In this document: positions 1 to 64,000 of the stretch, piece by piece
Layout of the letters: each line of letters opens with the position of its first letter
How positions within the stretch are numbered: the first letter of the stretch is position 1
Assembly: GCF_000215995.1 (NCBI RefSeq)
Contig: NC_015680.1
Coordinates: 1,563,160-1,627,159, forward strand
Direction of reading: 5' to 3'
Source: Pyrococcus yayanosii CH1
GTDB taxonomy: Archaea > Methanobacteriota_B > Thermococci > Thermococcales > Thermococcaceae
Length of the DNA: 64,000 nucleotides
Notes under the pieces: generated by a model
The model's database searches: none
The model's input: the letters and a program-made list of their open reading frames with translations, nothing else
Told to the model about the DNA's origin: nothing
Program-made: the position numbers and the translations under genes

Positions 1-1268
1 TGCATGAAGGCATAGCCGTAGGCTGTCTTTGGCCCGCCGTGGATTTCCAGAACGGCCGGATACTTTTTGCCAGGCTTGAAACCAACGGGCTTCATTATCC
101 AGGCGTCTATCTCTGCGCCATCACTTGCCCTGACTTTGAAGTGCTCGGGCTTTGAAAGGCTGTATTCTCTTATCCAGCCGTTGAAGTTCGTGACCCTCTT
201 CTCCTTCCCGTCACGCAGGACGTAGAGCTCGAGCGGGGTAACAGCATCCTGGGCGGTGAAAGCTATGTAGTCACCGATGGAGAAGCTTTCAACGCTCTTG
301 TCTCCTCCAACGATGCGCTCTATCTTTCCTTCGAGGTTAACCCTGAAGAGGTTTGCTCTAGGACCATCGGTGGCCACGTAATAGACCCAGCTATCTTTGA
401 AGACCAGCTCGGCCCTCTGTGGTCCTCTCACGTCGCTGTTCAGGGAGTTGTAGGCTGTTCTATCCAAGCTATTGGTCAGTTTTCTGAGCTCGCCCGTCTT
501 AGGATTGTAGTGGTATATATGGGCGTTCGTGGGTATTCCACGCTCGAGGGTGTTCGCTTTGAGGATGAATGTCCCGTCGTCGAGCGGGACGAAGTCGAGG
601 ATCCTCCATTTGCCTAGTGTTAGTCTCTTGACCTTCCTGCCCTCCAGAACGTAGAGGTCGCTTATCATGGGCCTCTTTTCCCTGTCTTCTTGAGCGGTGA
701 AGTAAAGCTTTCCGCCGTGGAACCTTATCGTGCTGACGTGGAGGTTCTTGGGTGTTAAGCGCCTCTTCCTCCCGGTTTCAACATCCACTAGGTAAACGAC
801 GTTCCTCTTCCCATAGACCCAGCCAAGCCCGTTAAACCAGAAGGGAATTTCCTTGATGATGTGAACGTCGTCTTTACCCTTCTTCTCAACGTCGATCGGA
901 GTTACAACTGCTATGCTCTTCCCGTCCTCGGTGAAGCGGAGGTCCGTTATTCCGTATTTAAACTTGGTCAAAAGCTTAGCCTCACCGCCGTCCGTTGGGA
1001 TGACGTAGAGCTCGGCCTCCTTGCTCTCCTTTTCGCGTTTCGATGTAAATGCCACCAGCTTTCCATCTGGCGAAAAGCGCGGGTTGGCATCTTTTTTTCC
1101 GGCTGTGAAGGGCTTAACTTTCCGACCGTCGTAGAGGTAGAGCTTTGAGAAGTAGTCGTTTTCTTGAAGATTTATTTCTGTAACTTGAAAGACCAGCTTC
1201 TTGCCGTGGGCGTCGAGATTGCCAACGAGCTTGAACTTTTCGAGGTCCTTGATTTCGAGCCCTTTCAT
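1..1268 (-). CDS. S9-family acylaminoacyl/prolyl oligopeptidase, partial (catalytic C-terminus outside the window)
   Basis: The reading frame opens at the ATG at 1268 and runs off the left edge, giving about 422 residues. The first 350 residues have the repeated pattern of a beta-propeller (recurring PRFSPDGK, RFTEDGK, DVETG blades). Near the left edge the start of the alpha/beta-hydrolase domain appears as a VLEIHGGPKTAYG stretch, the HGGP oxyanion-hole motif of acylamino-acid-releasing enzymes. The Ser-Asp-His triad would lie further left. The family removes acylated N-terminal residues or short peptides from oligopeptides in the cytoplasm. A GGTGG ribosome site lies just upstream of the start. 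Subfamily within S9 (acylaminoacyl versus prolyl) is inferred from the HGGP context. Confidence 0.85.
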   Translation of the reverse strand, partial: MKGLEIKDLEKFKLVGNLDAHGKKLVFQVTEINLQENDYFSKLYLYDGRKVKPFTAGKKDANPRFSPDGKLVAFTSKREKESKEAELYVIPTDGGEAKLLTKFKYGITDLRFTEDGKSIAVVTPIDVEKKGKDDVHIIKEIPFWFNGLGWVYGKRNVVYLVDVETGRKRRLTPKNLHVSTIRFHGGKLYFTAQEDREKRPMISDLYVLEGRKVKRLTLGKWRILDFVPLDDGTFILKANTLERGIPTNAHIYHYNPKTGELRKLTNSLDRTAYNSLNSDVRGPQRAELVFKDSWVYYVATDGPRANLFRVNLEGKIERIVGGDKSVESFSIGDYIAFTAQDAVTPLELYVLRDGKEKRVTNFNGWIREYSLSKPEHFKVRASDGAEIDAWIMKPVGFKPGKKYPAVLEIHGGPKTAYGYAFM

Positions 1269-1298
1269 GAGGGCCACCGGATGAGATAGGGCCTTTTT

Positions 1299-1311
1299 CG
1301 TATAAAAAGTT
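1299..1311 (-). promoter_or_regulatory. TATA box for the S9 peptidase gene
   Basis: On the minus strand this reads ACTTTTTATACG, an archaeal TATA element about 30 bases upstream of the start codon at 1268, with an adenine-rich BRE-like stretch next to it. It lies back to back with the promoter of the rightward gene at 1428. Confidence 0.5.
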
Positions 1312-1383
1312 TAGCGTTTCGGTGAATATCTCAATGAGTTCACTGGGGACGGGGAGATTTGGGTTCTTATCCCGAGTGGGGAA

Positions 1384-1394
1384 TACCTTTAAAT
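1384..1394 (+). promoter_or_regulatory. TATA box for the ribbon-helix-helix/sat transcript
   Basis: ACCTTTAAATC lies about 35 bases before the ATG at 1428, followed by a GGGTGATGAAGG ribosome site. It is the only promoter-like sequence I see before sat, so the small gene at 1428 and sat are probably co-transcribed. Confidence 0.5.
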
Positions 1395-1427
1395 CCTGAT
1401 CTTCGAGCATTCATAGGGTGATGAAGG

Positions 1428-1649
1428 ATGGCGGAGGAGCTAATCGAGGTTAAGATACCCAAGAGCCTCTATGAGCGCATAAAGGCGAGGATAGAGGGGA
1501 CGGGCTTTGAAAGCGTTGATGAGTACGTAACCTACGTCCTTAGGGAGGTCCTGGCGAGCCTCGAAGAGGAAGAGGAGGAAGAGGTCTTCAGCGAGGAGGA
1601 GGAAGAGAAAGTCAAGGAGAGGCTCAGGGCCCTTGGCTACCTCGACTGA
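1428..1649 (+). CDS. small ribbon-helix-helix-like protein with acidic linker
   Basis: 73 residues. The N-terminus (EELIEVKIPKSLYERI) has a beta strand followed by a helix as in CopG/Arc-type ribbon-helix-helix proteins. It is followed by a run of about 18 mostly glutamate residues and a basic C-terminal helix ending RALGYLD. It ends nine bases before sat and shares its promoter. A DNA-binding regulator of the sulfate cluster would fit, but the acidic stretch is unusual for a minimal repressor. Function is inferred from fold and position only. Confidence 0.65.
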   Translation: MAEELIEVKIPKSLYERIKARIEGTGFESVDEYVTYVLREVLASLEEEEEEEVFSEEEEEKVKERLRALGYLD

Positions 1650-1658
1650 GGTGGTGTC

Positions 1659-2798
1659 ATGGTATCAAAGCCCCATGGTGGCAGGCTTATACGCAGGATA
1701 GTCGCAGAGAGAACCCGCGAGAGGATACTTAGTGAGCAGCATGAATATCCGTCCGTTCAGATAGATCATGGCAGGGCCATAGATATTGAAAACATAGCTC
1801 ACGGGGTTTATTCGCCCCTAAAAGGCTTCCTGACGAGCGACGACTTCCAGAGCGTTTTAGATAATATGCGCCTGAGCAACGACCTTCCCTGGACGATTCC
1901 CATAGTCCTCGACATCAAAGAGAAAACCTTCGACGAGGGTGATGCGATACTCCTCTACCATGGGAATCTGCCAATAGCGAGGATGCACGTGGAGGAGATA
2001 TACACTTATGACAAGAAGGAGTTCGCCCGGAAGGTCTTTAAGACCACTGACCCTAACCACCCGGGCATCGCCAAGGTCTATTCCCTGGGCGACTATCTTG
2101 TGGGGGGAGAGATAGAGCTCCTGAATGAGGTTCCTAATCCCTTTGCCCAATATACTCTTCGGCCCATCGAAACTAGGGTTCTCTTTAAGGAGCGTGGCTG
2201 GAAGACGATAGTTGCGTTCCAGACGAGGAATGTGCCACATCTTGGCCACGAATATGTTCAGAAAGCTGCCCTCACGTTCGTAGACGGCCTCTTCATAAAT
2301 CCGGTCCTCGGCAGGAAGAAGAAGGGGGATTACAGGGACGAGGTTATCATAAAGGCCTATGAGGTGCTCTTTGAGCACTACTATCCCAAGAACGCCGCTG
2401 TCCTTGCCACCGTAAGGTACGAGATGCGCTACGCTGGGCCTAGGGAGGCTATTCATCACGCCATCATGAGGAAGAACTTTGGAGCAACGCACTTCATCGT
2501 CGGGAGAGACCACGCGGGGGTCGGCAATTACTACGGTCCCTACGAGGCCTGGGAGCTCTTCGACGAGTTCCCTGACCTCGGCATAACGCCGATGTTCATC
2601 AGAGAGGCCTTCTACTGCAGGAAGTGTGGTGGCATGGTGAACGCGAAAATTTGCCCTCACAGCGAGGAGTTCCACGTCAGAATCAGTGGCACCAAGCTCA
2701 GGAAGATGATAATGAGCGGTGAGAAGCCGCCAGAGTATATGATGAGGCCTGAGGTCTACGAGGTTATAAGGAGCTTTGATAATCCCTTCGTAGAGTGA
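1659..2798 (+). CDS. sat: sulfate adenylyltransferase (ATP sulfurylase)
   Basis: 379 residues, the usual length of the archaeal single-domain enzyme. It makes adenosine 5'-phosphosulfate (APS) and pyrophosphate from ATP and sulfate in the cytoplasm. Visible signatures are QTRNVPHLGHE at residues 188-198 (the HxxH nucleotide-binding loop) and GRDHAG at 282-287. Near residues 320-334 there is a C-x2-C-x8-C-x-H cluster, the zinc site of the archaeal and bacterial monofunctional form. The ATG at 1659 follows a GGTGGTG site. With cysC (5342) it can produce PAPS; no APS or PAPS reductase is visible nearby, so the product is more likely used for sulfation than for cysteine synthesis. Confidence 0.95.
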   Translation: MVSKPHGGRLIRRIVAERTRERILSEQHEYPSVQIDHGRAIDIENIAHGVYSPLKGFLTSDDFQSVLDNMRLSNDLPWTIPIVLDIKEKTFDEGDAILLYHGNLPIARMHVEEIYTYDKKEFARKVFKTTDPNHPGIAKVYSLGDYLVGGEIELLNEVPNPFAQYTLRPIETRVLFKERGWKTIVAFQTRNVPHLGHEYVQKAALTFVDGLFINPVLGRKKKGDYRDEVIIKAYEVLFEHYYPKNAAVLATVRYEMRYAGPREAIHHAIMRKNFGATHFIVGRDHAGVGNYYGPYEAWELFDEFPDLGITPMFIREAFYCRKCGGMVNAKICPHSEEFHVRISGTKLRKMIMSGEKPPEYMMRPEVYEVIRSFDNPFVE

Positions 2799-2868
2799 AG
2801 CTAGATGTTGCCCTTTAATTTTATCTTTCGTCAATGAGACTCCCTGAAGGAACTTAAATGGGGGAAGG

Positions 2869-3807
2869 GTGTTGGCCCTCATTATCCATCATTGGGACAC
2901 GGACGGCATAACAACTGCGGCCCTCCTCGTTAGAGCACTTGAGCTTGGGGATTTCAAGAACATGACACCACCGATAGGGGAGTTCCGGTTCGATGGAAAG
3001 ATTTGGGCGGCTATCGAAAGGGCAGATAAGCTTTACGTCCTCGACTTAAATCTCCCCCAAGAGGTCGAGAAAGTTCCCGTCGAAACGCTCTTCATAGACC
3101 ACCACATCCAGCCGAGGATTAAGAATCCGAGAGTTAGGCAGGTAAATCCAGCCCTTGAAGGGAAGCATTATCCTTCGGCATCATTGGTAGTCTCGGAGCA
3201 TTTCGGAATATTCAATGCCTGGAGCGCCCTTGGTGCTGTGGGTGATATAGGTGAGAAAGCCTTCGAGTTATCTCGTGTTGAGGAGCTTCTAAAGGGGGAG
3301 GGACTTTCAAGGGAGGACGCCTTAAAGCTTGTCGAGCTGATTGACTCGAACTACATTGTGATGGATAGAATGGCGGTTGAGGAAGCTCTTCATGTCCTTT
3401 TAAACTATGAGCTTAGAGAATTGCTCGAATATGAGCCGTGGATTAGGAGGGTGGAGGCAATAAAGGAGGCTGTTGAGGAAGTTATGTCGAGTGTTGAGGA
3501 GAGAAACGGCTTCGCCATAGTTGATTTCGAGAGCCCCTTCAACATAATCTCGAAGGTGGCCAGAAAGCTCGTGTGGGAGAAGGGTTACCGGGGTGCAGTC
3601 GTCGTGAACCGCAACTTCCACGGAAAGGCTCAGGTTTACTTCAGAGTCTCACCGAAGGAAGCCGAGAGGATAAGTGTTTTAACTATAATCGGGAAGCTGA
3701 GGGGTCTCGGGGTGAACGCGGGCGGTAAGAGGGAGGTAATTGGTTGTATCTGCGAGAGGGGGAAGCTTGATGAAGTTTTGAGTGTAATCGATGCTTACCT
3801 GGGGTGA
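2869..3807 (+). CDS. DHH-family phosphoesterase (candidate 3'-phosphoadenosine-5'-phosphate phosphatase or nanoRNase)
   Basis: 312 residues from a GTG start at 2869; a TTG directly after is an alternative. DHH motifs are seen in order: HHWDTDG near the N-terminus (motif I), VLDLN (II), FIDHH (III, the name-giving DHH) and GAVGDIG (IV). A C-terminal DHHA1-like region has NAGGKREVIG where GGH is usual, so the histidine is replaced by lysine. Such proteins hydrolyse short oligonucleotides or pAp. Lying between sat and cysC it is a good candidate to recycle PAP left after PAPS-dependent sulfation, but this is inference. It overlaps the next gene by a few bases at most. Confidence 0.8.
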   Translation: MLALIIHHWDTDGITTAALLVRALELGDFKNMTPPIGEFRFDGKIWAAIERADKLYVLDLNLPQEVEKVPVETLFIDHHIQPRIKNPRVRQVNPALEGKHYPSASLVVSEHFGIFNAWSALGAVGDIGEKAFELSRVEELLKGEGLSREDALKLVELIDSNYIVMDRMAVEEALHVLLNYELRELLEYEPWIRRVEAIKEAVEEVMSSVEERNGFAIVDFESPFNIISKVARKLVWEKGYRGAVVVNRNFHGKAQVYFRVSPKEAERISVLTIIGKLRGLGVNAGGKREVIGCICERGKLDEVLSVIDAYLG

Positions 3808-3809
3808 TT

Positions 3810-5225
3810 ATGATGGAGGAGGTTAGGGTTAATCCTGAGGATGTCAAGAAGGTCTTCGTAATAGGGCTTGATTCAGCGCCACCTGAGCTTTTATTCAGCA
3901 GATTTTTGGAGGATTTGCCCAACATTAGGTGGCTCGTGGAGCACTCGATATATGGGCCCATGCAGAGCACGATTCCCGCCATTACTATTCCAGCCTGGAT
4001 GGTTATGGCAACGGGAAAGACGCCAGGTGAGCTCGGCCTTTACGGCTTTAGGCATAGGAAAAAGGGCACCTACAACGAGATATGGATAGCTCACAGCCTC
4101 ATGGTTAAGGAAAAGGCGGTGTGGGATTATATTGCAGAGAGAGGTAAGAAGTCAGTTTTGGTTGGTGTCCCACCAAGCTATCCCCCAAAGAAGATAAATG
4201 GCTGGTTAGTGAGCTGCTTCATAACGCCTGATGCTTCCGTTGATTATACGTATCCGAAGGAGCTAAAGGGGGAAATTGAGAGGCTTGTTGGTGAGTACAT
4301 CTTTGACGTCGTCTTCAGGAAAGAGGAGAGGGATGAGGTTAGGGAGCAGCTGTGGGAGATGACCGAGAAGAGGTTTGAGGTTATAAGGTATCTTATCCAG
4401 GAGAAAGACTGGGACTACTTCCAGTTCGTCGAGATAGGTCTTGACAGGGTTCACCACGCGTTTTGGAAGTTCTTCGATGAGAGCCATCATCTTTATCCGG
4501 GCGACGACAATCCATACAAGAACGTCATCCCTGATTATTATAAGCTCCTTGACAAAGAAATTGGAGAGACTTTGAAGCTTCTGGACTTGGATGAGACGGC
4601 TGTTTTCATAGTTTCTGATCATGGAATAAAGGCGATGAAGGGAGCCTTTGCGATAAACCAGTGGCTAATTGAGGAAGGTCTCTTGAAGATTAAGAATCCA
4701 GAGATTTTGAAGGAAGGACGGCAGGTCAGATTCAACGAGCTCAAAGTTGACTGGAGCAAAACTATTGCATGGGCTTGGGGGGGCTATTACTCTAGGGTTT
4801 TTATTAACGTTAAAGGGAGGGAGCCGCAGGGCATTGTTCCGCCTGAGAAGTTCCAAGAGGTTAGGGATGAGGTTGCGGAGCTTATAAAGAGCATCAGGGG
4901 TCCGAACGGCGAGAAGTGGGATACTAGGGTGTTCTATCCGGAGGAGATATATCCGGTCGCCAAGGGTGATAAGCCGGATATGATGGTTTACCTTGACGAT
5001 CTGAACTGGAGGGCTGCTGGAACCTTGGGTTATGAGACTCCCTATCTTAAGGAGAACGACACTGGGCCAGATGACGCGGTGCATGCTGAGTATGGGGTTT
5101 TCTCTCTTTACTTGCCCGGTATGGAGGGGGCAAGGAGGGTACAGCTGACGATCTATGATTTTGCTCCAACGGTGCTGAAGCTCTTTGGCATGGAGAAGGC
5201 GATGAGGGGAAGGAGCATCGTTTAA
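3810..5225 (+). CDS. alkaline-phosphatase-superfamily phosphodiesterase/sulfo- or phosphotransferase-like protein
   Basis: About 472 residues. It begins VFVIGLDSAPPELL, the first metal-binding aspartate, followed by TIPAITIPAWMVMATGK, where the Thr before IPAW sits at the nucleophile position of type I phosphodiesterase/nucleotide pyrophosphatases. FIVSDHG and later VHAEYG provide further metal ligands. No signal peptide is visible, so it probably acts in the cytoplasm. The start at 3810 or 3813 follows GGGGTGAT that overlaps the end of the DHH gene, indicating translational coupling. Substrate unknown; its place inside the sulfate-activation cluster suggests a sulfate or phosphate ester. Related proteins lie at 8198, 27717 (broken) and, more distantly, 33329. 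Confidence 0.8.
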   Translation: MMEEVRVNPEDVKKVFVIGLDSAPPELLFSRFLEDLPNIRWLVEHSIYGPMQSTIPAITIPAWMVMATGKTPGELGLYGFRHRKKGTYNEIWIAHSLMVKEKAVWDYIAERGKKSVLVGVPPSYPPKKINGWLVSCFITPDASVDYTYPKELKGEIERLVGEYIFDVVFRKEERDEVREQLWEMTEKRFEVIRYLIQEKDWDYFQFVEIGLDRVHHAFWKFFDESHHLYPGDDNPYKNVIPDYYKLLDKEIGETLKLLDLDETAVFIVSDHGIKAMKGAFAINQWLIEEGLLKIKNPEILKEGRQVRFNELKVDWSKTIAWAWGGYYSRVFINVKGREPQGIVPPEKFQEVRDEVAELIKSIRGPNGEKWDTRVFYPEEIYPVAKGDKPDMMVYLDDLNWRAAGTLGYETPYLKENDTGPDDAVHAEYGVFSLYLPGMEGARRVQLTIYDFAPTVLKLFGMEKAMRGRSIV

Positions 5226-5227
5226 AT

Positions 5228-5286
5228 TTTTCAGAACCACGAGACTTCATCATAATGTCAGCCAAGGGTGGGCTCATCATCATAAT
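5228..5286 (-). ncRNA. C/D-box sRNA guiding 2'-O-methylation
   Basis: Read on the minus strand this gap contains, in order, ATGATGATGA (C box), a 12-base guide GCCCACCCTTGG, CTGA (D' box), a four-base spacer CATT, ATGATGA (C' box), a 12-base guide AGTCTCGTGGTT, and CTGA (D box). In plus coordinates the boxes are at about 5274-5283, 5258-5261, 5247-5253 and 5231-5234. The spacing matches the compact double-guide sRNAs of Pyrococcus and Thermococcus that work with L7Ae, Nop5 and fibrillarin. By the N+5 rule the methylated bases would be the A in AACCA and the G in CCAAG of the complementary targets. Targets (rRNA or tRNA) were not identified. Confidence 0.85.
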
Positions 5287-5290
5287 TTTT

Positions 5291-5310
5291 TATGGCCAAA
5301 ATTTTAAAAC
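5291..5310 (+). promoter_or_regulatory. promoter of cysC
   Basis: TATGGCCAAAATTTTAAAAC contains a BRE/TATA element about 35 bases before the ATG at 5342, which is preceded by a GGGGGGTT ribosome site. A nearly identical block precedes the flippase at 6621, so the two downstream units may share promoter control. The rest of the 116-base gap is the antisense C/D-box sRNA. Confidence 0.5.
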
Positions 5311-5341
5311 TCAACGGCGGCTTTTCTTTGGGGGGTTCTAG

Positions 5342-5878
5342 ATGAAGAGCTTGGAGCAGGGATTTACAATCTGGCTCACTGGCCCTAGTGGTGCTGGAAA
5401 GACGACTTTAGCGGTGAGGCTCGCCAAGAAGCTTAGGGAGATGGGTTATAGGGTTGAGGTTCTCGACGGGGACACGATAAGGAAAACCCTATACCCAAAC
5501 TTGGGCTTCTCAAAGGAGGCTAGGGAGATGCACAATAGGATAGTTATACACATGGCCAAGCTTTTGACTAGGAACGGCGTTATAGCCATAGTTTCTCTAA
5601 TATCCCCCTACAGGGCCGTCAGAGAATTTGCTAGAAAAGAGATAGGCCGCTTCATCGAGGTTTACGTTTATGCACCACTTGAGGTAAGAATTCAGAGGGA
5701 TCCTAAAGGTTTATACAAGAAGGCCATGCGTGGCGAGATAAAAGGACTGACCGGGTACGACGGCGTGTATGAAGAGCCAGAAAATCCGGAGGTTGTTGTG
5801 GACTCCTCGAAGATGACGCCTGAAGAGGAAGCAGAGCTAGTCATTCAGAGGGCTAGGGAGCTCGGCTACCTCCCGTGA
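5342..5878 (+). CDS. cysC: adenylylsulfate kinase (APS kinase)
   Basis: 178 residues, the normal length for stand-alone APS kinase. It phosphorylates APS at the 3' position to give PAPS. The P-loop GPSGAGKTT is at residues 14-22 and the APS-binding LDGDTIRK segment follows at about 41-48. SLISPYR and the C-terminal ending typical of CysC are also present. It has its own promoter and is followed nine bases later by a TauE/SafE permease gene. With sat upstream this completes a two-step PAPS pathway. Confidence 0.95.
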   Translation: MKSLEQGFTIWLTGPSGAGKTTLAVRLAKKLREMGYRVEVLDGDTIRKTLYPNLGFSKEAREMHNRIVIHMAKLLTRNGVIAIVSLISPYRAVREFARKEIGRFIEVYVYAPLEVRIQRDPKGLYKKAMRGEIKGLTGYDGVYEEPENPEVVVDSSKMTPEEEAELVIQRARELGYLP

Positions 5879-5887
5879 GGGAGGAAT

Positions 5888-6619
5888 ATGCTAGCCCATA
5901 TTCTTCTCGGCTTCGTAGTGGGGTTTTTGGTGGGACTTACTGGGATGGGTGGAGGAGCCTTGATGACTCCAGCGTTGATATTCTTAGGTTTTGAGCCACT
6001 AACCGCGGTAGGAACCGATTTGTTGTACGCAACCGTCACGAGAGCCTTTGGAGTTTTCTTCCACGGGAAGAGGGGTCACGTGAGGAAGGACATAGCGTTC
6101 CGGCTTTTAATTGGGAGCGTTCCAGCGGTTCTCATAGGGGGTTATGCGGTAAGGCACATCCCAAGGGAAATCCTAAATCACTACCTTACACTCCTTCTGG
6201 GACTAATTCTGATCATCACGGCAACGCTGGGCCTTCTGAAGGGTGAAATAAAGGTTCCAGTGAAGCCTAGGCGGGCATACATTTATCTTCTTGGCTTCAT
6301 CGTAGGTTTAACCGTCCAGTTCACCTCGGTCGGGGCTGGCGTTATAATCAGCTTCACCCTGATGAACATTGCGCGGATTAATCCCAAGCAGGTAGTTGGG
6401 ACGACGATTCTCTACGGTTTGACCTTATCTACCATAAGCTTCCTGAGCTATGCAAGTATGGGAAGCGTTGATTATGCTCTGGCGGGAACATTAATAGCTG
6501 GAACCATTCCGGGGGTTTACCTTGGAACGCACGTTAACGCCAATATTAGTAAGGAAAGGTTGAAGAAGGTTATAAACTTCATTATCTTATTCATCGGCCT
6601 GTTCACGCTTTTAGACTGA
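5888..6619 (+). CDS. TauE/SafE-family sulfite/sulfonate permease
   Basis: 243 residues with about seven or eight hydrophobic segments. The first reads GFVVGFLVGLTGMGGGALM, the glycine-rich first half-repeat of TauE/SafE proteins, and the second half-repeat FIVGLTVQFTSVGAGVIIS occurs near residue 140. The family exports or imports sulfite, sulfoacetate or related organosulfur anions across the cytoplasmic membrane. It follows cysC by nine bases, so it is probably in the same transcript and moves a sulfur anion linked to the PAPS pathway. Direction of transport cannot be read from sequence. Confidence 0.85.
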   Translation: MLAHILLGFVVGFLVGLTGMGGGALMTPALIFLGFEPLTAVGTDLLYATVTRAFGVFFHGKRGHVRKDIAFRLLIGSVPAVLIGGYAVRHIPREILNHYLTLLLGLILIITATLGLLKGEIKVPVKPRRAYIYLLGFIVGLTVQFTSVGAGVIISFTLMNIARINPKQVVGTTILYGLTLSTISFLSYASMGSVDYALAGTLIAGTIPGVYLGTHVNANISKERLKKVINFIILFIGLFTLLD

Positions 6620-6620
6620 T

Positions 6621-6640
6621 GATATGGCAAAATTTTAAGG
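6621..6640 (+). promoter_or_regulatory. promoter of the flippase gene
   Basis: GATATGGCAAAATTTTAAGG resembles the cysC promoter block at 5291 (shared ATGGC, AAAATTTTAA). It lies about 35 bases before the ATG at 6672, which is preceded by AAGGTGG. Confidence 0.4.
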
Positions 6641-6671
6641 TAAAAGAAGGCACCGGGATAAGGTGGGCTAT

Positions 6672-8201
6672 ATGAGTGATGCAACTCAGGCCCTACATAA
6701 AATCGCAAGGGGCACGGGGATAATATTTGCTGGGACTGTTATTTCGATGTTCTTCGGGTTTTTGAGCAGGGCGATAATTGCGAGGGAGTTCTCGAAGGCT
6801 GAGTATGGGGTGTTTAACTTAGCCCTAACAATTCTAAGCATAGGGCTCGTTATTGCCACGCTCGGCTTTCAAAACGCCCTTCCGAGGGAAGTCGCGTTCT
6901 ACAGGGAGAAGATGCCGGAGAAGGTTGACAAACTTATCTCGACTGCTCTAATTATCGTTGCGGTGAACAGTTTGGCAATTATGCTGTTCTTAATTTTTGG
7001 TTCAAGCTTTATTGCTCACGTGTTTAACGAGGGGAGACTGGTTTATGCCCTAAAAGTGGTGGCCTTTGCCCTGCCGTTTTCGGCGTTAACCGGGGTGATA
7101 ATATCAACCACCCAAGGGTTTGGGAGGGTCAGGGAGAAGGTGTATTTTCAGAACGTGGTTTATCCGGTGTTATGGCTGATATTCGTTTTATCTTTTGCGG
7201 TTCTTAATCTACCGTTTGCTTCGATATTCTGGGCTTACGTTCTCGCACAGTCGCTAACATGCTTAGCCCTGTTTCTTGAAGTTTTTAGAGTTAGAATCTT
7301 TGAAATAAAGCCCTATTTTGACCGGAGGATTGGCATTGAGCTTATCAAATTTTCGATTCCGCTGATGCTCACCGGCATTGCCGGATTTATAATGACCTGG
7401 ACGGATACTCTGATGCTCGGATATTATAAAGGCTCCGATGTTGTTGGCCTTTACAACGCCGCAGCGCCTCTGGCAAGGTTGCTTCCGGTGTTCCTAAGCT
7501 CCGCAGCATTTTTGTATCCCGCAATGGTCTCCCCGCTCTACGTTCAGGGAAAAATTGAGGAAATGAAGAGGGTCTACCAGGTGCTGACGAAATGGGTGTT
7601 TCTCCTAACCCTTCCGATTTTTAGCCTGATGTTCCTGTTTCCCGAGGCCGTTATAAACTTCTTCTTTGGGGCCAAATATGTTCCAGCGGCTTCGGCGCTT
7701 CAAATTCTTGCCTTGGGCTTCATGTTCCACACGTTTTTAGGATTGAATGGGTTGAGTTTGGTTGTGATTGGGGAAAGCGGGTTCATTCTGATTTCAACCC
7801 TTGTTTCGGCTACATTCAATATAATTCTAAATGTAATGCTAATCCCGGTCTATGGTATGGAAGGGGCAGCGATGGCCACTGCTGCATCATACTTCCTTGG
7901 AAACGTTCTAAGCTCCGCCAAGCTGTACAAGGAGACAAGAATCCATCCCTTCAGCTGGAATTATGTTAAGCCTTTGGTTATCAGTTTTGTACTGCTTGGG
8001 GTTATCAAGGGGCTCAACTTGAGGGTGGCGAGCATATGGTACGCAGTTCCTGTTTTGGTTGTATTCCTTGGAGTCTACGCCCTCCTCGTGCTCCTGAGCA
8101 GGAGCATTGATAAGGAGGACGTTGAGCTACTGCTGGCAGTGGAGAAAAAGCTGGGAGTTGATTTAGGAATAATAAAAAGGGTTTTGAGGAGGTTTGTTTA
8201 G
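6672..8201 (+). CDS. Wzx-like polysaccharide flippase (MOP superfamily)
   Basis: 509 residues from the ATG at 6672, chosen because an AAGGTGG site sits five bases upstream; a GTG at 6663 in the same frame would overlap that site. The protein is hydrophobic throughout with about 12 to 14 membrane segments and has the RAIIAREFSKAEYGVFNLA segment typical of RfbX/Wzx/MurJ-type exporters. The family flips lipid-linked oligosaccharides across the cytoplasmic membrane. It opens the glycan locus. Its last 69 bases are part of a 333-base direct repeat also found at 27651. It converges on the phosphodiesterase gene at 8198 with a four-base overlap. Confidence 0.88.
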   Translation: MSDATQALHKIARGTGIIFAGTVISMFFGFLSRAIIAREFSKAEYGVFNLALTILSIGLVIATLGFQNALPREVAFYREKMPEKVDKLISTALIIVAVNSLAIMLFLIFGSSFIAHVFNEGRLVYALKVVAFALPFSALTGVIISTTQGFGRVREKVYFQNVVYPVLWLIFVLSFAVLNLPFASIFWAYVLAQSLTCLALFLEVFRVRIFEIKPYFDRRIGIELIKFSIPLMLTGIAGFIMTWTDTLMLGYYKGSDVVGLYNAAAPLARLLPVFLSSAAFLYPAMVSPLYVQGKIEEMKRVYQVLTKWVFLLTLPIFSLMFLFPEAVINFFFGAKYVPAASALQILALGFMFHTFLGLNGLSLVVIGESGFILISTLVSATFNIILNVMLIPVYGMEGAAMATAASYFLGNVLSSAKLYKETRIHPFSWNYVKPLVISFVLLGVIKGLNLRVASIWYAVPVLVVFLGVYALLVLLSRSIDKEDVELLLAVEKKLGVDLGIIKRVLRRFV

Positions 8202-8464
8202 AGCTTGCCTTTTAGTTTCAGGTTTTTGATTGCCTTTTTAAGCTTTTCATCCTCTTGTTTTTTCTCGTAGTAGCTTGGATCAACATATTTTGGCTTCCTT
8301 TTAGCAAATTCTGAATCCTCTTCGAATATTTCCATTAAAACTCTTCCGTCCATGTCATTTGGAATTGGTAGTCCAAAGATGTGAAGGATTGTCGGAGCTA
8401 TGTCGTAAATTTTTGCGTTTTCAATTTTGTAGCCTTTTTTGATGCCTGGGCCATAGGCGAGGAA
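8132..8464. repeat. direct repeat, copy 1 (second copy 27651-27983)
   Basis: 333 bases covering the last 69 bases of the flippase gene and the last 267 bases of the converging phosphodiesterase gene. Copy 2 lies 19,519 bases to the right in the same orientation. By eye there are four differences, all in the flippase part (three silent, one Ile to Met), and none in the phosphodiesterase part. This is a recent duplication or gene conversion. Similarity stops abruptly at 8464/27983 inside the phosphodiesterase reading frame. Confidence 0.95.
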
Positions 8465-9835
8465 GATGCCCCGTCTGGTATGCGTAGAATACGTTAATGG
8501 GGTTGGCTCCGAAAATAGCCTAAATTTCCACAGATTATCAAATCCATAATTTATGTAGAATGTTTCACCTATTGGTTCAATTAATATATCTGGCATACTA
8601 TCGAAATATTTACCAGAATATATCTCCTCTTTCACCCAGACCTTTTTTATAACTGGTTTTCCTGTCTCGGGATCTTTCAGCTCTTGGAGTTTCTTTATAA
8701 TTTTTTCTCTAATTTTATAATAATCTTTTCTGGGGACTGTGCCATACTTTTCACGCCCTTTGACATTTATAAAGATAGCATTTACCGTTGGATTGTATGC
8801 TACAGTATTCTGCCAGTCTATAAAGTCAAATTTTGACCTCAATCTTTCAGCTTCGTTTGATATTTTGGCTTTCTTGACACTCAACAAATTAATTCTATCA
8901 ACAATTATACCAACTGGTGTATGATACAATTTGCCCAATACTTTATAGATAATTTCTCTTGTTTTATGCTTTCTAACGACATTCGATTTGAAGTTAAGTA
9001 ATCCGAGCTGACTAAAATACATATTGTAGTTAACCTCTTTGTACATTGGCCCATGCCCATGATCTGAGACAAGCATTAAAATGTCATTTTTGTCCAATTT
9101 ATTCAAGAATTTTTCAATAATAGAATCCACGAACTTAAAAAATTCCAAGATTGTATCTTTATACTTACTTGGCACATGTTTTGGATGGTTTTTGTCCATA
9201 TAATGCCAAAAATAGTGCATAATTTGATCTGTGTAAAATATAGTAAAGAAAAATAAATGCCACCTTGTATTTTCGAAAAGATTCAATGCAAGTTCAGCTT
9301 TCTTTTGAACGACCTCATAAACCTTTTCCAAATATTTATCCCACCCCAGAGTATGGGGGTTCCCTGGTACTAATCGTTCATAGTTCATCTCTTTCAAGAG
9401 TTTTCTTACAAAATCAGGATATACAAACTCATCAAAGCTATTTGAACCCATTATAGGACATTGAACATAAACCCCTTTGTAATCGTCTGGAGTTGGAGTG
9501 ACGGTAGGCGTATTTATAATATTTGTGTAATATCCCTCGGAATTTAAGATTTTCCATAGAGGCAAATACTCGCTCCAGTTTATTTTCACAGATTTCATCA
9601 CGAATTGTTCCCAATCAGGTTGCCTGAAGTAGTAGATTCCAAGTTTTCCAGGATTTTTTCCAGTTAACATAGAAACCCACGCAGGACACGTTACAGGAGG
9701 GATTGTAGATTCCAAGTGCCCCCAGCTTCCATTTTCCATGAGCCTCTTAAACGTTGGTAGCTCTCCTTTTTCGGCCCAAGGTTTAATTAAGTCCCAAGTT
9801 GCACCGTCTAGGCCTATTGCGACTACTCTTACCAT
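8198..9835 (-). CDS. alkaline-phosphatase-superfamily phosphodiesterase/phosphotransferase
   Basis: 545 residues starting MVRVVAIGLDGATWD, with the first metal aspartate at residue 10. STIPPVTCPAWVSMLTGK puts Thr49 at the nucleophile position, and LVSDHGHGP supplies later metal ligands. The C-terminus is lysine-rich and probably forms a helix. No signal peptide is visible. It is the last gene of a five-gene minus-strand unit (12990 down to 8198) and overlaps the upstream glycosyltransferase by seven bases. The family hydrolyses or transfers phosphate esters; a role in adding phosphate groups to the glycan is inferred from the context. Its last 89 codons are copied exactly at 27717. Confidence 0.82.
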   Translation of the reverse strand: MVRVVAIGLDGATWDLIKPWAEKGELPTFKRLMENGSWGHLESTIPPVTCPAWVSMLTGKNPGKLGIYYFRQPDWEQFVMKSVKINWSEYLPLWKILNSEGYYTNIINTPTVTPTPDDYKGVYVQCPIMGSNSFDEFVYPDFVRKLLKEMNYERLVPGNPHTLGWDKYLEKVYEVVQKKAELALNLFENTRWHLFFFTIFYTDQIMHYFWHYMDKNHPKHVPSKYKDTILEFFKFVDSIIEKFLNKLDKNDILMLVSDHGHGPMYKEVNYNMYFSQLGLLNFKSNVVRKHKTREIIYKVLGKLYHTPVGIIVDRINLLSVKKAKISNEAERLRSKFDFIDWQNTVAYNPTVNAIFINVKGREKYGTVPRKDYYKIREKIIKKLQELKDPETGKPVIKKVWVKEEIYSGKYFDSMPDILIEPIGETFYINYGFDNLWKFRLFSEPTPLTYSTHTRRGIFLAYGPGIKKGYKIENAKIYDIAPTILHIFGLPIPNDMDGRVLMEIFEEDSEFAKRKPKYVDPSYYEKKQEDEKLKKAIKNLKLKGKL

Positions 9836-10806
9836 TTTAAGACCCCCCTAATAACTTGAAACGCAGTCTTTATTTTCCTTTTTGATATGGCCCGTGGATA
9901 TTTTTTTCCGAAAAGATATAGCAATGAGAGCATAAACACCCTTAAGGCATAATCTAATATTATAATTAGTTTTAATAACCACACTTTATTCCTGTGATAT
10001 TTTCTAAAATATCTAATTTGACTTTTTATAAACTCTAAGGTCTTCCATTCAGGGTCAGCTTTTTTAAAGGAACTTCCATGATCATGAATGACCTCAGCAT
10101 TTGGAACTAGATAAATCTTATATCCCCTATCCCAAATTCTTTTACAGAGATCTACATCATTATAATAATAAGGAAACTGTGGATCAATGATATATCCATC
10201 TTTGAGAACAATCTCTGGTCTTAATATTAGACATGCTCCTGGGGGCTGATCTACCTCAATCAAGGAATTCACATCTAAATTATGACCTAGATAATATCTG
10301 CGTTTTTTGTATGAGAATAGAAATCGATCAATTATATGTCCAATAATTGTATTAATATAAAAAACCATTTTAATATCCCAGAACCGGAAATAGTACAGCT
10401 GGGGAGAACCATCTGGATTTAGCAATTTTCCAGTAGCAGCTCCGGCATTAGGCATAGTATCCATGAACTTAATAAGATTCTTAATAGTATTTTCTTTTAA
10501 GATTGTGTCTGGCCCAAGAATTAACAGGTATCGCCCACGTATTCGGTCTTGAATCCTATTTATTGCCAGGGCTCCTTCATTTTTTTCATTTCTTATGAAT
10601 ATCAACTGAGAATGGTTAGAATACTTGCGAATAACTTCACTAAAATCAGCATCTTCTGAATTATTATCTATTATAAACATTTCATATTGAACATTCCTGC
10701 ATGTATGTATAACTGAATCTATACATTTTTGCAACTTATCTGTAACGTTCCAATTAACTGTAACTATTGTTACATCCAATCTCTTATTTCTACTTTGTAT
10801 CCCCAT
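9829..10806 (-). CDS. GT2 glycosyltransferase, WbbL/rhamnosyltransferase-like
   Basis: 325 residues. The N-terminal GT-A fold shows VTIVTVNWN and the nucleotide-sugar acid motif IDNNSED. KLLNPDGSPQLYYFRF is the characteristic segment of WbbL-type rhamnosyltransferases, PPGACLILRPEIV and YYNDVDLCKRIW follow, and a hydrophobic segment lies near the C-terminus (about residues 275-300). The ATG at 10806 follows AAAGGTGA. The gene sits between the aminotransferase and the phosphodiesterase in one operon, so it may transfer the 3-acetamido-dideoxy sugar made by its neighbours, or rhamnose. DNA here is strikingly AT-rich compared with the flanks of the window. Confidence 0.82.
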   Translation of the reverse strand: MGIQSRNKRLDVTIVTVNWNVTDKLQKCIDSVIHTCRNVQYEMFIIDNNSEDADFSEVIRKYSNHSQLIFIRNEKNEGALAINRIQDRIRGRYLLILGPDTILKENTIKNLIKFMDTMPNAGAATGKLLNPDGSPQLYYFRFWDIKMVFYINTIIGHIIDRFLFSYKKRRYYLGHNLDVNSLIEVDQPPGACLILRPEIVLKDGYIIDPQFPYYYNDVDLCKRIWDRGYKIYLVPNAEVIHDHGSSFKKADPEWKTLEFIKSQIRYFRKYHRNKVWLLKLIIILDYALRVFMLSLLYLFGKKYPRAISKRKIKTAFQVIRGVLKW

Positions 10807-10812
10807 ATGTCT

Positions 10813-11910
10813 TCACCTTTTATCATAATTACAGATCAAGGAGCATGTCTTTACAATCTCCTTTTCTTTTAACCATGGATATATGGGCAAAGATAAAATC
10901 TCTAGGCTAATCCTCTCCGTAACGGGTAGCTTCATTCTAATTCCAAGATCAAGGTAAGCTTTTTGGAGATGAACTGGAACAGGATAATGTATCTGGGTTT
11001 TTATTCCATTTTTTAAGAGGTGTTGCTGGAGTTTGTCTCTGTCTTTATGTCGGATCACATAAAGATGATAAACATGCTTTGCCCACTCTTTTTCAACAGG
11101 AACAATAACTTCAGAATCTTCTAATAGCTCATTATAAATCTTAGCTATCCTTCTCCTTCTATCGTTCCATTCATCGAGATGTCTCAGTTTTACCCTGAGA
11201 ATTGTAGCTTGAATTTCGTCGAGTCTACTATTAACTCCAATGAATTCATGATAATACTTTTTAAGTGAACCATAGTTTCTCATCATCCTTAATTTCTCAG
11301 CAAGCTCATAATCATTTGTAACTATTGCACCAGCATCACCATAAGCCCCGAGATTTTTTGTTGGGTAGAAACTAAAACAAGCTACGTGCCCTATACTACC
11401 AACTTTTCTTCCTTTATATTCAGCCCCGTGAGCTTGGCTGGCATCTTCTATTACATATAACCCGTACTCCTCCGCTATTCTCATTATGGGGTCCATATCC
11501 GCGGGATGACCGTAAATATGAACCGGGATAATAGCTTTTGTTCTCTCTGTGATAGCTTTTTCAATCTGATTCACATCTATTGTATAAGTCTCGGGGTCTA
11601 TATCCACGAATACTGGCTTGGCACCGTTTCTAACTATTGCATCTACTGTGGAAATAAACGTGTGAGACACAGTAATCACTTCGTCGCCGGGGCCAATCCC
11701 GAGGGCTTTCACAGCTAAATAGAGAGCATCAGAACCAGAGTTTACACCTATAACATGCTTAACCCCTAAATACTTTGCAAATTCCTCCTCAAACTTTCTT
11801 AGTTCCTCTCCTAAAATAAACCAGCCACTTTCGAGAACCCTTTGAATTGCACTGTCTATTTCCTCTTTGATTTCATGGTATTCTCTTTTTAAATCGACAA
11901 AAGGTATCAT
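10813..11910 (-). CDS. DegT/DnrJ/EryC1-family sugar aminotransferase
   Basis: 365 residues, normal for the family. PLP-binding features are [12 protein letters not shown] (phosphate loop), [11 protein letters not shown] (the aspartate that contacts the pyridine nitrogen) and [17 protein letters not shown], where the Lys forms the Schiff base. It overlaps the upstream acyltransferase by four bases (ATGA). With the ketoisomerase and acyltransferase upstream it is best read as an FdtB/QdtB-type enzyme that transaminates dTDP-3-keto-6-deoxyhexose at C3. Which epimer (galacto or gluco) is formed cannot be told by eye. Confidence 0.9.
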
Positions 11911-12566
11911 TTTATCCTCACCACTTTCTCATTCCCGTCATTGTCTTTGGTTTTTCTATATTCCTTTCCACAAACACATTTTGCATATCTCTCTTCATTA
12001 AACTCCAGATTCCTACCACATTCACAAACCCATCCTTTTATTTTTGCCGGAACACCGTAGACTAGAGCATAATCTGGAACATCTTTGGTAACAACTGCTC
12101 CAGCACCAACCATTGCCCATTTCCCAATGGTCACGCCACAAACTATCGTCGCATTTGCTCCAATGCTTGCACCTTCTTTCACATAGGTTTTGACGAACTC
12201 TGGGGGATATACCTTGCTCCTCGGCCGTAAGTCATTGGTAAAGGTGGCATTGGGCCCAATGAATACGTTATTCTCTATTCTCACGCCATCCCACAATTGG
12301 ACACCACTTTTTATAGTGACATTATCACCAACTATCACATCATTCTCTATAAATACATGGTCACAGACATTGCAATTCTTACCAATTTTTGCTCTTGGAA
12401 GAATATGAGCAAATGCCCAAATTCTTGTCCCTTCTCCAATGTTTTCACTCTCAACAAGTGCATTTGGGTGAATAAAAACTCCTTTTTCTTCTAGTTTTTT
12501 CCTTATTCTGGCTAAACGCCTGTCGTAGTCCTGATATTTTTTCTGCAACTCTCTTATCCGATTCAT
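11907..12566 (-). CDS. left-handed beta-helix sugar N-acetyltransferase (WbbJ/FdtC-like)
   Basis: 219 residues. A 28-residue charged N-terminal helix precedes [11 protein letters not shown], then the hexapeptide repeats of a left-handed parallel beta-helix (residues about 30-180) including the catalytic-type segment NDLRPRSK. At the C-terminus a C-x-C-x11-C-x-C-like cluster (VCECGR ... KCVCGK) suggests a small zinc ribbon. The start at 12566 is supported by GGAGGGG nine bases upstream. It overlaps the 3' end of the ketoisomerase gene by 116 bases in another frame. It probably acetylates the 3-amino group of the sugar made by the DegT-type enzyme. Confidence 0.85.
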
Positions 12567-12990
12567 CCCAAAATCCCCTCCTCACCATTTTTTTGAATTT
12601 CTCATAGTCTCTTATATAATCTTTCTCATCATAGGGCATTGAAGCCAACACTAAAGCCACTGAATTTGAGGAAAAGTTCATTAATTCTCTCCAAATCCCT
12701 GGGGGGATGTACAAACCATAGTGGGGTCGGTTAAGGAAAACACTTTTTCTTTTGTAGCCATCGTCTATTATTACCTCAAAACTCCCGCTCAACGCAATTA
12801 TTACCTGTTCTAGGTTAATATGAGCATGCCCTCCTCTTACAGCTCCAGTAGGAACATCGTATAAGTAGTAGACTCTCTTGATTTCAAAAGGGACATGGTT
12901 ATTTTCTTCGATGAAAGTCAAATTACCGCGGTGATCATGTACAATTGGAAAGCGGATAACTTTGCATAGATTTATTCGATGAGTCTCCAT
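12451..12990 (-). CDS. FdtA/QdtA-type dTDP-sugar 3,4-ketoisomerase (cupin)
   Basis: 179 residues from the ATG at 12990, preceded by AAGGTGGG; a GTG four codons earlier overlaps that site. The cupin core shows [15 protein letters not shown] (histidines of the active site), EVIIDDG and [11 protein letters not shown]. The family isomerises dTDP-4-keto-6-deoxyglucose to the 3-keto form; RmlA and RmlB encoded at 22.6-24.7 kb can supply the substrate. The known family is about 140 residues, so the last 35-40 residues, which overlap the acyltransferase gene, are an extension of uncertain value. First gene of the minus-strand operon. Confidence 0.85.
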
Positions 12991-13043
12991 ATAAACTCCC
13001 ACCTTATAATCCCGAGGTTTTCATAACCATATATTTCTTTAAG

Positions 13044-13056
13044 AGATTTAAAAGTC
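13044..13056 (-). promoter_or_regulatory. promoter of the fdtA-wbbJ-degT-GT2-phosphodiesterase operon
   Basis: Minus-strand GACTTTTAAATCT is a TATA-like element about 55 bases before the ATG at 12990. No other promoter-like sequence is visible before the five overlapping or nearly overlapping genes that follow. Confidence 0.4.
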
Positions 13057-13089
13057 TAACTATGCCCGCTTAGTGGTGCTTCTTCGTTT

Positions 13090-13620
13090 TTAAATTTCCC
13101 CCAAGTTGTATAACTGTTTTTCAGACCAGCACATTTCGGGATGCAACCCCTCGCACAGAGAATAGTCCCATCTGAGAAGATTTATCGTGGGACACATGAA
13201 CCAGTAGTCATGGAGAGTTAAAACTGTAGGGAAGCCATGCCTTTTTGCAATTTCAATCAATCCTGCAGAGAGTCCAATTAAGTGCTGAAAATGTATTATA
13301 TCGGGGTTAACCTCCTTAAGGAGTTTCTCAAATATCTCTTCAATCTCTAAGTTACGATATGTGTTTTCAAAGAACATTGAGCTCCACAGGCGCTTTATCT
13401 TGTCAAGGATTCCATTAGGAATAACGAGTTCATGCAGATGCATTCCTTCCCTTTTTATTTCCCTTATTCGCAGTTCCCTTTTCGCGGTTTTCTCGAATAC
13501 CGGATAAAACACATGGACTTCATGTTCCTTCGCGAGTTCTCTTGAGAGATAGTACGTGTAGATCTCTGTTCCGGCTTTTCTCATTGGATAAAGTCCATGA
13601 ACCACTTGGAGTATACGCAT
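13090..13620 (-). pseudogene. GT4 glycosyltransferase, N-terminal half only
   Basis: About 176 residues from the ATG at 13620 (MRILQVVHGLYPMRKAGTE). The donor-independent N-terminal GT-B domain is present: the GTE loop, DIIHFQHLIGLS and LTLHDYWFMCPT. The frame stops after CWSEKQLYNLGEI and the C-terminal nucleotide-sugar domain with its E-x7-E motif is absent, so the protein is about half the usual 350-400 residues. Most likely a remnant left by recombination in the glycan locus. It is divergent from the GT2 gene at 13695. Confidence 0.7.
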
Positions 13621-13694
13621 TGTCCCACCACAGACAACAAGGGAATAACTGTTAAAAAGATTAATGCTCCCTAAGATTTTGGGTGAAAGTTCCA

Positions 13695-14768
13695 ATGCGC
13701 ACAGAACACGGTTTCCCTCGCGTCTCTATTATCATTCTCAACTGGAACGGCTGGAAAGATACAATAGAGTGCTTGGAATCCCTTTACAGGATAACGTATT
13801 CCAATTATGATGTTATTGTCGTGGACAATGGTTCAAAAGATGATTCCGTTCAAAAGATAAAGGAGTATGCTGAAGGGAAAATTAAGGTTAATTCGAAGTT
13901 TTTTGATTATAATCCGAATAACAAGCCAATTAAAGTTTTTGAAGTTAGTGAGGACGATGCAAGGAGAGGAAAATTTAACCGACCACTTTATGAGAAGTTT
14001 GATGTTGATAGAAGAATGATTTTAATTAAAAACAAGGACAATTACGGCTTCACTGGTGGAAACAACATTGGAATTAAGTTTGCTTTAAGTGTTCTGAATC
14101 CAGAGTATGTGTTGCTCTTAAATAATGATACAGTAGTCGATAGGAACTTTCTAAGAAATCTATTAGAAGATATGCCTAAAAAGAAAAACAGAATTGGAAT
14201 AGTTAGTCCAAAAGTTCTGAAATATCATAACCCAAGCATAATAGATTCAACAGGACATATTTTCAATGGAATAATGATTATAGATAGAGGCAAAAACGAG
14301 ATAGATGTTGGACAATATGACAATAAAAATCTTGTCCTCGGAGCAATTGCTGCAGCTGCGCTTTATAAAAAAGATATGATACTTCAGATCGGACTTTTTG
14401 ACGAAACGTTTGAAACGAATTATGAGGATGCGGAATATTCTTGGAGGGCTAATAAATTTGGATGGCTCGGTATATATATCCCTACTTCTGTCGTATACCA
14501 TAAAAGGGGAGCCACAATAAATAAGACTACAGAAACCGTATTAAAAATTTCGAAAAATTATTGGAGAAATTCTATCATAGCAATTTTCCGATATGCCCCA
14601 GTATTTAGCAAAATAGTGATTATTCTTCCTAGGAGTTTTATACTAATAAGAGCATTTTTGATGTCCCTTCTCACAGGTAATTCGACATCTTTAGATGCTA
14701 TCCTCCAAAGCCTCTATGAGACTGTGTCTAGACTTAAATATGACTATCGCCGAGTAAAATACTTATAA
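13695..14768 (+). CDS. GT2 glycosyltransferase (shares its N-terminal half with 29408-30379)
   Basis: 357 residues from the ATG at 13695; a GTG at 13683 is possible. VSIIILNWNGWKDTIE and VVDNGSKDD mark the nucleotide-binding half, LLLNNDTVVD is the DxD-like metal motif near residue 140, and FETNYEDAEYSWRA marks the acceptor half. The C-terminus carries a hydrophobic stretch (about residues 295-325), so the protein is probably membrane-attached. Residues 10-150 are almost identical to the protein at 29408, then similarity drops sharply. Flanked by the GT4 fragment and a full GT4 gene on the other strand. Confidence 0.85.
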   Translation: MRTEHGFPRVSIIILNWNGWKDTIECLESLYRITYSNYDVIVVDNGSKDDSVQKIKEYAEGKIKVNSKFFDYNPNNKPIKVFEVSEDDARRGKFNRPLYEKFDVDRRMILIKNKDNYGFTGGNNIGIKFALSVLNPEYVLLLNNDTVVDRNFLRNLLEDMPKKKNRIGIVSPKVLKYHNPSIIDSTGHIFNGIMIIDRGKNEIDVGQYDNKNLVLGAIAAAALYKKDMILQIGLFDETFETNYEDAEYSWRANKFGWLGIYIPTSVVYHKRGATINKTTETVLKISKNYWRNSIIAIFRYAPVFSKIVIILPRSFILIRAFLMSLLTGNSTSLDAILQSLYETVSRLKYDYRRVKYL

Positions 14769-14784
14769 CTTTTGCTTCTTAACT

Positions 14785-15948
14785 CTAGGCAACATAGGAT
14801 ACCACTTTTTTTATAACCGTTTTCATTGCACTAAGGCTAAATTCCCTGATAAATCTATAATGGCATTTTTTCCCCAACTTTTTAGCAATGCTTGGATTTT
14901 CAAGAAGAAACTTGATTTCTTCAGCAATCTTTTCAATATCGCCGGGCTCAACAATTATCCCACACTTCTTTAATACATACGGTAAATCCGAGACATTTGT
15001 AGCAACAATAGGCTTCGCCATAGCCATAGCATCAAATACTTTAGCGGGCATTTGTCCAACTGTAGCAGGGGATTTTTTTTGAGGTATTACATAGACATCC
15101 GCGATGGATACAATTTCGGGGATTTTGTGAAACGGAACATTGCCTATTCCTATGAATTTTTCTCCTAGTTGCTTTCTTCCAAGTTCTCTTACATATCTCG
15201 AATAAGGATCGTTTCCAAGACCAGCAATAACCAAGACAACATCTTTTTGGTCTACTAAGGCCATAGCATTAATAAGATCTTCAACGCCCTTATAAGGCTT
15301 TGGAGTTCCAAAAAATAACACAACTTTTAAGTTATCATTAATACCTATGGAGCGCTTTGAATTCTCTGGAGTATATAACTTAGGATCGAAAATTTTTTCA
15401 TCCCGAGTGTGCCATATTATACTCCCTCCAAATTTTCTCTTTAAGAAAGAATTCGAAACTGTTATTGCATCAGGCAGATATGAAAGTTTTTCTGGGATAT
15501 ATTTTTGCCAATATGAAGATAGATGGCCCCAAAAAGCGGTTGAAATACTATAATATGTAAATCGGGTTATTAAACTTTTATTTCTTAGGGCGTTCATTAC
15601 AAATCCTCTCTCCCAGTCGTCTATGTCTAAAATATGCGGAATTTGTAACTTTTCTTTGGCTATCACAGCTGGAACAAAACTGGACAAATACAATTTGCTA
15701 CTATAAACAAGGTCTCCGTCGATTAAAGTTAATATCTTTTTAAGATATGTTGGGAAGGAATACCCAACTTTATTAACTCGAACGTATCGATATGGAATAT
15801 CTATATTTTTTAATGGTTCCCAAAGATCTTTTCCAAACAACGGCCCTACAATTTCAACGTCATAAGTTTTTTCAAGTATTTTTGCCAGTGTCCAGGCCCG
15901 TCCAAGACAGTTGTGTGAAAAGTCAGGTGTAATTATTGTTATTTTCAT
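14785..15948 (-). CDS. GT4 (GT-B fold) glycosyltransferase
   Basis: 387 residues from the ATG at 15948, after GGGTGGGATGT. The C-terminal donor domain shows VVLFFGTPKPYKGVEDLI, VLVIAGLGNDPYS and the pattern QMPAKVFDAMAMAKPIVATN that corresponds to the E-x7-E region of family 4, here with VFD at the first acid position. The N-terminal domain has ILDIDDWERGF. Acts in the cytoplasm on a membrane-bound acceptor. It converges with the GT2 gene at 13695 and diverges from the sugar-dehydrogenase gene at 16009. AT-rich. Confidence 0.85.
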   Translation of the reverse strand: MKITIITPDFSHNCLGRAWTLAKILEKTYDVEIVGPLFGKDLWEPLKNIDIPYRYVRVNKVGYSFPTYLKKILTLIDGDLVYSSKLYLSSFVPAVIAKEKLQIPHILDIDDWERGFVMNALRNKSLITRFTYYSISTAFWGHLSSYWQKYIPEKLSYLPDAITVSNSFLKRKFGGSIIWHTRDEKIFDPKLYTPENSKRSIGINDNLKVVLFFGTPKPYKGVEDLINAMALVDQKDVVLVIAGLGNDPYSRYVRELGRKQLGEKFIGIGNVPFHKIPEIVSIADVYVIPQKKSPATVGQMPAKVFDAMAMAKPIVATNVSDLPYVLKKCGIIVEPGDIEKIAEEIKFLLENPSIAKKLGKKCHYRFIREFSLSAMKTVIKKVVSYVA

Positions 15949-16008
15949 ACATCCCACCCGAAATGTCCTTAAACCTGCCTCAATAATGCATATTTGGGGG
16001 AGATAATT

Positions 16009-17292
16009 ATGAAGGTTTCGGTCGTTGGTTCTGGTTATGTGGGTCTTGTCACGGGCATGGGCTTCGTCAAGCTGGGAAACGAAGTTATCTTCGTGGACGT
16101 TGATGAGAGAAAAGTCAAAATGATAAACAACGCGGAACCCCCAATTTACGAGAAAGGCCTAGAAGAACTAATGAAAGAGTTTAGGGGCAAGTATCGGGCG
16201 ACAAAAGACTACCACGAGGCGGTCCTCAACTCCGACGTTACGTTCATTGCCGTCGGAACACCATCAAGAGAGGACGGTTCGATAGACTTGAAGTACGTCG
16301 AGTCAGCGGCGAAAGCAATCGGGGAAGCTCTCAAGGAGAAGGACTCGTACCACGTTATCGTCGTGAAGAGCACTGTACTACCGGGCACGACGGAAGAGGT
16401 TGTCAAACCCCTAATCGAAGATCACTCGGGTAAGAAAGCATTCAGGGATTTTGGCCTCGCAATGAATCCCGAATTCCTGAGGGAGGGCGTGGCACTCAGA
16501 GATTTCCTTAACCCGGACAGGGTGGTCATTGGCGTCCAGGACGAGAGGACTAAACAAGTTTTGGAAAAGCTCTACAAACCAATCAAAGCTCCAAAGCTGA
16601 TAACTGACATAAAAACTGCCGAAATGATTAAATACGCCTCCAACGCTTTTCTTGCGACAAAAATCAGCTTTGCCAACGAGATTGGAAACATCTGCAAAAA
16701 GCTTGGCATTGACTCGTGGAAGGTCTTTGAGGGAGTAGGTCTAGACCATCGAATCAGTCCGCACTTCTTCCGAACAGGAATCGGGTGGGGTGGCTCCTGT
16801 TTCCCCAAAGACGTTAAGGCGCTAATTAAAAAAGCTGAAGAAATTGGGGAGGAACCACTAATACTAAAAGCCGTTCTAGAAGTTAATGAGAGGCAACCGC
16901 TCAGGCTAATTGAGCTATTGAAAAAGCATGTTCCAGAGCTTGAAGGAAAGACCGTTGGAGTTTTGGGCTTGGCATTCAAACCAGGTACTGATGACGTGAG
17001 GGAGACGAGGGCTTATCCAATTATTAAAAAACTCCTCGAGGAGGGAGCTAGAGTTATAGCCTACGATCCTCGGGCCATGGAAAACTTCAGGAGGTTCTAC
17101 CCCGACGTTGGCGAGAAAATAACCTATGCTAACTCTTCCAGTGAAGTTCTTGATGCGACTGATGTGATCTTGATAGTTACCGAGTGGAAGGAGTTTGAAG
17201 AGTTGGATTACTCTGGAAAGATAGTAGTTGATGGGAGACGCGTGAAAGCAGCCGAAAAAACCGCAAAAATTTATGAGGGGGTGTGCTGGTGA
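16009..17292 (+). CDS. UDP-glucose/UDP-sugar 6-dehydrogenase
   Basis: 427 residues from the ATG at 16009 (MKVSVVGSGYVGLVTG), preceded by GGGGGAG; a TTG at 15994 would include that ribosome site. NAD-binding GSGYVG lies at the N-terminus, the dimerisation helix region follows and the catalytic cysteine is in GWGGSCFPKD. The C-terminal domain has GLAFKPGTDDVRET. It oxidises UDP-glucose (or UDP-GlcNAc/ManNAc) to the uronic acid with two NAD+. Immediately followed by galU, which makes UDP-glucose, so UDP-glucuronate is the most likely product. Confidence 0.92.
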   Translation: MKVSVVGSGYVGLVTGMGFVKLGNEVIFVDVDERKVKMINNAEPPIYEKGLEELMKEFRGKYRATKDYHEAVLNSDVTFIAVGTPSREDGSIDLKYVESAAKAIGEALKEKDSYHVIVVKSTVLPGTTEEVVKPLIEDHSGKKAFRDFGLAMNPEFLREGVALRDFLNPDRVVIGVQDERTKQVLEKLYKPIKAPKLITDIKTAEMIKYASNAFLATKISFANEIGNICKKLGIDSWKVFEGVGLDHRISPHFFRTGIGWGGSCFPKDVKALIKKAEEIGEEPLILKAVLEVNERQPLRLIELLKKHVPELEGKTVGVLGLAFKPGTDDVRETRAYPIIKKLLEEGARVIAYDPRAMENFRRFYPDVGEKITYANSSSEVLDATDVILIVTEWKEFEELDYSGKIVVDGRRVKAAEKTAKIYEGVCW

Positions 17293-18149
17293 GGATTAGG
17301 AAGGCGGTTATTCCCGCTGCCGGCCTTGGAACGAGGATGCTTCCAATAACCAAGTCAATGCCCAAGGAAATGCTCCCAATAGTGGACAAGCCTGTTATTC
17401 ATTATGTTGTTGAAGAAGCAATAAAAGCTGGAATCGATGACATTTTAATAATTACCGGAAAGGGGAAGCGCACTATAGAGGACTATTTTGACAGGAGTTT
17501 TGAGCTGGAGTACTATCTCAGAGAGAAGGGCAAGCTTGATGAGCTTAGGCAGGTTGAGGAGATTGGAGAGATGATTGATATTTACTACGTGAGACAAAAG
17601 AAGCCTCTTGGGCTTGGAGATGCCATACTACATGCAGAGAAACACGTTAACGGTGAACCCTTCGCAGTCCTCCTGGGCGATGACATAATCGTGAGCGAGA
17701 AACCTGGAATAGGGCAGTTGATAGAAGTTACCCAGAAGAAGAACGCTCCTATCATAGGCGTTGAGAAGGTGCCCTGGGATAGGGTAAGCAGGTATGGGAT
17801 AATCAAGGGCAAGGAAATCGGAAAAGGCCTTTACACGGTGGAGGATCTAATAGAGAAGCCCTCCCCCAACGAAGCCCCGAGTAACATTGCAATAATTGGT
17901 AGGTATATTTTGCCTCCAGAAATCTTCGATGTATTAAAGGAAACACCTCCTGGTAAGGATGGAGAGATACAGCTCACGGATGCCCTTAGACTCTTGGTGA
18001 AGGATACTAATCTTCTTGCTAAAGAAATTGAGGGCAGGAGATATGATGTTGGTGACAAGGTAGAATTCATAATAGCAAACCTTGAGCTGGGCTTGGTGAG
18101 AAAAGATGTTCGGAAACATATACTGGAGTACCTGGAAAGATTTAAGTGA
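17289..18149 (+). CDS. galU: UTP-glucose-1-phosphate uridylyltransferase
   Basis: 286 residues from the GTG at 17289, which overlaps the stop of the dehydrogenase (GTGA) and is seven bases after GAGGGGG; a GTG at 17283 is also in frame. PAAGLGTRMLPITKSMPKEM is the nucleotidyltransferase signature, with LGDDII and VGDKVEFI further on. It makes UDP-glucose from UTP and glucose 1-phosphate. The tight coupling to the dehydrogenase indicates a UDP-glucose to UDP-glucuronate module. Confidence 0.93.
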   Translation: MRIRKAVIPAAGLGTRMLPITKSMPKEMLPIVDKPVIHYVVEEAIKAGIDDILIITGKGKRTIEDYFDRSFELEYYLREKGKLDELRQVEEIGEMIDIYYVRQKKPLGLGDAILHAEKHVNGEPFAVLLGDDIIVSEKPGIGQLIEVTQKKNAPIIGVEKVPWDRVSRYGIIKGKEIGKGLYTVEDLIEKPSPNEAPSNIAIIGRYILPPEIFDVLKETPPGKDGEIQLTDALRLLVKDTNLLAKEIEGRRYDVGDKVEFIIANLELGLVRKDVRKHILEYLERFK

Positions 18150-18160
18150 GGAGAGCTGAA

Positions 18161-19081
18161 ATGAGTAGACCCACAGTGTCAGTAATAATACCCACCTACA
18201 ATAGAGCTCAAATGCTGATGAGAGCTGTGCGTAGCGTGCTAAATCAGACCTTCGAGGACTTTGAGCTAATAGTTGTGGACGACGCTTCCATCGACAATAC
18301 GCCCAAGGTCATAAAGGAAATAAATGATGGTAGAGTAAGATACATTAGACTGGAGAGAAACTCAGGGGGACCAGTTGCGAGGAACACCGGAATAAGGAGG
18401 GCGAGGGGGAGATATATCGCACTACTGGACGACGACGATGAGTGGCTGCCTCAAAGGCTGGAGCTTCAAGTCAAGAAGATGGAAGAAGTTGGTAGGAATG
18501 TGGGCGTGATATACGGTGGCTTCTATTACGTTTCCCAAGACACTGGAAAGATAATAGGAAGGCGCTTGCCACGGTACCGAGGGAACATATACGAACATCT
18601 GCTCAGGGAAAATTTCATAGGCAGTCCAACACTTCTGATAAGGAGGAAGTGCTTCAAAAGGGCTGGGCTCTTTGATCCTAAGCTTAAGAGCTCTCAGGAC
18701 TGGGATATGTGGCTAAGAATAGCCAAATATTATGAGTTCGAATACGTGTCCGAGATCGTCGCTAAGTACTATGTCCACGGCAGGCAAATAACCTTTAACA
18801 TAAAAAAATACATTCCAGGGAGAGAACGCTTCATAAGAAAGCACTTGGATATATACAAAAATCCGAAAATACTTAGCATTCATCTTAGCCAGATGGGATT
18901 GGTTCTGATACTGGGGGGAAACATAGAAAAGGGATTAAAATATTTGACCAAGTCATTCGTTATAGCCCCCCTTAATCTTGACAATTATAGCATGCTGATA
19001 AAACTTGTCTTCGACTCCAGATCGGTAGAGTACGCTAAGAAGATACTCATATCTAGCATAAATATTCTTAAAAAGACTTAG
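18161..19081 (+). CDS. GT2 glycosyltransferase
   Basis: 306 residues from the ATG at 18161, six bases after GAGGAGA. A classical GT-A enzyme: TVSVIIPTYNRAQMLMRAV, IVVDDASID, ARNTGI, ALLDDDDEWLP (metal-binding DDD) and SSQDWDMWLRIA. The last 90 residues are predicted helical without a clear membrane segment. It follows galU by 11 bases and ends the plus-strand unit ugd-galU-GT2. Sugar specificity unknown. Confidence 0.88.
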   Translation: MSRPTVSVIIPTYNRAQMLMRAVRSVLNQTFEDFELIVVDDASIDNTPKVIKEINDGRVRYIRLERNSGGPVARNTGIRRARGRYIALLDDDDEWLPQRLELQVKKMEEVGRNVGVIYGGFYYVSQDTGKIIGRRLPRYRGNIYEHLLRENFIGSPTLLIRRKCFKRAGLFDPKLKSSQDWDMWLRIAKYYEFEYVSEIVAKYYVHGRQITFNIKKYIPGRERFIRKHLDIYKNPKILSIHLSQMGLVLILGGNIEKGLKYLTKSFVIAPLNLDNYSMLIKLVFDSRSVEYAKKILISSINILKKT

Positions 19082-19187
19082 CAGGTTTTAAAGCTTCATC
19101 GATCATCTTTATCCGAAGGAGTTACGTTGTTCTCCAAACTCTAGCACAACCCAGTGTCTTCCCATTTTAAGAGACACCTTAGGGAGT

Positions 19188-20045
19188 TCAAAGTTTAAGC
19201 CTTAGGTAATCTCTGAGGGCTTCCTTCCAGTGCCTCATTTCAATGCCAATGCTTCTGAGCTTTTCTACGCTTAAAGCTGAAAACTTTGGCCTCTTCGCCA
19301 ATCTGCCCAGTTCTTCGGAGCTTATTGGTTCTACCTCAACGTCCCAGCCGAGTATTTCGAATATTGCTTTCGTGAACTCATACCACGAGCAGAAGCCATC
19401 GTTGGTCATGTGGTAAACTCCATATTCGGGCATGATCTTCAAGAATTTCGCTAAAGCTAAAGCGACGTCTTTCGTATAGGTTGGACTCATGAGCTGGTCG
19501 TTCACTATCTTAAGCTTTTCCCCTCTTCTCGCCTTTTCTATCACCCACTCGACGAAGTTCCCTCCCTTGCCCCTAGCCCCTCTCCTCCCGTAGAGGCTGG
19601 CCACCCTTATTACGTAATGCTTTGAGGAGTAGTTTCTCGTGAAGATTTCTCCCATAAGCTTGCTGGCCCCGTAAACGTTTATTGGATTTGGAGGGTCTTC
19701 TTCTTTGTAGGGCTTGCCTTTTTCGCCGTCGAAAACGTAGTCAGTGCTTATATAGACGTTCACGGCGTTTATCTTCTCAGCTATTTTTGCGACGTTTAAG
19801 GCTCCAATTGCATTGACTTTGAATGCTTCCTCAGGGTAAAGCTCTGAATCGTCAACCCTAACGTAGGCGGCGGTGTTTATTATAACCTCTGGCTTAATTC
19901 TTTCTATGACTTTGAGGCTTTCTGGTATTGTGACGTCCACATCATCGTGGGTTAAAGGAATGACCTCAAAGGTAGGATCCTCGGAAAGTACTTCAACTAT
20001 GTCACTTCCAAGCTGGCCCGTGGCACCAATTACGGCCACTCTCAT
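19188..20045 (-). CDS. rmlD: dTDP-4-dehydrorhamnose reductase
   Basis: 285 residues. Short-chain dehydrogenase with GATGQLGSDI near the N-terminus, ISTDYVFDGEKGKPY and the YxxxK catalytic pair in YGASKLMGE. Last step of dTDP-L-rhamnose synthesis. Its ATG at 20045 is eight bases after GGAGGT, and that ribosome site lies within the right end of an IS605-type remnant (20051-20275). It is the distal gene of the rmlA-B-C-D series, separated from rmlC by a VapBC pair, a ribbon-helix-helix gene and the IS remnant. Confidence 0.93.
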   Translation of the reverse strand: MRVAVIGATGQLGSDIVEVLSEDPTFEVIPLTHDDVDVTIPESLKVIERIKPEVIINTAAYVRVDDSELYPEEAFKVNAIGALNVAKIAEKINAVNVYISTDYVFDGEKGKPYKEEDPPNPINVYGASKLMGEIFTRNYSSKHYVIRVASLYGRRGARGKGGNFVEWVIEKARRGEKLKIVNDQLMSPTYTKDVALALAKFLKIMPEYGVYHMTNDGFCSWYEFTKAIFEILGWDVEVEPISSEELGRLAKRPKFSALSVEKLRSIGIEMRHWKEALRDYLRLKL

Positions 20046-20050
20046 TGGCC

Positions 20051-20275
20051 CTGACCTCCTCCCGGCTGAGGGCGGGGTTTAGCTTAGCCCTCGCCATTGG
20101 CGGGAAGGTTTGAGGGGTCTCCATCCGGAACCCTTTCAAGGGTTCCCTGAACTCCTCTGGCCGGGTCTTCGGCCATTTTGTTCCAGATTATGGCTGTGGC
20201 TTGAGCCAACTCGAACAAAATCTTTTCTTGCTCCTTTGAGGGCTGAAGTTTGACCGTTACGCTCCTTTTCACCAC
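20051..20275 (-). mobile_element. internally deleted IS200/IS605-type element (TnpB N-terminus joined to right end)
   Basis: The minus-strand left part encodes about 33 N-terminal residues of TnpB. Directly after it comes the GC-rich structured 3' region with GGCCGGGTCTTCGGCC (20159-20174, plus strand) and the end motif CTGACCTCCTCCC (20051-20063, plus strand). Both motifs recur identically in the element at 22028-22345. The roughly 1.1 kb TnpB middle and C-terminus are missing. The retained part corresponds to the omega-RNA and right-end region of such elements. The end abuts the rmlD start. Confidence 0.75.
20175..20275 (-). pseudogene. tnpB: tnpB, N-terminal fragment
   Basis: Starting at GTG 20275 or 20272: VKRSVTVKLQPSKEQEKILF, then ELAQATAIIWNKM. 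This matches the first helical segment of IS605 OrfB/TnpB (RNA-guided nuclease, RuvC-like). The match ends at about 20175, where the frame runs into right-end sequence (EDPARGVQG), so no RuvC domain remains. Its start overlaps the stop codon of the ribbon-helix-helix gene at 20269. Confidence 0.7.
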
Positions 20276-20436
20276 TCCTCACCGGTTTCTTTGACTTTTT
20301 TAATCCACATTTTTATGGCTTCACTTATCGCTATCCCAAGTGCACCCTTTCTAACCCCGTACCTCTTTGCAACAGCCTTTCGAAATTCTTTCTCAAGCTC
20401 GTCATCAATAACTATGGTCATCTTTCCCATATACAT
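20269..20436 (-). CDS. short ribbon-helix-helix protein (antitoxin-like)
   Basis: 55 residues (MYMGKMTIVIDDELEKEF ..., ending KETGEEW). The N-terminal strand TIVIDDELEKEFRKAVA and two helices (KGALGIAISEAIKMWIKKV) are typical of CopG/RHH antitoxins or repressors. Starts at 20430 or 20421 are also possible. Its stop overlaps the tnpB remnant start by a few bases. No toxin gene follows, so it is either an orphan antitoxin, its partner having been lost with the IS event, or a small regulator. Confidence 0.7.
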   Translation of the reverse strand: MYMGKMTIVIDDELEKEFRKAVAKRYGVRKGALGIAISEAIKMWIKKVKETGEEW

Positions 20437-20460
20437 CACTCAACGTATATATGGCATTAG

Positions 20461-20473
20461 AAGTATATAAGTT
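20461..20473 (-). promoter_or_regulatory. TATA box of the ribbon-helix-helix gene
   Basis: Minus-strand AACTTATATACTT lies about 30 bases from the ATG at 20436, suggesting a leaderless or very short-leader mRNA. Confidence 0.4.
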
Positions 20474-20512
20474 TTTTACTTTCCTGTTTGGGTGTTTATT
20501 GGTAGTTGCCCG

Positions 20513-20540
20513 TACCCCGCCCTAAAGGGCGAGGTTTGGA
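20513..20540 (-). repeat. IS605-type right-end hairpin remnant
   Basis: The plus strand contains CCCCGCCCTAAAGGGCGAGG, a 5-bp stem GCCCT/AGGGC like the hairpin of the element end at 22041-22054 (CCCCGCCCTGAAGGGCGAGG). The outer CTGACCTCCT end is missing. Same orientation as the other two remnants. Confidence 0.55.
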
Positions 20541-20601
20541 AAAGAAAAAATCAGCACTTGAGAGCCTTCATTTTTCCATTTCCCTCAACCACAAGATACC
20601 G

Positions 20602-21006
20602 CTATTCCACGTATTCTGCTTTGATTCCAAGCTTTTTTGCAATCTTCCACTGTTTCTCATCACTTGTTAGAAGACTGCCATATTTCTTTGCCTGGACTAA
20701 ATATAGCGCATCATAAATTGGAATATTCTCACTAATTGATATCTTCATGCCATCCTCAAGGTAATCTTCAAACGGCTCAAAAATTACGACATCCTCTTTG
20801 AGCTTTTTCAAGGCTTCAAGCATTATCCCAGCTTCTTTGTTCGATATTACCTTGTACAGCACATAATGCTTCCAGATGGCGTTTGAGACTTCAGCCAAAG
20901 CCAATGTTAGAGAGTATGGATCATCCAGTAGATATTCTCTAACCTTTTTCCAGTTCTCTTCCCTTAGGATATATTTAGCGAGAGAAGATGCATCAATTAC
21001 TATCAC
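20602..21006 (-). CDS. VapC-type PIN-domain toxin (ribonuclease)
   Basis: 134 residues. MIVIDASSLAKYIL carries the first PIN acid, TLALAEVSNAIWKHY the second conserved Glu, and IPIYDALYLVQAKKYGSLLTSD the third and fourth acids, so the active site looks complete. Mg-dependent RNase inhibited by the antitoxin encoded just upstream, which it overlaps by 14 bases. Intact TA module sitting between rmlC and rmlD. Confidence 0.88.
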   Translation of the reverse strand: MIVIDASSLAKYILREENWKKVREYLLDDPYSLTLALAEVSNAIWKHYVLYKVISNKEAGIMLEALKKLKEDVVIFEPFEDYLEDGMKISISENIPIYDALYLVQAKKYGSLLTSDEKQWKIAKKLGIKAEYVE

Positions 21007-21214
21007 GGTCCTCCCTCACATACTTTCTCGCAGTCCCCTTTTCGGTTTTTGGTAAATTTGCAAGCATTATATCAATTTCCTCCAAGGCCTTCTTTTTCCT
21101 GTATTCCCTAACTTTGGCTTCAATAAATTTCCTAATTTCCTCGCTCCAGTTAATGTCAACCTCTTTCATCTTCTTCTTAAGCTCATGAGGAATTCTGAAG
21201 CTGACAACTTCCAT
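20993..21214 (-). CDS. VapB-type antitoxin
   Basis: 73 residues from the ATG at 21214 (MEVVSFRIPHELKKKMKEVD). N-terminal ribbon-helix-helix DNA-binding part with INWSEEIRKFIEAKVREY, followed by a basic tail that would wrap the toxin. A remnant of a close relative, with EVNWSEEIREF, is at 27552. A dyad just upstream (21227-21242) is the likely operator. Confidence 0.85.
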   Translation of the reverse strand: MEVVSFRIPHELKKKMKEVDINWSEEIRKFIEAKVREYRKKKALEEIDIMLANLPKTEKGTARKYVREDRDSN

Positions 21215-21226
21215 ATACGACACCTG

Positions 21227-21256
21227 AATACGCTATCGTATTACAAATATATAAAC
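21227..21256 (-). promoter_or_regulatory. vapBC promoter and operator dyad
   Basis: AATACG-CTAT-CGTATT is a perfect inverted repeat with 6-base arms at 21227-21242, and the TATA-like ACAAATATATAAAC follows at 21243-21256. The dyad lies between the TATA box and the vapB start, as expected for autorepression by the VapBC complex. Confidence 0.6.
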
Positions 21257-21268
21257 ATTTCTGAGTCC

Positions 21269-21826
21269 CTAAAACAGCTCACCCTTCTCAATCAACTCCC
21301 TCAAAGTTGGCCATTTCCTATCTTTCTCTGAAACTATTGGATCCTCAATGGGCCACTTAATTCCTACGTCTGGATCGTTCCAAATTAAACCCCCTTCATG
21401 ATCTGGAGCATAAACGTTGTCCACCTTGTAGACAACTTCAGCAACATCACTCAGCACTACAAACCCGTGAGCAAAGCCCCTTGGAATGTAGAGCATGTAC
21501 TTGTTATACTCAGATAGAATAACTCCCACATATTTTCCAAAAGTTGGTGAGTTTTTCCTTAAATCCACAGCAACATCATAAATAACTCCCCTAATACAGC
21601 GAACAATCTTGGCTTGAGCGTAAGGCTCGCGCTGAAAGTGCAATCCTCTCAAAACTCCGTACTTTGATTTAGAGTGATTATCCTGGACGAACTCTCCCTT
21701 TATTCCAGCCTTTTCAAAGTCCGGCTTCTTGTACGTCTCCATGAAGAAACCCCTCTCATCCTCGAAAACCTTAGGCTTAATTAAAATCACATCCGGAATC
21801 TCCAACTTTTTGAACTCAAAGGGCAT
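21269..21826 (-). CDS. rmlC: dTDP-4-dehydrorhamnose 3,5-epimerase
   Basis: 185 residues from the ATG at 21826 (MPFEFKKLEIPDVILIKPKV), preceded by AAGGTGGT. Cupin fold with DERGFFMETYKKPDF, RGLHFQ (catalytic histidine), VDLRKNSPTFGK and IPRGFAHGF. Third step of dTDP-L-rhamnose synthesis. It begins only ten bases after the end of the broken vapC, so its ribosome site lies right behind a TA remnant. Minus strand, same direction as rmlA, rmlB and rmlD. Confidence 0.94.
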   Translation of the reverse strand: MPFEFKKLEIPDVILIKPKVFEDERGFFMETYKKPDFEKAGIKGEFVQDNHSKSKYGVLRGLHFQREPYAQAKIVRCIRGVIYDVAVDLRKNSPTFGKYVGVILSEYNKYMLYIPRGFAHGFVVLSDVAEVVYKVDNVYAPDHEGGLIWNDPDVGIKWPIEDPIVSEKDRKWPTLRELIEKGELF

Positions 21827-21836
21827 TTTTACCACC

Positions 21837-22400
21837 TTATGGCACAACTTTAAGAAAATCAACCCGTTTAAAATCCTCATCAAGGGTCGCCAGTGTGTTT
21901 ATCCCATAGTGCTTGCAAGTTATTGCAATTAATGCATCATTGGGTAGGAGTTTGTACTTTTTCATAACTTCCCTCCATTCACTAACCTCTTGATAGTCGG
22001 GCAAGACTACAATATTCCTCTCATCAACTGACCTCCTCCCCGCCCTGAAGGGCGAGGGTTCCAACGAGTTAACCCCTCGCCAGAGGCGGTTCGGTTCGCG
22101 GGCCCATCACCTACTCCCGTTACCAGTTTCGGTTCAGCCCGCAGGCCGGGTCTTCGGCCCGTTACCCCTACCGGCAAACCCGGATTAGGGTTATCGTTTA
22201 GAGGCCACCCCTCAGAGTTTTTGACTGCCAGGAGGCAGTCTTTTGAAAGGACGCTTAACAGCGTCAACCCTCCAACGCTGGAGGGTAACGTGAAACCCCT
22301 CATCTCATCGGGTTATCTTACGGTGGCCTCTTCGAGGCCTTATTACGCTGGCAAGACTTAAAAAGGTTTCGTAAAATATATTTGTATCAACAAATATCAC
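21837..22400 (-). pseudogene. VapC-type PIN toxin gene interrupted by an IS605-derived element
   Basis: The 5' piece starts at GTG 22400 ([17 protein letters not shown], first PIN acid), overlapping the antitoxin stop. It ends near 22345, where a GC-rich structured insertion begins. The 3' piece resumes at about 22027 with ERNIVVLPDYQEVSEWR, LLPNDALIAITCKHYGI and LATLDEDFKRVD, the C-terminal PIN acids. About 50 central residues expected for a PIN domain are missing, so the insertion was accompanied by a deletion. Not functional as a toxin. Confidence 0.8.
22028..22345 (-). mobile_element. non-autonomous IS200/IS605-derived element rich in hairpins (omega-RNA-like)
   Basis: About 318 bases, GC-rich, without a coding frame I can recognise. 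The right end is CTGACCTCCTCCC at 22028 with the hairpin GCCCTgaAGGGC. Internal hairpins are GACTGCC/GGCAGTC (22223-22240), GACGC/GCGTC (22250-22265), ACCCTCC/GGAGGGT (22267-22286) and GGCCTC/GAGGCC (22325-22339). GGCCGGGTCTTCGGCC at 22144-22159 is identical to that in the tnpB remnant at 20159. The end motifs are those of TnpB-type elements, so this is read as a deletion derivative keeping both ends and the guide-RNA scaffold region. Confidence 0.7.
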
Positions 22401-22579
22401 ATTTGGACCTCCTCTTCCAGTTCTTTTAATTCTCTTGCAGAAGCTTTTCCGAATGCTGCATAATACTTAGACACATCTAACTCAATTCTAATTCTGACTT
22501 TTTGGCCATCTTTTAGCTTTACTTTCTTTAAAGGCTTAAAGACACCATTTTCATAGATAGCCTCAACAATGATGGGCAT
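22397..22579 (-). CDS. DUF104-type antitoxin
   Basis: 60 residues from the ATG at 22579 ([20 protein letters not shown]). The [23 protein letters not shown] pattern is diagnostic of DUF104 proteins, which are antitoxins for PIN-domain toxins in hyperthermophilic archaea. The gene ends ATGTGA, overlapping the GTG of the adjoining, now broken vapC. Appears intact, so it may persist as an orphan. A second DUF104 gene is at 63576. Confidence 0.82.
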
Positions 22580-22627
22580 TTCTCTCACCGGATATATCTT
22601 GTTGGGGTCTCCATTTAAATTTCTCGA

Positions 22628-23629
22628 CTACCATTTCAGCTTCCAGGGCGTCGGATGGAGGACTTTTTCATCAACTAACGGCCTCCACCACCACTCGTTT
22701 TCCAAGTACCATTCGACAGTCTTCTTAATGCCTTCCTCAAAGCTGTATTTGGGCCTCCACTTTAGATCTCTCATGATCTTCCAGGAATCGAGTGAATAAC
22801 GCAGGTCATGGCCCGGCCTGTCCTCCACAAACTCTATTAAATCTTCATCTTTGTCCATAATTTTTAATATGGTCTTAACGACTTCAAGGTTTGTTTTCTC
22901 CTCCCCCGCGGAGATGTTGTAAACTTCTCTTGCTTCTCCCTTTAATAGCACCAGCTCTATTGCCCTAACGTGATCCTCAACGTAGAGCCAATCCCTAACG
23001 TTCTGTCCAGTTCCATATATTGGGATTTTCAGTCCAAGTTTTGCCCTGATTATCGTCTTTGGAATTAACTTTTCTGGAAACTGGTATGGGCCGTAGTTGT
23101 TGGTGCACCTCGTTATCGAGGCGTTCAGCTTGTAGGTTCTAGCCCATCCAAGAATTAGCATGTCGCTAGCAGCTTTAGTAGCGGAGTAAGGTGAGGAAGG
23201 CATTAGCCTATCTTCTTCCGTGAAGGAGCCCTTGAGTATGTCCCCATAAACCTCATCTGTACTTATGTGAACAAGCCTCACATCCGGGTTGTACTTTCTA
23301 ATCGCTTCTAAAAGGGTGTAAACTCCCAGAACGTTACTCTCTATGAAGGCTTGTGGGTTTGAAATGCTCCTGTCTACATGTGATTCCGCCGCTAAGTTTA
23401 CTATCCCATCTACTTTCTTAACAATATCTTTAACAAGCTCAAAGTCGTTTATATCTCCCTTAACAAAAGTGTATCTCGGATCATCTTCAATATCCTTTAA
23501 GTTCGCCAAGTTTGAGCCGTAGCCAAGCTTGTCCAGGTTTATAACTTCCCAGTCCTTGTGCTTTGCTAAAATATAGTGGATAAAGTTGCTCCCAATGAAG
23601 CCTGCCCCCCCAGTAACAAGCAATTTCAT
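22628..23629 (-). CDS. rmlB: dTDP-glucose 4,6-dehydratase
   Basis: 333 residues. TGGAGFIGSNFIHYIL is the NAD-binding motif, DEVYGDI carries the Thr-Asp-Glu active-site region, and YSATKAASD is the YxxxK pair. It converts dTDP-glucose to dTDP-4-keto-6-deoxyglucose, the branch point for both rhamnose (RmlC, RmlD) and the 3-acetamido sugar (FdtA-DegT-WbbJ at 11-13 kb). It lies 11 bases after rmlA in the same transcript. Confidence 0.95.
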   Translation of the reverse strand: MKLLVTGGAGFIGSNFIHYILAKHKDWEVINLDKLGYGSNLANLKDIEDDPRYTFVKGDINDFELVKDIVKKVDGIVNLAAESHVDRSISNPQAFIESNVLGVYTLLEAIRKYNPDVRLVHISTDEVYGDILKGSFTEEDRLMPSSPYSATKAASDMLILGWARTYKLNASITRCTNNYGPYQFPEKLIPKTIIRAKLGLKIPIYGTGQNVRDWLYVEDHVRAIELVLLKGEAREVYNISAGEEKTNLEVVKTILKIMDKDEDLIEFVEDRPGHDLRYSLDSWKIMRDLKWRPKYSFEEGIKKTVEWYLENEWWWRPLVDEKVLHPTPWKLKW

Positions 23630-23640
23630 CTCTATACACC

Positions 23641-24699
23641 TCAGAGAACTATCTGGGATAGGTCACCTATCACCAACTTTTTGCCACTCGGCTTCGAGTC
23701 GCCCTTCACTATTTTGACTCCCTTACCAATCAAGCTTTCAACTATCCTTCCAGCATTTATCAGAACGCTGTCGTCCATTATTATAGAGTCCTCTATTTCA
23801 GTATTCTCAACCACAACGTTGTTCCCGATGCTGGTGTACGGGCCTATGTAGCTGTTCTTAATCTTGGCGTTCTTTCCAATTATTGCTGGCCCCTTTATGA
23901 CGCTGCTCTCATCAACTTTTGCACCTTCCTCTATAATCACTCTACCAATTATCTTCGCCTTAGTTTCTACTTTAACGTTCCTCTCAAGCTCATCCAAAAC
24001 TAGTCTGTTAGCCTCTAATAAATCCTCCGGCTTGCCAGTATCCTTCCACCAGCCTGTAACCTTCGTCCAGCCAACTTTATAGCCGTTGTCAATAAGCCAC
24101 TGGATTGCATCCGTAATTTCCAGCTCGTTCCTCCATGAGGGCTTTATATGCCTCACAGCTTCATGAATTATTGGCTTGAAGAAGTATATTCCCACCAATG
24201 CCAGATTGCTTGGCGGAACCTTCGGCTTTTCAACGAGGCGCTTTATAGTCTTTCCGTCCTCGCTCAACTCGGCCACACCGAACTGCTGTGGATTTGGAAC
24301 TTCGCAAAGCAGAATGCTCGCGTCAAAGTTTCCCTTTTTGAAATACTCCAAATGCCTAACTATACCCTCTCTCAGTATGTTATCCCCCAGATACATCACA
24401 AACTCATCGTCCCCAAGGTAATCCCTTGAAACAAGTATGGCGTGTGCCAAACCCTTTGGCTCTCCCTGGTAGATAAACTCTATCTCTGCATCCCACTCAA
24501 CACTTAGAACTGTCTTCTTTACGAGATCAGCATTTGGGCCGACCACTATTCCTATCTCCCTTATGCCGGCCTCAATAACATCTTCAATGGCGTAGAACAG
24601 GACAGGCTTGTTTGCTACGGGAATTAGTTGCTTCTGCTGCGAATAAGTCAATGGCCTTAATCTCGTCCCATGACCACCAGAGAGGATCAGGGCTTTCAT
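23641..24699 (-). CDS. rmlA: glucose-1-phosphate thymidylyltransferase, long form
   Basis: 352 residues from the ATG at 24699 (MKALILSGGHGTRLRPLT), after GGTGAAGG. The nucleotidyltransferase domain occupies about 1-240 (LSGGHGTRLRPLT, YLGDNIL, VEKPKVPPSNLALVG). The last 100 residues are left-handed beta-helix repeats (IGRVIIEEGAKVDES ...), so it is the long archaeal form rather than the 290-residue bacterial RmlA. Makes dTDP-glucose. First gene of the rml series on the minus strand. Confidence 0.92.
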   Translation of the reverse strand: MKALILSGGHGTRLRPLTYSQQKQLIPVANKPVLFYAIEDVIEAGIREIGIVVGPNADLVKKTVLSVEWDAEIEFIYQGEPKGLAHAILVSRDYLGDDEFVMYLGDNILREGIVRHLEYFKKGNFDASILLCEVPNPQQFGVAELSEDGKTIKRLVEKPKVPPSNLALVGIYFFKPIIHEAVRHIKPSWRNELEITDAIQWLIDNGYKVGWTKVTGWWKDTGKPEDLLEANRLVLDELERNVKVETKAKIIGRVIIEEGAKVDESSVIKGPAIIGKNAKIKNSYIGPYTSIGNNVVVENTEIEDSIIMDDSVLINAGRIVESLIGKGVKIVKGDSKPSGKKLVIGDLSQIVL

Positions 24700-24801
24700 A
24701 CCCTTCACCTGAAGCAACTAGCCTTTCACGAAAACTTAAGGTTTATGGATGAAGTTTGAGTCTCTGTTCTGGGAAAATATCTGTGCACGTCGAGATGGAC
24801 A

Positions 24802-25020
24802 TCACTTCCTCAGCTCTCCCTTCATCCGGAGGTACTCTTCCTTACTCAGCGGAAAGTTCTTGGCCGAGGCAAGGAAAGAGTTCACGAGTTTTACCTGCTG
24901 CTTGAAGACATCGTCTGGATTTTCCCTCAGTTTTTTGACATAGAGCTTTATGAAGGCCAATCTTTCAGAAATATCTCTTTTAGAATTGAATCTCAACGCC
25001 GAGCCGTTTCGCGTATTCAT
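24802..25020 (-). CDS. small uncharacterised protein coupled to a nucleotidyltransferase
   Basis: Up to 72 residues; the start is uncertain (ATG at 25020 inside the upstream gene, or a later TTG). The conserved-looking part is ERLAFIKLYVKKLRENPDD, then QQVKLVNSFLASAKNFPLSK, ending GELRK. Charged and helical. It overlaps the 3' end of the nucleotidyltransferase gene in another frame, so the two probably form a pair, as in toxin-antitoxin systems built on MNT-type enzymes. I do not recognise its family. Confidence 0.55.
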   Translation of the reverse strand: MNTRNGSALRFNSKRDISERLAFIKLYVKKLRENPDDVFKQQVKLVNSFLASAKNFPLSKEEYLRMKGELRK

Positions 25021-25561
25021 AGAGCGCCCTCCTATCGATTCTCTCCTTAAACAGCTCGTAGAGGAAGAAAGCATCCTCTACATCCTTGTCGGAGCCTAGG
25101 TAGAGTTTATAAGCTATTTGTAGTTCTATCGGCGATATGTAGATTGTCCTGCCGTTGAACTCAACGGGAATTCTACCATCAATCGCCTCCTTATGGAATT
25201 CATCCTTAGGAAACTTCATCTCCGCGTTCGGGATTATCTCACCCTTTCGAGCCATCCTTATCCCAAGCCCCTCGGCCAGCATTTCATAGAGGCCCTCACA
25301 GTTCTCTGGGTTTAGAAACTCAAAGCCTGACCTTTCCGCATCTTCACACATTCGCATAAATTCGTCCTTTGGAAGAGGCTCGATTACGAAGTCCACATCT
25401 TCAGTACCCCGTGAACGGCCGAGGAGAATCATGACGTACCCGCTAACTATGACGTACCGAGCGTGCTTCTCAACTACGTTCACAACGTCGAGCACGAACT
25501 TGTCTAATTCACTGAGCTCGCGGTTGAGGATTATCTTGTCTTCTCTAATCTCAATGCCCAT
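24980..25561 (-). CDS. AbiEii/MNT-like nucleotidyltransferase domain protein
   Basis: About 193 residues from the ATG at 25561 (GTG at 25570 possible). YVIVSGYVMILLGRSRGTED followed by VDFVIEPL matches the G-x6-G-x2-R-x-T-x-D-x-D pattern of DUF1814/AbiEii-type nucleotidyltransferases, with the two metal aspartates present. IYISPIELQIAYKLYLGSDKDVEDA is typical of the C-terminal half. Such enzymes act as toxins that modify tRNA or as antitoxins. A further TA-like element directly upstream of rmlA. Confidence 0.72.
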   Translation of the reverse strand: MGIEIREDKIILNRELSELDKFVLDVVNVVEKHARYVIVSGYVMILLGRSRGTEDVDFVIEPLPKDEFMRMCEDAERSGFEFLNPENCEGLYEMLAEGLGIRMARKGEIIPNAEMKFPKDEFHKEAIDGRIPVEFNGRTIYISPIELQIAYKLYLGSDKDVEDAFFLYELFKERIDRRALYEYAKRLGVEIQF

Positions 25562-25570
25562 AGGCCTCAC

Positions 25571-25917
25571 CGAATTTTGATCAGCATCCTATTTAGTCCT
25601 TTTGGAGGATGTATCTTAGAGAGTGACGTTTTGCCATCTTAAATTAATCAAGGGTACGGAAATTACACGAGGGTGACACTGCACCGTTGCTGACAATTTT
25701 TGTCACCATTTGACGTCATTTGTTAGGCGACGCATTTTTCTTTTGGTCGACATTCTTAATCATAAGCTCTCGACTGTTTGCGTAAGTTTTTTACGCAAAC
25801 TCTAAACGGAAATGATAATAATATTAGGTATATTATGCGTGGGTATCAAAAATGTATTCATGCTTGGAAAAAATTGTCCTGACAAATAATGTCAGGATAA
25901 AGTGAGCCTTATTAACG
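25571..25917. promoter_or_regulatory. 347-base regulatory gap with several dyads
   Basis: No gene seen. It contains TGACAATTTTTGTCA (25691-25705), TGACGTCA (25711-25718), an inverted repeat with 10-base arms GTTTGCGTAA/TTACGCAAAC (25776-25785 and 25791-25800), a TATA-like GGTATATTATG near 25830-25840 and TGACAAATAATGTCA (25880-25894). A further dyad overlaps the start of the next gene. AT-rich. Confidence 0.6.
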
Positions 25918-25936
25918 TTGATGACGAATAATGTCA
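25880..25936 (+). promoter_or_regulatory. paired operator-like dyads at the start of the coiled-coil gene
   Basis: TGACAAATAATGTCA (25880-25894, with CC/GG extending the arms) and TGACGAATAATGTCA (25922-25936) differ at one base. Their centres are 42 bases apart, four helical turns, so proteins bound to both would lie on the same face of the helix. The second covers the first codons of the gene. Arrangement suggests autoregulation or cooperative repression (inference). Confidence 0.65.
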
Positions 25937-27261
25937 TGGTGTCTAGAATGAGAGACACCTTAAGGCTTATCTCAAGGCTTATTGAGTTGACAAGAAAGGG
26001 CTACATTGAGGATTATGAGAGAGAAGAAGTATCTAAGATATTGAGGGAGCTTAAGGCCGGAGGGTTTACGAGCGAGGAGATCGTGTTTTTAATGAATAGA
26101 GCGTTCAGTGCCTCGTGGGTGAGATCGCTTACGGCAGGCACTAGAAAGGAGAGCGAAAAGCACAAGGAGGCTGTCCTTAAGCTTCTGGTTTGGTTCATAA
26201 TAACATCAGAGAAGGCGGGAGGTATAGGAAATGTTGTACGGCTCCTGCACTACCTTGGCAATCATGAAATCTGCGCAGTAAATGTAATCTCCCTGCTGGA
26301 AGAGGTTGAAGATGGCGGAATCGACATTAACGACCTGATAGAAGTCTTGAGGCTAGCAAACTCGGTGGGGAGCCTTTATGTCCTCAAGCAAGTCCTAGAA
26401 ACTATGAAGGAAGGAGATGAGATTATTCTCACCGACCTTTTACCGCTCCTCAAGGTCGCTCAAGAATATGGTGTCGACGAGGTTGTCAGCCTTATTAAAG
26501 CTAGGAAGAATGTTGAAGAGGAAGTTGAAATGCTCCGCTATGAAGTTGAGATGCTCAAAAAGAGGCGAGATGCCCTAAAGGAAGAAGTTGATGAGCTCAA
26601 GAGGAAAAAGGAATGGATAGCCAAGGAGTACTCTGCTTTAACTCAAAAGTACAGGGAGTTTTCAAATGTCGTGAGCATCGTGAAGGAGCTCGTATTTAAC
26701 AGAAATATCTCCACAAAAACGCTTTATCACCTAGCGAAGATTTTGGAGACTGTCGGCCCGGAAGAGGTCGCTGACATAGCTTTGGATGTGAAAAGGGTGA
26801 GAGAGTTGAGGATAGAGGTTAGGGAACTGGAAGAGAGAAAGAAAAGGCTAGTAAAACAAGTGGAAACGCTTGAAGCTGCAAAGGAAAAGGTCCAAGATGA
26901 GCTCATAAAGATTGGGAGGGAATTTGCAAAGATTTGGATAGAGATTGGCAGGGATTATGGGGAGTTAGTTGACGACATGTTCAAGAAGGCTAAAGAGTAT
27001 ACCTTCACCCTTGGGCTCCTTGAAGCCTTACACACCCTCTTGTATTCCCAAGATGTTGAGACCCTTAGAAGTGTTCCTATATACGTTGATTTCATGTTGT
27101 TAGAGGCCATTGAGAGGCATGTAAAAGCTCTAGGAGAAAATCCTTCTATTACGACGCTTTCCTTTGAGATAAGTGGTAAGCATGAAAATTTTAAGGGCAC
27201 CGTAAGATTATTGACACTGCTTAGACTTGTTAGACAGGCACTGGTCAAGATAAATAGATAA
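25921..27261 (+). CDS. orphan coiled-coil protein
   Basis: 446 residues from the ATG at 25921; later starts at ATG 25936 or 25948 are possible and no good ribosome site is seen. Residues about 1-190 are mixed helical. About 195-250 form a heptad-like coiled coil (EEEVEMLRYEVEMLKKRRDA ...), about 290-340 a second one, and the last 100 residues are globular. No catalytic motif or membrane segment is apparent, and I do not recognise a family. The gene stands alone between the rml/TA region and the second copy of the 333-base repeat, with unusual dyads upstream. It may be a structural or scaffolding protein, or belong to an integrated element. Confidence 0.7.
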   Translation: MTNNVMVSRMRDTLRLISRLIELTRKGYIEDYEREEVSKILRELKAGGFTSEEIVFLMNRAFSASWVRSLTAGTRKESEKHKEAVLKLLVWFIITSEKAGGIGNVVRLLHYLGNHEICAVNVISLLEEVEDGGIDINDLIEVLRLANSVGSLYVLKQVLETMKEGDEIILTDLLPLLKVAQEYGVDEVVSLIKARKNVEEEVEMLRYEVEMLKKRRDALKEEVDELKRKKEWIAKEYSALTQKYREFSNVVSIVKELVFNRNISTKTLYHLAKILETVGPEEVADIALDVKRVRELRIEVRELEERKKRLVKQVETLEAAKEKVQDELIKIGREFAKIWIEIGRDYGELVDDMFKKAKEYTFTLGLLEALHTLLYSQDVETLRSVPIYVDFMLLEAIERHVKALGENPSITTLSFEISGKHENFKGTVRLLTLLRLVRQALVKINR

Positions 27262-27551
27262 AGCAATGAAGCTTCTACTATCTAGGGACATTCAAGAAAC
27301 AATCTTGACATATTCCCTAGTAACCTATCTTCAAGCTCCCGATATTTTGTCTCAGTCTTGTCTACTTGCAATGTGGATTGCCATTCCCTTATTTCCTTCT
27401 CCTTTTGTCAAGGAGTCTACCGTAACGACGGGCATGCTAGAAGCCTTTGCTTCCAGAACAGAGGTTCCCAAATCCCTCCCAGATCACAGAGGGGATGCTT
27501 ATATATATGTATTACATATATGTATTACAAATATATCTGCAGGTGAATTAC
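27262..27551. other. 290-base gap, probably decayed sequence
   Basis: No intact gene. On the minus strand a short open stretch (about 27400 to 27290) reads KEIREWQSTLQVDKTETKYR and RELEDRLLGNMSRLF, coiled-coil-like but without a credible start. It may be a gene remnant. At the right end (27500-27535) lie two copies of ATGTATTACA followed by AATATAT, resembling the promoter-operator of the vapBC at 21227 and belonging to the vapB remnant that follows. Confidence 0.35.
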
Positions 27552-27680
27552 GTGGGGAATGTTATTAGTATTCGTGTTCTGCCGGAGATCAAGCAAGAGA
27601 TGGATAGGTTAAAGGGGGAGGTTAACTGGAGTGAGGAAATTAGGGAATTTGCTGGCGGTGGAGAAAAAGCTAGGAGTTGA
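27552..27680 (+). pseudogene. VapB antitoxin, 5' fragment cut by the repeat
   Basis: From GTG 27552: VISIRVLPEIKQEMDRLKGE then VNWSEEIREF, the ribbon-helix-helix half of a VapB like that at 20993. After EEIREF, at 27651, the sequence switches to the 3' end of the flippase gene (copy 2 of the direct repeat) and the frame ends at 27680. The toxin-binding tail and any vapC are gone. Direct evidence of a recombination junction. Confidence 0.75.
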
Positions 27681-27983
27681 TTTAGGGATGATAAAAAGGG
27701 TTTTGAGGAGGTTTGTTTAGAGCTTGCCTTTTAGTTTCAGGTTTTTGATTGCCTTTTTAAGCTTTTCATCCTCTTGTTTTTTCTCGTAGTAGCTTGGATC
27801 AACATATTTTGGCTTCCTTTTAGCAAATTCTGAATCCTCTTCGAATATTTCCATTAAAACTCTTCCGTCCATGTCATTTGGAATTGGTAGTCCAAAGATG
27901 TGAAGGATTGTCGGAGCTATGTCGTAAATTTTTGCGTTTTCAATTTTGTAGCCTTTTTTGATGCCTGGGCCATAGGCGAGGAA
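27651..27983. repeat. direct repeat, copy 2 (first copy 8132-8464)
   Basis: Carries a 69-base flippase 3' end without the rest of that gene, and the 3' end of a phosphodiesterase gene joined to a different phosphodiesterase 5' part. The left junction is in a vapB gene and the right junction is inside the reading frame of the pseudogene 27717-29339. Confidence 0.95.
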
Positions 27984-29339
27984 AATTCCATTTAGTCTAT
28001 GTGCCGGTGTGCCTCGTCGAAAAGGGTTTTTCTTCAAATAATGGTCTGTCAAAGTTGTCCTCGATTATAACACACCTCCAGTCGTTTATTGTGAAAATTA
28101 TATCAGGTAAAAGGTGGACTTTCTCTCCAGAGTAAAGTTTTTTAGGCTCAAATATTTGGACATTGACTTTTTTTCCAATGTCATTACTCAGATTCATAAG
28201 GTCATGCATCAATTTCTCTTTTATTTCTTCTCTTTCTCTTTCGTTTTGAGCATTTATGTAAATAGCACCAAAGGGAATTGTGTGCCCTAAACAATACGCT
28301 TTACTTTTTTCGAAGTTAACTTCATCAGCGATGTTTGTTCTTAGCACGTTTCCAACGTTTTTTCTTGTTTTAGCAGGAATCAACTTCTTTATTGGGGTTT
28401 TTGCCACGATTATGGCAGTCTTATACACAAACTTTTTGATAAGCTTCTTAATGTCTCTTTTCCTAACCAGCAGATATCCCTTCATAATAAGCCATTTTGC
28501 CAAGTTGAACGTTTGGTCGTTGGGACCAAATCCATGATCTGAGACGAGAAACACAATGGTATCTTTTGGAATTATGCCCAAAATATTTCCAAGTATCTTA
28601 TCTATCCTCTGCCAGAATTTGACGAACTCTTCATTATATTTTGGAGATGTCTGGGGATCGTACATTGGATGGGTTTCATCTATGTGCCTCCAGATTATAT
28701 GTTGCATCCAGTCCGTAGCGGAAAACACCAAGAATAACGCGTTCCATTCTTTATTTTTAACCAATAATAAACCCACTTCTCAAACCTATCTAAAAATCTG
28801 TTTAAGTCAGATATAAACAAATCAAGGTCCTCATACTTTTTGTTGTGATAGTCAACATAGATTTCATATTTTCCAGCAGCTTGTTCCAATTCTTTTTTTA
28901 AAGATAATGGATATGTGATATCATCATCCGGAGAAGAACCCAATCCAGAAATCATGAAGCCATTCACCTTATATGGGGGAAAGAGCATAGGGTAATTGAA
29001 GATGCCAACCTTTTTGCCTGCTTTGCTTAAATAATCCCAGAAAGAATGTCCCTTAAAATCTGAAGAGGATGTGGGATACAATTTTTGAGTTGCATCTTTT
29101 CGATTTAGGAAGTCTATTATCCCAGTTTTTCCTGGAGTTTTCCCCGTTGCCAAAGAAAGCCAAGCACCACCAGTAACTGGGGGTATAGTAGATCCCAGAA
29201 CTCCATAGCTTCCTTTTTTAACTAATCTTTCTAGAGTTGAAAGGTTTCCTTCATTTATTAGCGGCATTAGGACATCCCATGTTGCCCCATCGAGGCCAAT
29301 AATTAGTAGCTTTTGGGCACTGCTCATAGAATATTTCAC
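27717..29339 (-). pseudogene. chimeric, frameshifted alkaline-phosphatase-superfamily gene
   Basis: Three consecutive reading pieces: 29339 to about 28757 (MSSAQKLLIIGLDGATWD, nucleophile region STIPPVTGGAWLSLATGK), about 28757 to 27997 (FSATDWMQHIIWRHID, VFLVSDHGFGP), and about 28005 to 27717 (NGIFLAYGPGIKKGYK). The first break is at an A5 run (28754-28758; one more A restores the frame). The second is at GGCACATAG (27997-28005; two more bases restore it). All family residues are present when joined, so inactivation looks recent. The last 89 codons are identical to those of the gene at 8198. Confidence 0.85.
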
Positions 29340-29407
29340 CTGAATATTCAGAGAAAGGCAATACTTTTAAATTTTTGGCCTTCTAATGATTTTGGGGGTG
29401 CAGTTTA

Positions 29408-30379
29408 GTGTTCCCTCGTGTCTCTATCATCATCCTCAATTGGAATGGATGGAGGGATACGATTGAGTGTTTGGAATCTGTTTATCGGATTACTTATCCC
29501 AATTATGATGTTATTGTTGTTGACAATGGTTCAAAGGATAATTCAATCCAAAAAATTAAAGAGTATGCGGAAGGAAAAATTAAAGTTCATTCGAAGTTTT
29601 TTGACTATAATCCGAATAACAAGCCGATTAGGGTTTTTGAGGTTAGCGAGGATGACGCAAAAAAAGGAAAGTTCAATAGACCACTTTACGAAAAATTTGA
29701 TGTCAATAGAAGGATGATTTTAATTAAGAATAGAGACAACTACGGCTTCGCTGGTGGAAACAATGTTGGAATAAAATTCGCACTGAGCGTTTTAAATCCT
29801 GATTATGTAATGCTTTTGAATAATGATACTGTTGTTGATAAAAAATTCTTAGATGAGCTTGTTAAAGTTGCAGAAAGTGATAAAAAAATTGGGATTGCTG
29901 GACCTCTTATTTTGTATTATGATCATCCAACCATTGTCTGGGCTTTTGGTACTGTAGCTCTGAGGGGAAAACCAAAAAGCTACATCTTGTACACTCCTAT
30001 TGAGGTTCCATGGGTAATTGGATGCGCCCTCCTTCTTAAGGCAGATTTACTACGTAGTGTTGGCTTGCTAGATGAAAACATATTCTTATATGGAGAAGAA
30101 TATGATTTATGTCTCAGGGCGAGAAGCCAGAGCTACTATTTATATGCTGTTCCAACTTCCACAGTGATCCATAAAGAAAAAATGGATTATATCCTGGACA
30201 AACCTTATAAATTATACTATGAACTAAAACATTTTCCATATGTTCTCAGAAAGAATTATATGGGAGCAAACTTCGCTTATGTATTTCTCAGATATTATCT
30301 TGGTGGAACAATTCTAAAAAAGAGTTTACTTATTTTAAAATTATTAAAAAATCAAAAAAAAGAGAAGTGCAAAAGATAA
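29408..30379 (+). CDS. GT2 glycosyltransferase (shares its N-terminal half with 13695-14768)
   Basis: 323 residues from the GTG at 29408, after GGGGGTGC. VSIIILNWNGWRDTIE, VVDNGSKDN, LLNNDTVVD and the acceptor-side ILYGEEYDLCLRAR-like segment (FLYGEEYDLCLRA) are visible. A basic hydrophobic C-terminus follows. Residues 1-140 match the GT2 at 13695 almost completely, while the remainder is a different acceptor half, suggesting a different acceptor for the same donor sugar. Divergent from the phosphodiesterase pseudogene, with a TATA-like CTTTTAAATTT at about 29364. Confidence 0.86.
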   Translation: MFPRVSIIILNWNGWRDTIECLESVYRITYPNYDVIVVDNGSKDNSIQKIKEYAEGKIKVHSKFFDYNPNNKPIRVFEVSEDDAKKGKFNRPLYEKFDVNRRMILIKNRDNYGFAGGNNVGIKFALSVLNPDYVMLLNNDTVVDKKFLDELVKVAESDKKIGIAGPLILYYDHPTIVWAFGTVALRGKPKSYILYTPIEVPWVIGCALLLKADLLRSVGLLDENIFLYGEEYDLCLRARSQSYYLYAVPTSTVIHKEKMDYILDKPYKLYYELKHFPYVLRKNYMGANFAYVFLRYYLGGTILKKSLLILKLLKNQKKEKCKR

Positions 30380-30412
30380 TCTCTGGTATATTTGAAGGCA
30401 TTATCTGGGTTC

Positions 30413-32218
30413 CTAACAAAAACTCATAGTAATGCTCTTGGACGAGTATATTATGTTGCAGTTACTGACATACAACTGGGATTTTGTGAGGTCTTGCTCG
30501 TTGGGCAAAACAATTCTTTGGGGAAATACATCTTTTCCCATCCATACTGCTCTATTTTTAAGTTCTAATCTAAAGACTATAATTTGATCATGTTTTCCAA
30601 GGAGAGATCTGTTAAAGTAATCAGGCCAACTAGGGTTGCCAATATGTAAACTGTAATACCTATCTGCGGCAATTTTAATGTTTTCTGGGACAAAATTATT
30701 AATAAACTCAATACTCGAGAACTCCGAATATGTAAAGCTGTCTCTGGGCCAGTAGTGTTTGAGGAAAGGATTGTCAATATTCCATGTGGGACTAAACACA
30801 CCTAAGCTTATGAGAACCAAAATGATGATGGTTATAGAGGTTATCTGTAATGTCCTACTTTTTGTTAATATTATTGCTATTAAAAAAATTGCAAGGCTAA
30901 TAAAGACACTATCCAAAATTTCCATATAATACCAAAATCTATGTGCAATAGGAGCTAAAGAAGGTAAAGTAAATGAGGATAACCCCATAACAGTCATCCC
31001 TCCAGCTATTACCAAGAAAGAAAAAGATTGAACCCTCTTGTCCTTTAAAAGTACAAATAGCATTCCAATGCTAGCCATACTAGTATACACAATCAGCCCC
31101 ATCCTTCTTAATATAGGATAAAACCACGGGAGACCACTTTTACTGAGATTGCTACTGTACAACTTTGTGCCGATAAAAAGATCCGAGATTGCAATCTTAA
31201 GAATGCCAATCAGTTTATATCCATGTATCTTTGAAATTAAAAACCAATAAAATATCCCCGCAGTGACTATTAGGAGGATGAGGCCCAAGGCTTGATGCTC
31301 ACGTTGAGGAGTATACCTTAACCCTAATATGACACTGTAAAATGCAATTACAGTAAATATCAAAAAGGCATATCCAATGGTATGAGTGATTAATAAAATA
31401 ATTGTTAGAAATACAAAAAGAAATGCTCGCTTATGATTAAATCCGTTTGGTAAGCTTTGATACAGCAACAAGAGACATATCATAACAAATGAGAGTGCTA
31501 GGGTGTTGGGCACTATGCTCTTTCCGATCATATCAAGCACATTGTCTGATAATGCAACAAATAGTGCGGATAATAGCCCGATTTTGGTGGAATACATTTT
31601 GCTTGATATAAGATAAATGATAGTTGCTTCAATTATCAATGTTACAACACCTATAGAAAGAAAAGACGCTATTTTGTAATTTAATTTTAGAAGGATGTAC
31701 ATTGTTGCTATTATCAAATGCATTATTGGATAAAGATTATATGATTCATACCCATAATGTTTTGGAATTCTTCCGCTCCACAGTATGTTCTCAACTAAGT
31801 TTTTGTGAGACCATGGATCAAATCCTAATACTGTTGGGTAAAGAAAATTCTGTGTCATTGTAAGAATTACAGTGACCATAATTACTTGGAAAAGGATTAA
31901 GTAAACCCTTAAGGGAGATCTGATATCTGAACAGATTATTTCACCAACAACAACGATGGCCATTAAAATTGTAGATGCAAAGAATAAAATCGGGCGGGAA
32001 TATGGATCTGATCTATAATAGTATACTAGGATGGACCAAGCAAGTAAAACAAAGTATAAGGTAGATAATACCCTAAAAAGCCTAGTGTTAAAATAAGTTA
32101 TGTCTAAATTATTTATCTTATCACTAATTTGAGATGGATCTTGTATTTTTGTCGCAATATACGCCCCAAGGATGAGAAATCCAGTAGCTATTATCCCTAA
32201 AACAAATATCGGTGTCAT
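30413..32218 (-). CDS. multi-pass membrane protein, GT-C glycosyltransferase-like
   Basis: 601 residues from the ATG at 32218, chosen for the AGGGTGAT site five bases upstream; an ATG at 32272 is in frame. There are about 12-14 membrane segments, then a soluble C-terminal part of about 120 residues (from PTWNIDNPFLKHYWP). LGFDPWSHKNLVENILWSG in an early loop resembles the acidic first-loop motif of GT-C enzymes such as STT3 (compare GFDPYFH in the AglB-like protein at 36881). It could be a polymerase, ligase or lipid-linked sugar transferase of the glycan pathway. Family not identified with certainty. Strongly AT-rich. Confidence 0.7.
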   Translation of the reverse strand: MTPIFVLGIIATGFLILGAYIATKIQDPSQISDKINNLDITYFNTRLFRVLSTLYFVLLAWSILVYYYRSDPYSRPILFFASTILMAIVVVGEIICSDIRSPLRVYLILFQVIMVTVILTMTQNFLYPTVLGFDPWSHKNLVENILWSGRIPKHYGYESYNLYPIMHLIIATMYILLKLNYKIASFLSIGVVTLIIEATIIYLISSKMYSTKIGLLSALFVALSDNVLDMIGKSIVPNTLALSFVMICLLLLYQSLPNGFNHKRAFLFVFLTIILLITHTIGYAFLIFTVIAFYSVILGLRYTPQREHQALGLILLIVTAGIFYWFLISKIHGYKLIGILKIAISDLFIGTKLYSSNLSKSGLPWFYPILRRMGLIVYTSMASIGMLFVLLKDKRVQSFSFLVIAGGMTVMGLSSFTLPSLAPIAHRFWYYMEILDSVFISLAIFLIAIILTKSRTLQITSITIIILVLISLGVFSPTWNIDNPFLKHYWPRDSFTYSEFSSIEFINNFVPENIKIAADRYYSLHIGNPSWPDYFNRSLLGKHDQIIVFRLELKNRAVWMGKDVFPQRIVLPNEQDLTKSQLYVSNCNIIYSSKSITMSFC

Positions 32219-32294
32219 AAGGATCACCCTAACGAATAAATTTTCATAATTTGAGTTTTTACATACGGCCAAGTGAATCTTCTTGCATATTTTT

Positions 32295-33329
32295 TTATTT
32301 TATGCTCATTCCATTTTTTTCTAATCCTTCCAAAATTCTTTCCATTAAATCTTCTGGATTAGCAGGCTCGCTAAGTAACCCATACTCATCTGATATGATT
32401 ATTTTTTCACTTGCCCCATTTTTTGAAGCAATAACCGGTCTTCCACATGCCATGGCTTCAATCTGGACGATTCCAAAGCTTTCTCGCAGACTGGGGAGTA
32501 CAAGAATATCAGCAGCAGTTAACCAAATTGGTATCTCCTCCGGTGGCCTTAGTCCAACAAATTTGATATAACTTTTTAGACCTAGGCTCTGAGTATATCT
32601 CTCTAAATGCTCTTTTAATGTTCCGTCCCCAATTATAACACATAAAATATCATTTCTATTTTTGACAATCATGCTAACGGCTTCAATAAGATACTCAAGA
32701 CCCTTTTCCGGTTCCAGACGTCCAATACTTACTATTATCTTTTTATCCAATGGCAACCCGAGCTTCTTTCTACATTCTAACTTGTTGTAACCTTTAAACC
32801 TTTCAATGTCTATAAAATTGTAGACAACTACGACCTTTTCACTCTGAAGTCCATCTATTTGCAAAAGTTGTCTTTTCCAATACCCGGAGAGAGCAATTAT
32901 TTTGGAGGCCTCGGATAGTATGTATCGTCTGATCCCTTTTATGATCTCACTGCTCTGCCTGAACTCCACATGAAGCAGACTGGAGTGGATATGAAAAATA
33001 AACGGTATTCCTAATATTTTAACCCAGAGGCAATATGCGCTGTTTTCCCAGAAACTTACACCTTTCCCAATATGGGCGTGGAGGATTATCTTGTGCCCTT
33101 TCTTTTGATATTCTTTTATGACCTTTGAAAGCTCAACAAAATTAACAAAAAATCTTGTGATTTTTTTCAAAATTTCGCTTGTTAGATTTTTAGTTCTATC
33201 AACTTTATATGTTTCTATTCTCTCAACGATAACCCCTTCTTCATTTAATTTTCCCTCTAATGTCTTTCCATATGTTTGTATGCCCCCAATACCGGAAGGA
33301 ATTACATTTATAACTACTAAATTTTTCAT
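32295..33329 (-). CDS. GT4 (GT-B fold) glycosyltransferase
   Basis: 344 residues from the ATG at 33329, after GGAGGGTTAT. N-terminal SGIGGIQTYGKTLEG with the glycine-rich loop, and IIVSIGRLEPEKGLEYLIEA, VIIGDGTLKEHLE and the donor-binding ESFGIVQIEAMACGRPVIAS (E-x7-E). It is complete and typical of family 4. It overlaps the stop of the upstream sulfatase-like gene by one base or so, so it is translationally coupled. Sugar specificity unknown. Confidence 0.9.
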   Translation of the reverse strand: MKNLVVINVIPSGIGGIQTYGKTLEGKLNEEGVIVERIETYKVDRTKNLTSEILKKITRFFVNFVELSKVIKEYQKKGHKIILHAHIGKGVSFWENSAYCLWVKILGIPFIFHIHSSLLHVEFRQSSEIIKGIRRYILSEASKIIALSGYWKRQLLQIDGLQSEKVVVVYNFIDIERFKGYNKLECRKKLGLPLDKKIIVSIGRLEPEKGLEYLIEAVSMIVKNRNDILCVIIGDGTLKEHLERYTQSLGLKSYIKFVGLRPPEEIPIWLTAADILVLPSLRESFGIVQIEAMACGRPVIASKNGASEKIIISDEYGLLSEPANPEDLMERILEGLEKNGMSIK

Positions 33330-34723
33330 TAGATAACCCTCCAAAACACCATCTTTCCTGAAGTAACTTTTGAAAGCTTTTCAATAAACATCTCCGACAG
33401 CTCCTCATCTATGATGGGATTTTGCTCATTGGGATCGTTTTTAAGATTGAATATCCAGGCAACATTATCCCCAGGAGAATACATAAACTTAAGTTTCCCG
33501 TAAACCAACGCCTTCTTTTCGTGCCCGTGTATGGTGTTCTCACTTAAAATGAGCCTCTTTTTAGGGGCCTTAAAGATGTTGATTCCATCAAATAGAATGT
33601 TATGCTGGATACCCAGCAGATCCATCAGTGTTGGCACGATGTCAACGCCACTGACCGGCTTATCCTCTTCTCGTTTTTTCGGAATGTCTGGCCCCATAAT
33701 TATCAAAGGCACCTCGATGAGCTCATTAAATACGCTGTGTCCGTGTCCTACTCCTGCATAGCCCCTTACGTCGTAGAAATATCCTGCCTCCAACTCTGCA
33801 TGATCCCAGAACTCCTCGCCATGATCCGCAGTTATGACCAAAATTGTGTTATCAATAAGCCCCTTGTCTTCGAGAAATGTATGGAACTGCTCAAGCACAT
33901 AATCGACGTATCTAAGGGTATTATCATACAGCAAAAGCTTATTTTCCCTGAACTCTTCAAACTTCCCACCCTTCTGGTTTTCTGGCTTCTGGAATTCTCC
34001 CCAGTATTCGATTTTGGGCAACTTCTTAACCTCACCAAAATAGTTATAGAACTCATTGGGGGGAGAAATTGGCTCGTGCAGGTCTTTTAGATGAACATGT
34101 GCAAAAAAATTGTTGTCTTGATTCTTTATCCAGCGCTCCAGCTCGTTTAATATTGACTCAGCATCCGTTAGGGAGCTGAGCCTCTGCTCGTGAAACCTCC
34201 GCCTCACAGAGAGAAACGCAAGATCAATCCCGGAGTTGAAGTAGGTGGCATAATCAAAGAGAGCTAAAATCTCGCTTAAAGTTAAGATGTTCTCCTTTAA
34301 CGGTTTAAGCTTGGATAGGTCAAACTTCCTGTCTTCCCCTTCAAGAACCGCTCCATGGTTGTGGGGATAAAATCCGGTGAGTAGAGAAGCGATGGCAGGA
34401 TATGTCCACGGGGAAGTTGCAATTAGTGAGGCTTTATACCCTCTAATAGACTTCAAGAAGGGGGTGGTTTCCCTCTGATAGCCGTTGTATGAAATGTGGT
34501 CATTTCTAAGGCAGTCCACTGTTATCAGGATGACGTTTTTGTCTGGCTTGCTTGAGAAGTCGATAAACTTTTCAGCAAATCTTTTTGTTTTTTTGAGTCT
34601 CTGCTCAAACGTGACTCTATCTTTAGAAGTATTCGCACCGAACTTGACTCTATCATAGACCTTACGAAACAGTTTATACACCTTGAGGTTCCGTTTGATA
34701 ACCTGATCCGTTATCTTTTCCAC
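33329..34723 (-). CDS. sulfatase-like alkaline-phosphatase-superfamily protein without the formylglycine motif
   Basis: 464 residues from a GTG at 34723, after GGAGGG. NVILITVDCLRNDHIS gives the first metal acids and LVITADHGEEFWDH the later ones, with GVGHGHSVF as well. At the nucleophile position it has SPWTYPAIASLLTG: a Thr replaces the Cys/Ser of the C/S-x-P-x-R sulfatase signature and the Arg is absent. This resembles phosphoglycerol or phosphoethanolamine transferases more than true sulfatases. No membrane anchor is visible. Sits between two GT4 genes, so it may decorate the glycan with a phosphodiester (inference). Confidence 0.78.
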   Translation of the reverse strand: MEKITDQVIKRNLKVYKLFRKVYDRVKFGANTSKDRVTFEQRLKKTKRFAEKFIDFSSKPDKNVILITVDCLRNDHISYNGYQRETTPFLKSIRGYKASLIATSPWTYPAIASLLTGFYPHNHGAVLEGEDRKFDLSKLKPLKENILTLSEILALFDYATYFNSGIDLAFLSVRRRFHEQRLSSLTDAESILNELERWIKNQDNNFFAHVHLKDLHEPISPPNEFYNYFGEVKKLPKIEYWGEFQKPENQKGGKFEEFRENKLLLYDNTLRYVDYVLEQFHTFLEDKGLIDNTILVITADHGEEFWDHAELEAGYFYDVRGYAGVGHGHSVFNELIEVPLIIMGPDIPKKREEDKPVSGVDIVPTLMDLLGIQHNILFDGINIFKAPKKRLILSENTIHGHEKKALVYGKLKFMYSPGDNVAWIFNLKNDPNEQNPIIDEELSEMFIEKLSKVTSGKMVFWRVI

Positions 34724-34734
34724 GCGCTTCCCTC

Positions 34735-35901
34735 CTAAGTGCTTCTGATAACCCTTAGAAACACCCTCTCATACTCCCTCGCGACCTTCTCCCAGTTGTA
34801 CTGCCTCCGTATCCTCTTAACCTGGGTCTTTCTTATAAGCCTTAGGTCGAACTCCCCGCGCTCAAGCATCCTCATTTTATTACCCAAATCATCGGCATCT
34901 TTAAAGTATATCCCTCCTTCCTGAAGGACTTCCCTGTTGAAGGGCACGTCGTAGGCCAAGATGGGCCTCTTAAACAGCATCTGCTCAAGTAAAGATGGAT
35001 TCGTCCCGCCGACCTCGTAGGCGTGGATGTAGGCAAAGCAGTTCTTCCTCAGAACTCCGAGGACTTCCCTGTCGTATATCGGATCGAGGAACACAATGTC
35101 TTCATCGCCGCCCCTCAGCCTCAGGAGGTGCTTTGTGTACGGGTCTTTTTTGTTGAAGTTTCCCACTATGACGAGCTTCTTTTCAGAGCTGGCTTTCTTA
35201 AACCCTTCAACCTCAAGGTGGATGTTGTTCTCCGCAACTATTCTGGCGACTGTGAGGTAGTATTCGTTAGGCTCAAGTCCGAACTTTTTAAGTACCTTCC
35301 GCTCCTCATCCCTGGAAAGACCGGAAGGAACGAGCTCCCTTGCGCCGTAGGCGATATAGACTATCCTCCTAGGTTTGTGTCTTTTTTCCAGATGCTCCTT
35401 AATTCCAAGAGAATCTGCAATAACAATGTCGGGAACCTTACAGGACAGGTACTCCATGAGGTACATGTAGATCATCGTGGTGAGGTACACCGGAAAGAGG
35501 TAGAAGGGCACAAAGCGGCTCCTCTTTATCAGCCTGTGCCATTCAACCCCGTCGGGATTGATGAGGATCTTCTTCCGTGAGAGACGTGGAAGAAGAGCCG
35601 CCAGAGCACCGTCGGGCGATACAAAATACAGAACATCGACATCGTGGGAATGTTTAAGTAAGAGATACGTTGCGGCAACCACATCATTTATAGAGGGGAT
35701 GGTTACGCTTTTCCCCTGAATTGATGGGACATGGATTCTGATTATACCTTTATACTCATCTTCAAAGAACCTATCTGCCTCACATGTAACGTACACCCTA
35801 AACCCTGCCTTTGAAAGTCTCGTAGAAACCTCCTCCACAAAAGTCTCAGTTCCTCCATACTTTCCCGGAATGCCTCTTGAGCCTATAAGGGCAACCCTCA
35901 T
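34735..35901 (-). CDS. GT4 glycosyltransferase with DUF1972-type N-terminus
   Basis: 388 residues. MRVALIGSRGIPGKYGGTET is the hallmark N-terminus of DUF1972/RgpA-like rhamnosyl- or other sugar transferases. The C-terminal half has YYLTVARIVAENNIHLEVEGF, VGNFNKKDPYTKHL and a glycine/Glu-containing donor region HAYEVGGTNPSLLEQM. Peripheral cytoplasmic enzyme. It starts the three-gene unit 34735-33329-32295. Given RmlABCD upstream, a rhamnosyltransferase is plausible but not shown. Confidence 0.88.
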   Translation of the reverse strand: MRVALIGSRGIPGKYGGTETFVEEVSTRLSKAGFRVYVTCEADRFFEDEYKGIIRIHVPSIQGKSVTIPSINDVVAATYLLLKHSHDVDVLYFVSPDGALAALLPRLSRKKILINPDGVEWHRLIKRSRFVPFYLFPVYLTTMIYMYLMEYLSCKVPDIVIADSLGIKEHLEKRHKPRRIVYIAYGARELVPSGLSRDEERKVLKKFGLEPNEYYLTVARIVAENNIHLEVEGFKKASSEKKLVIVGNFNKKDPYTKHLLRLRGGDEDIVFLDPIYDREVLGVLRKNCFAYIHAYEVGGTNPSLLEQMLFKRPILAYDVPFNREVLQEGGIYFKDADDLGNKMRMLERGEFDLRLIRKTQVKRIRRQYNWEKVAREYERVFLRVIRST

Positions 35902-35918
35902 ACGTATTCAATCCCCCG

Positions 35919-36794
35919 CTACTCCCTCACCATCCTCGCTAAGACGTTCAGCGTTAATCCCGCAATGAACAGCTGAATCCCAATTAGAGTAAAAATCCCC
36001 GCAGCTATAGCCTGGGTTAAAAATACATTTCCCCCTCTCCAGTACGGCTTCAAGGCCAGATATGCAAACACTCCTGCGATAGCAAAGCTTACCAAGCTCA
36101 AAATGCTGAACAATAATAGAGGCCTCTTATACCCAATCAGCCCCACAACCTTGGCTAAGACCCCAACTCCATGTGAAACTGGATTCTTCTTGTGTCTTTT
36201 AGGAACGTCGTACCTGACGTTTATCGGAACTTCTTTAATCCTTAATCCTTTTCCAGCCAACTCGTGTATCATCTCACTTTCAATATGATATCCATCAGCA
36301 TCCAGGTTTAAGTTCTCCAAGGCCTTCCTGTTCAAGGCTCTGAATCCACTTTGAGAGTCACTAACGTTAATACCAGATGCAATTACAGTCGCTTTATTAA
36401 GAACCCAAAGCCCGAGCCTTCTATAAAGTGGAATATTTCTGTAAGCACTGTTCAAATATCTCGACCCTATCACAAGATCCGCCTCGCCTCTGATTATAGG
36501 GTCTATTAGCAATGGTATTTCATCGGGATTGTGCTGACCATCTGCATCCAAACAAACCACGGCATCGTAGTTATTCCTCAAGGCATATTCAAAGCCAGTT
36601 TTTAAAGCCGCTCCTTTACCCCTGTTGGTTGGATGCCTTATCACAACTGCCCCTGCCCTCTGGGCTACCTCGGAGGTTCTATCCGTAGAGCCGTCGTCAA
36701 CGACTAAAACGTCTCCGTACTTCTTGGCTAGGGCAACGACTGACCCAATAGTGAGCTCCTCGTTGTACGCTGGAATAACTATGAGCGTCCTCAT
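35919..36794 (-). CDS. dolichyl-phosphate sugar synthase-type GT2 with C-terminal membrane segments
   Basis: 291 residues from the ATG at 36794 (MRTLIVIPAYNEELTIGSVV), just after GTAGGGTGT; the frame is open for 30 further codons upstream but without a site. VLVVDDGSTDRT, VVCLDADGQHNPDEIP (metal DAD) and SGFRALNR are diagnostic of DPM1/DolP-mannose-type synthases. Two membrane segments fill the last 80 residues. It charges dolichyl phosphate with mannose or glucose for the outer-leaflet glycosyltransferases. Directly downstream of the AglB-like gene, so it fits lipid-linked glycan assembly. Confidence 0.9.
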   Translation of the reverse strand: MRTLIVIPAYNEELTIGSVVALAKKYGDVLVVDDGSTDRTSEVAQRAGAVVIRHPTNRGKGAALKTGFEYALRNNYDAVVCLDADGQHNPDEIPLLIDPIIRGEADLVIGSRYLNSAYRNIPLYRRLGLWVLNKATVIASGINVSDSQSGFRALNRKALENLNLDADGYHIESEMIHELAGKGLRIKEVPINVRYDVPKRHKKNPVSHGVGVLAKVVGLIGYKRPLLLFSILSLVSFAIAGVFAYLALKPYWRGGNVFLTQAIAAGIFTLIGIQLFIAGLTLNVLARMVRE

Positions 36795-36880
36795 ACACCC
36801 TACCATTGCCAACTTTAAGTTTGATAAGTTAAAAATCAAACGGTTAGGCAAAATCAACATCTTATAATTATTATTAAACT

Positions 36881-39196
36881 TCAATTCATATCCAACCTGA
36901 ACACTCCCCGATCCACCACAACCCTCCCCTCAACGTAGGTGTAGCGGATGACGACGCTCCCATTCAGGTCAAGGGGCAAGGGGAACTCCTCCTTACCCTT
37001 TACGGGATACCACTTCCTAAAAACAAGGGTGCCATTGTCAAGGAAGCCGAAAATTCCTAGGCCCGTTCCCGTGGCGTTTTCGAACCTCAGGACGACCGTT
37101 CCGTTCACCCTTTCCACGGCAACGTTCGGATGCTCCAGCTTGAATATCTTTATTACCCCCCCATCCGAGTATACGAGGCGGTATCTTTCATCACCGTTTC
37201 TCACAAACAGCCTCGCCATCGTCGTGTTGTACATCTTCTCCGTCATGAGAAAGGCGTAGTTGTAGTCGAGATTTATATACAGGTAAGGCCCCGAATTCGA
37301 GAATCTGGATAGGGGAACTATCGTAACCTTTGCCCCCTTCTCAACGAAGAGCTCCTTTGGGTACCCCACGGCATTGCCAACGCGAATTGAGACATCCCAA
37401 GCATTTCTTCCGGGCTTAACGAGAACTGCATAAGGCTCGTTCTCGAACATCATGACGTCGCCGAGATTCACCGTCATGGGAAGCATGGCAAAGCCGTATC
37501 CTTCAGCTGTAAGGTTGGCCCATCTCTTGGCTAGACGGGCCGTATCGAATATTGACTGAAGTTTTAGAAAGTCGTAATAGGAGACTATAACGTAGTCAAC
37601 GCCAAGACTCTGGGCCCGCTTCCAGTCGAGCAAACCCAAGAGGTAGGCGGCGACCCAAGCATTTGGCATACCCTGGGCAACCGGAGCCCTCCTCGCGTAG
37701 TAGGTAACCCAGTGGCCATAGTCCCACCAGGCAAGGACGATGTCATTCTCGTTAGAATTCTCTCTCAACCATTCTAAAGCCCTAATCCAGTGCTCATTTA
37801 CAAAAGGTTTCATACCCCAAGCCTTCTTAAACGCCAAGGCACCGGAAAGGGCAGGGAAGACGACGAGGAGAACCAGAGTGGCTGCCACAAGCTTCTTCCC
37901 AGAGAGCTTAGGCTCAATAATTCCATAAACCTCCAGAAGGCCAAGACCGGCAAGAAGGGCTATGGCCGGCGAAGCTATGAAGAGGAACCTGCTCCAGATG
38001 GAGAGCATGTATAGGGAAGGCAAAACGTAGCCAAGCACTAGGAAGTCTGCCCACGATATCCTCCGCAGGCGGAGGAGGAAGAGGGGGGCAAGGAATAGGG
38101 TGACATTATAAGCCGCCCATAGGTCGTGAAAAGTTGGAGGCCTGGTTTCCTGTATTGGAGCCTCTGTGAAAATTCCAAAACCCGTCGGGAGCTCCCTAAG
38201 GGCCGGGAAGCGGAGGAAGAGAATCACGATGCTCATGACAACAAAGATACTGAGGATTATAGCTCTCTGCTTGAAGTCATTGATGAACCTTCTCGCTAAG
38301 TATAGTGCCAAGATGAAGGCAAGGGCTAAAAGTACTAGGTACTTCAGGTGGACGAGGAGGTAAGCATCCTTCACGAATCCAAAAGTTAAGCCCAGTTTCT
38401 TGGCCACGGCCTTCCCAAATCCATGATCCTGCCCGAGCATCCCGTAGTTGAGCATTCCTCCTATCCAGTTCGCAATGAGGGCACCAAGGACTGTGGATAG
38501 CACGAGAAGGGTAGCATCTGGGAAGTATTTCTCCTCCCTTAGATACCCCCAAATCGAAAGGAAGAGCCCAGAGGCCAGCACGAAGACGAAGATTGGGTAG
38601 TAGGCCTGCCAGAAGGCCGAGGAAAAACCTGTAGCCAGGGCTGGGATGATGTAAAGGGAGTACCTCCATTTAACCTTCAGGGTGAGGGCGTATGCGATGC
38701 CGAGCAACGCCACAGAGTACCAGAAGAGCATGTAATTGTCGCCCCTATAATAGTTGGCCATCGACCTGAATATATGACCAAAGCTCATGGCGAGCAGGAG
38801 AGAAGAAAGGAACGCTGGCCCATCTCCATAAAGCCTGCGGAGGGCTAAATAAAAGAATAGCACCGTCAGAACTCCAAAGATAACGGGCGTGATGCGGAAG
38901 GCGTCGTAGAGCGAGACTCCCAGGGGGGACAGGAGCTTGTATATGTATGCGGGAGTCATCCAGAGACCCAAGGGATGAAAATTCTTAATCTGAAAGCCCC
39001 ACGGGCCAAAGGCAAGGGTGAAGAAGTTGAACCACTTTCCAGCCTTGAGGGCCTCTTCGATGTAGGCGAGATGGAAATAAGGGTCAAAGCCAAGTAGGTA
39101 GGAAAGCCTAAATGTAACAATTCGGAAGATAGTTGCTATAACAAGCAGGATGGGAATTGCATACCTGGGCTTGGGTATCTTTGCCAGCGCCTTCAT
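36881..39196 (-). CDS. aglB: STT3/AglB-type oligosaccharyltransferase (short AglB-S-like paralogue)
   Basis: 771 residues, shorter than the 970-residue AglB-L of Pyrococcus. The first luminal-type acidic motif GFDPYFH has Asp39, the second YRGDNYML is near residue 153, EAPIQE near 346-351 occupies the external-loop-5 position, and the catalytic-pocket WWDYG is at 491-495. About 11-13 membrane segments precede the soluble C-terminal domain. It transfers lipid-linked glycan to Asn in N-x-S/T sequons outside the cell. The gene overlaps its upstream neighbour by four bases and so belongs to the MoxR/DUF58 operon. Confidence 0.9.
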   Translation of the reverse strand: MKALAKIPKPRYAIPILLVIATIFRIVTFRLSYLLGFDPYFHLAYIEEALKAGKWFNFFTLAFGPWGFQIKNFHPLGLWMTPAYIYKLLSPLGVSLYDAFRITPVIFGVLTVLFFYLALRRLYGDGPAFLSSLLLAMSFGHIFRSMANYYRGDNYMLFWYSVALLGIAYALTLKVKWRYSLYIIPALATGFSSAFWQAYYPIFVFVLASGLFLSIWGYLREEKYFPDATLLVLSTVLGALIANWIGGMLNYGMLGQDHGFGKAVAKKLGLTFGFVKDAYLLVHLKYLVLLALAFILALYLARRFINDFKQRAIILSIFVVMSIVILFLRFPALRELPTGFGIFTEAPIQETRPPTFHDLWAAYNVTLFLAPLFLLRLRRISWADFLVLGYVLPSLYMLSIWSRFLFIASPAIALLAGLGLLEVYGIIEPKLSGKKLVAATLVLLVVFPALSGALAFKKAWGMKPFVNEHWIRALEWLRENSNENDIVLAWWDYGHWVTYYARRAPVAQGMPNAWVAAYLLGLLDWKRAQSLGVDYVIVSYYDFLKLQSIFDTARLAKRWANLTAEGYGFAMLPMTVNLGDVMMFENEPYAVLVKPGRNAWDVSIRVGNAVGYPKELFVEKGAKVTIVPLSRFSNSGPYLYINLDYNYAFLMTEKMYNTTMARLFVRNGDERYRLVYSDGGVIKIFKLEHPNVAVERVNGTVVLRFENATGTGLGIFGFLDNGTLVFRKWYPVKGKEEFPLPLDLNGSVVIRYTYVEGRVVVDRGVFRLDMN

Positions 39197-39756
39197 CACC
39201 TTCCCTCCTCCTCAAACTTTTTAACGTTTCCCCAGACATCGGGGCTCCGTAGCGGTCTTAAAAAGATGAGAATTAGTGACAGGAATGATAGGGCGATAAT
39301 TGCCCCCACCTGGAAGGTGGCACCACCCGGAACATCAAAAGTACTCCGGAAGGTCAGGAATACTGGAATTAAGGCGAGGGGCACCAAATAGGGCCGTTGG
39401 TCTAGAATTCTAAAGAGATATAAGAATCCGCCTGCGATGAGAAGCTCAGGGATAATAATACCGCCCAGAATGAGAGGCATAGGCAGGAGCTCGTCCCTGC
39501 GGAGATAACCATCCCTCAGGATATCCTCCAACAGGAGAACAAGGGAGAGGGCAAAGGTTAAGGATGTCACGGTTGTTGTGTAAGAGTAGAGTGTACTAAC
39601 GTAAACCGACTTCCCAGTGTAGAGGGAATATAGGAGGAACGTTATAATGCCCACATCCCTGCTTCTCCGGGAGACCAGAAAAGGTAGCAACGATAGAAGA
39701 AACGCGGGATTTGATAGCTCGTAGCCGACGATTAGGCTCGCTATAATCCCAATCAT
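39196..39756 (-). CDS. small multi-pass membrane protein
   Basis: 186 residues with five or six hydrophobic segments and a charged C-terminal tail ending VWGNVKKFEEEGR. No motif recognised. It overlaps the DUF58 gene (upstream) and the AglB-like gene (downstream) by four bases each, so it is translationally coupled to both. Its membrane location and position suggest that it works with the DUF58/MoxR set. Confidence 0.75.
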   Translation of the reverse strand: MIGIIASLIVGYELSNPAFLLSLLPFLVSRRSRDVGIITFLLYSLYTGKSVYVSTLYSYTTTVTSLTFALSLVLLLEDILRDGYLRRDELLPMPLILGGIIIPELLIAGGFLYLFRILDQRPYLVPLALIPVFLTFRSTFDVPGGATFQVGAIIALSFLSLILIFLRPLRSPDVWGNVKKFEEEGR

Positions 39757-41045
39757 TTCGCCACCCCCGCTATCTCCCTCAGGTAGTCGCTCGGGCCGAG
39801 GTCAATGGTGGGGGCGATTGCCAGAAACCGCCTGATTATCTCCTCTCTCTCCAAGTAGGCCCTGTAAAGCCTCTCAAGGGTTCCTTCGTCGAGGGAGCCC
39901 GCGTAAAAGAGCACGGGATTAGGTGAGAGAATAATCACCCGGTGAACCTTCACCGCCTGCTTGACGGCCCTGTAAACATCCAATGGATTGCTGAGGTCAG
40001 TTATTAGCAGGACTACAGATGGCCTCTTGATGAGGGAAAAGGCCTCATAAATTCCCTTGACACCTTTTCTACCCTTTACGAATGGGAACACCTTTGCCAG
40101 GAACTCTCTCCCCCTATCCCCAAAGAAGCTGAAGGAGAAGCGGAGCGACATAATGCCACGCTCCCACCTAGACTCCAAGAACCTTCTCATCCTCTCAACC
40201 TGCAGGAGCCCTTTGTCGGGGGGGAGCACCTTAGCCTTTCTCTCATCGTAAATCGCCAACCCAACCTTAAACCTCTCCCCCAACTTGTAAGCCAGCTGGA
40301 GGGCGAGGATAGAAGCGTAGTCAACCTTGGCCATCCTTACTCCCTTCCTCATCTCCCTCGTGTTATCTACGACTATGTAAACGTCCGCCTCACTCTCCCT
40401 CTCTAACTCCCTAATGATTATCTCACCAAGCCTTGCCGTGGCCTTCCAGTCAACCCTCCGGATATCATCTCCAGGCTGAAACTCCCTGAGCTCCTTTATT
40501 TCAGGAATTTCACCTCCGTGGAAACTTCTCCTATATTTCTCAAGCAACCTGAGATTGGCCTCGACCCTTGCGGCTTCTCTGAGAGCTCCAAGAGAAGGTA
40601 TGACCTTTACCTCCTCCCCTTTCCCAACGCTAACTTCCTCAAAATATAGACCCCTAACGTCCTCCAAAATGAGGCTAGCGGGGGAAAGTTTGAACCTACC
40701 CCACCTCTTCGGAATAACAGCATAGCGAACTTCCCTTTCCTCTCCCTCCCTCAGCTGTACTAACATCGTTACCGGAGAGAATGCTCCTCCTCCATCCTTT
40801 ATCCTCACGATGCAATCCGTTCCCAGATTCCTTACCCTAACAATGACCTCGAGTTCTTTCCCCTCCTCAACCTCTCTCTCGGGAACATCCCTTTCAGCCT
40901 CAACCGCCAACCTCGTTGAGAACCTCACAGAGGCCACGTAGAGCACGAGAAATAATCCGGCGAGGGCAGGGGCAGCCGAGGGGATTAAATAACCCTCCAG
41001 AAGGAGCAGAAAGGCCGTCATCAGTATTAACTCGTCCCTCCTCAT
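39753..41045 (-). CDS. DUF58 domain protein (vWA-like)
   Basis: 430 residues. Two N-terminal membrane segments lead into a beta-rich domain (about 50-150). The DUF58 core follows, with FQPGDDIRRVDWKATARLGE and IIIRELERESEADVYIVVDN, and DNTREM at the MIDAS-like position. PSVVLLITDLSNPLDVYRAVK comes later. DUF58 proteins act with MoxR ATPases in envelope assembly or metal-cofactor maturation. It ends overlapping the membrane protein gene at 39756 and starts three bases after moxR. Confidence 0.9.
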   Translation of the reverse strand: MRRDELILMTAFLLLLEGYLIPSAAPALAGLFLVLYVASVRFSTRLAVEAERDVPEREVEEGKELEVIVRVRNLGTDCIVRIKDGGGAFSPVTMLVQLREGEEREVRYAVIPKRWGRFKLSPASLILEDVRGLYFEEVSVGKGEEVKVIPSLGALREAARVEANLRLLEKYRRSFHGGEIPEIKELREFQPGDDIRRVDWKATARLGEIIIRELERESEADVYIVVDNTREMRKGVRMAKVDYASILALQLAYKLGERFKVGLAIYDERKAKVLPPDKGLLQVERMRRFLESRWERGIMSLRFSFSFFGDRGREFLAKVFPFVKGRKGVKGIYEAFSLIKRPSVVLLITDLSNPLDVYRAVKQAVKVHRVIILSPNPVLFYAGSLDEGTLERLYRAYLEREEIIRRFLAIAPTIDLGPSDYLREIAGVAK

Positions 41046-41048
41046 CTC

Positions 41049-41972
41049 TCACACCGGCACGGGAGTTTCCTTGAGAACATCCCTTACAATGTCCTTCACC
41101 GTAATGCCCTCGAGCTCGTACTCGGCCTTGAGAATTATCCTATGCGAGAGAACGGCCTCGGCAACACCCTTAACGTCGTCAGGCACTACATAATCCCTAC
41201 CATCAAGGAAGGCCCTCGCCTTAGCGGCGTAGAGCAGATGCTCACCAGCCCTAGGCGATGCCCCAAAGAGCACCCTTTCATCGTTCCTCGTGGCCACAAG
41301 TATATCGTGGATGTAGCCGATGATTTCATCCCCAACATTCACACCCTTAACAGCCTCCATAACCTTCACGAGCTCCTCCCTTGAGAGGATAGGCTCAACA
41401 TCCCTGAACTCGCCCTTGCTCTTCCTCCTCAACATCTCCATTTCCTCATCCCTTGGTGGATAACCCATCTCAACCTTCAGCATGAACCTGTCAAGTTGAG
41501 CTTCGGGCAGTGGATACACACCCTCATGTTCCAAGGGATTCATCGTCGCTATGACAAGGAAGGGCCTTGGAAGCTCGAAAGTCCTGCCCTCTATCGTCAC
41601 CTGCCTCTCCTGCATAGCCTCCAGCAAAGCACTCTGCGTCTTAGGCTGAGCCCTATTTATTTCATCCGCCAAGACAACGTTAGCAAATATTGGTCCTTTC
41701 CTGAACTTCCACTCGCCTCCGTCGAAGTAGAAGGTCCCGAGTATGTCAGCGGGCATAAGGTCCGGCGTTAGCTGTATCCTGGAGAAGCTTAGACCGATAG
41801 CCCTAGCGAAGGCATTGGCGAGCGTCGTCTTTGCAACTCCGGGGATTCCCTCCAAGAGCACATGGCCCTCCGTCAGCAATGCTATCGTAAGTAGCTCTAT
41901 CGCATCCTCCTTTCCAACCACCATCTTCCTTATCTCAGCCTTGAGATGCTCGATGAACTCCTTACCATCCAT
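41049..41972 (-). CDS. MoxR-family AAA+ ATPase
   Basis: 307 residues. Walker A GIPGVAKTT is near residue 43, Walker B VVLADEINRAQPKTQ near 105, and sensor-1 VIATMNPLEHEG near 145. SHRIILKAEYELEG marks the C-terminal lid. MoxR proteins are chaperone-like ATPases that act with vWA/DUF58 partners, here encoded directly downstream. The start overlaps the 3' end of the DUF4350 gene by 43 bases. Confidence 0.93.
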   Translation of the reverse strand: MDGKEFIEHLKAEIRKMVVGKEDAIELLTIALLTEGHVLLEGIPGVAKTTLANAFARAIGLSFSRIQLTPDLMPADILGTFYFDGGEWKFRKGPIFANVVLADEINRAQPKTQSALLEAMQERQVTIEGRTFELPRPFLVIATMNPLEHEGVYPLPEAQLDRFMLKVEMGYPPRDEEMEMLRRKSKGEFRDVEPILSREELVKVMEAVKGVNVGDEIIGYIHDILVATRNDERVLFGASPRAGEHLLYAAKARAFLDGRDYVVPDDVKGVAEAVLSHRIILKAEYELEGITVKDIVRDVLKETPVPV

Positions 41973-43000
41973 CCCTTACCCCCCAGCTCCGACTTTAGCC
42001 TCGAACCTGTTTCTATCTCCCTCACTATCCTTCTCAGCACATCCTCATCCAGCCCCTTCTCGGCAAGAATCCTTATTATGTCTTTCCCATCCTCCTCACC
42101 AAAGAACTTATCGAGAATCCTGAAGATGAGCGCAAGCACCTTTTCAAGTATGACAACCCACGCGCCGCTCTCGATAAACACATACAAGAGGCCAACGAAA
42201 AGCACATAGTGAAGGATATACTCCCTTCTTACGACCCTCCTGACTAGGTACGTGCCAGTGGAGTAAGGATTAAAGTCGGCATGGTGAGCCTCATCAGCCA
42301 TAAACCTCTTCTCCGGCAATGATTCAAGGAAGTTCTCAATGAAGCGACGATTATAAGGGAAGAGGGCGTTTGAGAAGATGTCCGGGTCTGAGAAGAGATA
42401 TAAGCGACCCTCCCCATATTCAAACACAGCCCCCACAGCATAAGAACCGAAGGAGTTGCCAAGAAGGGAAGCATTTGACGTCATGAGTATTGGCGTGCCC
42501 CCAAAAACCGCCCTCGGCCTCTCCGTGACAACGAAATCAACACCCGCAGCAAGCTCAGGAGCCACCCAAACGGCGAGTGGCCTCGTGGAGTTCCCAAGGC
42601 AGACGGGACTAATTATCTGAGCCCTCGATATGCTACTCTCAATTCCGAGCTCCGTAAAGAGATCGCGGATTATCCGAAAATCATCCGCCGCAAGTATTAC
42701 AACACCACCTCCCTCCAAGAACGCCCTCAACTCCCCTACCTCCGCAGGCGTAAAGGGCACATTAGGGCCAATAACCACGAGAACACCAGATTCCTGACCA
42801 AGACCAATTGAATCATAAGTCGTGAGAACTGGGACTATTTCCCCCCTCGAATAGAGAAGCTTAGCAAAGCTTGACGCACCCCTAGGCCCAGTGTTGAGAT
42901 AACTGTAATCGGCGGAACTCTTCATCACAGGAATCGAAGCAGGCATCAAAAGAAAGCCAACCCCAATAATTAGCAGAATGACATAAAAAGCCCTATTCAT
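41930..43000 (-). CDS. DUF4350-type membrane protein
   Basis: 356 residues. The N-terminal membrane anchor (about 4-24) is followed by an extracytoplasmic alpha/beta domain (YLNTGPRGASSFAKLLYSRG ... VLVVIGPNVPFTPAEV) typical of DUF4350. A second membrane segment near 265-290 and a charged cytoplasmic tail follow. It overlaps the DUF4129 gene by four bases and the MoxR gene by 43. Part of the MoxR/DUF58 system; precise role unknown. Confidence 0.8.
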   Translation of the reverse strand: MNRAFYVILLIIGVGFLLMPASIPVMKSSADYSYLNTGPRGASSFAKLLYSRGEIVPVLTTYDSIGLGQESGVLVVIGPNVPFTPAEVGELRAFLEGGGVVILAADDFRIIRDLFTELGIESSISRAQIISPVCLGNSTRPLAVWVAPELAAGVDFVVTERPRAVFGGTPILMTSNASLLGNSFGSYAVGAVFEYGEGRLYLFSDPDIFSNALFPYNRRFIENFLESLPEKRFMADEAHHADFNPYSTGTYLVRRVVRREYILHYVLFVGLLYVFIESGAWVVILEKVLALIFRILDKFFGEEDGKDIIRILAEKGLDEDVLRRIVREIETGSRLKSELGGKGWMVRSSSSISRLR

Positions 43001-44667
43001 AACTCACCACCCAACGAAGCCACTATGACACGAGCCGCTTTTCTAAAGACTCCCGACTCAGACACTCTCCTCTTAGCGTAGAAGTACAGCTCGTGGAGCC
43101 TCGTTAAGACACTTAGATCATCGAAGAAAGAAGCCCCCCTAAACATATCGAGGAGTTCTCTCGGTGTCGTAGACCTCGGGAGAGCGCCCATTCTGATTAG
43201 AAAGGAGTAGACAACTCTGTAAACCCGGAGAATGACTGGAACATTTTCAGGGGACACTTCCCAGCTCGACTGCTCAACCTTCCCTCCAACCTCCACCTCT
43301 CCTGGCAGATCCCTACCCCTCAAAAGCCGCCTAGCGAGCAGAATGACAAATAGGGCCACTAAAACAATGCCAATTCGTGAGGCATAGTTTATCGGTGATA
43401 CTGCCACGATTACCGTGTTCGAAGTGCTCGGCATATAAGCATCGTTCCCCCTGAAAATGGCATAAAGCTTAAGCTGACCCGGAACCCTTGGCGTAACGAA
43501 TATCTCAGCCCTTCCATTCACAAACACGCTCTCATAAGGCTCGTCATTCACATAGAGGGTTATGGGGTAAGAACCAGAGGCATTTACCGTTATTATGACC
43601 CGAAAGCTCTCTCCAACGTGCACAGACTCCGGAGCAGATATCGATAGGGGGAGCCAAAGCTTGGCCGGATAAACCGTCACATTTGCCGAGGTGGGCTCAT
43701 ATATTTCGTTCCCCGGAAAGATAAGAATAACGTCCATTGCCCTTTGAAGACCCTCAAACTGGAAGGAGAAAGAACCATCATCCCCAGTTACCGTGGATTT
43801 ATTCTCTCCTGGGGCAATCAAGTACACGGGAGCACCCTGGACAGGCCTGTTAAGCTCGTCCATCAAGAACCCTAAAACCTGAGAATCCGTCGCTCCCGAG
43901 ATTAGAAAGTAGGTCCCGAGCCTCGAGACGTTAACATAGAGAGTATTGGACCTCACCGTTTTACTACCGTTCACGGCCGTGCAAAAGATTTCATGAACGC
44001 CAGGCTCTTGGAAAGCGTAATTGATATTCAAGACCCCACCCTTAGGAAACGCTTCCACCTCGCCACCGTCGACAAAAAGCTGAACGTCCTTGAGACCCTC
44101 CGCGTAAACTATAATGGTAACGTTCTGGAAAACCACAGGTTCCTGAGGATAAATAAACACCCTGAACTCCGAGACCTCCATCTTAGCCCTCATGATTGAT
44201 TCATACTTATCCAAGAAAGCGGACAATCTTCCCACCGTGTCAAGAACCTCGCTCGTATTAAGGGGAAGGGCTCTCAAAAGGACGAAAAGTCTTCCAAGAC
44301 TCGCCCTCGCGACCTCCAAGTATGCCCTCGCCCTCACATAATCCCCCGCATCCACGGCCTCCTTCATCCCCCTAACTGCGAAAGACAGTTCCAAAAGCTC
44401 ATCGGACAAGTCAACGAACCTTCCAGCGAGTTCCATAGCGTCAGGGCTTCCCCCATAGAGATACACCTCCCGGTAAGTGGCGTTGGCAATCATGCTGAGA
44501 TTAAGGGCTAGGGGGAGAGCATCCTCCCCTTCGGCAAGCGCCGCGAGAACACCATCTACTCGAACCAGCATCTCACCGAAATAGTCCTTCAGACCCTCAT
44601 CGAGTGCCTCGGAAACTCCCGAAAAGGCTACCAAGATGAGGAGGAACGGGACGATTCGCCTCATCAT
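42997..44667 (-). CDS. secreted/membrane protein with Ig-like repeats and C-terminal DUF4129
   Basis: About 556 residues from the ATG at 44667; ATG 44676 is in frame but would lie very close to the predicted transcript start. Signal peptide MMRRIVPFLLILVAFSGVSEA. A helical region is at about 30-165. Beta-sandwich domains lie between 165 and 430, including a carboxypeptidase-regulatory-like domain (SQVLGFLMDELNRPVQGAPV). One membrane segment is near 440-460, and the cytoplasmic tail contains a DUF4129-like LHELYFYAKRRVSESG. First gene of the operon that continues through moxR to the AglB-like gene. Confidence 0.78.
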   Translation of the reverse strand: MMRRIVPFLLILVAFSGVSEALDEGLKDYFGEMLVRVDGVLAALAEGEDALPLALNLSMIANATYREVYLYGGSPDAMELAGRFVDLSDELLELSFAVRGMKEAVDAGDYVRARAYLEVARASLGRLFVLLRALPLNTSEVLDTVGRLSAFLDKYESIMRAKMEVSEFRVFIYPQEPVVFQNVTIIVYAEGLKDVQLFVDGGEVEAFPKGGVLNINYAFQEPGVHEIFCTAVNGSKTVRSNTLYVNVSRLGTYFLISGATDSQVLGFLMDELNRPVQGAPVYLIAPGENKSTVTGDDGSFSFQFEGLQRAMDVILIFPGNEIYEPTSANVTVYPAKLWLPLSISAPESVHVGESFRVIITVNASGSYPITLYVNDEPYESVFVNGRAEIFVTPRVPGQLKLYAIFRGNDAYMPSTSNTVIVAVSPINYASRIGIVLVALFVILLARRLLRGRDLPGEVEVGGKVEQSSWEVSPENVPVILRVYRVVYSFLIRMGALPRSTTPRELLDMFRGASFFDDLSVLTRLHELYFYAKRRVSESGVFRKAARVIVASLGGEL

Positions 44668-44683
44668 ATGTGCCATCCGGACA

Positions 44684-44697
44684 AACCTTTTAAGGTT
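44684..44697. promoter_or_regulatory. palindromic TATA region serving both directions
   Basis: AACCTTTTAAGGTT is a perfect 14-base palindrome in the 57-base gap between divergent genes. It lies 17-30 bases from the minus-strand start at 44667 and 28-41 bases from the plus-strand GTG at 44725. Because it reads the same on both strands, one TBP site could drive both transcripts. Confidence 0.5.
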
Positions 44698-44724
44698 GTT
44701 GGTCTATCTGGGGCGGGAGGAAAT

Positions 44725-45465
44725 GTGAAGAGAAAAGACATAATCTCGGGAATACTAATAGCTTTTGGCCTCGTCCTTACCGTGACAGGCTTTCTGAAGG
44801 CCGAGGTTAGATGGGAGAACCTTGGCTTGGCGGCCGTCATACTGGGGCTCGTCGTAGCTACCATAAAGCCCTCCAACCTAGTGAAAGCCGAAACCGCATC
44901 CCTCCTCCTCTCAGGATACCATGAGACGATGACAAACCTTCTGAGGGGGCTCTCGCTTGAGGGAAACGCAGTTTATCTTCCTCCCTACGGGAACTTGCCC
45001 AAGGGAGGCCTCTTCGTTCCGCTTAGAGAGGATTTTGACCTTGATCCAGCAAGGCTCTCTGAGGATGAACCCTTCGTCACGAACGTCCCCACGGAGAAAC
45101 AAATGGGCCTTCTCCTGAAGCCGCCCGGTGCTGAACTCTTGGAGAAGTTCGAGGAGCACCTTGAAGGCCCAGTGACGAGTATAGCAGAACTTGAAGGGGC
45201 AGCAGGAGCCGTGCTGAAGACACTTGGCTTAGCGGACAGGGTGTACATAGAGGAAGGGGAAGAAACCATAAAGATCATAATCCAACCCCAACAATGCCAC
45301 TTCTCAGAAGCCTGCACGAAAGTGGCCTGTCCAATATGCTCTTCCATCCTCCTAGGCCTCACCAAGGCCACCGGAAACGTGATAACCGTTGGGGCAATCG
45401 AAAAAAAGGACTACGGCATCGAGATCATGGCCAGAAAGCTCGGAGGGATAGAAAAATGGATGTAG
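44725..45465 (+). CDS. membrane protein with cysteine-rich C-terminus
   Basis: 246 residues from the GTG at 44725, five bases after GGGAGG. Two membrane segments lie at about 5-50, then a soluble domain. Near residues 200-225 the sequence is QCHFSEACTKVACPICSSIL, with spacing C-x6-C-x4-C-x2-C, which could bind zinc or an iron-sulfur cluster. I do not recognise the family. The next gene starts inside its 3' end (overlap 10 bases). Confidence 0.72.
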   Translation: MKRKDIISGILIAFGLVLTVTGFLKAEVRWENLGLAAVILGLVVATIKPSNLVKAETASLLLSGYHETMTNLLRGLSLEGNAVYLPPYGNLPKGGLFVPLREDFDLDPARLSEDEPFVTNVPTEKQMGLLLKPPGAELLEKFEEHLEGPVTSIAELEGAAGAVLKTLGLADRVYIEEGEETIKIIIQPQQCHFSEACTKVACPICSSILLGLTKATGNVITVGAIEKKDYGIEIMARKLGGIEKWM

Positions 45466-45698
45466 AGGACTACATAGTGCTCTTCCTAGCAATCTGGACG
45501 TTAACGTCTACCCTAACAGCCAAGACCGTAGACGTCTTCCTCACCCTAACCCTCATAGGCCTCCTGATAACCCTCGAGGTCGGAAGCCTCTTCCTCTCTA
45601 AGGAGCAGAAGGAAAGCTTAAAGCCCCTCATCGAGTTACTCCTTGTGATATTCGCCCTCATAGTCATGAAGAAAGTCTACGACGTGCTCGCCGGGTGA
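45456..45698 (+). CDS. small membrane protein
   Basis: 80 residues from the ATG at 45456, overlapping the preceding stop. Three hydrophobic segments (YIVLFLAIWTL, FLTLTLIGLLITLEV, LIELLLVIFALIVM). Placed between the cysteine-rich membrane protein and the DUF1616 gene in one transcript. Family and function not recognised. Confidence 0.72.
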   Translation: MDVEDYIVLFLAIWTLTSTLTAKTVDVFLTLTLIGLLITLEVGSLFLSKEQKESLKPLIELLLVIFALIVMKKVYDVLAG

Positions 45699-45708
45699 GG
45701 GAGTAGCT

Positions 45709-46713
45709 ATGGGAAAGCCAGAAGGCTGGAAGAGCTATTGGGACCTGCTGACGATAATCGGCCTATCGCTCCTCCTCGACCTGATCATAGTCTTAGCCCC
45801 CGAGAGTCTCCTCAGAAAAGCCCTCGGCCTATCCTTCGTGCTTTTCTTCCCGGGCTACGTCTTCGTGACGGCCCTATTCCCCGAGAAAAAGGAGCTCGAC
45901 AACCTAGAGCGGCTGGCCCTCAGCTTCGGCCTCAGCATAGCCCTCGTCCCCCTCATAGGACTAGCCCTGAATTACACGCCCTGGGGAATACGTCTAACCC
46001 CGATACTAGTCAGCCTGACCATATTCAACGTCACCTTCGCCCTCATAGCGATACACAGGAGAAAGAACGCCATAAACCCATGGATACCTTGGATAACCAT
46101 CGAGGACATCAAAAGGGAGCTCGAATGGGAGGAGGCAAGTAAGCTGGACAAGGCCTTAACGGTAATCTTAATCGGAGCGATAATAGCCTCCTTCGGCGTC
46201 CTCTCCTACGTAATAACCAATCCCAAACCTGGAGAAGCATTCACAGAATTTTACATCCTTGGACCAAAAGGCAAAGCGGCCGACTACCCCACCGAACTAT
46301 TCGTCGGGGAGAACGGTACGGTTATAATTGGCATAGTGAACCACGAGCACCGCAACGTCACCTACTACGTCGAGATATGGCTCGTCAACCTGACCTACAA
46401 TTTCACGACCAACCAAACGTTCATCCACGAAATGTACCTCATGCACCGATTTAACGTGACCCTTCCCAATGTCCCAGTCAACATCGAAGGCAACTGGACT
46501 CCTCAATTCGAAACTAACTACACATTTTCTATAAATAGGCCAGGGAAATGGCAAGTCTGGTTCCTGCTGTTTAAGGATAGAGAACCCGCGATCCCAATGG
46601 AGTGCCTCAAAGGTGAAAACTGCGCCCAAACGGAATCCTGGAGAATCCTCGAGGCAATAAACGGAACGATACAAAGCCTGAAACTTAACGTCAATGTCAA
46701 GGAACTTGGCTGA
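45709..46713 (+). CDS. DUF1616 membrane protein
   Basis: 334 residues. Four membrane segments in the first 115 residues include LGLSFVLFFPGYVFVTALFP, the conserved DUF1616 segment. A fifth membrane segment lies at about 150-170, then an extracellular beta-rich domain of about 150 residues (IVNHEHRNVTYYVEIWLVNL) with several N-x-S/T sequons that AglB could modify. DUF1616 genes often lie beside surface-glycan or surface-fibre genes. It is followed by a separately promoted fibre-like gene. Confidence 0.82.
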   Translation: MGKPEGWKSYWDLLTIIGLSLLLDLIIVLAPESLLRKALGLSFVLFFPGYVFVTALFPEKKELDNLERLALSFGLSIALVPLIGLALNYTPWGIRLTPILVSLTIFNVTFALIAIHRRKNAINPWIPWITIEDIKRELEWEEASKLDKALTVILIGAIIASFGVLSYVITNPKPGEAFTEFYILGPKGKAADYPTELFVGENGTVIIGIVNHEHRNVTYYVEIWLVNLTYNFTTNQTFIHEMYLMHRFNVTLPNVPVNIEGNWTPQFETNYTFSINRPGKWQVWFLLFKDREPAIPMECLKGENCAQTESWRILEAINGTIQSLKLNVNVKELG

Positions 46714-46721
46714 ATTACGAA

Positions 46722-46754
46722 AATTTTTTAAACCCCTACGACTACTTATAGTAG
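46722..46754 (+). promoter_or_regulatory. promoter and dyad of the TasA-like gene
   Basis: CGAAAATTTTTTAAAC (BRE/TATA) is about 45 bases before the ATG at 46776, followed by CTACT-TAT-AGTAG (46742-46754) near the expected transcript start and then a CCTGGAGGGG ribosome site. A dedicated strong promoter fits an abundant surface protein. Confidence 0.5.
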
Positions 46755-46775
46755 AAAGTTCCTGGAGGGGTAAAA

Positions 46776-47351
46776 ATGAAAAAGTCGTTAGTCTTAATGG
46801 TGGTGCTGACTATCATTCTTGCGGCCTCTTGGGGAACGGCAACCTTCAGGGATGTAGCAAAGTCAGAGGGCAACACCATCTCCACGGGAGAATTCAACAT
46901 CAAGATAAGCAAGAGCGGTGAAAGGTTCTACGACGACCTAAGGCTCTTCACGGTGAAGGCACTAAAGCCCGGAGACGAAACTACAATAACCTTCTACGTG
47001 AAGAACCAGGGAGACATCCCCGTGTCCAGAATAATCATGAACATAACCGTGCAGGACATCGAGAATAAGATGTCACCAGCCGAGAAGGAAGTAGACAACA
47101 CACCCGACGTTGGAGAGCTGAGCAAACACCTTAGGATAACCAGCTTCCTCGCCGGAAACACCAGACTCCCAGAAGTCGAAGGCAAGACACTCGCCGAAAT
47201 CAGGGGAAGGCCAATAACCATATTCTCAGGCAGGCTGGAAGAAGAGGAGATACTAAAGGTCATCATAAAAGTAAAGTTGGACGAGAACGCGGGGAATGAG
47301 TGCCAGACGGACAGCGTTAATGTGGACATAAAGCTGATAGCCGAGCAGTAG
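46776..47351 (+). CDS. probable TasA/camelysin-like secreted fibre protein
   Basis: 191 residues. Signal-anchor [20 protein letters not shown] is followed directly by [20 protein letters not shown], the F-x-D-x-x-x-S-x-G-N-x-x-x-x-G pattern typical of SipW-dependent signal regions in TasA/CalY proteins. The rest is beta-rich with [18 protein letters not shown], as in bacterial TasA and archaeal bundling pilins. No metalloprotease HExxH is present. Expected to be exported and possibly assembled into fibres. Assignment rests on pattern recognition; no dedicated signal peptidase gene is seen in the window. Confidence 0.6.
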
Positions 47352-47382
47352 CGCTTATAAGCAGGCCAACCCACCATCCAAC

Positions 47383-48378
47383 ATGCTCTACGTGGAGCTG
47401 TTAGGCCTCCTACCCGACATGGCAAGGGCAGAAGTAAAGGCCCTCCTCGAAATCGCCGGAGAGGGCCAGATAGTCGGGAGGGACTACCTCCTCCTTGCCC
47501 TTAAAGGTAGCTCCTCCCTCTTTCCCTTTCTGGAGAGGCTCGGAATGGCCCACGAATACGGCCTCCTGCTATTCTCGGCCGGGGACGTTGAGGAACTCCT
47601 CTCGAAGGCCAGAGAGATAGAATGGCCTGCCCTGATAAAGGGCACCTTCGCCGTCCGCAGGGAAATCATGATCAACTGCCGTCACGATGTCGAAGGAATC
47701 GAAAGAAAGCTTGGAGCGATAATACACGGGCAGGGGCTTAGCGTGAACCTCTCAAAACCCGACACCACAGTCAGAGTCTACTGCGGTGAAAGTCTCTGGC
47801 TTGGCGTTAGGGCCCGGCTCTTCAAGGGAAAGGAGTTCGACACGAGAAAGGCGGACAGGCGGCCTTTCTCGAGGCCCATAGCCCTCCCGCCGAGACTCGC
47901 CAGGGCGATGGTGAACCTTAGCAGGGCCAAAAGAGAACTGCTCGACCCCTTCATGGGGACCGGTGGAATGCTTATAGAGGCGGGTCTCATGGGGCTAAAG
48001 GTCTACGGGGTGGACATAAGGCCCGACATGGTCGAGGGGGCCAAAATTAACCTAGAGCACTATGGTATAAAGGATCACGTCCTGAAGGTTGGGGACGCAA
48101 CAAAGCTCAAAGAGCTATTCCCAGACAAGACCTTCGAGGCCATAGCAACCGATCCTCCCTATGGCTCCTCAACGACCCTTCCCATGGCCAGGGACGAACT
48201 CTACAGGAGAGCCCTTGAGAGCATGGCCGAAGTTCTAGAAGGTTACCTCGCGATAGCCTTTCCCGCGGACTTCGATGCCGTGAGCGCCGCCGAGGACATT
48301 GGATTTAAGGTTATCGAGAGGTTTTACCAGAGGGTTCACTCCTCCCTAGCCCGGTACTTCTACGTGATGAAGACCTAA
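47383..48378 (+). CDS. trmG10: tRNA (guanine10-N2)-dimethyltransferase
   Basis: 331 residues. N-terminal THUMP domain (about 45-145) followed by a Rossmann methyltransferase: [19 protein letters not shown] is motif [15 protein letters not shown] the acidic loop and [10 protein letters not shown] the catalytic D-P-P-Y. It matches archaeal Trm-G10, which makes m2G/m22G at position 10 of tRNA. It has a TATA-like GCTTATAAGC at about 47352 and ends overlapping the converging VapC gene by four bases. Confidence 0.92.
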
Positions 48379-48713
48379 TCAACGAGCTCAAGTTTTAGCT
48401 CTGGAACAACTTCCTTGATGTATTCAAAGTGTCTATCTTTCGTGACCAAAACAAGACCCCTTCTAATAGCAACTGCCGCAACGATAATATCAACCCTAGG
48501 AATCGGGGTGCCCCTCTTCATCAACTCTTCTGAAATTCTGAACGCAAGTTTGTATTCTTTCTTCGAGGGATACAGAACTTTGAGGCCGAGCAAGGCCCCC
48601 TTAGGATACTCAACAAGGTTTATCACCGTCGTGCAACCTTCCAACAGGAGCTTTCCTTTCTTCTTAGCCTCTATCAGGACGTTCGTGTCGTAAAGCTTGC
48701 TAAACGCCTCCAT
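48375..48713 (-). CDS. VapC-type PIN-domain toxin
   Basis: 112 residues. [20 protein letters not shown] has the first acid, INLVEYPKG the second, and [28 protein letters not shown] the last two, so it appears complete but short. Overlaps the antitoxin gene by 40 bases and the converging trmG10 by four. Confidence 0.87.
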
Positions 48714-48958
48714 TCCGCCCCCCTCATCTTTTTATAGTATTCCTCAGCCTTCTCGTCAGGTATGCTTTCAAGCTCTTTTAGGAACTCTTTCCCAAATTCC
48801 TCAAGAAACTCCTCACTTGATTCTTCAAGCTTACTTTCTTCCAACATTTCTAAATACTCCACTATCGCCCTCCTCGCAACCTCGCTCCACTTAATCTCCT
48901 TGTACCTCTTCATCCTCTCGTACACATCCTCCGGAATCGACAGCGTTATGTTTGGCAT
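48674..48958 (-). CDS. VapB-type antitoxin
   Basis: 94 residues from the ATG at 48958 ([20 protein letters not shown]). Ribbon-helix-helix N-terminus with [18 protein letters not shown], then a long acidic helix. Upstream, between 48960 and 48995, CACAC- and GTGTG-rich stretches (CACACCCACA ... TGTGTGCC) give a loose dyad that may be the operator. The gene is oriented away from the RecJ-like gene at 49136. Confidence 0.85.
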
Positions 48959-49135
48959 GACACACACCCACATATTTACTGTGTGCCCACACATTTAAGT
49001 GTTTTTTCTTTTACCTGATGTCAAGGCCGCAAGGGCTCATCACCTACCCATGGCCCCAGTACCCGAATCGGGAAAGATTAAAATATTTGCCCCATCCCAT
49101 CAGGTGTAGCGTGAGTATGGTGGGGAGGTGAGCTC

Positions 49136-51361
49136 ATGGCAGTCAAGGATTGCCCTGAATGCGACGGGGCGGGCAAAATCAAGGTGGGCGAGAAGGAGTG
49201 CGAAGTGTGTGGCGGCTGGGGGTACGTTCCCGCTGACTTCAAGCTCTCGGAGCACTTGAAGGGCTACCGCAACCTCGAACACTTCGGTGTGGACGAGCAA
49301 GTCGACGAGATACCTTGTCCAGAATGCCACGGCAAGGGAGTCGTCCCAGTTTACGATACCTGCCCCACATGCGGTGGGACGGGTAAGGTTCTTGCGTGTG
49401 ACATCTGTGGCCGCGTAAAAGAGCCCTGGGAGCCGGGCATGGAGACGACATGGGTTTGTCCTGAGTGCGAGAGGAAGTTCAAGGTGGTCTACGTCCTGGA
49501 CAACGCTTGCGACTACGAGGACGTCGAGATAGGGAGCTACTACAAGGGCATAATCGACAGGGTGGAGAGGTTCGGCGTCTTCGTAAGGCTTAACAAGCAC
49601 GTCCTCGGCCTGATAAAGAAGAAGGACCTCCTAGGCAAGAGGGAGTACGTCCCGGGCCAGGAGATAATCGTCCAGGTCCTCGACGTGAGGCCCGACAAGA
49701 GGGAGATAGACTTCTTGGAGGCCCCGCTGACGAAATACAGAGAAGTCCATGTCAAGAAAGAACTCCCAGTCACTGAAATCAGCCAGCTCAACGAGGGAAT
49801 GGCCGGCAAGACCGTTAAGATAAGGGGCAAGGTTACACAAATACAGGTGACCGGCGGTCCAACGGTCTTCACTCTAACAGATGGAACGGGCATAACTTGG
49901 GCGGCCGCCTTTGAAGCGCCAGGAGTGAGGGCCTATCCTAACATAAACGTGGGAGACATAGCCGAGGTCATAGGAAAGGTCTCCTTCCATGCGGGCAAGA
50001 TCCAGATAGAAGTCATAGACATGGCGAGACTCTGGGGGCCAGAGGCCGCGGAAGTCAAGAGGAAGATTGAAGAGGAACTCGACAGGAAGGCCCAGCCTGA
50101 AGATATCGGCTTCCTCGTCCAGAGCGAGGTTTTAGAGAAACTCAAGCCCAAGATTATGAAGGCTGCCTTCATGATTAGGAGAGCTATATTCGAGGGAAGG
50201 CCCATACTCCTGAGGCATCACGCGGACACTGATGGTTACACCGCAGGGGTAGCCCTTGAAACTGCAATAGTCCCGCTCATAGAGAGCGTGGCACCCGATC
50301 CAGACGCCAGGTGGCACCTATTCAAGAGGAGACCGAGCAGGGCCCCCTTCTACGAGCTTGAGGATGTGCTCAAGGACATAATCTTCATGATGGAGGACCA
50401 CATGCGGTTCGGCGACGAGCTTCCCCTAATAGTTATCGTTGACAACGGGGGAACGAGCGAGGACATACCTGCATACAAGAGACTGAAAGCCTATGGGGTG
50501 CAGATTGTCGTCATAGACCACCACGACCCCCGGGACTGGATAAGCAATGACAGGGCTGCAGTAGACGAATACATAGATGTCCACGTGAATCCGCACCACG
50601 TCAAGCGCGGCTACTACGAGCTCACAGCAGGGATGCTGGCTACGGAGGTGGCTCGCTACGTGAATCCTGCCGTTGAAGACAAGATAAAGCACCTTCCAGC
50701 CATAGCTGGGACCGGAGACAGGAGTAAAGCCCCAGAGTTCTACCAGTACCTAAAGTACGCGAAGGAAAAGGGCCTTGACGAGGAGGACCTGAAGAGGATA
50801 TCCGAGGTGATAGACCACGAGGCCTACTTCTGGAAGTTCATGGACGGCCGCGGAATAATCGAGGAGATACTCCTCATCACGGGCAATCTCGAAAGGCATA
50901 GGAAGCTCGTGAACGGCATATACCCAGAAGTCAAAGAGAAGCAGGAGCGCGTCCTGAGGGCGGTTCTCCCGCACGTCAAGAGCGTCGTCCTTCCGAACGG
51001 GATAAGGTTCAACACGATAGACGTCGAGCTCTACGCCCCGAAATTCGACTACCCGAGCCCCGGCAAGCTGTCCGGCCTCATACATGACCACTTCAAGGAC
51101 CAGTACGGTGAAGACAGCCCAATTCTAACCCTCGCCTACGGACCTGACTTTGCCGTCGTCAGGGCATCCGACGGTATGGCCCTGTATGGCTTCGACCTAA
51201 ACGCCATAGTCAAGGTCCTTCAGGAGCGCCTTCCGGACGCGGGCGTCGAGGGAGGCGGCCACAGCTATGCTGGCTCCATAAAGTTCTTCGAGGGTAAGCG
51301 TAAAGAGGTCCTCGAGGCCCTCGCGAAAGAGGTGCTCAAGCTGAAGAGGGTTGCCCAATGA
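49136..51361 (+). CDS. RecJ-like DHH phosphoesterase with zinc, S1 and OB domains
   Basis: 741 residues. The N-terminus has several DnaJ-type C-x2-C-x-G-x-G elements (CPECDGAGKI, CEVCGGWGY, CPTCGGTGK). An S1 domain (YYKGIIDRVERFGVFVRL) is at about 140-200 and an OB fold (VTQIQVTGGPTVFTLTDGTG) at about 225-300. The DHH domain starts near 355 with HHADTDGYTAG, then VIDHHDPRDW and GTGDRSK, and a C-terminal DHHA1 region has EGGGHSYAGS. A complete catalytic set. Probably acts on single-stranded nucleic acid in the cytoplasm. It overlaps carS by four bases. The ATG follows GGGGAGGTGAG. Confidence 0.9.
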   Translation: MAVKDCPECDGAGKIKVGEKECEVCGGWGYVPADFKLSEHLKGYRNLEHFGVDEQVDEIPCPECHGKGVVPVYDTCPTCGGTGKVLACDICGRVKEPWEPGMETTWVCPECERKFKVVYVLDNACDYEDVEIGSYYKGIIDRVERFGVFVRLNKHVLGLIKKKDLLGKREYVPGQEIIVQVLDVRPDKREIDFLEAPLTKYREVHVKKELPVTEISQLNEGMAGKTVKIRGKVTQIQVTGGPTVFTLTDGTGITWAAAFEAPGVRAYPNINVGDIAEVIGKVSFHAGKIQIEVIDMARLWGPEAAEVKRKIEEELDRKAQPEDIGFLVQSEVLEKLKPKIMKAAFMIRRAIFEGRPILLRHHADTDGYTAGVALETAIVPLIESVAPDPDARWHLFKRRPSRAPFYELEDVLKDIIFMMEDHMRFGDELPLIVIVDNGGTSEDIPAYKRLKAYGVQIVVIDHHDPRDWISNDRAAVDEYIDVHVNPHHVKRGYYELTAGMLATEVARYVNPAVEDKIKHLPAIAGTGDRSKAPEFYQYLKYAKEKGLDEEDLKRISEVIDHEAYFWKFMDGRGIIEEILLITGNLERHRKLVNGIYPEVKEKQERVLRAVLPHVKSVVLPNGIRFNTIDVELYAPKFDYPSPGKLSGLIHDHFKDQYGEDSPILTLAYGPDFAVVRASDGMALYGFDLNAIVKVLQERLPDAGVEGGGHSYAGSIKFFEGKRKEVLEALAKEVLKLKRVAQ

Positions 51362-51858
51362 TCCTCGATGCCCTCTGGTACATCCTCCCCGCATACTTAG
51401 CCAACTCCTCCCCGGTCATCTTCGGCGGTGGGGCTCCAATAGACTTCGGCAGGAACTTCGTGGACGGAAGAAGAATATTCGGCGACGGAAAGACATGGAG
51501 GGGATTCTTCGGCGGCCTAACAGCAGGAACGCTGATAGGTATAATCCAGTATTTTTTGAGGCCATACTACTACGGCTCCCTCAAACTGGCAATCAAATTG
51601 TCTTTTCTTCTGGCGCTTGGAGCCCTTGTAGGCGATTTAATCGGAAGCTTCATAAAAAGACGGTTAAACATGCCAAGGGGCTATCCTGCGGTCGGTCTCG
51701 ACCAGTGGGGCTTTCTAATAACGGCCCTAATCTTCGCGTACCCCGTTAAGACAATCCCGACTGGACAGGTTCTTTTCCTCCTTGCCATCACACCGGTAAT
51801 CCACTGGGCGGCCAACGTCTTCGCATACAAAATGGGGTGGAAAGATGTCCCCTGGTAG
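51358..51858 (+). CDS. carS: CDP-archaeol synthase
   Basis: 166 residues with four or five membrane segments. NSSPVIFGGGAPIDFGRNF, GDGKTWRGFFGG and FLITALIFAYPV-like segments are characteristic of CarS, which transfers CMP from CTP to 2,3-di-O-geranylgeranylglyceryl phosphate in archaeal lipid synthesis. Coupled to the RecJ-like gene by a four-base overlap. It converges on a decayed ATPase gene. Confidence 0.93.
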   Translation: MILDALWYILPAYLANSSPVIFGGGAPIDFGRNFVDGRRIFGDGKTWRGFFGGLTAGTLIGIIQYFLRPYYYGSLKLAIKLSFLLALGALVGDLIGSFIKRRLNMPRGYPAVGLDQWGFLITALIFAYPVKTIPTGQVLFLLAITPVIHWAANVFAYKMGWKDVPW

Positions 51859-53127
51859 CTAAACCCACTCCTCCACGGGAAGAATCCTTATCCTTCTTCC
51901 CTCGAGCTCAAGCTCTTTTCTCAAACCCCAGGTGATAACTGTTAACTTTTCTATTCCCAGCTCTCCAGAGGCTTCCACTAAAGTGTTGATCTCACGCTCT
52001 CCGTTCTCTTCCGTTAAGTTCCAAGTTACCTGAATGAGCTCTTTTTTCCAGGTATTAAGAAATCGACCTCTCTTCCGCTAAGCGTCCTGTAATAGAAGAA
52101 ATCCCCGTTAGGTTCAAATCCCCTCTTAAGAAGCTCCACAAAGACAAGATTCTCAAGGAGTCTGCCCATATCACTAACCCCTTGAACAGTTAGCAGACCC
52201 GTGTCGACGAAGTAGGGCTTGAAGCCAAGGAGCTCCTTCTTTTTCTCGGACTTTTCAAACGCCCTGAGGGGGAACAGAATCATGGCATCGCTAAGGTACT
52301 CGACATAATTTATTATCGTCCCCTTTCCCGCATCTATACCAAGGCTTTTCATAGTCTTGTGTAGCTTTGTTGCGGAGGTGTGACTCGACTTTGCAAGAAA
52401 GTGAAGAAGAAGGCGGAACGCCTTGAGGTTTGAAACCTTCCACCTCTCAACGACGTCCCTATAAATGGTTGCATCGAGTATCTCCTTAAGTATATTCCTT
52501 CTCAGCCTTTGTTCGAGGACGACTTCAGGATAACCTCCCCATTCCAAATACTCCCTTAGAAGACCAAGCATTGCTCCTTTCTTCGCAAGAGAGTACCTTT
52601 TTAGGCATGATTCCCCTAGCTCGAAGAATTTCTGGGAAGGAGAATGGATATACCGTTAGCGGAACGCTTCTCCCCCTAAGAACCGTCGATATTTCCTTAA
52701 TACCTTAGATAATAACTTTAGATGAAGAACCTGTGATAATTACCGTATCACCTCTGTCGAGAAGATAGCGGACGAAGCGCTCCCAGCCATCAACGGTCTG
52801 ACCTCATCAAGAAAAACGGTAATCTTTCTCTCGGTATTTTATGGAGTAGTAAACACGGAGCATCTCCATCAAGTCCCTTGCATCGGCACCAATGAGGCGA
52901 GGGTCTTCAAAATTCACGTAGAAGCTCCTTTCTCTATCAGGGTCAACATCGTCCCAGATCTGGAAAAGAAAGTAAGTCTTCCCAGCCCGTCTGGGTCCTA
53001 TCACCGCCAGCGCCCTGCTCACCGAAGGAACTGAATAGTTAATTTCTCGTCTTATGTAGTCGACCCTAAGCTCAAGATAATCTGCCAAAACCTCCTCCCA
53101 CATAGCCCTGTCAATCATGTTCTGCAC
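51859..53127 (-). pseudogene. archaeal AAA ATPase with DUF4143 domain, multiply frameshifted
   Basis: The N-terminal piece (53127 to about 52807) has VIGPRRAGKTYFLFQIWDD (P-loop). A central piece (about 52800-52600) reads WERFVRYLLDRGDTVIITGS, then LRGRSVPLTVYPFSFPEIL in another frame. A DUF4143 piece (52571 to 52041) has YLEWGGYPEVVL and YFVDTGLL, and a last piece (to 51859) reads VTWNLTEENGEREINTLVEA. At 52041 one A appears lost from an A run (GGAAAAAAGAG). At least three frame changes, so inactive. These ATPases are common mobile-like genes in Thermococcales; function unknown. Confidence 0.85.
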
Positions 53128-53148
53128 ATAGAACTTAAAAAGATTGTT

Positions 53149-53772
53149 CTATGGAGAGACCAATGACCTTCTCTTCACAGGACCCCGTGGATACTCTTCC
53201 TCGAAAATCTCGGCAGTGAAGCGGTAAACCTTTGTGTCCTCGTCGAGCCAGCAGTCGGGAGGAAGGCCAGCTTTCCAGCAGGTCTCCGCTAAGAACTCTT
53301 CCTCGTCCCAGCCCCACTCGATGGGCACCTGCGGAAGTAATAGGCCCGAATATATGCCCTTCTCCACTATGAGGCCGTCCCTGCCCACCTTTATTTTCTT
53401 CGGCCTCTCCTCAGGGGGACCCTCAATAAGCTCTGGAGGTGTTAAAACGCTGACCTCAACCGTGATTGCATCCATCTCCTCCAACCTAACGGGGGGAAAT
53501 CTGGGGTCATCGACGGCCGCGTATATTGCGGCTTTTATCGTGGCCTTGACGAGCGGATATAGGGGTAGGGGAAACCCTATGCATCCCCTTAGCGCCATCT
53601 GCGGCGGGACGTTATGTCTATTTAGGGTTACGAAGACTCCCATTTTCTTCCAAAGTTCAGGTGGAGTATCCTCTGGTGGCTCTATCTCCCTACCCGTTTT
53701 CAGGTATTCTTCGATGGCCCTCCTCGCGAGCCTGACGAGGAACTCGCCCCACTCGTCCTTTATCCGATACAT
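53149..53772 (-). CDS. AMMECR1-family protein
   Basis: 207 residues from the ATG at 53772 (MYRIKDEWGEFLVRLARRAI). LRGCIGFPLPLYPLVKATIK contains the invariant LRGCIG motif, and DDPRFPPVRLEEMDAITVEV and WGWDEEEFLAETCWKAGLP are family blocks. The family is conserved from archaea to man and of unproven biochemical role. The frame is open further upstream through the tRNA gene, which is not coding. It lies 74 bases after tRNA-Pro and just before the ATPase pseudogene. Confidence 0.93.
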   Translation of the reverse strand: MYRIKDEWGEFLVRLARRAIEEYLKTGREIEPPEDTPPELWKKMGVFVTLNRHNVPPQMALRGCIGFPLPLYPLVKATIKAAIYAAVDDPRFPPVRLEEMDAITVEVSVLTPPELIEGPPEERPKKIKVGRDGLIVEKGIYSGLLLPQVPIEWGWDEEEFLAETCWKAGLPPDCWLDEDTKVYRFTAEIFEEEYPRGPVKRRSLVSP

Positions 53773-53845
53773 TGAGCTCACCGGAGAACTGTTGGAGGAA
53801 GAGGTTAAAGATGTTGCGGGCAGTCGCAGAAACGTAAATTCACTG

Positions 53846-53923
53846 TGGTGGGGCCGCCGGGATTTGAACCCGGGTCCCCGGCTCCCGAAGCCGGAAGGAT
53901 AGGCCAAGCTACCCCACGGCCCC
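53846..53923 (-). tRNA. tRNA-Pro (anticodon CGG)
   Basis: The minus strand folds as a cloverleaf: acceptor GGGGCCG/CGGCCCC, anticodon stem CCGGC/GCCGG with loop TTCGGGA (anticodon CGG), T stem CCGGG/CCCGG with loop TTCAAAT, discriminator A and an encoded CCA at 53846-53848. A TATA element GGTTTATAATG lies about 30 bases upstream (near 53952-53962). Confidence 0.95.
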
Positions 53924-53967
53924 GCTCCCGCCCATCATCACGGCCATCCCCATTATAAACCTTACGC

Positions 53968-54666
53968 TCAAATGCTTTCCCTGACCCTTCTCCTTATATT
54001 GGGATCCCTGTCGGCCAGCTCCTTCAGAAATTCTTCAAAGCTCTTCCAGTCCGGAACTTCCTCGTCAAGGTATATCCCAGTCCTTCCTATCCTGTCCCGC
54101 CTCGTCAGGACCTTCACACGCTCCTCCACGATGTCAACGCTCACGCCGAGTATCTTGGCAACCTCAGATTCTCTGCCGACGACTTCCCTCTCTATGTGGC
54201 CCCTCTCCGTCGGGATTATCAAGATGAGCTTCTTGTTCACACCCGGGACCCTCTGCTTGGTTTTAACGCCCCAGAGGTCGAGCATGCCGCCCCACCTGTA
54301 GAACTCCAGCTCCCTGTCCGTGGGGTCAACGAGGAAGAAAGTCACCGTCGTCTCCTCGTCTATCTCTATGTGGCCCTTTATGAGGTGCCAGGGGGTTGCC
54401 ATTACTATGCGCCTCCTCTCCACTAAGTCTCCAAGGGCCAGCTCTATGAGGTAGCTCGACACCCTGTAGGGGATTACTATGTCTATGTCGCTGCCCTTCC
54501 TAACGTCCCCTCTCGCAACGCTCCCGTAGACGTGAGGGTCGAAGTCCTTGAGGAGCTCCATTATCTTCAGGGCCTTCTCCCTCTTCTCCCAAAGGTAGCG
54601 CCAGCGCTTCGGCGGATAAATGACTTCCCTCTCGTCCCAGACTCTCACGACCTTCTCGCGTGGCAT
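53968..54666 (-). CDS. nucleotidyltransferase-domain protein
   Basis: 232 residues. HVYGSVARGDVRKGSDIDIV is the polymerase-beta-like nucleotidyltransferase signature (G-S-x10-D-x-D) at about 46-65. The C-terminal half (ESEVAKILGVSVDIVEERVK) looks like a helix-turn-helix. A solitary gene divergent from the DTD2 gene at 54755. Substrate unknown; conserved in Thermococcales as a predicted nucleotidyltransferase. Confidence 0.82.
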   Translation of the reverse strand: MPREKVVRVWDEREVIYPPKRWRYLWEKREKALKIMELLKDFDPHVYGSVARGDVRKGSDIDIVIPYRVSSYLIELALGDLVERRRIVMATPWHLIKGHIEIDEETTVTFFLVDPTDRELEFYRWGGMLDLWGVKTKQRVPGVNKKLILIIPTERGHIEREVVGRESEVAKILGVSVDIVEERVKVLTRRDRIGRTGIYLDEEVPDWKSFEEFLKELADRDPNIRRRVRESI

Positions 54667-54754
54667 ATGGAAGGGGTTAGGAGGGGAAGTTAATACCCTT
54701 TCGGGTTCGGGAAAACCTTATTAGCAGTCCAGCCCAATGGGCCCGGGTGGTGCC

Positions 54755-55573
54755 ATGAAGGTTATCATGACAACGAAGATCGATCTAGCCTCGATGAACA
54801 TCAGGAGGCATCTAATTGAGGGCTTCGGCTTTAAGGAGACGGAGAAGAGCTTTGACGGGAACCCGGTTTACGAAAAGGGCGATACCCTCATCCTGACGAC
54901 CAATGACGAGATGATTTACTACGACGGCCTCGATAGGGCCATTGAAAATCAGCTTGGCCTAAAACCCGAAGTGATTGTCTTCGCCTCAAGGCACTCAAGC
55001 GAGAAGAAATTGCCGGCCTTGACGACCCACGTGACGGGTAATTGGGGAAAGGCCCTTTATGGAGGGAAGGACGGACACCTTGCAATAGCAATTCCGGGAG
55101 CTATGAAGCTAGCCCTCCTCAAAATGAACGAACTCAACGATTTAGGCTGGACCGTGTGCTACGAGGCAACACACCACGGGCCGAGCGAGCTCGAGGTTCC
55201 AAGCCTGTTCATAGAAATCGGCTCCAGTGAAGAGGAGTGGATCAACGAGAGGGCCGGCGAGATAATCGCCGAGACGATAATGCACATCCTTGAAAACTAC
55301 GACAAGAAAAAATTCAAGGTCGCCATTGGCATAGGTGGAGGCCACTACGCACCCAAGCAGACAAAGAGGGCTCTCGAAACCGAGCTTGCTTTCGGCCACA
55401 TACTGCCCAAGTACGCTCAGCCCGTCCCGAAGGAAATGCTATTAAGGGCCATAGAGAGGACGGCCGAGCCTGTTGAGGCCATATACGTGGACTGGAAGGG
55501 AAGTAGAGGCGAGACGAGGCAACTAGCTAGAAGCCTCACCGAGGAGCTTGGACTGGAATTCATAAAAGACTGA
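54755..55573 (+). CDS. dtdA: D-aminoacyl-tRNA deacylase, archaeal type
   Basis: 272 residues from the ATG at 54755 ([20 protein letters not shown]), after [47 protein letters not shown] and [16 protein letters not shown] are conserved blocks of DTD2/GEK1, which removes D-amino acids from mischarged tRNA. Solitary gene, typical length. Confidence 0.93.
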
Positions 55574-55618
55574 GCACAAAGTTAATTAGCCACGATGTCC
55601 AATATACTTTGATGAACC

Positions 55619-55885
55619 ATGACGGACGAAGTCTTTCTCGTTTTCAAAAAAGGGCGCATTCTAGTAGCTAAAGGATGCCCAACGAACATTATCGAGGAGT
55701 TTACTTCCGATGAACTCGCTGAGCTCCTTGAGTTTAGGTATGCCACGCCTTGGAACACCGGAAAGGACATCATTGAAAAGTTGACGTACATCCTGGAAGA
55801 CATTCACGACATCTATCTAGAAGATGCCAAAAAGGGCAAGGAGGAAGTGCTTAGGGACATCAAGATCAGAAAGCATTCCAGGTAG
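55619..55885 (+). CDS. small conserved-looking protein of unknown function
   Basis: 88 residues, starting MTDEVFLVFKKGRILVAKGC, followed by a helical acidic middle (ILEDIHDIYLEDAKKGKEEV) and a basic end. No membrane segment or known motif. Codon use resembles the neighbouring housekeeping genes, which supports coding. No strong ribosome site is seen. Function unknown. Confidence 0.55.
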   Translation: MTDEVFLVFKKGRILVAKGCPTNIIEEFTSDELAELLEFRYATPWNTGKDIIEKLTYILEDIHDIYLEDAKKGKEEVLRDIKIRKHSR

Positions 55886-55934
55886 TGCCAAGGTTTTTAT
55901 AGGAGGGCCGGGAGTTTAGTGGGGGTGAACGACT

Positions 55935-56357
55935 GTGCCAGTGCTTGGGATTAACGTGCTAAAAGTCGAGTATGAGAAGAAAGGAGCCGTAATTGGCAGG
56001 GTGGAGGTGTCCCTGAATCCCAAGATTGAGGACATGCGCCTGGGGGAGATGATTTTCCCCAACGGGAAGGTAAACGGAATTGAAGTAGCCCTCAATTACG
56101 AAGTTCAATATTCTCCCAATATCGCCACCGGGCGCGTAAAGCTCATGGTATTCTACCTGCCCAGGGACAGGGACAAAGTCGACGAGATACTTGACATGTG
56201 GGAAAGTGAGAAAAAGATTCCCCCCGAGCTTTTCACCGAAGTGGTAAACTTCACTACAGTGGAACTCATGCCACTTCTCATAGCCATAGCCAAGGAAATG
56301 AAGATTCCCTACCCAATTCCCGTCCCAAGGATAGCGGTTAGGAAAGAAGAGGGGTGA
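55935..56357 (+). CDS. uncharacterised archaeal protein, beta-rich
   Basis: 140 residues from a GTG at 55935, preceded by GTGGGGGTGAACG. MPVLGINVLKVEYEKKGAVI opens a strand-rich domain with VALNYEVQYSPNIATGRVKL, and ELMPLLIAIAKEMKIPYPIP closes it. A TATA-like GTTTTTATAGG lies near 55890. Placed just upstream of ftsZ but with a separate promoter in between. I do not know its function; a soluble cytoplasmic protein is likely. Confidence 0.75.
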   Translation: MPVLGINVLKVEYEKKGAVIGRVEVSLNPKIEDMRLGEMIFPNGKVNGIEVALNYEVQYSPNIATGRVKLMVFYLPRDRDKVDEILDMWESEKKIPPELFTEVVNFTTVELMPLLIAIAKEMKIPYPIPVPRIAVRKEEG

Positions 56358-56370
56358 AATTTATATACGT
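56352..56370 (+). promoter_or_regulatory. promoter of ftsZ
   Basis: GGGTGAAATTTATATACG has a BRE (GAAA) and TATA (TTTATATA) about 55-60 bases before the ftsZ ATG at 56424. It overlaps the end of the preceding gene. Confidence 0.6.
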
Positions 56371-56423
56371 CCTCCCTCCAAATCCCTACTCAGAATGTCA
56401 TCCGCCACTAGGAGGGTTGAGTA

Positions 56424-57542
56424 ATGCTGAAGCTTGTTGAAAACGTCGTTGAACGGACCTCCGCGGAGAACAATAGGGTTCCCGAGGTTCAAGCTCCACA
56501 ATCCGACATCGAAGAAGAGCTTAAAAAGATATTGGAGCAGATCCAGGCGAAGATATACGTGGTTGGAGTCGGAGGAGCTGGCTGTAACACGGTCAATAGA
56601 ATGATGGAGGTAGGCGTTCAGGGGGCCAAGATAATAGCCGTGAACACCGATGCCCAGGACCTCCTCAAGGTGAGAGCCCACCAGAAGATACTCATAGGTA
56701 AGGAGCTTACCCGCGGCCTTGGTGCTGGAAACAATCCCAAGATAGGTGAAGAAGCCGCCAAGGAGAGTGAGAGGGAGATTAGGGATGCACTCGAAGGGGC
56801 GGACATGGTCTTCATAACCTGCGGTCTTGGTGGGGGAACGGGAACGGGTGCCGCCCCAGTTATAGCTGAAATCGCCAAGAAAATGGGTGCCCTTACTGTC
56901 GCCGTAGTAACACTTCCCTTCACAGTTGAAGGGATAAGAAGGATTAAAAACGCCGAGTACGGCCTCGAAAAGCTTAGGAAGAACACGGACACCGTTATCG
57001 TCATCCCAAACGACAAGCTCATGGAGGTGGCTCCAAACCTGCCCATCCACATGGCCTTTAAAGTTGCGGACGAGATACTTGTCCAGGCCGTGAAAGGGAT
57101 TACGGAGCTCATCACCAAGCCAGGTCTTGTCAACCTCGACTTCAACGACGTTAGGGCCGTCATGAAGGACGGCGGTGTGGCAATGATAGGCATTGGAGAG
57201 AGCGACAGCGAGAAGCGCGCTCTGGAGGCCGCCCAACAAGCTTTGAACAGCCCGCTTCTGGATGTCGACATAAGCGGTGCCAGGGGGGCCCTCATAAGCA
57301 TAAGTGGCGCCGACGTCAGGCTCGAAGAGGCCCAGCAGATAATCGAGCTCGTCACCAGCAAGCTTGATCCAGAGGCTCAAGTCATCTGGGGAATACAGCT
57401 CGAGCCCGAGCTTGAGAAGACCATTCGTGTTATGGTCATAGTCACGGGGGTCACCTCGCCGTATGCAGTTGCCGAAGAGGAACCCGAGCTACCTGAAGAA
57501 GGGGAGAAAAAGGTTATAAAGCTGGACCTCGCCGAGCTCTGA
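56424..57542 (+). CDS. ftsZ: cell division protein FtsZ
   Basis: 372 residues. [13 protein letters not shown] near residue 49, the tubulin signature [19 protein letters not shown] near 130-150, the [11 protein letters not shown] synergy-loop region near 240-250 and the acidic C-terminus [13 protein letters not shown] are all present. A GTPase that forms the division ring. A 35-residue N-terminal extension before the core is usual in archaeal FtsZ1. It precedes the secE-spt5 ribosomal cluster. The long open frame on the opposite strand is a codon-bias shadow. Confidence 0.97.
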
Positions 57543-57591
57543 TAACCTAAACCAAACTTTTTTGACACACCGAAGCCATGGGGGTTAAGCT

Positions 57592-57777
57592 ATGGCGGTC
57601 TCGCTGGACAGGGTTAGAGAGTTCCTAAAAGAGTCCAAAAGGGTGTTCCTGGTAACGAAGAAGCCCAGCTGGAAGGAGTATAAGATGGCCGCGAAGATAA
57701 CCGGCCTAGGCATCCTCCTAATAGGTATTATCGGAATGCTAATAAGAATAATAGGGATTCTCGCACTTGGGCAGTGA
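57592..57777 (+). CDS. secE: preprotein translocase subunit SecE (Sec61 gamma)
   Basis: 61 residues. RVREFLKESKRVFLVTKKPS is the amphipathic helix of SecE/Sec61 gamma, followed by one membrane segment (GLGILLIGIIGMLIRIIGIL). Part of the SecYEG channel. The order secE-spt5-L11 is conserved in archaea and bacteria (secE-nusG-rplK). Confidence 0.95.
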   Translation: MAVSLDRVREFLKESKRVFLVTKKPSWKEYKMAAKITGLGILLIGIIGMLIRIIGILALGQ

Positions 57778-57792
57778 AGTGGGGGGAGCGAG

Positions 57793-58248
57793 GTGGCAGG
57801 AAAAATCTTCGCCGTTCGCGTAACGCAGGGGCAGGAGGAGAACACCGCGAGGCTGATATACAGCAAGGCTAGAACCTATAACCTGCCCCTCTATGCCATC
57901 CTAGCTCCCTCCAAGGTCAAGGGATACATATTCGTCGAGGCTCCTCATAAGAGTGCCGTTGACGAGGCCATAAGAGGGATACGACACGCAAGGGGCGTCC
58001 TGCCCAAGGACATTCCTTTCAAGGAGATAGAGCACTTCCTCGAGGAGAAGCCAGCCGTCAGTGGATTAGAGCCAGGAGACATCGTCGAGCTAATCTCCGG
58101 ACCCTTCAAGGGCGAGAAGGCCAAAGTTGTCAGGGTGGATGAAGGCAAGGATGAAATAGTCGTGGAGCTCATAGGTGCCATAGTTCCCATCCCCGTTACC
58201 GTCAGGGGCGAATACGTTAGGCTTATAAGCAAACGTCAAAAGGAGTGA
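57793..58248 (+). CDS. spt5: transcription elongation factor Spt5 (NusG homologue)
   Basis: 151 residues from a GTG at 57793, five bases after GGGGGGAG. NGN domain ([40 protein letters not shown]) then a KOW domain ([20 protein letters not shown]) near 85-145. It binds the RNA polymerase clamp with Spt4 and increases processivity. In the secE-spt5-L11 transcript. Confidence 0.96.
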
Positions 58249-58261
58249 GGGGTGAGTGAAG

Positions 58262-58756
58262 ATGGCAAAGCAAGTAGTTGAGGTGCTTGTCGAGGGAGGA
58301 AAAGCCACTCCCGGTCCTCCCCTCGGCCCAGCCATAGGACCCCTCGGCCTTAACGTCAAACTCGTCGTTGACAAGATAAACGAGGCCACTAAGGACTTCG
58401 CAGGAATGCAGGTGCCCGTCAAGATAATCGTCGACCCAGTCACGAAGGAGTTTGAAATAGAGGTCGGAGTCCCACCCACGAGCCAGCTCATCAAGAAGGA
58501 GCTCGGCCTCGAGAAGGGCTCGGGCGAGCCCAGGCACAACATAGTCGGAAACCTTACCATGGAGCAGGTGATAAAGATAGCTAAGATGAAGAAGGCCCAG
58601 ATGCTTGCACTAACTCTCAAGGCCGCCGCCAAAGAGGTCATCGGAACGGCCCTCAGCATGGGAGTCACCGTTGAGGGCAAGGACCCAAGGGAGGTCCAGA
58701 GGGAAATAGACGAAGGGGTTTACGACGAGCTCTTTGAGAAGGCCGAGAAGGAGTGA
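58262..58756 (+). CDS. rpl11: ribosomal protein uL11
   Basis: 164 residues from the ATG at 58262 ([20 protein letters not shown]). [16 protein letters not shown] is the uL11 N-terminal signature, and the C-terminal RNA-binding domain has [20 protein letters not shown] and [17 protein letters not shown]. Forms the base of the GTPase-associated centre. A GTG at 58256 is in frame, but GGGGTGAG fits the ATG better. Confidence 0.97.
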
Positions 58757-58844
58757 GGGAAAAGTTTAAAAGTGGCCCCTTTTACCCCCTCCTGATTTTT
58801 AATTAAATCGACCCTTTTAAAAGAAAAAGAAGGGAGGGCTGCAA
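58757..58844 (+). promoter_or_regulatory. leader/promoter region before rpl1
   Basis: Contains AAAAGTTTAAAAG (58761-58773) and CCCTTTTAAAAG (58811-58822), TATA-like elements, before AAGGGAGGG. It separates secE-spt5-L11 from L1-L10-P1. Archaeal L1 operons are often autoregulated by L1 binding a leader mimic of its rRNA site; I did not find a clear mimic by eye. Confidence 0.45.
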
Positions 58845-59495
58845 ATGGCCTTCGACAGACAGAAAATCGTGGAAGCGGTGAAGGAGGCTAAGGCCCGGGC
58901 CAAGCCGCGTAACTTCACACAGACCGTCGAGGTGGCAGTGAACCTCAAGGATATAGACCTTCGAAAACCGGAAAACAGATTTAAGCTTGAGGTCGTGCTA
59001 CCCCACGGTCGCGGGAAGGACGTTAAGATTGCGGTCATCGGTGATGGTGCCGTTGCCGATGCGGCGAGGAGGCTCGGGCTGGATGTTATTAGCGGTGCCG
59101 AGCTGGAGGAGATAGCTCAGAGTCCGAGACAGGCCAGAAAGATCGCGAAGAAATACGACTTCTTCATCGCAGAGGCCCCACTGATGCCAAAGATAGGTAG
59201 ATACCTCGGTAAGTACCTCGGCCCCAGAAACAAGATGCCCGTCGTTGTGCCACCCACGATGACAAATATCGAGCCCATAGTTGAGAAGCTCAAGAAGACC
59301 GTTAGGATACAGCTCAAGAACAACCCCGTCGTCCACGCTCCCGTGGGCACTGAGAAGATGAGTGACGAGGAGCTCGCCGAGAACATCGAGACCGTCCTCA
59401 ACGCCATAATAGGCAAGCTCGAGCGCGGCGAAAACCAAGTGAAGTCAGTGTACGTCAAGACCACAATGGGGCCTGCCGTCAAGATAGAGAGGTGA
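58845..59495 (+). CDS. rpl1: ribosomal protein uL1
   Basis: 216 residues. [19 protein letters not shown] is the uL1 signature, and [20 protein letters not shown] and [15 protein letters not shown] close the protein. Binds the L1 stalk of 23S rRNA and often its own mRNA. It ends six bases before rpl10. Confidence 0.97.
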
Positions 59496-59500
59496 GGTAG

Positions 59501-60529
59501 ATGGCCCACGTCGCCGAGTGGAAGAAGAAGGAAGTTGAGGAGCTCGCCAACCTCATCAAGAGCTATCCTGTCATCGCCCTTGTAGACGTCTCCAGCATGC
59601 CCGCTTACCCGCTCTCCCAGATGAGAAGGCTCATCAGGGAAAACAAGGGGCTCCTCAGGGTCTCCAAGAACACCCTCATAGAGCTCGCCATAAAGAAGGC
59701 CGCTCAGGAACTTGGAAAGCCAGAGCTGGAGAAGCTTATAAACTACATAGAGGGCGGGGCCGGAATCCTCGTCACCGAAATGAACCCATTCAAGCTCTAC
59801 AAGTTCCTCCAGCAGAACAGACAGCCCGCACCGGCGAAGCCCGGAGCTGTAGCACCTAAGGACATAGTAATTCCCGCGGGACCCACTCCACTTTCACCAG
59901 GCCCCCTCGTGGGCCAGATGCAGGCCATGGGAATACCGGCGAGAATAGAGAGAGGTAAGGTAACGATACAGAAGGACACCGTCGTCCTAAAGGCAGGTGA
60001 AGTCATAACGCCCGAGCTCGCCAACATACTCAACGCCCTCGGCATAGAGCCTCTCGAGGTAGGTCTCGATCTGCTCGCCGTCTACGAGGATGGCATAGTA
60101 TACACGCCGGATGTCCTCGCCATCGACGAGGAAGAGTACATCAACATGCTACAGCAGGCCTACATGCACGCCTTCAACCTGTCCGTGAACGTAGCGTATC
60201 CGACCAAGCAGACCATCGACGCGATAATCCAGAAGGCCTTCCTCAACGCCAAGGCCGTCGCCGTCGAGGCTGGCTACATAACCAAGGAAACCGCGGAGGA
60301 GATATTCGGCAGGGCCATCCGCGCCGTCCTGCTCATAGCCCAGAACTTACCCGAGGACCTGCTTGATGAGAGGACCAAAGAGCTTTTAAACGCTCAGGCC
60401 CAAGCTGCAGCTGCAGTCGCGGCCCGGCCTCAGCCCGAGGAGAAGAAGGAGGAGAAGGTTGAGGAAGAGAAGGAAGAAGAAGCTTCCGAGGAGGAGGCCC
60501 TCGCGGGACTGAGTGCTCTGTTCGGATGA
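59501..60529 (+). CDS. rpl10: ribosomal protein uL10 (P0)
   Basis: 342 residues. The N-terminal rRNA-binding domain has [20 protein letters not shown]; insertion and helical spine domains follow for binding P1 dimers. The C-terminal acidic tail [17 protein letters not shown] is shared with P1 and recruits translation GTPases. Co-transcribed with L1 and P1. Confidence 0.97.
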
Positions 60530-60573
60530 ATCACGCGGATAGATTACTTAAAGCTGATTGGGAGGTGTATGGG

Positions 60574-60900
60574 ATGGAGTACGTGTATGCTGCTCTGCTC
60601 CTCCACACGGCTGGGAAGGAGATAAACGAGGAGAACCTGAAGGCCGTCCTCGAGGCCGCTGGTATCACCCCCGATGAGGCCAGGATAAAGGCCCTCGTGG
60701 CAGCACTCGAGGGTGTGAACATCGACGAGGTCATCGAGAAGGCCGCCATGCCGGTCGCAGTGGCCGCGGCCCCAGCCGCCGCTCCCACAGCGGGTGAAGC
60801 GGCCGGTGCCGAGGAGGAGAAGAAGGAGGAAGAGGAGGAGAAGGAAGAGGAGGCCTCTGAAGAAGAGGCTCTCGCTGGCCTCAGCGCGCTCTTCGGCTGA
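60574..60900 (+). CDS. rpl12: ribosomal stalk protein P1 (L12)
   Basis: 108 residues from the ATG at 60574 ([20 protein letters not shown]), six bases after GGAGGTG; the frame is open 16 codons further but without support. Helical dimerisation domain, alanine-rich hinge, and acidic tail [16 protein letters not shown] identical to that of uL10. Normal archaeal P1 length. Confidence 0.96.
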
Positions 60901-60905
60901 GGCCC

Positions 60906-61376
60906 CTATTTTCTTCTTCTCTTCGAGAGGACAATATTTTTACTACCCTGATAGTTCCCGCGGTACGGTCTTTCTGCGGGTCCTTCAAGTCTTATGAAGG
61001 CAATCTGGGCAAATCTTTCTCCGTAAACGAGCTCAATATGCTCTTGAGAGGCATTAAAGAGCATTAACGTCAAGTTTCCATCCCATCCAGGGTCAACCCA
61101 AGCGAAGGAACCAAGTACACCTTCTCGGGCCAGGCTGCTCCTTATCCTTATGTCTCCCATGACGTCATCGGGGAGTTTTATCCTCTCGAGCGTCAGAATG
61201 AGGGCGTGCTTTCCAGGCGGTATCGTAAAGACCCCTTCCCGCTCAACGTCGATGAACTTCCCCTCGACGAAGGCTTCCCTTCCAACCCTCAGGTCGTAGC
61301 CGGCGGGCTGTAAAGATTCTTCACTGAAGGGCTCGATCAGTATTTCCTTCCTTATCTTCCAATCCGGGAGCAACAT
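60906..61376 (-). CDS. dcd: dCTP deaminase
   Basis: 156 residues from the ATG at 61376 (MLLPDWKIRKEILIEPFSEE). RSSLAREGVLGSFAWVDPGW is the active-site block with the catalytic Glu region, and LQPAGYDLRVG and GKHALILTLERIKLPDDVMG are family blocks. It converts dCTP to dUTP (or dUMP if bifunctional) in thymidylate synthesis. Convergent with rpl12 with five bases between, and divergent from the tRNA-Arg gene. Confidence 0.93.
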   Translation of the reverse strand: MLLPDWKIRKEILIEPFSEESLQPAGYDLRVGREAFVEGKFIDVEREGVFTIPPGKHALILTLERIKLPDDVMGDIRIRSSLAREGVLGSFAWVDPGWDGNLTLMLFNASQEHIELVYGERFAQIAFIRLEGPAERPYRGNYQGSKNIVLSKRRRK

Positions 61377-61424
61377 CGGAACCACCGCAAGCTTTATTAT
61401 CGCTCCCCTTAAAGCTCTTCCCAG

Positions 61425-61502
<78 letters not shown>

Positions 61503-61522
61503 CATTCTTTGAGGTGGATCCC

Positions 61523-62185
61523 ATGATAGTGGCCTTTGATTTCGACGGAACGCTGGTGGATAGCTACTCAGGTATTGAGGAAGCCTTCGAAAGGGCCCTC
61601 CGAAGGCACTATCCCTGGCTGCCGGGGAAGCGGTTGGTGGCGAGGTTCCTAACGAGGGTTGAGATGCACTTCGAGAGACCCCAGTTCGGGATCCACAGGG
61701 GAAGGATTGGGGTCCCCAACATCTTCAAAGGGAGGTTTGCCAAAACGTGGTTCGAGGAGAGGGCAAAGCTGACCAGGCCTATAGAGGGTGCCTCAGAGGT
61801 TCTCAAGCGGCTCAGGGAGGAGGGACACGTGGTCATCTCCTTCTCGGCCGAGGACTTCATTCCAGGTATGAAAGAGTACCGGCTGAAGCAGAGCGGCCTC
61901 TATGAGCTATTCGACGACGTTATAATCTTCGGCCGTGAGATGACCATCTGCGAAGCCTTCTGGTTCGTGAGAGAAAAATACGGAGATGAGACCTTCGTGT
62001 GGGTGGACGACAAGCCCTGGCGGTTCATCGGTATTGGGGACGAGAAAACCGAATACGTCTGGTTCTACTTCCCAATCACGGCCCGCTTCGTTACCGAGGA
62101 GATACTTGCCCGGATACCTCACCTCCACGTCATCCATGACCTCTGGAGCATTTTTGACGTTATCAGGAACGTTTCTCCTCCATGA
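61523..62185 (+). CDS. HAD-superfamily hydrolase
   Basis: 220 residues from the ATG at 61523, after [27 protein letters not shown] is HAD motif I with both aspartates, [12 protein letters not shown] sits at the motif II position and [16 protein letters not shown] contains the motif IV acids. A phosphatase or phosphoglycolate-phosphatase-like enzyme; substrate unknown. It ends within the promoter of gcvPA. Confidence 0.85.
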
Positions 62186-62202
62186 AAAAGTATATATTTT
62201 AC
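62185..62202 (+). promoter_or_regulatory. promoter of gcvPA
   Basis: AAAAAGTATATATTTTAC is a strong BRE/TATA about 35-40 bases before the ATG at 62230. This placement argues that the upstream in-frame ATG at 62182, which precedes the TATA box, is not the real start. Confidence 0.6.
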
Positions 62203-62229
62203 ACAGGCAAAACCCTTCTGGGGATGCGC

Positions 62230-63576
62230 ATGGCGAGGCATTACATTCCGAACTCCGCCCACAAGGAGGAGATGCTGAGGGAAATCGGCTTCTCCTCCAT
62301 AGAAGACCTCTTCGCCGACGTTCCAAAGGGCATGGTCAAGGAGTTCAACCTGCCCGAGGGCAAGAGCGAGTTCGAGGTCTTCCTTGAGCTCAACGAGGTT
62401 CTATCAAAGAACAAGACTGTCCTTGAAATGCCGAGCTTCCTTGGGGCTGGAACATACTTTCACTACGTCCCTGCCCACGTCAAATACCTCATCGAGAGGA
62501 GCGAGTTTCTAACAGCTTACACCCCATACCAGCCCGAGATAAGTCAGGGCATACTTCAGGCTCTGTTCGAATATCAGAGCCTCATAGCCGAGCTCGTGGG
62601 CCTTCCCGTCGTGAACGCCTCCATGTACGACTGGGGAACCGCGATGGCCGAGGCCGCGCTGATGACGGTCAGATTGTTCAGGGGCAAAAGGAAAAAGTTC
62701 GTGGTCCCTAAGTACACCCACCCGGAGAGGATGGCCGTCCTGAGAACTTATGGAGCGGGGCCCGGCATCGAAATAGAGACCGTTGGATGGAACGAGAAGG
62801 GCCAGCTCAACCTCGAAGAGCTAAAGGAGAAAGTAGAGGGGGCTGCAGGCGTTTACATCGAGATGCCAAACTTCTTCGGAATCCTCGAAGAGGAGATAAG
62901 GGCGATAGGCGAGATAACCCATGACGCCGGGGCCTTCTTCGTAGTCGGCGTTGACCCAACCGTTCTAGGAATAGTTGAGGCACCGGGAGAGCTTGGTGCT
63001 GATATAGTCGTCGGTGAGGCGGCATACTTCGGCAACCCCATGAACTTCGGCGGGCCGAGGGCTGGAATCTTCGCGGTCAGGAATGACCCAAAGCTGATAA
63101 GGCAGATGCCCGGAAGAATCATCGGAATGACAAAAGATGCCGAAGGAAAGAGGGCCTTCGTCATGACACTTCAGACAAGGGAACAGCACATAAGGAGGGC
63201 CAAGGCGACCTCTAACATATGTTCTAACGAGGCACTGGTTGCTGTAGCTGCAGCCATACACATCGCAAGTCTCGGCCCGAGGGGCATTAGGGAGCTTGGC
63301 GAGGTCATCCTCAAGAACACCGCCTACCTGAAGAAGCGCCTGAGTGAAGTTGGGGAGATACCCTTCGAGGCCGTCAACTTCAAGGATGTCTTGGTCAGGT
63401 TCGAGAAGCCCTATCCGGAGATACACGAGGCTCTCTTAGAGAGGAACATACACGGCGGCTACTACGTTAAGCCCCACTTCCCGGAGCTCGGTGAGGCAGC
63501 ACTCTTCGCGGCCACCGAAACGACGAGAAAAGAGTGGGTCGATGCCCTTATTGAGGCCCTGAAGGAGGTGAGTTAA
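62230..63576 (+). CDS. gcvPA: glycine dehydrogenase (decarboxylating) subunit 1
   Basis: 448 residues from the ATG at 62230 ([20 protein letters not shown]), the usual length; an upstream in-frame start would add 16 residues and lies before the TATA box. [40 protein letters not shown] and [13 protein letters not shown] are conserved P-protein blocks. With subunit 2 it forms the PLP-dependent P-protein of the glycine cleavage system; the Schiff-base Lys is on subunit 2. Confidence 0.95.
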
Positions 63577-63776
63577 TGCCCATAGAGGCCGTTTATGAGG
63601 GAGGAGTAATCAAGCCCCTGAAGCCTCTAAACTTGAAAGAGGGACAGAAAATCAGGATAGAGATTATGGGCGATTTCATTGAGGACAGCTTTGGGATAGT
63701 TAAGTTGAAAGTTAACCTCAAAGAGCTGGAGGAAGCCTACCATGAGTACCTCCTTGAGAGAACGCGTGCTGATTGA
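63576..63776 (+). CDS. DUF104-type antitoxin
   Basis: 66 residues, overlapping the gcvPA stop by one base (TAATG). [20 protein letters not shown], then KEGQKIRIEI, is the DUF104 signature; a helical toxin-binding tail follows. The partner at 63742 is truncated. Sits between the two glycine dehydrogenase genes. Confidence 0.85.
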   Translation: MPIEAVYEGGVIKPLKPLNLKEGQKIRIEIMGDFIEDSFGIVKLKVNLKELEEAYHEYLLERTRAD

Positions 63777-63846
63777 CAACAACGTTATCGTGGAGCCCCT
63801 TGATCTCGGTTTAGTGGAGATTATAAAAGCCGAAGGAATGAGGTGA
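63742..63846 (+). pseudogene. VapC-type PIN toxin remnant
   Basis: 34 codons from the ATG at 63742 inside the antitoxin 3' end: MSTSLRERVLIDNNVIVEPL matches the N-terminus of PIN toxins (first acid in LIDNN). The frame then ends after DLGLVEIIKAEGMR, at 63846, so about 100 residues of PIN domain are missing. The stop overlaps the start region of gcvPB. Confidence 0.55.
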
Positions 63847-63851
63847 TGATC

Positions 63852-64000
63852 ATGTTCCGCCAGGCTAGGTGGGATGAGCCCCTCATATTCGAGCTTTCTC
63901 GTCCCGGTAGAGTCGGCTACACCCTTCCCAAGCCGATTGAAAATATTGAGGTCGAGGTTCCCGAGAAGATAAGGAGGAAGAGTCCCCTCAACCTCCCCGA
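63852..64000 (+). CDS. gcvPB: glycine dehydrogenase (decarboxylating) subunit 2, partial
   Basis: The first 49 codons are in the window: MFRQARWDEPLIFELSRPGR, then VGYTLPKP, the conserved N-terminus of GcvPB. The ATG at 63852 follows GAGGTGAT; an ATG two codons earlier is possible. Carries the PLP lysine (outside the window). Partner of gcvPA, from which it is separated by a TA remnant. Confidence 0.93.
   Translation, partial: MFRQARWDEPLIFELSRPGRVGYTLPKPIENIEVEVPEKIRRKSPLNLP

Follow-up and report, generated by a model that had tools for sequence, protein, structure and literature searches.

What might three near-identical palindromes do in front of a gene that has no intact relative? The genome is a single contig of 1,716,818 bases, and the window, by which we mean the whole 64,000-base stretch that was analysed, spans its positions 1563160-1627159. 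The palindromes (dyads) lie in a 350-bp intergenic region with 37% G+C, against 47% for the window, between a divergent nucleotidyltransferase-like gene (24980-25570, minus strand; assigned by inspection) and a gene for a helical protein, inside a rhamnose/polysaccharide gene cluster. Scattered among the rhamnose genes, at 20602-22588, are PIN-domain (VapC-like) toxin genes, one of which is apparently truncated, and an AF2212-like antitoxin gene.

A first-pass annotation had reported related 15-mers at 25691, 25880 and 25922, and all three are present at these coordinates. Dyad 1, TGACAATTTTTGTCA (25691-25705), matches TGACA-W5-TGTCA exactly. Dyad 2 has the core TGACAAATAATGTCA (25880-25894) and extends to a 21-bp palindrome with 8-bp arms, TCCTGACA-AATAA-TGTCAGGA (25877-25897). 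Dyad 3, TGACGAATAATGTCA (25922-25936), lies 42 bp from dyad 2 in the predicted initiation region. No strand is assigned to any of them. Dyads 2 and 3 are identical at 14 of 15 bases, centre included, and all three are recovered as a single direct-repeat family with spacings of 189 and 42. A further element that had been counted into the array, TGACGTCA (25711), is not noteworthy because it also occurs at 42476 and 61160. The centre spacings of 189 and 42 bp correspond to 18.0 and 4.0 helical turns at 10.5 bp per turn, so that the three dyads share one face of the helix. Helical phase had been claimed for two dyads, which stands for the 42-bp pair, but it actually holds for all three; the agreement of the distant dyad was spotted post hoc and has roughly one-in-ten odds of arising alone.

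The dyads, their uniqueness, their phasing and their position can be read directly from the DNA, and the array is a real, non-random pattern. TGACN7GTCA occurs at 18 places genome-wide, three of them within the dyad region, and if 18 sites were placed at random, any three of them would share a 246-bp stretch with a probability of ~5e-5. With at most one mismatch to TGACA-W5-TGTCA, the dyads are the sole sites in the 1.717-Mb genome; the next 27 places, at two mismatches, are scattered, and TGACRAATAATGTCA has only two occurrences at up to one mismatch. Dinucleotide shuffling of the region yielded two TGACN7GTCA sites in 0 of 3000 shuffles. Since the dyads are the only sites within one mismatch, the shuffles gave none and the clustering is so improbable, the genome search proposed in the first-pass annotation rules out random occurrence at the expected rate. 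The exact TGACRAATAATGTCA motif was found in none of 93 other Thermococcaceae genomes, where one-mismatch matches were isolated, and the 42-bp arrangement of dyads 2 and 3 was found in none of 114 other genomes of the phylum (115 including this one); a reversed control pattern, scanned alongside, occurred in two genomes. More than 100 scattered matches were obtained both for TGACN7GTCA pairs in viral contigs and for the 15-mer in all genomes; the 15-mer matches listed come from unrelated bacteria and one Thorarchaeota bin, with no Thermococcales among them and one copy per stretch, as chance predicts.

Promoter elements were scored with a hand-made BRE/TATA matrix, with percentiles relative to the window. 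The two best-scoring elements of the region, both on the plus strand, are the candidates P1, CGGAAATGATAATAAT (25807-25822; 99.9th percentile; predicted start ~25845), and the lower-scoring P2, AAGTGAGCCTTATTAA (25900-25915; 99.4th percentile; predicted start ~25938). P2 sits between dyads 2 and 3 and would yield a ten-base leader starting at GGTG, an arrangement considered natural for the group, whereas P1 as the promoter would place both dyads within the leader rather than around the promoter. The open reading frame has in-frame starts at TTG 25918, ATG 25921 and ATG 25948. No ribosome-binding motif was seen before the first two; GGTG at 25938-25941 (plus strand) stands six bases, a normal distance, ahead of ATG 25948, which is the better-supported start. 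Dyad 3, described earlier as covering the start codon, does overlap part of ATG 25921, but with ATG 25948 as the start it would lie at the initiation region and not in the gene. The sequence GGTGTCT-AGAATGAG-AGACACC (25938-25959) is a potential hairpin holding the ribosome-binding motif and the start codon; behind it, within the coding sequence, comes a tandem 12-nt repeat, CTTAAGGCTTAT/CTCAAGGCTTAT (stretch to 25982).

An operator array typically consists of repeated palindromes that surround a core promoter on one face of the helix, and control of this kind is already known. Here, at least two near-identical palindromes stand beside one promoter candidate beyond chance expectation. It is therefore likely that the TGACA-W5-TGTCA dyads form an operator array in the DNA, at which a dimeric protein binds to control the orphan gene, and the operator-type array proposed in the first-pass annotation is still the best reading, not a chance pattern. 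Protein binding, the promoter and repression are what we infer from this arrangement. Dyad 2 just upstream and dyad 3 just downstream of the BRE/TATA-like element, four turns apart, could each be occupied by a dimer, and the bound dimers would block TBP/TFB or the polymerase, so that the array would act as a repressor switch. Dyad 1 lies eighteen turns upstream of dyad 2, on the same side of the helix, and would be an auxiliary operator for looping or wrapping. Occlusion of TBP/TFB binding is an established mode of archaeal repression (PMC2995911).

The dyads were also considered as control sites of the divergent gene and rejected, since the motif is missing at 21 orthologue loci; that gene has matches in 31 of 94 family genomes and the dyads do not travel along with it. 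The sole TGACN7GTCA at those 21 loci is unrelated and lies inside a coding region (L069). Because the dyad pair is absent from these loci and from the 114 genomes, in which the searches showed no intact copy of the orphan gene, the sites go with that gene, and the regulator looks dedicated because good sites exist at the orphan locus only.

The orphan gene itself (25948-27261, plus strand) encodes 437 residues from ATG 25948, or 446 from ATG 25921, and is both the presumed target and the candidate source of the regulator. No intact homologue was found in 114 other genomes of the phylum, and no relative in genome, viral and plasmid collections. To that extent the gene is an orphan, as first described, but broken remnants exist in two other Pyrococcus genomes: a frame-broken one at the rhamnose cluster of G006 and a 37-residue fragment with 50% identity in G005, both in surroundings without dyads. 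A match in G089 was set aside as a coiled-coil match. These remnants, and a third-position G+C resembling that of two neighbouring rhamnose genes, suggest that the gene is probably real, lineage-restricted and being lost elsewhere. In the rhamnose-cluster counterpart of G006 (L015:8462-9786), a gene for a wHTH protein overlaps a second gene beside the orphan-gene remnant, and by inspection the pair resembles an AbiE-type nucleotidyltransferase pair.

The orphan protein is predicted to be all-helical with two coiled-coil stretches. Its matches listed in Pfam, NCBIfam and PHROGs are generic coiled-coil matches (residues ~190-260 and ~285-340), below the cut-off where one is given, and include no known DNA-binding domain. 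Modelling gave weak structures, with pLDDT of 50 and 66. Residues 1-80 are basic (pI 9.5) and contain TSEEIVFLMNRAFSASWVRSLTAG, modelled with low confidence as two short helices, a possible helix-turn-helix; a structure search with the N-terminal model gave weak helical-repeat matches alone, none with E < 0.001.

Which protein would occupy the dyads? The first-pass annotation had found the array unexplained by any gene in the window. No recognised DNA-binding family indeed adjoins it, but the orphan protein is a candidate and, in our view, the most likely binder, although this assignment is the weakest step of the explanation. Autoregulation is the first candidate because the sites occur only at the orphan locus and the intact gene in only one genome. 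Such co-occurrence is as expected for a dedicated autoregulator, as far as one genome can suggest, and we consider autoregulation by the orphan protein plausible but somewhat short of probable. The protein would repress its own gene through the basic N-terminal region, with the coiled coils oligomerising it.

The main rival to the orphan protein as the binder is an unlinked regulator of the Lrp/AsnC (feast/famine) type, dimers of which would sit on 15-bp A/T-centred palindromes and wrap the promoter. Such a regulator is rather unlikely. The architecture fits, with 15-bp sites, 5-bp arms, a 5-bp all-A/T centre and three phased copies; Ss-LrpB recognises a 15-bp palindromic consensus, TTGCAAAATTTGCAA, at three sites of its own gene (PMC4046817), and 11 proteins of this genome carry the domain. 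Reported neighbouring Lrp sites are, however, two or three turns apart (PMC2995911), against four here. Most Lrp members autoregulate, yet none of the 11 Lrp loci has a site within two mismatches, which is weak counter-evidence as natural sites can be degenerate. Furthermore, the dyad array lacks the wide distribution that Lrp genes have in the order.

The dyads could instead act in RNA, as part of a long leader transcribed from P1 in which the ribosome-binding motif is held in a hairpin and translation is controlled. The higher score of the upstream candidate P1 would allow such a leader, at 37 C folding of the 25840-25990 RNA scores strongly (z = -5.7), and the 25938-25959 hairpin would put GGUG in the stem and AUG in the loop. 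Even so, we regard an RNA leader as improbable. At 85 C and above, the prediction leaves most of the structure open, which makes such a leader less likely: between 75 and 85 C everything melts but the hairpin of dyad 2, for which ~-0.3 kcal/mol remains at 95 C, and such organisms grow near these temperatures. A good RNA fold is also what any palindromic DNA would give, and dyad 1 has the same motif despite lying upstream of both promoter candidates. No Rfam family was matched, and no homologues were found for covariation.

Less probable still, the region could be what is left of an integrated element's origin or partition site, with the dyads as iterons or centromere sites. Iterons are closely spaced direct repeats, normally looked for beside an initiator gene, whereas the dyads are just three, unequally spaced at 189 and 42 bp. 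Among the open reading frames at 20-34 kb of the window, no initiator-like, replication, integration or partition gene was recognised, and no homologue was found in plasmids or viral contigs. The plasmid iterons offered as an option in the first-pass annotation are thus not supported. The palindrome density is nevertheless unusual, with four inverted repeats with arms of at least 7 bp where 0.2 are expected, and a coiled-coil protein beside an array of sites does resemble plasmid KfrA (PMC7783346). Least credible of all is chance clustering in A/T-rich intergenic DNA: the 37% G+C would favour it and a generic search for at least three 4-bp-arm dyads of any one kind succeeds in ~1% of shuffles, but the specific motif never arose twice in 3000 shuffles, no other genomic copy lies within one mismatch and the pair is missing from 114 other genomes.

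The same region contains a palindrome stronger than the dyads that was missing from the first-pass annotation, GTTTGCGTAAGTTTTTTACGCAAAC (25776-25800, no strand), with 10-bp arms, GTTTGCGTAA-GTTTT-TTACGCAAAC. It is species-specific, with essentially none in 93 relatives apart from one single-mismatch match to a relaxed pattern (G016). This genome has further copies at 558103, 695517 and 681004 (L047, L048 and L049), two with one mismatch and one with three. Two copies lie ~400-450 bp downstream, in the crRNA sense, of the last repeat of a CRISPR array, in a block of 30 bases that the two trailers share unchanged although they have otherwise diverged, and the three-mismatch copy precedes a truncated open reading frame. 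The conserved asymmetric centre (GTTTTT) suggests a putative binding site. At L049:1600-1670 (genome ~681100), repeats resembling ATGGTAAAC/TATAGTAAAC form an array that directly precedes a 22-codon remnant, MAKKPALHKPSKENAKTKLLK, and has the look of operators whose gene has been lost.

Only a few archaeal operators have been matched to their regulator, and this array is unusually clean, with three near-identical phased sites and one target. As an operator, it would serve as an uncomplicated model for testing repression in a hyperthermophile, and could bring to light a family of DNA-binding proteins without a known relative. Its significance is modest, and would be greater if the orphan protein were the binder or the CRISPR-linked palindrome functional; the second palindrome would matter if proven to link CRISPR arrays with a chromosomal gene. 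There is a slim chance that both hold. The product of the orphan gene would then be a new, lineage-restricted autorepressor of archaea that binds DNA and has coiled coils, KfrA-like in its working though unrelated, and through the palindrome that also stands downstream of two CRISPR arrays the gene and the CRISPR loci would answer to one common factor.

Known systems resemble the array in different respects. The operator of Tar (TK0271), also from Thermococcales, has similar half-sites in a palindrome directly upstream of BRE/TATA, but the dyads do not fit its TGGACA-N8-TGTCCA pattern, as both half-site and spacer differ, and Tar activates aromatic amino-acid operons. Lrp/AsnC arrays such as that of Ss-LrpB at its own gene share with the dyads the A/T-centred palindrome of 13-15 bp (PMC4046817, PMC2995911), the number of three sites, helical phasing and an archaeal promoter; they differ in the half-site, TTGCA in Ss-LrpB against TGACA, while the dyads have spacings of 4.0 and 18.0 turns and no adjacent Lrp gene. 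For KfrA, an autorepressor of broad-host-range plasmids, no sequence relation to the orphan protein was found, no KfrA-family DNA-binding domain is recognisable among the Pfam, NCBIfam and PHROGs matches listed, the orphan gene is chromosomal, and for KfrA of RA3 the operator consists of 9-bp repeats, set around a bacterial promoter, unlike the dyads. Despite these differences, the orphan protein has the long coiled-coil tail, and the logic proposed for it would be that of KfrA: a DNA-binding N-terminus joined to a long coiled coil, acting at its own promoter on an operator that is made of repeats and occurs nowhere else in the replicon.
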